A stretch of 20,020 bases of DNA from a virus. Made by a program: the position numbers and the translations under genes. A model generated the notes under the pieces. It was not told the DNA's origin. It did no database searches and was given only the letters and a program-made list of their open reading frames with translations. This document shows positions 1-20,020 of the stretch, piece after piece (positions within the stretch are counted from its first letter, which is position 1; the number at the start of each line of letters is the position of its first letter). The stretch covers positions 1 to 20,020 of the IMG/VR virus record IMGVR_UViG_3300010157_002225. One strand, written 5' to 3'.

Positions 1-15
1 AAATAGAAAGAAAAC

Positions 16-546
16 ATGGCAAAACACTTGATGATTGATATGGAGACAATGGCTGTCTCCCCAAACGCAACAGTACTCTCCTTAGGTGCAGTTCACTTTA
101 ATCCATATGGAAATGGATATGCGGATAAACTTTATTTCCGTATTAACATTGACGATCAAGATGCTCTAGGACGCGAAGTAGATCCAAACACGATTGAGTG
201 GTGGGGTAAGCAAGATCCTGCTATTATGGAAGAAGCATTTAGTCCAGACAATCGTATTAGCTTAGTAGATGCAATGGATCAGTTCCATAAGTTTGCATGG
301 GGGTGTGATGCCTTTTGGTCACACGGTGCTACATTTGACTTGGTAATTATTGAGAACATCTATCGCCAACTAAACAAGCCGCTGCCGTGGAACTTCTGGC
401 AACTGCGAGATACTCGTACTTTGTTTGATCTAGGTGTTGACCCAGACATGCCTAAAGGTAGCAAACACGATGCACTACAAGATGCTATACGACAAGCAGT
501 GGGTGTACAGAATGTCTACGCTAAACTAAAGATTAGACCTCGCTAA
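16..546 (+). CDS. DexA-like 3'-5' exonuclease (DEDDh, DnaQ fold)
   Basis: A 176-residue protein of the DnaQ-like exonuclease superfamily, closest in style to phage DexA / Rv2179c-like 3'-5' exonucleases. The acidic metal-binding set is visible: D8 and E10 in IDMET, D108 in WSHGATFD, and an H-x4-D pair H151/D156 in KHDALQDA, so this is the DEDDh subtype. Such enzymes remove nucleotides from the 3' end of DNA or RNA using two metal ions in the cytoplasm. It is shorter than T4 DexA but covers a complete catalytic domain. Upstream AGAAAG is a weak ribosome site. The gene ends convergent with the reverse-strand DUF454 gene, 1 nt apart. DNA versus RNA preference cannot be read from the sequence. 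The family call is firm. Confidence 0.88.
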   Translation: MAKHLMIDMETMAVSPNATVLSLGAVHFNPYGNGYADKLYFRINIDDQDALGREVDPNTIEWWGKQDPAIMEEAFSPDNRISLVDAMDQFHKFAWGCDAFWSHGATFDLVIIENIYRQLNKPLPWNFWQLRDTRTLFDLGVDPDMPKGSKHDALQDAIRQAVGVQNVYAKLKIRPR

Positions 547-547
547 T

Positions 548-970
548 CTACTTAAACCAACCAAGCCGCTCCCCAGCGGCTTTCCTACGATCTGCTTCTT
601 CTAATGTACTAGGAAATCGTAACGCCCATACTGCACAGAGTGCCATTCCGATGCCAACTCCTAATACTAATTTCCAATTGTATGTAGTGAACCAAAGTAT
701 GATTAAACTAACATCCATTGTAATGACCATGGCCCATTTGCCGTAGGCAGGAAATACACGTTTTTCGCCCCAATTCCGCAAAAAGGGACCAAATAATTTG
801 TGATTCATGATCCAATCATGCCACTTTTTGTTACTTTTTGCAAAGCAATATGCAGCACCTACTGTAGGCGTACTCCAGGGAATTCCCGGAGTAACTACTC
901 CAATGTAGGCAATTCCCAAACAAATCATGCCTGCTGTAAACCACAAGGACTTTTTAATTTTATTAATCAT
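548..970 (-). CDS. DUF454 (YbaN-like) small inner-membrane protein
   Basis: About 140 residues from the ATG at 970. The reading frame is open to 1054, but the MINKIKKSLWF start matches the usual family N-terminus. Hydrophobic segments lie near residues 7-25 and 75-115. Between them sits the DUF454 signature: GVVTPGIPWSTP, then AAYCFAKSNKKWHDW and FGPFLRNWGEKR. YbaN-type proteins are inner-membrane proteins of unknown function, common in Proteobacteria. It is the only clear non-endonuclease gene on the reverse strand here. A TGTAAATA box lies exactly five bases before the ATG, so it probably has its own late-type promoter and a leaderless message. Family call good, function unknown. Confidence 0.82.
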   Translation of the reverse strand: MINKIKKSLWFTAGMICLGIAYIGVVTPGIPWSTPTVGAAYCFAKSNKKWHDWIMNHKLFGPFLRNWGEKRVFPAYGKWAMVITMDVSLIILWFTTYNWKLVLGVGIGMALCAVWALRFPSTLEEADRRKAAGERLGWFK

Positions 971-975
971 ACTAC

Positions 976-983
976 TATTTACA
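976..983 (-). promoter_or_regulatory. Late-type promoter box for the DUF454 gene
   Basis: Read on the reverse strand the box is TGTAAATA, followed by five bases and the ATG at 970. In T4 late promoters TATAAATA occupies -13 to -6, which here puts +1 on the A of the start codon. There is no Shine-Dalgarno. The match is 7 of 8 to the T4 late consensus. Confidence 0.45.
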
Positions 984-998
984 TGGCAAAATATCCAA

Positions 999-1028
999 TT
1001 GACATGATACTGGTTTGACCAATATACT
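999..1028 (+). promoter_or_regulatory. Sigma70 promoter TTGACA-18-TATACT
   Basis: TTGACA at 999-1004 and TATACT at 1023-1028 with an 18-base spacer. The predicted +1 is about 1035, which is the A of the ATG of the next gene, so the transcript would be leaderless. Confidence 0.65.
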
Positions 1029-1034
1029 ATACAC

Positions 1035-1385
1035 ATGACTAAAAACGCATTCATCTTTTCTTGGGATCAATTGGGCATAGAATCCATTGTGCCCATTACT
1101 CAATACGAACATGTTGACAGAGATAATACAATGCGATTGCTCAAAGAAGAACCAACTGTTCGAAATCCGCTTGATAACATTGTTAAAAGTTTGTTATTGC
1201 GGGCTAGATACAATACGCATCGACATTATGAAATATATGCTATTGATTGTACAGAAGGAATGGATGAACAATTTTGGCGAGAACAGTGGGACAAATATCC
1301 TCAAGAGACTGCTGAACTGATTCGCGAACGCGGTCATAAGTTATTCAGTGATAGAGCACAAAAAGATTCTATCAAGATAACTTAA
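1035..1385 (+). CDS. Conserved-looking hypothetical phage protein
   Basis: 116 residues beginning MTKNAFIFSWDQLGIE. I do not recognise a family with a known function. It is soluble, has no signal peptide and no membrane segment. The N-terminal half looks like a beta-rich start (AFIFSWD, SIVPIT), followed by a charged, helical C-terminal half with W/Y-rich stretches (DEQFWREQWDKYPQE). It has its own sigma70 promoter with a predicted leaderless start. The 3' side is followed by a long structured non-coding stretch that would lie on the same transcript unless a terminator intervenes. Confidence 0.75.
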   Translation: MTKNAFIFSWDQLGIESIVPITQYEHVDRDNTMRLLKEEPTVRNPLDNIVKSLLLRARYNTHRHYEIYAIDCTEGMDEQFWREQWDKYPQETAELIRERGHKLFSDRAQKDSIKIT

Positions 1386-1410
1386 ACACACACACAGATA
1401 ACAACTATAA

Positions 1411-1835
1411 AGCTCGCACCTGCTAACTTCTGGTGCCCGGAAACCTGGATCTAGGATCACAGGGAGGGTAAATCTCTTTGGTTGAAAAGAGTACTTAGTC
1501 ACTACCCGAAAGGATGATGATCGGATACGCCTACGTAAAACTGATTTGACTATTTGAATAAACTAAAAAGGCTAATGAGGGGATTGTATTCCCCACGCAA
1601 CTAACTACGATAGTATGTTTTTGGTTGTCGCCGTCGTTATAAAGACGCAACTCGAGGTACCGGACGACCGCCTCTGTAATGTTGTAATACTATGTGAACC
1701 GTGCTACTCAGATAATGTTCTTTTCTTTGCCCGCTCTGGGCAAAGTGTGACCGATTAATCTAGATAATCATTAACTCCTGTTTCAAATTTGTGATGAGCG
1801 ATTAGCGATATCACAAGTGAGATGTAGTCTCACTT
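1411..1835 (+). ncRNA. Candidate structured non-coding RNA (about 425 nt)
   Basis: No credible gene occupies 1386-1847, yet the stretch is full of exact stems. Seen: GCACC/GGTGC (1416-1420/1432-1436); CTCTTT/AAAGAG (1474-1479/1486-1491); GGGGA/TCCCC (1579-1583/1590-1594). A long-range ATAGTAT/ATACTAT pair (1610-1616/1687-1693) encloses a GTTG..CGTC/GACGCAAC hairpin (1624-1650) and a GAGG..CCGG/CCG.CCTC hairpin. Further on are TTTGCCC/GGGCAAA (1726-1732/1738-1744), TTGTGAT/ATCACAA (1789-1795/1810-1816) and AAGTGAGA/TCTCACTT (1815-1822/1828-1835). The last two share bases and could alternate. No promoter of its own was found, so it could be the processed 3' part of the transcript from 1035. The strand is inferred from its neighbours. 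No known RNA class is recognised. Confidence 0.5.
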
Positions 1836-1847
1836 CAACACTATGGA

Positions 1848-1876
1848 TTGACATAACTGATAAATCCGTGTATAAT
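1848..1876 (+). promoter_or_regulatory. Sigma70 promoter TTGACA-17-TATAAT
   Basis: A perfect consensus pair: TTGACA 1848-1853 and TATAAT 1871-1876 with a 17-base spacer. Predicted +1 is near 1883, giving a leader of about 15 nt that contains AAAGGG before the ATG at 1898. Confidence 0.85.
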
Positions 1877-1897
1877 AAGTACTTAGAAAGGGATATT

Positions 1898-2710
1898 ATG
1901 AAGATTAGTTTAGTTAGTGACCTCCACCTCGAGTTTGGATATCAAGAAATGGAAGGCGGAGATGTATTGCTTCTTGCAGGTGATATTGCCGAAGCACGGA
2001 CTATCATCAAACAACTGCACAGCACTAAGGTACTTCCTTACACTGTAGGTCGACTGAATGCTTACGACTTCTTCTATCACGAGTGTGCCAAATATAAACA
2101 AGTGTTCTATGTTCAAGGAAATCATGAACATTATCACGGAAGATTTGATAAGACCTACGATGAACTGAAACGAGCAATGCCTGCCAATGTCACTGTATTG
2201 GAAAACGAGATTGTAGAGTACGAAGGTGTTATGTTCTTGGGTGCTACACTTTGGACAGACATGAATAAGGGTGATCCTATTACCCTTCACTCTGTTAAGA
2301 GTTTTATGAATGACTACAGAGTTATTCAAAACTTCTATGCTGAGAAAAACTTGTACTACAAATTAACACCTGACGCTACTGTGGCAGCACATCGTTATAC
2401 CAAGCAGTACTTCAAGTTGATGTTGAGCGAGCACAGGGACAAACCTTTTGTGGTCATTACACACATGGCTCCTAGCTTTGCCAGTGTTAACGAAAAGTAC
2501 ATTAAGGACACTGTCATCAACGGTGGCTATGCTAGTGAACTAAGTGAATTCATCCTTGACAACGAAAACATCAAGGTGTGGGTACATGGTCATATGCATG
2601 ATCCAGTTGATTATATGATTGGTGAGACTCGTGTGTTAGCTAACCCTCGTGGCTATGTTGGTCACGAAGATACAAGTGGATTTGATCCTGATTTAACTTT
2701 TGAGGTATAA
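1898..2710 (+). CDS. Calcineurin-like metallophosphoesterase
   Basis: 270 residues from the ATG at 1898, chosen because it follows AAAGGG and gives the canonical start MKISLVSDLHLE. The frame is open further upstream, but that extension would cross the promoter. All binuclear-metal motifs are present: D8-x-H10, G28-D29, G74-N75-H76-E77, H189 in THMAPS, and G231-H232-x-H234. The family hydrolyses phosphomono- or diesters; the substrate cannot be told (nucleic acid ends, cyclic nucleotides or other). It is directly followed by a small gene 1 nt after its stop, so the two form an operon from the consensus promoter at 1848. Its nearness to an RNA ligase makes a role in nucleic-acid end processing possible, but that is only inference. 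Confidence 0.88.
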   Translation: MKISLVSDLHLEFGYQEMEGGDVLLLAGDIAEARTIIKQLHSTKVLPYTVGRLNAYDFFYHECAKYKQVFYVQGNHEHYHGRFDKTYDELKRAMPANVTVLENEIVEYEGVMFLGATLWTDMNKGDPITLHSVKSFMNDYRVIQNFYAEKNLYYKLTPDATVAAHRYTKQYFKLMLSEHRDKPFVVITHMAPSFASVNEKYIKDTVINGGYASELSEFILDNENIKVWVHGHMHDPVDYMIGETRVLANPRGYVGHEDTSGFDPDLTFEV

Positions 2711-2711
2711 A

Positions 2712-3107
2712 ATGAATATAACTGTGTATAGTCGAAATCGTTTGTACGAAACATTCTCCAAGTGGGATGTTCCTAGAGACTTTGCTGATCCTATGGCTAA
2801 CTATTTGATCTACGGATATCAGCCTGGTAGTTTTTTTACTTATGTATTGGCCAATAATTTTGCAAAAGCAATACTAAGCAGTCATCCAGGTAATACTATG
2901 GAGGCGTTAAAACATCTAGTAGGTTGGATGCGTGATACTTTGCCAGAAATAACATGGGGAAATTATGATAAGGTTGACGGATGGTGTGATATGCCATGGG
3001 CAATGCGTCGACCTATTTTGGAGAAGCACAGATTAATATACACTGAGAAAGAAGAAATCATGCTGATTCTAAAAGAAGAGTCCACTGTAGAACCTATACT
3101 GTATTAA
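2712..3107 (+). CDS. Hypothetical phage protein
   Basis: 131 residues from the ATG at 2712 (MNITVYSRNRL). AGGT overlapping the previous stop codon supplies a ribosome site, so this start is preferred to the in-frame ATG at 2700. The body has the pattern PRDFADPMANYLIYGYQPGS followed by LANNFAKAI and WMRDTLPEITWGNYDKVDGW. I recall this kind of pattern from hypothetical proteins of many large phages, but know no function for it. No signal peptide, no membrane segments. It is translated with the metallophosphoesterase and ends 3 nt before the next promoter. Confidence 0.75.
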   Translation: MNITVYSRNRLYETFSKWDVPRDFADPMANYLIYGYQPGSFFTYVLANNFAKAILSSHPGNTMEALKHLVGWMRDTLPEITWGNYDKVDGWCDMPWAMRRPILEKHRLIYTEKEEIMLILKEESTVEPILY

Positions 3108-3110
3108 GCG

Positions 3111-3139
3111 TTGACATCTTGGTAAAACCGTGCTATAAT
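3111..3139 (+). promoter_or_regulatory. Sigma70 promoter TTGACA-17-TATAAT
   Basis: TTGACA 3111-3116 and TATAAT 3134-3139, spacer 17, both perfect. Predicted +1 near 3146; the leader of about 31 nt holds AAGGA before the ATG at 3177. It probably drives the RNA ligase and the chain of overlapping small genes to about 6430. Confidence 0.87.
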
Positions 3140-3176
3140 ATACGCATACAGAAACTCAGATTGATAAGGAAATTTT

Positions 3177-4235
3177 ATGACTCGTAAGATGGCAACTATT
3201 AGAAAGATTGATTCAATTCGGGATATTCCCGGAGCAGACTCTATTGAGTGCTGCACCCTAGGTGGGTGGAATGTTGTTACTCGTAAGGGTGAATATACTG
3301 CTGGCGATCTGGCAGTGTACTGCGAAATTGATTCGTTCATCCCCACTGCCGTTGCCCCGTTCTTGACCAAGCCTGGGCACTATGCCAAGACTTTTGAAGG
3401 TGTTGAAGGCGAACGTCTCCGTACTGTGAAGTTGCGTGGTCAATTGTCGCAAGGTCTGTTGCTGCCGGTTTATCAAACATCAGTTGGCAACTTCATCCAT
3501 GGAATTGACGCCGACGGGCGCCCGCACAAATGGGCAGTTACTATGGAGCAAGATGTATCTGATTATCTTGGTATCACCAAGTACGAAGCACCTATCCCCG
3601 CAGAACTTGCAGGTGAAGTCAAGGGCATGTTCCCTTCACAGATTCCAAAGACTGACCAAGAACGTATTCAAAACTTGTCAGCAGAGTTGGAAGTGTGGAA
3701 GACTGAGAATCTAACCTTTGAAATTACTGAAAAGTTAGATGGTTCGTCAATGACTGTTTATCGTATTGATGACTATGTTGGTGTTTGCTCACGCAATCTT
3801 GACCTTAAGCGCAACGAAGATAATTCACTGTGGCGTGCTGCACTCAAGCACGACCTAGAAGAAAAGTTGAAGATTGCTGGTGGTAATCTTGCAGTACAAG
3901 GTGAACTGATTGGCAACGGCATTCAAGGTAACAAGTACAAGATGCGTGACCAAGACTTTTATGTTTACGACATTTACGACATTGATGCAGGTCGTTACTT
4001 TACTCCTGCAGAACGTCTAGCGTTTGTAACTGAGTACAAGTTGAATCACTGCCCTGTGCTACATAGCAATACTGAACTGATTGAATCAGTTGAATCATTG
4101 CTGAAACTTGCAGAAGGTAAGAGTGTAATGGGTACAGTTGGTTGTGAGCGTGAAGGCCTTGTTTACAAGTGCAACGAACGGCAAGTGTCCTTCAAGGCAA
4201 TTTCTAACAAGTTCCTCTTGAAGGGTGGCGAATGA
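3177..4235 (+). CDS. RNA ligase, DRB0094/Rnl5-like
   Basis: 352 residues. The layout fits the DRB0094 family typified by the Deinococcus RNA ligase: an N-terminal OB-like domain (about residues 1-150, including KGEYTAGDLAVYCEIDSFIP) followed by the nucleotidyltransferase domain. Catalytic motifs: motif I KLDGS with the AMP-accepting lysine K186; motif III FYVYDIYD at 261-268; motif IV EGLVYK at 326-331; motif V around FKAIS with K340. The enzyme would seal 3'-OH/5'-phosphate RNA ends using ATP, for example in repair of cleaved tRNAs. A good AAGGA site precedes the ATG. The stop overlaps the next start as ATGA. The tRNA cluster in this window offers plausible substrates. Family call strong, substrate inferred. 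Confidence 0.9.
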   Translation: MTRKMATIRKIDSIRDIPGADSIECCTLGGWNVVTRKGEYTAGDLAVYCEIDSFIPTAVAPFLTKPGHYAKTFEGVEGERLRTVKLRGQLSQGLLLPVYQTSVGNFIHGIDADGRPHKWAVTMEQDVSDYLGITKYEAPIPAELAGEVKGMFPSQIPKTDQERIQNLSAELEVWKTENLTFEITEKLDGSSMTVYRIDDYVGVCSRNLDLKRNEDNSLWRAALKHDLEEKLKIAGGNLAVQGELIGNGIQGNKYKMRDQDFYVYDIYDIDAGRYFTPAERLAFVTEYKLNHCPVLHSNTELIESVESLLKLAEGKSVMGTVGCEREGLVYKCNERQVSFKAISNKFLLKGGE

Positions 4236-4576
4236 AAGTAATTTGGGATCTCGAAACTATGTCAATAACGGGCGGCTTTAAGCATGGTGAACTAATGTTG
4301 ATTACTGCGGGTCGTCAGACTGGCAAGAGTATGTATTACTCTTATGCTGCGCAAAAGAATAGATCTATGCTAAAATCTGCTCAATTTTCAATAACAGCTA
4401 AAGCGGAAGTAGATGGTGATACTTGGTATACTGTAATTTGTAGTCGAGAAGTTAGTGAGTGGTTGCGAAGTCAATCTAGAGAGTGGCATTATGAAGCACT
4501 GGCACACGGCTTTAACTTTCCGCAGTTTGACATACACGAAAAACTGTATACTATGTTGGCTTTAAAGTGGAGTTGA
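4232..4576 (+). CDS. Small protein with orphan Walker A motif and C-terminal LKWS
   Basis: 114 residues. The N-terminus reads WDLETM then GGFKHGELMLITAGRQTGKS, a clean Walker A (A-x4-GKS), but there is no room for the rest of a P-loop ATPase: no Walker B or sensor follows. The C-terminal half (from about WYTVICSREVSEWLRSQ) ends EKLYTMLALKWS, matching the tail motif of the five other array members that follow. It therefore looks like a short P-loop peptide joined to the array domain. The start overlaps the ligase stop (ATGA). The last codons TGG AGT create GGAG, a ribosome site for the gene at 4580. Function unknown. Confidence 0.72.
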   Translation: MKVIWDLETMSITGGFKHGELMLITAGRQTGKSMYYSYAAQKNRSMLKSAQFSITAKAEVDGDTWYTVICSREVSEWLRSQSREWHYEALAHGFNFPQFDIHEKLYTMLALKWS

Positions 4577-4579
4577 ATT

Positions 4580-4741
4580 ATGAAACCAGAAAAGTTTGCT
4601 GAGTTGTTAGACGAGGTTGAAGAATTTATTGGCGAACACACCCTCAAAAATCCGCACTATTTGTTTGATGAAGAAATTATAAAATATTTTTCACATTACA
4701 AAAAGAAGCACATTAAGAAAGCACTAGAGGAATTACGATGA
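4580..4741 (+). CDS. 53-residue hypothetical protein
   Basis: An unbroken small gene starting MKPEKFAELLDEVEEFIG and ending KKALEELR. It is strongly charged and probably all-helical, with a Lys-rich C-terminal helix. Support comes from GGAG six bases before the ATG, lying inside the last codons of the preceding gene, and from the ATGA overlap of its stop with the next start at 4738. No known family is recognised. It lacks the LRWS tail of its neighbours. Confidence 0.65.
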   Translation: MKPEKFAELLDEVEEFIGEHTLKNPHYLFDEEIIKYFSHYKKKHIKKALEELR

Positions 4742-4995
4742 CCAGTACTGTACGCATAGCATGGAGTCGAGAGTTTGACAATGAGCAAAAATGGAATGAA
4801 GTCTGCGCCTGGGCCATAGAATACTTTGGCCTCCCTGGTGATAGGTTTCAATGCCGTGCCAATGTTAATTATATGGACTTTGTCTTTAAGAGTAATAAGG
4901 ATGCATTGATGATGGCTCTAATGTGGAACGCTCCTATTGTTACTGACGACGAACTCACTGTAGAATTTGTTGGGAGTATGTTCAATGCAGCATAA
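4738..4995 (+). CDS. LRWS-array small protein (member 2)
   Basis: 85 residues, MTSTVRIAWSREFDNEQ onward. The core pattern of the array is present: W--VCAWAIEYFG, then YMDFVFKSNKDALMMALMW. Unlike the others it continues for about 20 residues past the tail motif (NAPIVTDDELTVEFVGS). The start overlaps the preceding stop as ATGA. Function unknown; paralogy with the genes that follow is by pattern only and is inferred from the shared F/W-x-F---KDA--M--LRW ending. Confidence 0.7.
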   Translation: MTSTVRIAWSREFDNEQKWNEVCAWAIEYFGLPGDRFQCRANVNYMDFVFKSNKDALMMALMWNAPIVTDDELTVEFVGSMFNAA

Positions 4996-5278
4996 AAGGG
5001 CAATGGCCAAGGCAAGATGGGTAGATGAATTGGACAATAAACTAAGTTTGGAATTAAGTACAGGCAACGTTGCAGGTGAAAAATATTTCACTGTGCAACC
5101 AAGTTGGGCTCACCAGTCAACTGACTGGTCTGATATGGAAATTTGGTGTCTGACACAATTTGGTCCAACTCCGAATGATGGCGTGTGGACACCCAGTGCC
5201 CGATGGTATATGAATAATAGAAAGTTCTGGTTCCGTGATGAGAAAGATTATATCTGGTTTGTGTTGAGGTGGTCATGA
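4985..5278 (+). CDS. LRWS-array small protein (member 3)
   Basis: About 97 residues from the ATG at 4985; in-frame ATGs at 4967 and 5003 are alternatives. I chose 4985 because GGAG lies about 10 bases upstream and it gives a short overlap with the previous gene. The ATG at 5003 has AAAAGGG only two bases upstream. The body has WSDMEIWCLTQFG and the C-terminal WFRDEKDYIWFVLRWS. The final codons TTG AGG TGG TCA TGA hold both a GAGG ribosome site and the ATGA start of the next gene. Unknown function; same family as its neighbours by tail and tryptophan spacing. Confidence 0.68.
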   Translation: MQHKRAMAKARWVDELDNKLSLELSTGNVAGEKYFTVQPSWAHQSTDWSDMEIWCLTQFGPTPNDGVWTPSARWYMNNRKFWFRDEKDYIWFVLRWS

Positions 5279-5571
5279 ACGTTACCGACAAGATAATAGA
5301 TAACTTGGCCAAACAAATGGCAGATCAAATTGATCAAGAAGTTATAGAAAACATTACCATGGAAATTTTAATCAAGGATGGTTGGACGCAAACTAATATC
5401 AATCCTGCATTTCCAGAATATGGAATGATGAGTAAGCCATTTGAAGATTGGTATAGTAAAACATCAGAATGGATAAACACATACGCTCAGGGTGAATACA
5501 AGTTGATAAAAGGTCAATGGTTGTTCAACGACCCAAGAGATGCTACAATGTTCATTTTGCGTTGGTCATGA
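5275..5571 (+). CDS. LRWS-array small protein (member 4)
   Basis: 98 residues from the ATG at 5275, which forms ATGA with the stop of the previous gene and has GAGG just upstream; the ATG at 5269 is less likely. The N-terminal third is helical and acidic (NLAKQMADQIDQEVIENI). It is followed by FEDWYSKTSEWINTYAQG and the tail WLFNDPRDATMFILRWS. The C-terminal two-thirds aligns by eye with the other array members, so the N-terminal helix is an added part. Function unknown. Confidence 0.7.
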   Translation: MNVTDKIIDNLAKQMADQIDQEVIENITMEILIKDGWTQTNINPAFPEYGMMSKPFEDWYSKTSEWINTYAQGEYKLIKGQWLFNDPRDATMFILRWS

Positions 5572-5780
5572 AAGTTACTATACCTTATGATCCGGACCGG
5601 AAACCTTTAGAATGGGCTAAGAAACATTGCTCAAGTTATATCACTAATGAGCGTCATCCATATCGTAATGATGTTGAGTCAAATGGAATAATTAAACGTA
5701 TTGTTATGATCAATTACTTTTTCAGTGACGAGAAAGATGCGTTAATGTTCTTGCTAAGGTGGTCGGATGAGCAAGTTTGA
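5568..5780 (+). CDS. LRWS-array small protein (member 5)
   Basis: 70 residues from the ATG at 5568, again in an ATGA overlap with the previous stop. The frame extends upstream to 5517, but that would overlap the previous gene by more than 50 bases. Sequence pattern: PLEWAKKHCSSYI, then MINYFFSDEKDALMFLLRWS, then a four-residue extension DEQV. The AAGGTGG encoding LRW serves as ribosome site for the gene at 5767. It is the shortest member and so best outlines the minimal shared domain. Function unknown. Confidence 0.7.
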   Translation: MKVTIPYDPDRKPLEWAKKHCSSYITNERHPYRNDVESNGIIKRIVMINYFFSDEKDALMFLLRWSDEQV

Positions 5781-6144
5781 AATCAACGGGTTATTCTACT
5801 ATAGCCATGGCCAGTTTTTGCCTTGCGGTCTTAACCTTAAAGATAAAATTTGGTGGAGATTCATGCCCGGCGTTATAATCAATGTAGCATGGCCCAAAGG
5901 CAAAGTCCGAGTTGGCCCCAGTCATAGGGATGGATGGAGCGGATATGGCCCGGAATTTGAATATGTTGAAAGTGCAGATCCCAACGACTTTTATCGTCCT
6001 TGGTTAGAAGAACATGTGGGCAAACAAGGGTGGGATTGGAACTGGGGTATGGCTAATACAGATGCAACAGAAAATCGTCTAACTATTAAAATTAGAAAAA
6101 AGCATGCCAGGTATGCTACAATGGCAGTATTGATGTGGAGTTAA
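5767..6144 (+). CDS. LRWS-array small protein (member 6)
   Basis: 125 residues, overlapping the previous gene by 14 bases and preceded by AAGGTGG. It is Trp/Gly/Pro rich in the middle (KIWWRFMPGVIIN, HRDGWSGYGPEFEYVES, WDWNWGMANTD). It ends KKHARYATMAVLMWS, the weakest match to the shared tail. TGG AGT at the end gives GGAG before the ATG at 6146. No catalytic motif is seen. Confidence 0.7.
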   Translation: MSKFEINGLFYYSHGQFLPCGLNLKDKIWWRFMPGVIINVAWPKGKVRVGPSHRDGWSGYGPEFEYVESADPNDFYRPWLEEHVGKQGWDWNWGMANTDATENRLTIKIRKKHARYATMAVLMWS

Positions 6145-6145
6145 T

Positions 6146-6430
6146 ATGAGTCCACACAACAATGAGAATTACAATGCTTGGGCAGCTAGAGTAGAGATGT
6201 TTGAAAAAGCCCGAGCATTAAAACACATTGCCAAGGGTATTAACTTAGATATAGTGTTAGATGAAATGAGTTATCGTATTATAGCTAAGTTATTATATCC
6301 AATATTTAATTCTATTAAAAACTCTACAAGATATGTTAATGTAGAACAGTTTGAAAAAGATAAGATAGCATATTACGAAAAAATGAAATATAAAGGAAAA
6401 GCAGCCGATCACGTTGACCCCAACAGTTGA
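6146..6430 (+). CDS. Small protein resembling the glutamyl-tRNA reductase dimerisation segment
   Basis: 94 residues. The middle part, ILDEMSYRIIAKLLYPIFNSIKN with the charged helix before it, resembles the C-terminal dimerisation helix of glutamyl-tRNA reductases (pattern E-S--I--KLLHP---AI). I recall short phage proteins of this kind sometimes carrying that annotation, but the catalytic and NADP domains are wholly absent, so it cannot be a reductase. GGAG lies in the codons of the previous gene. The C-terminal tail is Lys/Tyr rich. It is the last gene of the chain. The resemblance is by pattern only. Confidence 0.6.
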   Translation: MSPHNNENYNAWAARVEMFEKARALKHIAKGINLDIVLDEMSYRIIAKLLYPIFNSIKNSTRYVNVEQFEKDKIAYYEKMKYKGKAADHVDPNS

Positions 6431-6439
6431 TTTATATAT

Positions 6440-6447
6440 AATAAATA
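6440..6447 (+). promoter_or_regulatory. Late-type promoter box AATAAATA for hsp20
   Basis: AATAAATA in an AT-rich stretch differs from TATAAATA by one base. Its predicted +1 (6453) falls at the foot of an 8-bp hairpin. The leader to the ATG at 6524 is about 70 nt and carries a strong AAAGGAG. Confidence 0.45.
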
Positions 6448-6451
6448 AATG

Positions 6452-6491
6452 TGCAATAGACCTAATGGCTATTGCATAGGGCATAGTGCCC
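6452..6491 (+). promoter_or_regulatory. Two 5'-leader hairpins before hsp20
   Basis: TGCAATAG/CTATTGCA (6452-6459/6469-6476, 9-nt loop) is followed by GGGCA/TGCCC (6479-6483/6487-6491, 3-nt loop). The first would sit at the very 5' end of a transcript from the box at 6440, as mRNA-stabilising hairpins do. Neither covers the Shine-Dalgarno. Confidence 0.5.
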
Positions 6492-6523
6492 AAACTTGTC
6501 TTACTTAATTAAAGGAGAAAAAT

Positions 6524-6964
6524 ATGACAAATCATCAATTAGTTCGATTCGATACCAACTCTCTAAACAGAGCACTTCTAGGATTTGATTCCTTGTTTAA
6601 CGATTTTGAAGGTCGTTTTGCAAATCAACTCAAAGACAACTATCCCCCTTACAACATCGTTAAACATAATGACGACTCTTACGAGTTGGAAATTGCTGTA
6701 ACAGGATTTGCCAAGGATGAGGTTACAGTTGAAATTGATCAAAATCAACTTATCGTTAAAGGGGTACGAAACAAGGACGATGATGTGACAGCTGAATTCC
6801 TGCACCGTGGTCTTGCATTCCGAGACTTCACACGTAGCTGGACTCTTGCTGAACACATGGAAGTAGGTGAAGGGTGTATTAAGAATGGCGTGCTTACCAT
6901 TGAGTTGAAGCGTGTTGTTCCTGATGCATTGAAACCACGAGTCCTTAAAATCAAGGGCGAATAA
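6524..6964 (+). CDS. hsp20: Small heat-shock protein, Hsp20/IbpA type
   Basis: 146 residues with the Hsp20 layout: a short N-terminal arm (NRALLGFDSLF) and an alpha-crystallin domain from about 41 to 133. That domain includes YNIVKHNDDSYELEIAVTGF, ELTVEIDQNQLIV-like strands and the A-x-x-x-NGVLTIEL box (NGVLTIELKR at 121-130). A C-terminal V-L-K-I motif at 140-143 is the kind that docks between dimers. It would act as an ATP-independent holdase for unfolding proteins in the cytoplasm. Hsp20 genes are frequent in T4-like phages of aquatic bacteria. AAAGGAG precedes the ATG, and a UUCG hairpin follows the stop. Nothing odd in length. Confidence 0.95.
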   Translation: MTNHQLVRFDTNSLNRALLGFDSLFNDFEGRFANQLKDNYPPYNIVKHNDDSYELEIAVTGFAKDEVTVEIDQNQLIVKGVRNKDDDVTAEFLHRGLAFRDFTRSWTLAEHMEVGEGCIKNGVLTIELKRVVPDALKPRVLKIKGE

Positions 6965-6969
6965 AACCC

Positions 6970-6987
6970 TGGGGGCTTCGGCCCCCA
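6970..6987 (+). terminator. GC-rich UUCG hairpin after hsp20
   Basis: GGGGGC-TTCG-GCCCCC, extended by a T-A pair, nine bases after the hsp20 stop. The downstream U-run is poor (AATTTG), so it may act mainly as a 3'-end stabiliser or a weak terminator. On the reverse strand it is followed by GGGTTTTATT. Confidence 0.6.
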
Positions 6988-7005
6988 ATTTGAACAAATA
7001 GTAAT

Positions 7006-7317
7006 ATGACCACTGATACAGATATCATCGTAGATAAAAAGATTAAAACAAAAGATCGAGTTAAAGAACCTAGCAAATACAAAGTTATTATCTGTAATGA
7101 TGATACTACTTCTGTTGAATTTGTAATAGCTATGTTAATGACTATTTTTAAACATTCACAAACCTCTGCACTTAAATTAACACTAGATGTACATAACAGT
7201 GGTAAAGCAGTAGCAGGTATATATAGCTTTGAAGTCGCTGAACAAAAAGCAGCAGATGGAGTCACAATGGCTCGACTCAATGGATATCAATTGATAATTA
7301 AAGTAGAACCAGAATAA
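7006..7317 (+). CDS. clpS: ClpS, adaptor of the ClpAP protease
   Basis: 103 residues matching ClpS over nearly its whole length. A flexible N-terminal tail is followed by YKVIICNDDTTSVEFVIAML (N31-D32-D33, E38), then LTLDVHNSGKAVAGIYSFEVAE with H63, and an end in VEPE. The NDD and His residues correspond to the pocket that binds N-terminal Phe/Leu/Tyr/Trp of N-degron substrates. The N-terminal tail normally inserts into ClpA. In an infected cell it could redirect host ClpAP. No Shine-Dalgarno is visible. A degenerate AACAAATA lies five bases before the ATG, echoing the leaderless late pattern. The family call is very firm; the role in infection is inferred. Confidence 0.95.
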   Translation: MTTDTDIIVDKKIKTKDRVKEPSKYKVIICNDDTTSVEFVIAMLMTIFKHSQTSALKLTLDVHNSGKAVAGIYSFEVAEQKAADGVTMARLNGYQLIIKVEPE

Positions 7318-7324
7318 GGATACT

Positions 7325-7861
7325 ATGAGTTTAAAAGAACTAACCGCTGAAAAACATCAACTGGCGGAGTCTACTCAATTTATGAAGGCAGTGTTTGCAA
7401 AAACCCTGCCTTTTGATTTGTGGGTAGATTTCACATTCCAAAAACAACTTTGGTATAAAGAAATTGAACATGCTGCTCGTAAAGCAGGTTTGTTAAATGG
7501 GCTACCTGGTATTGCTAGGGCACATTTGATCATGGATGATTATCAAAATATGCAAAAACCATTGGGCAGTTTTAATACCTATAAAGAAGAAACTAAGGAT
7601 TATGCCATGTATATTAGATCACTAGATGATCCAAAACGTATTATGGCACATTTGTATACTTGGCATATGGGTGATCTATTTGGTGGACAAATGATTAAGA
7701 AAATTGTAGATGCTCCTCATACCCATTTAGATTTTGAAAATCCACATGATTTAAAGATAGCTATTCGTACTATGTTATCAGACGATATGGGACAAGAAGC
7801 TAATGTAGCATTTGATTGGGCAATTAAAATAATGTATTCATATGACAGCAGTTTGGGATAG
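7325..7861 (+). CDS. ho1: Heme oxygenase
   Basis: 178 residues with heme-oxygenase hallmarks: the N-terminal ELTAEKHQLAESTQFM with the proximal heme ligand H11, and the distal helix HLYTWHMGDLFGGQMI (109-124) with the GDLxGGQ motif. It would open heme to biliverdin IX-alpha, CO and iron, using reduced ferredoxin or a similar donor. It is slightly shorter than bacterial HO1 (about 200-240) because of a short C-terminus. AAGGA lies before the ATG, 7 nt after clpS. Its end overlaps the bilin reductase by 20 bases, so the two are translated together; biliverdin would pass directly to the next enzyme. Confidence 0.93.
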   Translation: MSLKELTAEKHQLAESTQFMKAVFAKTLPFDLWVDFTFQKQLWYKEIEHAARKAGLLNGLPGIARAHLIMDDYQNMQKPLGSFNTYKEETKDYAMYIRSLDDPKRIMAHLYTWHMGDLFGGQMIKKIVDAPHTHLDFENPHDLKIAIRTMLSDDMGQEANVAFDWAIKIMYSYDSSLG

Positions 7862-8507
7862 AATTGAACAATTAGCCAAGCATATTGAAAGTAAGTTTGC
7901 TGTAACAGGCGAACCTATACGTGGAAATACTCACGAATATAATTGGTATAATGCGTTATACGATAGTCCTAGATACCGTAGAGCACATATAGAGATTGTG
8001 GATAATCGAGAAAGCCATAAACTTTACATACTACATTGTACTATCTTTCCACACTTTAACGACCCTAGTCCCATTTGGGGATTTGATGCAGTGTGTGGAC
8101 CTAGCAAGATCACCGGTGCATTCCATGATTTTAGCATGCCTGGATATGCCGAACACCCTATGAGTCAATGGTGGGAGAAAACTAGTGCAGAATATAAATG
8201 GCATAAGCCACGTACATTGCCAGACTGGGCACAGGCAATCTTTAGCAAAAACATGGTAGCGGCAGGCAATGTCAATACTGAAGAAGAACTTGAAGCACTA
8301 TGCACCCTTGCTGAACGTGCGTTAGACTGCTATCTGTTCAGTGTAGGTACCACGCAGCAAGATGTAGCAGATTATCACCAGTTACAAAATCGTTATTGTT
8401 ACTATCAAAAACAAAATCCCCACGTGATACGCAGTATGGTTAGTATGGGTGTACCTGAAGATGTAATGAAAAAGTTTGTTAACGAAGTTTTGTTTCCCGA
8501 AGTATAA
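7842..8507 (+). CDS. pcyX: Ferredoxin-dependent bilin reductase, PcyX-like
   Basis: 221 residues of the HY2/PcyA/PebS family. Seen: an N-terminal RRAHIEIVDNRESHKLYILHCTIFP strand set, then PSPIWGFDAVCGPSKITGAFHDFS. In that stretch D96 occupies the place of the catalytic Asp conserved in PcyA and PebS. A helical C-terminal half includes CYYQKQNPHVIRSM. Such enzymes reduce biliverdin with electrons from ferredoxin. PcyX enzymes, known from uncultured marine phages beside a heme oxygenase, make phycoerythrobilin; the order and size here match that arrangement better than cyanophage PebS. There is no Shine-Dalgarno, so translation probably depends on coupling. The exact product (PEB, PCB or 15,16-dihydrobiliverdin) cannot be read from the sequence. 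Confidence 0.85.
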   Translation: MTAVWDRIEQLAKHIESKFAVTGEPIRGNTHEYNWYNALYDSPRYRRAHIEIVDNRESHKLYILHCTIFPHFNDPSPIWGFDAVCGPSKITGAFHDFSMPGYAEHPMSQWWEKTSAEYKWHKPRTLPDWAQAIFSKNMVAAGNVNTEEELEALCTLAERALDCYLFSVGTTQQDVADYHQLQNRYCYYQKQNPHVIRSMVSMGVPEDVMKKFVNEVLFPEV

Positions 8508-8510
8508 ATA
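8503..8510 (+). promoter_or_regulatory. T4-late-type promoter TATAAATA
   Basis: A perfect TATAAATA overlapping the pcyX stop. Six bases separate it from the ATG at 8517, so +1 is predicted at 8516 with essentially no leader. No Shine-Dalgarno is present. Confidence 0.65.
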
Positions 8511-8516
8511 CTTGTT

Positions 8517-10076
8517 ATGAGAGCAAACGAATTTATTACAGAAGCTGCACTGGCACTTAAGACGTTTTATGACAAAACTCGCCTGCAAAATTTAGTTAAC
8601 CGTCTTAAAAAACCCGGTGAAAAATTTCTAACCGTTAACGGAGATTATGTACTGGTTAAAGCAACACCGGAAGAAATTACATATCTTATTAATTTGTTAA
8701 ACACTAACTATGATGCCAACAACACAGTTATTAGTAATTCTAGGATGCTTAATAAAATTGGTGGAGTTCCGTTATCTCAACTAATGAAAACCTCAGACTT
8801 TGGAGGCAGAGCTGGTGTTGGATCAGCAGGAGAAACAGTAGGCAGAGCAAATATTGGTCCTACTGTAGAAGCTCTTAAATCTATGGCTATTTTTGCCAAG
8901 CTGATCACTCGTGGTAAGCCTGCAATCGGAGTAGAGGATGTTCTAAAAGTTGCCTCCATAATGAAAGAACGTGCCCGGACGGTTAAAGAAAAAGGCAAGA
9001 AAGTTTCTACTACATCTAGTGCGTATAATAGACTTGTTTATGATACATCAAGACAGGTACAAGATACCATATCTCTTGATATTCAACTAAGCTCGCCACC
9101 ATTCCAACGTGCAGTTGACGTCAGTACAGACGATAAACAAGCATGGGGAACATTACAAGGTATCATTAACTATGTTAATACTGAAAGTGATATTGCAAAA
9201 TATGATAGGTTCTTTTCTTCTAATAATAAGCGAGATCCTGTAAATATTGGAGTTGTAGGAATTACCGGAGCAAAGGCTGATATTTCAACTACTTACACAC
9301 AACCCGATGGAAAGCAGCGCCCATTGAGTCATCTAAGTATGAGTATAAAAGCTGGTAGTTCTATGTACGACCAAGCTAGTGGTATGAACACAGAAGGCAT
9401 GGAAAAATTCTACGAAATTCTTGGGCTTAATCCTCTAGATGCTGCCGATGCAATGCACAACACAGGATTTGAAAGTAAAGTAGATCGTGTAGAAGACACT
9501 CCTGCACAAGCTAAAGCCCGTGTAGCAGCAGCCAGACAAATTTATGAAATAGCTGGTATGCAGCTAAAACAGAGAATTAGCGCATTGAACGACCGAGGCG
9601 AAGCTGAGTATGTACACGAGTTCTTGGGCAAATTAAAAAGTTCTATTCAAGGAGATGATAAACTAGTGTATGTAAACTTTGACACAAAAGGTACATATAA
9701 TAAATTGAATCCACAATTAATTACTACACTTGCACAGAATATCAATTTAGATGTTGAGGTAGATATGGATTCAAAGTCAACGCCCTACATTTATATTATT
9801 GACAAAAATAGCGGCAAACCTATTATGCACGTTAGGCTAGCCATACTCAAATCTGGCAGAATGACGCATACATTTGAGTTGGATTATTTGTTAGATTTAA
9901 TTAAAAATGCTAAAGCACCAACCGTGGCTGCTACTCCTCCTACTCCATCACCTGTACAACAACCTACTTCAGCACCTGTACAGCAACCCTCTCCAGTTCC
10001 TGCCAGCTTACAAAATCAAAATAAAACAATAGGTGCCAAAATACCTATGGGTCAAGAACCACCTGAAGAAGTTTAA
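8517..10076 (+). CDS. MRANEF-type phage protein with possible PD-(D/E)XK-like core
   Basis: 519 residues. The N-terminus MRANEFITEA is a type found on many proteins of large aquatic phages. A segment SDFGGRAGVGSAGETVGRANIGPTVEALK (about 93-121) resembles the FGG...E...GP--E region of phage nuclease-like proteins. Around 249-278, ITGAKADISTTY then LSMSIKAGS gives D255 ... S276-I-K278, which fits a D...(D/E/S)xK nuclease core. This is suggestive, not proof. The last 60 residues are a Pro/Gln/Thr linker-like tail with two near-copies of APVQQP. It has its own late promoter, so it is probably expressed late and may be packaged. Function uncertain. Confidence 0.75.
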   Translation: MRANEFITEAALALKTFYDKTRLQNLVNRLKKPGEKFLTVNGDYVLVKATPEEITYLINLLNTNYDANNTVISNSRMLNKIGGVPLSQLMKTSDFGGRAGVGSAGETVGRANIGPTVEALKSMAIFAKLITRGKPAIGVEDVLKVASIMKERARTVKEKGKKVSTTSSAYNRLVYDTSRQVQDTISLDIQLSSPPFQRAVDVSTDDKQAWGTLQGIINYVNTESDIAKYDRFFSSNNKRDPVNIGVVGITGAKADISTTYTQPDGKQRPLSHLSMSIKAGSSMYDQASGMNTEGMEKFYEILGLNPLDAADAMHNTGFESKVDRVEDTPAQAKARVAAARQIYEIAGMQLKQRISALNDRGEAEYVHEFLGKLKSSIQGDDKLVYVNFDTKGTYNKLNPQLITTLAQNINLDVEVDMDSKSTPYIYIIDKNSGKPIMHVRLAILKSGRMTHTFELDYLLDLIKNAKAPTVAATPPTPSPVQQPTSAPVQQPSPVPASLQNQNKTIGAKIPMGQEPPEEV

Positions 10077-10399
10077 TGAAAAAACTCATTGTACTTATAG
10101 TAGTAGCATCAATGATAGCATCGTACATATCTAATGCTTTGGCACAATCTTCTGCTGTTAAGATTAATAAAACAGTGGTGTGTGATGATACTAAAACTTT
10201 ATTAGATACACTACTAAATGAATATAATGAGTCTCCAGTATGGGCCGGCACTGATGAAAAAAGTAAGTACGGTCTGCTAATAAATCAAGAAACTGGTACT
10301 TGGACTATGATACAATTTGATAAAAATACAACTTGTATACTAGGAGTCGGCGAGAACTCTCGTGCAATAAGTTTTGGTAAACCAAAAACTACCTTATAA
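10076..10399 (+). CDS. Secreted hypothetical protein with signal peptide
   Basis: 107 residues. Residues 1-24 are a textbook signal peptide: KK, a hydrophobic core IVLIVVASMIASYI, and a cleavage site after ALA. The mature part is about 83 residues with two cysteines (VVCDD and TTCIL) that may form a disulfide in the periplasm. The start ATG shares one base with the stop of the previous gene. No family is recognised. Periplasmic placement would fit lysis, superinfection exclusion or envelope modification, none of which is shown by the sequence. Confidence 0.75.
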   Translation: MKKLIVLIVVASMIASYISNALAQSSAVKINKTVVCDDTKTLLDTLLNEYNESPVWAGTDEKSKYGLLINQETGTWTMIQFDKNTTCILGVGENSRAISFGKPKTTL

Positions 10400-10425
10400 C
10401 CCAACTTAACTTCTGCTCCTGGAGC

Positions 10426-10433
10426 AGTAAATA
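10426..10433 (+). promoter_or_regulatory. Possible late-type promoter AGTAAATA
   Basis: AGTAAATA followed by exactly five bases and the ATG at 10439, placing +1 on the start codon. Six of eight bases fit TATAAATA. It directly follows a dyad CTGCTCC-T-GGAGCAG (10413-10427), which could mark the end of the previous message or a protein-binding site. Confidence 0.4.
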
Positions 10434-10438
10434 ATTGC

Positions 10439-10807
10439 ATGAAATACTTACTTGCAATTATTTTAATGTTATGTTCTCTAACTGCTCGCGCAGAATTGTT
10501 TGAAAATTGGACCGACAAAGAAAAAATTCTCTACGGTACTGCATCATTGGCAATGGTCGCTGATTTCAAATCAACATCATCGGTATTATATCCCGATCAA
10601 GGATACAAAGAATTAAACCCATTTCTTGGAGAACATCCTGGACAGGATAGGTTAGCTGCTTGGTTTGTAGGGTGGATGATTGGACACTACGTTATAGCAA
10701 ATAGTCTAAATCACGAACAACGAACTAGATATCTTTTAACAGTTACTATTGTTGAAACTGCTGCCGCTGCACATAATGTATCCATTGGCGCCACTATTAA
10801 ATTTTAA
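10439..10807 (+). CDS. Exported or membrane hypothetical protein
   Basis: 122 residues. Signal peptide about 1-18 ([17 protein letters not shown], cleavage before EL). The mature part has the pattern [31 protein letters not shown], then a hydrophobic stretch [18 protein letters not shown] and a second one [22 protein letters not shown]-x-x-S/T...E-x-NPxLG followed by two membrane-like helices is a layout I have seen in small uncharacterised bacterial and phage membrane proteins. No lysis signature such as a spanin lipobox is present. No Shine-Dalgarno at usual distance. Confidence 0.75.
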
Positions 10808-10819
10808 ATTTACAAACGG

Positions 10820-10827
10820 TATAAATA
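10820..10827 (+). promoter_or_regulatory. T4-late-type promoter TATAAATA
   Basis: A perfect TATAAATA 20 bases before the ATG at 10848. Predicted +1 near 10833; the short leader consists of little more than AAGGAGG, the strongest Shine-Dalgarno in the window. Confidence 0.75.
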
Positions 10828-10847
10828 GTTTTCAAGGAGGGCAACAT

Positions 10848-11006
10848 ATGAAACAATCTAAATTAGTTAGAAAAGTTTATCAGGCCTGCATCGACCACAA
10901 TACCGAGAAACAGCTAGAACTTCGCAAAGAAGAATTCCGCAAGATCTTGAAACATAAAGCTAAAGGTAAACCATTTACAACCAAATGGACTTTGGTACAG
11001 ATCTAA
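10848..11006 (+). CDS. 52-residue basic hypothetical protein
   Basis: Starts at the ATG at 10848 ([12 protein letters not shown]). The upstream open frame crosses the promoter and is not part of the gene. AAGGAGG lies eight bases before it. The product is very basic, with a long Lys/Arg/Glu helix ([21 protein letters not shown]) and no membrane segment. The strong promoter and ribosome site imply abundant late expression. It might bind nucleic acid or be a minor virion part; neither is shown. No family recognised. Confidence 0.75.
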
Positions 11007-11032
11007 CACACAGTAGGGATACTTTGGGTTTG

Positions 11033-11040
11033 GATAAATA
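11033..11040 (+). promoter_or_regulatory. Late-type promoter GATAAATA
   Basis: GATAAATA, one base from TATAAATA, 39 bases before the fibre-like gene. The leader is AT-only, ending AAAAAAGGAAA before CTCACATG. Confidence 0.6.
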
Positions 11041-11079
11041 ATTATATACAAATTAATTATTTAAAAAAGGAAATCTCAC

Positions 11080-12462
11080 ATGGGCGTTCAAAATCCCAAT
11101 AGCACTGATTACACCCATCCAGCTGAGCCGAATCTATTAAAGATTCAAAATGTAATGCAATATAACAGCACTGGCCAACCAGTGCTGCGTACTCACGTTG
11201 ATGGTATTACTCTAGAAGGTAATGTTATTGTTGATACTGTAAGTTTAAGTAGTTCAACACTGGCCGCACTGGAAAGCATTAGTGTTCGTCAAGAAGGTAC
11301 TTGGACAGTCAGCATAGGAACCAACGGACAAGTTGTAGTCAGCAACTTTACATCAACTGTAAACATAGCAAGTCTACCTGCCATCACCGGAACAGTATCA
11401 ATAAACAGTTTACCTGCCATTACTGGCACAGTGGTAGTAAGCAATTTTACCTCAACTGTTCGTGTAGATAACTTTCCAACATCGGTAACTGTAACTAATT
11501 TTACTTCTACCGTATTTGTCAGCAACACACTAACAATTAGCAATACAAGTTTTGCCGTAACTAATTTCCCCACAACCTCCACTGTATACCAAGGCACAAC
11601 GCCTTGGACTGTAACTGGTACAGTAAACATCGGTACCTTGCCAGAAGTAGAGATTAAAAACGATACTGGCAATCCAATACCTATCAGTGCTACTACTGCA
11701 TCCAATAGTGCGTTAAATCCTATCTACATTAGTGGCAATGTATCGACTATTGGTGGTAGTGCCCAAGGCAAATTATGGACCATGCAGATAGCACAGGGGT
11801 TGATTGCCGGACATACTGTAGAACAAGTCACAGGATACAATCCCTCTACATCAGCAGGTGATGCTGTATGGTCAGGTGGAACAGCATATCCGTGGAGCAG
11901 TTTTACCACAGCACAAACTCTGTATCTAAAAAGTTCTACCAACAATGCAACTGACAGAAGTATGCCATTTCTTATTGACGGATTGGATTCTAGCTATAAT
12001 AATCAAACCGAAGTGGTGACACTAAATGCTTCAGACTCAAGAACAGCAGTCGCATCAACCAAACAATTTTTGCGTATTCATAACATATCATGTAATAACA
12101 CAGAAACTAACGTAGGCGACATTATTGCCACTGTTACATCAGGCACGGGAACAGTGGTTTCTAAAATATCAGCAGGTAGAGGCAGCGCTCGAGCAGGTAT
12201 TTATACTATACCCGCAGGTTATACAGGATATTTGTTCAAAGGTGATGCCAGCTCAACCGCAGCAACTGTGGTAAACTTTATGGCTCGTTACTTTGGTAAA
12301 GCATTTATGGTTGTTCACGTGGCCATTGTGGACAACAGCACTTACATCTACGACTTCCCATTCCCAATGCCGTTACCAGAAAAGACCGACATGTACTGTA
12401 CCATAGAAGCAGGTTCTGGAAAAACAGCGGTGAATTACGAGATACTGCTAGTGGCTAACTAA
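11080..12462 (+). CDS. Beta-repeat virion protein, probably tail fibre or appendage
   Basis: 460 residues, Thr/Ser/Val/Asn rich and almost cysteine-free. Residues about 85-190 are short beta repeats: NFTSTV (four times if the last, at 140-145, is counted), SLPAITGTV twice in a row, and V-x-NFP steps. This is the pattern of phage fibre or baseplate-decorating shafts. The C-terminal part (about 315-460) is a globular domain with FLRIHNISCNN, AGIYTIPAGYTGYLFKGDAS and a Pro-rich DFPFPMPLPEK loop. The repeats are also visible in the DNA. It has a late promoter. It is likely a structural protein that could contact the host surface; the exact part of the virion cannot be told. Confidence 0.75.
   Translation: MGVQNPNSTDYTHPAEPNLLKIQNVMQYNSTGQPVLRTHVDGITLEGNVIVDTVSLSSSTLAALESISVRQEGTWTVSIGTNGQVVVSNFTSTVNIASLPAITGTVSINSLPAITGTVVVSNFTSTVRVDNFPTSVTVTNFTSTVFVSNTLTISNTSFAVTNFPTTSTVYQGTTPWTVTGTVNIGTLPEVEIKNDTGNPIPISATTASNSALNPIYISGNVSTIGGSAQGKLWTMQIAQGLIAGHTVEQVTGYNPSTSAGDAVWSGGTAYPWSSFTTAQTLYLKSSTNNATDRSMPFLIDGLDSSYNNQTEVVTLNASDSRTAVASTKQFLRIHNISCNNTETNVGDIIATVTSGTGTVVSKISAGRGSARAGIYTIPAGYTGYLFKGDASSTAATVVNFMARYFGKAFMVVHVAIVDNSTYIYDFPFPMPLPEKTDMYCTIEAGSGKTAVNYEILLVAN
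11340..11580 (+). repeat. Short coding repeats in the fibre-like gene
   Basis: Two adjacent copies of a CTACCTGCCAT-like unit, near 11375 and 11410, encode LPAITGTV. Related units encoding NFTSTV recur near 11345, 11445 and 11500. Codons differ between copies, so the repeats are kept at protein level. Confidence 0.7.
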
Positions 12463-12506
12463 CCATACTGTGTAATACAACTGTAACATTATACATATAA
12501 TACTGC

Positions 12507-12514
12507 GATAAATA
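12507..12514 (+). promoter_or_regulatory. Late-type promoter GATAAATA, leaderless arrangement
   Basis: GATAAATA ends at 12514, and exactly five bases later is the ATG at 12520, so +1 is predicted on that A. The in-frame ATG at 12514 overlaps the box itself and would be untranscribed, which decides the start of the LpxH-like gene. Confidence 0.6.
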
Positions 12515-12519
12515 TGGCT

Positions 12520-13392
12520 ATGACAAAAGCTAAAACTTATCGCTCTATCTTTATTTCAGATGTGCATCTTGGTACACGTGATAGTCAAGCAGATAAGTTA
12601 AATAACTTTCTTAAACATAACACTTGCGATACATTGTATCTAGTAGGTGACATCATAGACGCCTGGCGTATACAACAAAACAAGTGGCGCTGGAAACAAA
12701 GCCATACTAATGTTGTTCGCAGAGTATTGGGTCATGCCAAACGCGGTACCAGGGTAATATACATAGCAGGCAATCACGATGAATTCTTGCGTCCCATGAT
12801 CCCATATGGGTTCAGTTTTGGACTGGTTGAGATATGTAATCAGACTGAACATATAGGTGCAGACGGTAAACATTATCTTGTGGTACATGGAGACCTGTTT
12901 GACGGTATAACACGACTAGCACCATGGATAAGTTTCTTAGGAGATCGAGCATATGATGTCATTTTATCGCTTAATAGCAAATTCAATTTGGTACGCCATC
13001 GCTTTGGTTGTGGGTACTTTAGTCTTAGTCAATATCTCAAAACAAGAGTAAAGAAGGCAGTGGACTTTATATTCCACTTTGAGAAGAATCTTGCCGCATA
13101 CTGTAAGAAACGCGGCTTTGACGGAGTAATATGTGGTCATATTCATCATGCTGAGATCAAAGACATAGACGGTATTAAATATATGAACGATGGCGACTGG
13201 GTTGAAAGTTGTACAGCATTAGTTGAACATCATGACGGACGTTGGGAAATAGTTACATGGACCAGGGAGAAGGACAATGTGGATACTGATATTGCTAGCG
13301 GTGAACATGAACAATCCAAACGACATTCCGGGAAAAATAATGATAGAATTTCCTACCCTCCAGGAGTGCGAGCGAGCACAGTCAACAGTTAA
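12520..13392 (+). CDS. LpxH-like metallophosphoesterase (UDP-2,3-diacylglucosamine diphosphatase family)
   Basis: 290 residues from the ATG at 12520. Motifs of the calcineurin fold: D14-x-H16 (SDVHLG), D44 (VGDIIDAW), N85-H86-D87, H123-G124-D125 (VHGDLFD) and H207-x-H209 (CGHIHHAE). The stretch NDGDWVESCTALVEHHDGRWEIV is typical of the COG2908 branch found in Alpha- and Betaproteobacteria, often beside a GT4 glycosyltransferase, as here. LpxH splits UDP-2,3-diacylglucosamine in lipid A synthesis; this branch may act on another nucleotide-linked lipid. The last 40 residues are low-complexity and polar and overlap another reading frame, so the C-terminus may be phage-specific. Confidence 0.88.
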   Translation: MTKAKTYRSIFISDVHLGTRDSQADKLNNFLKHNTCDTLYLVGDIIDAWRIQQNKWRWKQSHTNVVRRVLGHAKRGTRVIYIAGNHDEFLRPMIPYGFSFGLVEICNQTEHIGADGKHYLVVHGDLFDGITRLAPWISFLGDRAYDVILSLNSKFNLVRHRFGCGYFSLSQYLKTRVKKAVDFIFHFEKNLAAYCKKRGFDGVICGHIHHAEIKDIDGIKYMNDGDWVESCTALVEHHDGRWEIVTWTREKDNVDTDIASGEHEQSKRHSGKNNDRISYPPGVRASTVNS

Positions 13393-13447
13393 AAGTTGGC
13401 TCAAATTTGAAAGTTTTAAAGTAACGGGCGAATGCAAAAAACTATAA
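13307..13447 (+). CDS. 46-residue overlapping small protein
   Basis: A complete frame that starts inside the tail of the LpxH-like gene and runs 55 bases beyond it. It reads MNNPNDIPGKIMIEF, then PTLQECERAQSTVKSW and LKFESFKVTGECKKL. The sequence looks protein-like (strand, helix, strand, two cysteines) and resembles small phage proteins with a xxEF-TL-EC-xA pattern. GGTGA before the ATG is only a weak ribosome site. The LpxH-like frame in the shared 86 bases is low-complexity, so this frame may be the one under selection. No function known. Confidence 0.45.
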   Translation: MNNPNDIPGKIMIEFPTLQECERAQSTVKSWLKFESFKVTGECKKL

Positions 13448-13710
13448 GGAATTTTAGATTCTGGGCGCACATATCATTGATGTTATTTGTACCAGGTGCA
13501 ACCGCAACTATGATTGCTCTGAATATAACAAAATCATCTCTACCCTTTCAAAAAATACTAGGAAGAAGAGTGAGAAGATATCTGCAAATAATATACACAT
13601 CTAAAAAAAATATACTTATTGTGTGCGGATTAGAAAATGTATTGCATTGGCTTGTATTAGGATCCATCCCTGTTTTTATTTTTTTGATATCTCCGTTTAG
13701 CGGCTTCTGA
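13432..13710 (+). CDS. Doubtful 92-residue hydrophobic ORF
   Basis: Starts 16 bases inside the previous small gene and runs 54 bases into the 3' end of the convergent endonuclease. It has hydrophobic stretches near 12-32 and 60-88 with basic residues between (GRRVRRYLQ), so a small two-helix membrane protein is possible. There is no good ribosome site and no recognised family. AT-rich DNA easily gives such frames by chance. Listed because it is the only frame with a start codon in 13448-13656. Confidence 0.22.
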   Translation: MQKTIRNFRFWAHISLMLFVPGATATMIALNITKSSLPFQKILGRRVRRYLQIIYTSKKNILIVCGLENVLHWLVLGSIPVFIFLISPFSGF

Positions 13711-14292
13711 CATTTTTCTTCTTGTTTTGTCTGATGGAGATCCTAACTTCTTTCCTTTAAATGCTAAACTTAATTTCTTTCTAGTTTCTTCAGATGGTGG
13801 TTGTCTTTTGCTACCTGTCTTTGCTATACTAATGTTTCTTTTGTGTTCCATAGTCCTTGGCGGCATTTTCTTTCCTTTTTTGGCTTCACTTATACTACGC
13901 TTATGATCCTCAGTAATACTTTGACCTAATCTTGCTTGTTTTATTTTTTGTTTAGTTTCTTCCGAATGACCATTGTTTCTAAATCTTGTATCTTCTGCAT
14001 TATGATACTGTTGATTTATCAGCAAAGGATTATTCCAATGTTCTTGTATTAGACTCTGTTCAAAATCATATGCCGACACACCATCAACAAATTCAGCAAC
14101 AATATGCCAGTCATATTCTTCAAATACGGAATTGATATATTTTGATGATGTGCGATACAACGGAAGGTCTGTATCAGATGTCCTGTTCAAATAGATATTC
14201 TTTTCTCGATACCCAATGTAGAACTCGCCGGTAGTTTTATGAACACACATATAAACATATGGTGCTGGTTTTGTTGACTGATAAATATTCAT
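13657..14292 (-). CDS. GIY-YIG homing endonuclease with NUMOD3 repeats
   Basis: 211 residues from the ATG at 14292, chosen because GAGGAG lies seven bases before it; an in-frame ATG at 14307 lacks this. The GIY-YIG domain covers residues 10-95: PYVYMCVHKTTGEFYIGYREKN holds the two strands, and E78 in AYDFEQSLIQEH is the expected catalytic Glu. From residue 108 come four or more NUMOD3-type DNA-binding repeats (HSEETKQKIKQARLG, ITEDHKRSISEAKKGK, HKRNISIAKTGSK, SEETRKKLSLAFKGKK, SDKTRRKMSEAAKRR). A free-standing selfish gene that cuts DNA of related phages at its insertion site. It lies opposite to its neighbours and between two genes that usually sit together. It has its own late-type promoter. 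Confidence 0.93.
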   Translation of the reverse strand: MNIYQSTKPAPYVYMCVHKTTGEFYIGYREKNIYLNRTSDTDLPLYRTSSKYINSVFEEYDWHIVAEFVDGVSAYDFEQSLIQEHWNNPLLINQQYHNAEDTRFRNNGHSEETKQKIKQARLGQSITEDHKRSISEAKKGKKMPPRTMEHKRNISIAKTGSKRQPPSEETRKKLSLAFKGKKLGSPSDKTRRKMSEAAKRRYQKNKNRDGS

Positions 14293-14352
14293 GCTGTTGC
14301 TCCTCAATAGCAGTAGAGTAGTTGGGAATTCCCGTTCCGCGAACTACACTAA

Positions 14353-14360
14353 TATTTATA
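14353..14360 (-). promoter_or_regulatory. T4-late-type promoter TATAAATA for the endonuclease
   Basis: On the reverse strand a perfect TATAAATA, with predicted +1 near 14347. The leader of about 55 nt holds the palindrome GGGAATTCCC and GAGGAG before the ATG at 14292. Self-contained late promoters are usual for T4-type homing endonucleases. Confidence 0.65.
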
Positions 14361-14364
14361 CCAA

Positions 14365-15360
14365 ATGAAAAAGATCCTGATAATCACAGACAATCTACCC
14401 AAACAGATAAACGGTGTAGTTACTACATATCGCAACATAGAAATTTGTGGCCAAGCAGATGGATATGAGATCGCCTATCTCACCCCTGAAGATTTCAGTT
14501 ATATCGATTGTCCAAAATATCACGAGGTTAAACTTGCTTGGCCAAGAAATATGGGCAAAAAAATAGCGGCCATTAGCCCCGACTATATTCATGTTGCTAC
14601 TGAAGGACCGTTAGGAATTTGGGCGAGGAAATATCTATCAATATGCGATATAAAACATAATACTGCCTACCACACAAAATTCCCTGAAGGGTTAAAAAAG
14701 CTATTTGGAATTCCAGAATTCTTAACTTGGCGGTTTGTTCGTTGGTTCCACAAGCACAGTGGTAAAGTGCTAACAACAACTGACAGCATGGTTCGAGAAC
14801 TTGAGGCACATGGATTTAAAGGTGAAGTGATTCCATGGACACGAGGTGTTGATCGTACAATATTTGACTCAGCACTCAGGGAAGACTTTCCTAGCAAGTA
14901 TTTGTTATGTGTAAGTCGTGTTAGTAAAGAAAAGAACTTAGAAGCGTTCCTTGAACTAGATTATCCAGGCTATCAAAAGATTATGGTGGGCGATGGACCT
15001 ATGTTAGAAACCTACAAGAAACAGTATCCAGATGTTAAATTCACTGGATTTAAAACTGGGGTAGACCTAGCACGGTATTATGCCAATGCTGAAGTATTTG
15101 TATTTCCTAGCAAGTGGGAAACATTTGGAATTGTGATGATTGAAGCCATGGCCTGTGGCACTCCAGTTGCTGCATATCCATGTCAAGGTCCTGAAGATGT
15201 TGTAGAACAAGGCGTGACAGGTTTTATGGAAGAAGACCTAGCCACTGCTGTTCATCGTTGTTTAGGATTGAATCGAGACAAGGTATTAGAGGGTAGCCAA
15301 AAATGGTCATGGAAAAAAGCCTGGGAAATATTTCGAGACAATTTGGTAGAAAAATATTAA
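14365..15360 (+). CDS. Glycosyltransferase family 4
   Basis: 331 residues with the GT-B architecture of family GT4. The N-terminal Rossmann domain starts KKILIITDNLPKQINGVVTTY. The C-terminal nucleotide-sugar domain contains LLCVSRVSKEKNLEAFL, IMVGDGPMLETYKK and the EX7E motif E252-TFGIVMI-E260 in PSKWETFGIVMIEAMACGTPVAA. It would be a retaining transferase adding a sugar from a nucleotide donor, likely to a lipid or surface glycan. Bacterial relatives sit directly after the LpxH-like gene, matching the order here apart from the inserted endonuclease. No Shine-Dalgarno is seen before the ATG. A forward GATAAATA at 14280-14287 could be its promoter. Confidence 0.9.
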   Translation: MKKILIITDNLPKQINGVVTTYRNIEICGQADGYEIAYLTPEDFSYIDCPKYHEVKLAWPRNMGKKIAAISPDYIHVATEGPLGIWARKYLSICDIKHNTAYHTKFPEGLKKLFGIPEFLTWRFVRWFHKHSGKVLTTTDSMVRELEAHGFKGEVIPWTRGVDRTIFDSALREDFPSKYLLCVSRVSKEKNLEAFLELDYPGYQKIMVGDGPMLETYKKQYPDVKFTGFKTGVDLARYYANAEVFVFPSKWETFGIVMIEAMACGTPVAAYPCQGPEDVVEQGVTGFMEEDLATAVHRCLGLNRDKVLEGSQKWSWKKAWEIFRDNLVEKY

Positions 15361-15388
15361 TTTTGTAATAAAGTCGTAATATACAGTA

Positions 15389-15396
15389 TATAAATA
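15389..15396 (+). promoter_or_regulatory. T4-late-type promoter TATAAATA
   Basis: A perfect TATAAATA 28 bases after the GT4 stop. No gene starts within 100 bases, and an intrinsic terminator lies about 65 bases downstream, so it appears to drive a short non-coding transcript. Confidence 0.55.
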
Positions 15397-15401
15397 ATAT
15401 T

Positions 15402-15466
15402 ACTCGCTAGCTGGCGGCGTACAATGTGATAAGTGGCCAGTGGTAGGAACTTCGGTTCCTATTTTT
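15402..15466 (+). ncRNA. Candidate 65-nt late small RNA
   Basis: Bounded by the late box at 15389 and the terminator at 15444-15466. Besides the terminator it contains CTGGC/GCCAG ends (15410-15414 and about 15436-15440) that can pair over a 20-nt loop. No ORF fits. It could instead be only the 3' tail of the GT4 message. Confidence 0.42.
15444..15466 (+). terminator. Intrinsic terminator with UUCG loop
   Basis: TAGGAAC-TTCG-GTTCCTA (15444-15461), the 3' arm running into TTTTT. It separates the GT4 transcript from the BPL_N gene. Confidence 0.85.
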
Positions 15467-15469
15467 ATG

Positions 15470-15477
15470 AATAAATA
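15470..15477 (+). promoter_or_regulatory. Late-type box AATAAATA before the BPL_N gene
   Basis: AATAAATA 20 bases before the ATG at 15498; the predicted short leader holds AAAGGTG. Same spacing as the box and start at 10820/10848. Confidence 0.45.
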
Positions 15478-15497
15478 TTAGTATATAAAGGTGTTGC

Positions 15498-16151
15498 ATG
15501 GTAAAACCAACTATTGCTTTGTTCTTACATCATCCTGAATGTTCGCAGGATTGTGTAGATGGTATGACTCAATCACTATCTAAATACTACAAAATAAAAA
15601 CTTTTGATGTAGATGAATGCAATTCTAATACATTTAGTAAAGCAGACATTGTAGCATTTCCTGGAGGCATAGGTGAAGCTAGCAGTTATGATAGTTTCTT
15701 TAGGCGCAAGGCACAAAATGCTGTTGCTGACTATGTAGAACACGGTGGCAGATATCTTGGAATATGTATGGGAGCTTATTGGGCAGGCTCCTATTATTTT
15801 GACCTATTAGATGGTGTTGAACCTGTACAATATATCAAACGCCCTACAAGTGATATCAAACGCAGCTATGCTACAGTAGCACCAGTAACATGGAACGGAC
15901 AAGCTGAAAATATATTCTTCTATGATGGATGTGCATTAATTGGTAATGCTAAGAAATTTAATACTATAGCAACATATGCTAACGGCGATGCTGCTGCAAT
16001 CATACAAGGTCGAGTAGGCATCATGGGTCCACATCCAGAAAGTTTAAAGTATTGGTTTGAAACCCCGTATCAGTATATCAATCAATATTGGCATGATGGG
16101 CATCATCACGATCTATTGTTAGGATTTGTTAACAAACTAATGCAATCGTAA
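15498..16151 (+). CDS. BPL_N-type class I glutamine-amidotransferase-like protein
   Basis: 217 residues with the fold of the N-terminal domain of biotin-protein ligase (BPL_N), a class I amidotransferase relative. Seen: VAFPGGIGEASSY (oxyanion region), RYLGICMGAYWAG with nucleophile C90 in the GICxGAY elbow, and MGPHPES with H179 and E181 completing a Cys-His-Glu triad. No biotin-ligase catalytic domain follows, so it stands alone. Possible activities are glutaminase/amidase or peptidase-like; none is proven for this group. The C-terminus is His rich (YWHDGHHHDLL). AAAGGTG precedes the ATG. It precedes a radical SAM gene and may belong to the same pathway. Confidence 0.83.
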   Translation: MVKPTIALFLHHPECSQDCVDGMTQSLSKYYKIKTFDVDECNSNTFSKADIVAFPGGIGEASSYDSFFRRKAQNAVADYVEHGGRYLGICMGAYWAGSYYFDLLDGVEPVQYIKRPTSDIKRSYATVAPVTWNGQAENIFFYDGCALIGNAKKFNTIATYANGDAAAIIQGRVGIMGPHPESLKYWFETPYQYINQYWHDGHHHDLLLGFVNKLMQS

Positions 16152-16179
16152 CATCATATTTCAAGTTTAATTATGCATA

Positions 16180-16187
16180 TATAAATA
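16180..16187 (+). promoter_or_regulatory. T4-late-type promoter TATAAATA
   Basis: A perfect TATAAATA, 73 bases before the radical SAM gene. The intervening leader would include a 7-codon reading frame (ATG at 16204, MSKISFDS, stop at 16230) that overlaps the -35 of the next promoter. Confidence 0.5.
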
Positions 16188-16219
16188 TTGTATAATTAAC
16201 TGTATGAGTAAAATATCAT

Positions 16220-16248
16220 TTGACAGTTGAATACTACGGATGTATTAT
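16220..16248 (+). promoter_or_regulatory. Sigma70 promoter TTGACA-17-TATTAT
   Basis: TTGACA 16220-16225, TATTAT 16243-16248, spacer 17. Predicted +1 near 16255 leaves about 6 nt before the ATG at 16261, too short for a ribosome site. Confidence 0.65.
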
Positions 16249-16260
16249 TAATATACAATT

Positions 16261-17799
16261 ATGAATCAATCAATAAAATTTAAAAAAAAATTATCTTTAA
16301 AAAATCGTAAAGTAGGTTTAATTATACCTCCATCACCATTTTTATTAGACGAACGTGTTTTTGTTAGTCTAGGTATACTACGAGTTGCTGCTAGTTTAGA
16401 AGCTCAAGGTGTTGATGTAGGTGTATTAGATCTTTCTGGTGTGAGTAATTATACCGAAGCATTAGAAACTTATATAACTGACGCTGATATAGAATGGGTA
16501 GGAATCACCTGTACAACTCCGCAATTGCCAGCAGCAGTTAAATTAGCAAAATTAATAAAAGAATTAACACCATCATTGCCAATAGTGTTAGGCGGTCCCC
16601 ACGTAACGCTAACATATAGTGCTGTTAAAGTTGAAGAGAAAGCTGGCATCGTAAATGGTAGAGCAAGAAAAGCTGCTAATTTATTAGAATCTTATTTTGA
16701 TTATCTTGTATCCGGCGATGGTGAACTTGCTGTTTTAGAATTGTTTAAAGACAACTGCCCTAAAGTTATAGATGGTGATGATAACAGAGGCGAGTTATTC
16801 ATGTCTGATGAGATCTATGAAGAAACTGATATGCCAGCAAGGCATTTGGTTGATCTATCTAGCTATCATTATAGTATAGAAGGATTTCCCGCTACTAGTC
16901 TTATTGCACAATTAGGGTGTCCTTTTAAGTGTGGATTTTGCGGAGGTAGAAATTCTAGAAGTTTAAGACTAATACGTACCCGTAGTGAGTTTTCTATCCT
17001 TGAAGAAGTACGTTGGTTATATGAAAATTATGGCTATACAGGATTTATGTTTTATGATGATGAACTTAATGTTAGTAAAACATTTATTAAATTATTAAAT
17101 GGTCTATATGATTTACAACAGGAACTCGGAGTTGAATTTAGATTGCGAGGATTTGTAAAGGCTGAATTGTTTAATGAGGAACAGGCCGAAGCTATGTATC
17201 GAGCAGGCTTCCGTTGGATTTTATCAGGGTTTGAAGCAGCTAATCCTAGAATATTAAAAAATATTGAAAAAGTAGCAACCTTAGAAGACAATGCAAGTGT
17301 AGTAGAAATAGCACACAAATATGGATTAAAAGTAAAAGCATTAATGAGTGTTGGCCACCCAGGCGAAACTAAAGAATCTATTTTAGATATAAAAGATTGG
17401 TTAATCAAAATGAAGGTTGATGATTTTGATTGTACTGTAATTACAACGTACCCTGGCACTCCGTATTATGATTTAGCTATCCCCGATCCTGATCGCCCAG
17501 GTGTATGGACATATACTTACAAGAATGGAGATAAACTTCATGCTTATGCATTAGATCATACAACTACAGCTGATTATTATAAGGGTGATCCTAATGGGGG
17601 ATATACTGCTTATGTTTTTACAGATGCATTGACCGCAGATGAAATTGTTAATCTAAGAAACGAAGTAGAGAAGGATGTAAGAGAAGCATTAAATATTTCG
17701 TTTAATCCAGGTAGTGTATCAGTACGTTTTGAACACAGCATGGGACAAGGATTACCAGATGCAATATATAGAGAATCTAAATTGGTAACTTATGAGTAG
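16261..17799 (+). CDS. B12-binding-domain radical SAM enzyme
   Basis: 512 residues. The N-terminal domain (about 15-170) has the cobalamin-binding-like Rossmann layout (VGLIIPPSP, LGILRVAASLEAQGVDVGVLD, VGITCTTPQ, PIVLGGPHVT) without the DxHxxG of B12-base-off proteins, as is common in this class. The radical SAM core begins at C220-x3-C224-x2-C227 (GCPFKCGFCGG), which binds the 4Fe-4S cluster. It continues with FMFYDDELN, RLRGFVKAE and MSVGHPGE, and ends with a 120-residue extra domain containing YKNGDKLHAYALDHTT. Such enzymes perform methylations or other radical chemistry on inactive carbons, often for lipids, antibiotics or sugars. The substrate is unknown. The stop overlaps the next gene by 8 bases. 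Confidence 0.9.
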   Translation: MNQSIKFKKKLSLKNRKVGLIIPPSPFLLDERVFVSLGILRVAASLEAQGVDVGVLDLSGVSNYTEALETYITDADIEWVGITCTTPQLPAAVKLAKLIKELTPSLPIVLGGPHVTLTYSAVKVEEKAGIVNGRARKAANLLESYFDYLVSGDGELAVLELFKDNCPKVIDGDDNRGELFMSDEIYEETDMPARHLVDLSSYHYSIEGFPATSLIAQLGCPFKCGFCGGRNSRSLRLIRTRSEFSILEEVRWLYENYGYTGFMFYDDELNVSKTFIKLLNGLYDLQQELGVEFRLRGFVKAELFNEEQAEAMYRAGFRWILSGFEAANPRILKNIEKVATLEDNASVVEIAHKYGLKVKALMSVGHPGETKESILDIKDWLIKMKVDDFDCTVITTYPGTPYYDLAIPDPDRPGVWTYTYKNGDKLHAYALDHTTTADYYKGDPNGGYTAYVFTDALTADEIVNLRNEVEKDVREALNISFNPGSVSVRFEHSMGQGLPDAIYRESKLVTYE

Positions 17800-18565
17800 A
17801 ACATTAAAAATAATATTAAGAACATGCGGTAATGTCCATGCGGTACATGGCAACAGATATATCAATAAGTCAAAATCAGAGATCATTAATACTTGTGTAA
17901 GTAGTTTAGTAAACAGCATTAATCAAGTTACTAATCATAACATAGATTTAATTGTGTTAGATGATCATAGTTCTACTGAAGTGATTAATGATATTAAACA
18001 AATAGTCAGTAAATGTAAGTTTCCTAGCAAATTGATTAATGTTAATGATGGTACAGGCAATGCTCATACTATGAAAAAAGTGTTTGAGCACGTTGAACAG
18101 TCTACTGATTTATGGTTACATATAGAAGATGACTACTTACACTTTCCAACTAGTATACAAGATATGATTGATACTGTTGATCAACTTGAATCAAACACTA
18201 GTCAACTAGTAGCCATTAATCCACACGATGATATTTGGCGCTATACAAATCAGATATATGAAAGTATTATATTGTTAGGACCGTATCGTCATTATAGAAC
18301 AGTAAAACATACCACATATACCTGTATGGCAAGCAGGACAATTTATGAAAAGTATCGTAATCACTTTCAAGACATTGTTACTCTTACTGCACAACGAGCC
18401 GATTGGGTAGAAGACAAGTCTATTAACATGGTTTGGAACAAGCCCGACATCATGTTGTTCTCTCCAATTCCTAGTCTTGCATTGCATCTTATGGATGAGA
18501 GCGGTAAGGATCCATATATCAACGTTGAAGAATTGTGGAACAATATTCCTAGATTGTGGGAATAA
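17792..18565 (+). CDS. GT2-like (GT-A fold) glycosyltransferase
   Basis: 257 residues. Seen: LKIILRTCGN at the start, then DLIVLDDHSS (the nucleotide-binding Asp pair), NVNDGTGNAHTMKKVFE, and WLHIEDDYLHFP, where EDD takes the place of the metal-binding DxD. C-terminal: RADWVEDKSINMVW and SLALHLMDESGKDP, a His-containing lid-like region. It would transfer a sugar from a nucleotide donor. It is translated with the radical SAM enzyme (8-base overlap, no ribosome site of its own), so the two probably share a pathway such as modification of a surface sugar. The family is moderately sure, acceptor unknown. Confidence 0.75.
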   Translation: MSRTLKIILRTCGNVHAVHGNRYINKSKSEIINTCVSSLVNSINQVTNHNIDLIVLDDHSSTEVINDIKQIVSKCKFPSKLINVNDGTGNAHTMKKVFEHVEQSTDLWLHIEDDYLHFPTSIQDMIDTVDQLESNTSQLVAINPHDDIWRYTNQIYESIILLGPYRHYRTVKHTTYTCMASRTIYEKYRNHFQDIVTLTAQRADWVEDKSINMVWNKPDIMLFSPIPSLALHLMDESGKDPYINVEELWNNIPRLWE

Positions 18566-18589
18566 TACAACATTATACACCACTTTATC

Positions 18590-18618
18590 TTGACAGAGAT
18601 AAATAAATCATATACAAT
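18590..18618 (+). promoter_or_regulatory. Sigma70 promoter TTGACA-17-TACAAT with GATAAATA in the spacer
   Basis: TTGACA 18590-18595 and TACAAT 18613-18618, spacer 17. A late-type GATAAATA (18598-18605) lies between the two boxes. First of three tandem promoters before the tRNA region. Confidence 0.6.
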
Positions 18619-18673
18619 TAGTGCTTGAGTTGTTAGAAAGTTGCTATTTTTGATTCAGAATTAAAAACAGTGG

Positions 18674-18702
18674 TTGACAACAATGATAAATAACTGTATA
18701 AT
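18674..18702 (+). promoter_or_regulatory. Sigma70 promoter TTGACA-17-TATAAT with GATAAATA in the spacer
   Basis: Perfect consensus: TTGACA 18674-18679, TATAAT 18697-18702. GATAAATA at 18685-18692 again lies inside the spacer. Both this promoter and the next are preceded by AGTGG or similar (CAGTGGTTGACAAC, TAGTGGTTGACAAC), a shared 5' flank. Confidence 0.85.
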
Positions 18703-18770
18703 AAAGACTAGTTAGCAAGTACAGTCAGCAAAGAAGTTAGAAGAAATTTTAAAATAATTGCAGATAGTGG

Positions 18771-18799
18771 TTGACAACTAGTCAGAAGTATAGTATAAT
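18771..18799 (+). promoter_or_regulatory. Sigma70 promoter TTGACA-17-TATAAT before structured RNA
   Basis: Perfect consensus: TTGACA 18771-18776, TATAAT 18794-18799. Predicted +1 (about 18805-18806) coincides with the first base of an 8-bp hairpin. Confidence 0.88.
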
Positions 18800-18804
18800 T
18801 GATA

Positions 18805-19068
18805 CATACGCTGCAATAAGGTAGCGTATGTAAATTTTTAAATTGAAGATAAAACAGAAAATGCAAACAGCATCATATTTTAGATCAGTTAGTTTTATAG
18901 CCAAACAGGCGGGCTCAATGTCCACCTCTTGCTGGTTAGCGATTAATAGTCTAGGGAATGATCGCACACCGGAGCATTATAGTAGGGTCCTGGAGGACAT
19001 TGTGTAACACAAATTACACACAAACTTCAAGGACCCTAGGACTAACACTCCTGGGGTTTTTTGTTTTT
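18805..19068 (+). ncRNA. Candidate structured RNA of about 260 nt, terminator-ended
   Basis: Promoter at 18771, terminator at 19034, no credible gene between. Stems seen: CATACGCT/AGCGTATG (18805-18812/18823-18830) at the 5' end; CAATGTCC/GGACATTG (18916-18923/18995-19002) closing a domain; GCGAT/ATCGC (18939-18943/18961-18965) inside it. Further stems are TAGGGTCCT/AGGACCCTA (18983-18991/19030-19038) and TGTGTAA/TTACACA (19001-19007/19014-19020). Some of these exclude each other. It could be a stand-alone RNA or an attenuated leader of the tRNA transcript. It is not recognised as 6S, tmRNA, RNase P RNA or a riboswitch known to me. Confidence 0.6.
19034..19068 (+). terminator. Intrinsic terminator, possibly regulated
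   Basis: CCCTAGGA (19034-19041), 7-nt loop, TCCTGGGG (19049-19056), then TTTTTTGTTTTT. Its 5' arm can instead pair with TAGGGTCCT at 18983-18991, or with CTAGGG at 18951-18956, so an antiterminated state is possible. Confidence 0.85.
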
Positions 19069-19074
19069 AGCGTT

Positions 19075-19287
19075 GGTATAGTGTGAAGAACAGGTAACGA
19101 GGACCTGGCCCTGCACTTTAAACATGGGGCAAACGGGCGGTGACGAGGATGGCTTACCCTTATGTGGGTAAAAAAATTCGTCATATTAAAGCAAACTGGC
19201 GCACGGCTTGACTCTGAATCAAGTGACGAAGCATAGCTAGACAGTTTGTTTTAATATACACATTGGAAACAGTGTGTTTAATAATAT
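19075..19287 (+). ncRNA. Second structured RNA segment upstream of tRNA-Tyr
   Basis: No ORF. Stems: CAGGT/ACCTG with a 7-nt loop (near 19092-19108); TGACGA/TCGTCA (19141-19146/19178-19183) around TTACCC/GGGTAA (19154-19159/19166-19171). A 16-bp stem with one G-U, ATATTAAAGCAAACTG/CAGTTTGTTTTAATAT (19183-19198/19242-19257), encloses the arm CTTGA-CTCTGAA-TCAAG (19207-19223). ACACATTG-GAAA-CAGTGTGT (19258-19277) follows directly. The 3' end would be freed when RNase P cuts before tRNA-Tyr at 19288. A second TGACGA copy (19224-19229) could compete for TCGTCA. Class unknown. Confidence 0.5.
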
Positions 19288-19373
19288 GGATGTGTAGGAA
19301 AACTGGTAACCCCAGAAGACTGTAAATCTTCCGCCTCGCGGCACTGTTGGTTCGACTCCAACCGCATCCACCA
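19288..19373 (+). tRNA. tRNA-Tyr (anticodon GTA)
   Basis: Acceptor GGATGTG/CGCATCC (one G-U), anticodon arm GAAGA-CTGTAAA-TCTTC, long variable arm as in class II tRNAs, T-arm TTGG-TTCGACT-CCAA, discriminator A, and encoded CCA. 86 nt. Confidence 0.95.
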
Positions 19374-19375
19374 TA

Positions 19376-19425
19376 TTTGAAGATGACACAGTTCCCTGCA
19401 CTACAATGTCAAGCAGGACTTCAAA
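19376..19425 (+). repeat. Nested hairpin between tRNA-Tyr and tRNA-Ala
   Basis: TTTGAAG/CTTCAAA (19376-19382/19419-19425) encloses CCTGC/GCAGG (19395-19399/19413-19417). The rest of the spacer to 19565 holds no gene; it has an isolated TATAAT (19493-19498) without a good -35 and a short CTAGGG..CCC dyad. Confidence 0.5.
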
Positions 19426-19565
19426 GAGTTCTATGTTGGTCTAGCTTGCTAGGGCACTTAGGCACCCGCCAGTCAGCAAATATCACGTAGAGTATAATCG
19501 TGAGGCGTTGACACACCGTACTCGTTCGATGGACCATATAACGTAAAACTAGGCCCACATATTTC

Positions 19566-19641
19566 GGGGGATTAGCTCATTTGGGAGAGCGGCTGCTTTG
19601 CAAGCAGTAGGTGATCAGTTCGATCCTGATATCCTCCACCA
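19566..19641 (+). tRNA. tRNA-Ala (anticodon TGC)
   Basis: Acceptor GGGGGAT/ATCCTCC (one G-U), D-arm AGCTCATTTGGGAGAGC, anticodon arm GCTGC-TTTGCAA-GCAGT, T-arm ATCAG-TTCGATC-CTGAT, encoded ACCA. 76 nt, canonical. Confidence 0.95.
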
Positions 19642-19647
19642 CAATTT

Positions 19648-19722
19648 GGGGGCAGCAGAGGGCTGCGGCGTTCCCTTGCAAGGATCGTGTCTAGTGGGGT
19701 TCGATACCCCCGGCCTCCACCA
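19648..19722 (+). tRNA. Divergent tRNA-like element, apparent anticodon TGC
   Basis: 75 nt ending in CCA, with GGGGTTCGATACCCC as T-arm and acceptor GGGGGCA/GGCCTCC (A7 x G66 mismatch). The anticodon arm GTTCC-CTTGCAA-GGATC has a T x T mismatch. The D region is about 4 nt short: GCAG/CTGC with an AGGG loop and none of the usual conserved GG placement. The variable region is 8 nt. It may be an Ala(TGC)-like pseudo-tRNA, a tRNA of altered identity or a tRNA mimic. Confidence 0.55.
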
Positions 19723-19727
19723 AGTTA

Positions 19728-19801
19728 GCTCTGTTAGTATAATGGTATTACACCTGTTTTGTAATCAGGTTACGGCAGTTCGATTCTGTCACGGAGCACC
19801 A
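19728..19801 (+). tRNA. tRNA-Thr (anticodon TGT)
   Basis: Acceptor GCTCTGT/ACGGAGC (one G-U), anticodon arm CCTGT-TTTGTAA-TCAGG with a T31 x T39 mismatch at the loop, T-arm GGCAG-TTCGATT-CTGTC, encoded ACCA. 74 nt. Confidence 0.92.
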
Positions 19802-19808
19802 AGTTTTT

Positions 19809-19884
19809 GCAGCGTTAACTCAGTTGGTAGAGTGTCGGCCTGTCTAGTCGAATGTCAGGGGTTCGAGTCCCCTACGCTGCGCCA
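19809..19884 (+). tRNA. tRNA-Asp (anticodon GTC)
   Basis: Acceptor GCAGCGT/ACGCTGC perfect, anticodon arm TCGGC-CTGTCTA-GTCGA, T-arm AGGGG-TTCGAGT-CCCCT, discriminator G (the usual Asp identity base), encoded CCA. Position 37 is T instead of a purine, which is unusual. Confidence 0.9.
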
Positions 19885-19889
19885 AGTTT

Positions 19890-19947
19890 AGGATAGCAAC
19901 AGCAAACAATCCAAATTTCACTTATTCTGAAAAAAAGATGCTATCCT
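19890..19947 (+). repeat. 9-bp inverted repeat between tRNA-Asp and tRNA-Glu
   Basis: AGGATAGCA/TGCTATCCT (19890-19898/19939-19947) around a 40-nt A-rich loop, followed by GTTTTATT. It could be a weak terminator, a processing hairpin or the acceptor stem of a decayed tRNA. Confidence 0.5.
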
Positions 19948-19957
19948 GTTTTATTAT

Positions 19958-20020
19958 ACTCCGGTCGTCTAGTGGCTAGGACGCCAGCCTTTCAAGTTGG
20001 AGAAGCGGGATCGAAACCCG
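19958..20020 (+). tRNA. tRNA-Glu (anticodon TTC), cut by the window end
   Basis: Starts ACTCCGG, then TC and a Glu-type D-arm GTCTAGTGGCTAGGAC. Anticodon arm CCAGC-CTTTCAA-GTTGG. The T-loop reads ATCGAAA where TTCGAAA is expected (base 54 A instead of T). The 3' acceptor half lies outside. Confidence 0.88.

Follow-up and report, generated by a model that had tools for sequence, protein, structure and literature searches.

The trp, his, leu and ilv type attenuators of proteobacteria control biosynthesis genes through leader peptides dominated by a single amino acid or a few, while T-box leaders bind uncharged tRNA directly. The phage leader described here resembles the former group in its promoter, its short leader ORF, its mutually exclusive antiterminator and terminator, and the placement of a stop codon that would let a terminating ribosome mask the antiterminator arm; with T-box leaders it has in common a proposed, tRNA-linked control of read-through. 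It has long been asked what phages need tRNA arrays for and under which conditions they use them. Judging from the abstracts of two reports, phage tRNAs are documented as an answer to tRNA-cleaving defences (PMC10264068; PMC11555353), and a heading in the latter refers to a strong promoter used by a phage to overexpress tRNA-Tyr (PMC11555353).

We analysed a 20-kb virus fragment from IMG/VR (20,020 nucleotides, termed the window). The leader near its end is, in our judgement very probably, a case of ribosome-mediated transcription attenuation, where a leader peptide comprising all 20 amino acids would turn on a phage tRNA array when any aminoacyl-tRNA becomes limiting. The window contains the following features:

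18590..18618, + strand: upstream sigma70-like promoter, 11/12 consensus matches
18674..18702, + strand: upstream perfect sigma70 promoter, 12/12
18771..18799, + strand: proximal perfect sigma70 promoter of the leader RNA, TTGACA-17-TATAAT, 12/12
18803..18832, + strand: 5' hairpin at the presumed transcript start, missing from leaderless homologues
18861..19007, + strand: ORF1, putative leader peptide MQTASYFRSVSFIAKQAGSMSTSCWLAINSLGNDRTPEHYSRVLEDIV, 48 aa, all 20 amino acids
18911..18923, + strand: GGGC/GTCC hairpin in ORF1, from reading homologue copies, pairs not formally counted
18939..18965, + strand: GCGAT/ATCGC hairpin in ORF1, GCGA-like partner in 72/126 copies
18983..18991, + strand: antiterminator 5' arm TAGGGTCCT, inside ORF1
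18993..19028, + strand: inner antiterminator helices, two, one holding the ORF1 stop codon
19005..19007, + strand: ORF1 stop codon TAA, 14 nt past the GGGTCC core
19029..19061, + strand: intrinsic terminator, a hairpin of 13 pairs with a T tract behind it
19030..19038, + strand: antiterminator 3' arm AGGACCCTA, common to the terminator 5' arm
19080..19183, + strand: element B, pseudoknotted RNA between attenuator and tRNAs, covariance model (CM) match 19067-19215
19288..20020, + strand: tRNA array (Tyr, Ala, Thr, Asp and a partial tRNA), running beyond the window end, proposed regulated target

Relatives of the leader occur in uncultured large phages, and its helices covary across more than 120 copies. 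A first close relative was retrieved with a peptide of the internal ORF and others with a downstream 16-mer, and a search with the terminator sequence yielded more than 120 contigs among the matches listed. Cultured phages yielded no blastn relative of either the leader or element B, and the terminator pattern had no match in bacterial genomes. A match of a looser pattern to a Schlesneria MAG among the bacterial genomes, without ORF and without tRNA, was discarded as a chance hit. Exactly one copy is present per contig in 16/16 contigs of 117-364 kb. Same-strand tRNAs (median 13) lie downstream in 77/77 copies for which 3 kb or more of the following sequence are available, and the 3 kb upstream are free of tRNAs in 66 of 79 copies. 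The longest arrays seen comprise up to 37 tRNAs with 14-21 isotype labels, one label standing for an unidentified type.

The leader is preceded by a tandem trio of strong sigma70-like promoters (18590-18799; 11, 12 and 12 of 12 matches), and promoters with at least 10/12 matches are located upstream of 95 of 98 homologue copies, those comparable to the proximal promoter upstream of 96 of 98. In approximately 19 of 96 homologues an ATG follows the -10 hexamer at a distance of 6-11 nt, a spacing which suggests a leaderless mRNA in these copies and thereby supports the ORF1 start codon. An SD-like tetramer precedes ORF1 in only 10/98 homologues; this scarcity renders the efficiency of ORF1 initiation uncertain and counts against the attenuator reading.

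The antiterminator arms TAGGGTCCT and AGGACCCTA are exact reverse complements forming a 9-bp helix, which competes for the terminator 5' arm. Further inside, GAGG (18993-18996) pairs with CTTC (19025-19028), and a stop-codon stem, TGTGTAA/TTACACA, links 19001-19007 to 19014-19020. About 190 nt separate the 5' hairpin from the terminator. The 261-nt RNA folds at -85.8 kcal/mol, compared to -56.2 +/- 4.9 for shuffled sequences (z = -6.0). Most homologues, as read from the copies, possess a GGC...GCC type of the hairpin at 18911-18923, and no conserved protector hairpin or pairing was identified. Much of this architecture had been recognized in the first-pass annotation of the window: the perfect sigma70 promoter, the hairpin at the transcript start, the intrinsic terminator, the 9-bp pairing overlapping its 5' arm and the tRNAs downstream (the first at 19288) are all borne out, and the GCGAT/ATCGC hairpin is indeed common among the homologues. 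The additional proposal of CTAGGG (18951-18956) as a third pairing partner applies to this sequence but is not conserved, the motif being found in 3/126 homologues.

The heptamer upstream and the terminator arm fit each other in 115 distinct copies, mainly as AGGGTCC/GGACCCT (58) or GGGGTCC/GGACCCC (45). Among 53 distinct aligned homologues the covariation score amounts to 0.145 for the antiterminator (shuffled 0.089 +/- 0.008) and to 0.179 for the terminator (shuffled 0.093 +/- 0.009), and sliding the partners against each other lowers both scores. As the search patterns behind most copies prescribe part of the arm sequence, which limits the arm variation visible, two extra arm tests were performed. 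Among the copies retrieved by an upstream ORF1 motif, which does not touch the arms, both arms are present in every complete one except L176. Around position 7826 of this contig, a deletion fuses the antiterminator arm to the terminator arm and leaves a simple hairpin, which might be natural or an assembly collapse. Of the readable copies searched with the altered arm GAACCC, 12 of 15 contain the predicted partner GGGTTC upstream; of those searched with AGACCC, 5/5 contain the predicted GGGTCT. In the three GAACCC exceptions shifted or bulged helices could still pair, according to a by-eye reading of the sequences. The antiterminator is the more stable structure in 123/123 copies (mean -25.1 versus -16.7 kcal/mol), and therefore, the RNA alone should read through, and a finishing ribosome should be needed for termination. 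The RNA meets what is expected of an attenuator, namely an antiterminator and an intrinsic terminator that are mutually exclusive, share an arm and both covary.

Gaps in ORF1 were analysed in homologue pairs of 80-88% identity, which are not independent of each other, using stricter alignments, since permissive ones were uninformative. Within the ORF1 body 348/426 gaps are divisible by three, as compared to 115/570 between the stop codon and the terminator. The net ORF1 frame is retained in 356 of 393 pairs in this identity range and in 117/117 at higher identity. Indels that are not a multiple of three are common around the arm, where they are mostly compensated ahead of the stop. The constraint on the peptide is weak (pN/pS 0.68 versus 0.77 in shifted frames), and the strongly conserved residues are W, DR and PE. 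The arm heptamer occupies two reading frames (62 and 48 of 110), in which it encodes RV/GV or GS, and hence is conserved as RNA and not as peptide. ORF1 codon usage differs from that of the surrounding phage genes in avoiding GCT, CCT, ACT and GTT, a choice that is hard to interpret, as it is confounded by RNA structure. ORF1 is without a match in Pfam and PHROG, and its alignment contains no stretch conserved enough for a profile scan. A LacI-type HTH protein, assumed by eye from the motif IAKQAG...DRTPE, was rejected in the absence of a Pfam or PHROG match.

An attenuator further calls for a leader ORF that overlaps the antiterminator arm, which is the case here on comparative evidence only, translation being inferred. 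In nearly all copies the stop codon is located 14-21 nt beyond GGGTCC and 20-33 nt upstream of the terminator arm, and by this spacing the stop position would allow a finishing ribosome to mask the antiterminator.

The most peculiar property of ORF1 is its composition. All 20 amino acids are present in 98 of 123 distinct peptides, and at least 19 in 118. Random peptides of the same composition would be complete in 4.7 of 123 cases (maximum 14). A homology-preserving shuffle of residues within columns, which keeps the make-up of each alignment column, gave 17.8 +/- 3.8 complete peptides (maximum 29 in 1000) for a subset of 114, in which 93 were observed; therefore, shared ancestry does not explain the completeness. 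At less than 50% identity, 25/37 peptides are complete versus 4.1 under the column shuffle, and held-out copies comprise 20 amino acids in 9/12 and 19 in 3/12 cases. Read in its five other frames, this DNA encodes all 20 in 0-6 of 112, and among the controls this applies to 2.8% of 47-aa windows of long phage proteins and to 2/78 members of the neighbouring small gene ORF2. Rare residues are under-dispersed, e.g., Cys, with a mean of 1.04 per peptide and a variance/mean of 0.10, is nevertheless spread over 29 columns.

The complete set is largely assembled ahead of the arm: upon removal of the residues from the arm onward 82/106 peptides remain complete, compared to 28/106 if an equal number is taken off the N-terminus. 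Complete sets drop to 22/106 at 9 nt and to 9/106 at 15 nt before the arm, where at least 19 amino acids are still found in 83/106 and 64/106, respectively. The ORF1 of the window uses 36 distinct codons and covers all 24 decoding classes counted, as do 64/108 copies in terms of classes, and the number of distinct codons per ORF1 is 35.9, versus 34.8 +/- 0.1 after shuffling of codons between positions of a column that share the same residue. The regulatory codons also suit the product, as an attenuator requires, with all 20 amino acids on the one hand and tRNA arrays that carry, in the longest examples, 14-21 isotype labels on the other. Two observations count against this picture: around 20% of the ORF1 peptides lack one or more amino acids, and a conserved Glu codon a few codons ahead of the arm leaves little room for a stall there. 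We consider it probable that the peptide has been selected for containing every amino acid, and not for its sequence, likely with maximal codon variety, and that it represents a checklist of the whole decoding apparatus. If so, a single attenuator would respond to the loss of any one tRNA, e.g., through an anticodon nuclease, by deploying the phage tRNA array.

In the proposed mechanism, transcription would begin at a strong host-type promoter, with a ribosome translating ORF1 behind the RNA polymerase. With all aminoacyl-tRNAs available, the ribosome is predicted to arrive at the stop codon 14-21 nt past the [AG]GGGTCC arm, where it would mask this arm and melt the inner stem containing the stop codon. 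The GGACCC arm would thus be freed, the terminator would fold and the tRNA array would be off. If any one aminoacyl-tRNA were scarce, possibly because a defence nuclease cleaves host tRNAs, amino acids are depleted or the host declines, the ribosome would stall upstream in ORF1, the arm would pair with GGACCC, and the resulting antiterminator would let the polymerase proceed through ORF2, a small gene not present in all copies, and element B to the tRNAs. The presence of all 20 amino acids in ORF1 implies that any missing aminoacyl-tRNA can cause such a stall. Judged by the usual extent of a ribosome footprint, the antiterminator arm but not the terminator would be covered by a ribosome positioned at the stop codon, so that finished translation should mean termination and an earlier stall read-through. 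The helices and their covariation, the ORF1 frame, the completeness of the peptide, the order of stabilities and the position before tRNA arrays can be read from the sequences themselves; ORF1 translation, the sign of the regulation and its physiological trigger are inferred, without expression, ribosome-profiling or starvation data.

Other readings share some of these observations. ORF1 might encode a functional microprotein, e.g., a small regulator, with the helices merely setting mRNA and read-through levels without any sensing of translation. The conserved frame and the strongly conserved W, DR and PE residues would agree with this notion, which we nevertheless deem very unlikely: the peptide has no Pfam or PHROG match, its pN/pS is 0.68, and the arm heptamer is conserved in two reading frames. 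Moreover, a folded protein would not be expected to retain about one Cys, His, Phe and Tyr each at drifting positions. Completeness and frame conservation would remain equally unexplained if ORF1 were incidental and the choice between antiterminator and terminator were set by a ligand- or protein-binding RNA, either riboswitch-like or an autoregulated leader. The structured leader (fold z = -6) and the conserved hairpins within ORF1 are compatible with such an RNA; nothing scored above the Rfam gathering thresholds, and we regard this reading as even less probable.

Least credible of all is a small RNA or mRNA that stands alone and terminates constitutively, with minor read-through and tRNAs transcribed from their own promoters. 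The promoter and the terminator are strong, and promoter-like sites exist elsewhere in the window, yet the helix opposing the terminator covaries, the association with tRNA arrays is strict, and ORF2 often starts around 18 nt after the T tract. The absence of conserved coding potential, by which a stand-alone non-coding RNA would be recognized, is not given either, in view of the ORF1 frame and its frame-specific completeness. Hence, of the two possibilities raised by the first-pass annotation, the analysis supports an attenuator of read-through into the tRNAs and does not support a stand-alone phage RNA: the exclusive helices covary (53 distinct copies), the element is single-copy (16/16), and tRNAs follow in 77/77. 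The same annotation held that conserved coding would refute an attenuator. Coding is conserved, which had been missed, but the attenuator is not refuted, since ORF1 supplies the missing sensor, a peptide of 20 amino acids with a stop 14-21 nt after the antiterminator arm.

Further elements lie between the terminator and the tRNAs. Element B comprises 26 pairs, 21 of which are changed on both sides (covariation score 0.366 versus 0.169), variation extends to all 5 pairs of its pseudoknot helix, and it is present in 94/99 loci selected by the attenuator alone. Its near-invariant motifs are GGNAACGNG, CACU, GGGCGG, GAUGG and AAAA, and it appears to be an undescribed RNA, for which there is no Rfam model. 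In contig L002, as judged by eye, a GIY-YIG-like homing endonuclease ORF (5369-5989, - strand) is located within element B, part of which is duplicated at the left flank of this ORF. A long stem of the ATTAAAGC.../...GCTTTAAT type lies 3' of element B in the window (19186-19257) and its relatives, and surrounds highly variable sequences resembling anticodon arms or T-loops. Stretches at 19088-19140 and 19646-19722 are tRNA-like and uncalled by ARAGORN, the latter of the form GGGGGCA...GGTTCGATACCCCCGGCCTCCACCA.

ORF2 is an undescribed family of 50-60 aa proteins, found in the attenuator-element B gap of most copies and missing from the window. It starts about 18 nt past the terminator T tract in contigs L022, L070, L085 and others, and one member matches phrog_20536 (unknown function). 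L022, a related phage contig, also carries a permuted tmRNA gene of the betaproteobacterial type (5802-6139, - strand).

Searches of Rfam 15 at gathering and permissive thresholds returned nothing for the leader or element B; hits at permissive thresholds were sub-threshold only, the best being an sRNA outside the element (E 0.038). A Polynucleobacter-1 RNA (RF01718; 1411-1555 of the window, 100 bits) is a structured RNA on the same contig at an unrelated location and matches neither the leader nor element B. For the assignment to T-boxes an Rfam match would be needed, and there was none at the gathering score or at E up to 5; in contrast to T-box leaders, a translated ORF is proposed instead. 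In the open-access literature, which excludes most subscription journals and bioRxiv, no pan-amino-acid leader or phage-tRNA attenuator was found.

If the proposed mechanism is true, tRNA arrays of this kind are conditional and expressed once any tRNA becomes limiting, which fits a tRNA supply for counter-defence or rescue better than constant codon compensation and makes the question of the tRNA arrays directly testable. The leader could then be employed directly as a sensor of general tRNA depletion and would be, as far as found, the first attenuator to respond to the overall aminoacyl-tRNA supply rather than to a single amino acid or a few. Its presumed purpose is the same as in the reports on tRNA-cleaving defences (PMC10264068; PMC11555353), where phage tRNAs replace cleaved or limiting host tRNAs; the abstracts of these papers describe the tRNAs themselves, and no description of an attenuator was seen in either paper. 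Unlike the trp, his, leu and ilv type leaders, the phage leader comprises all 20 amino acids, precedes a viral tRNA array and has no conserved protector pairing that could be found. The element is thus proposed to work like trp/his-type attenuation, and what is new relative to it is the combination of a pan-amino-acid leader with a viral tRNA target.
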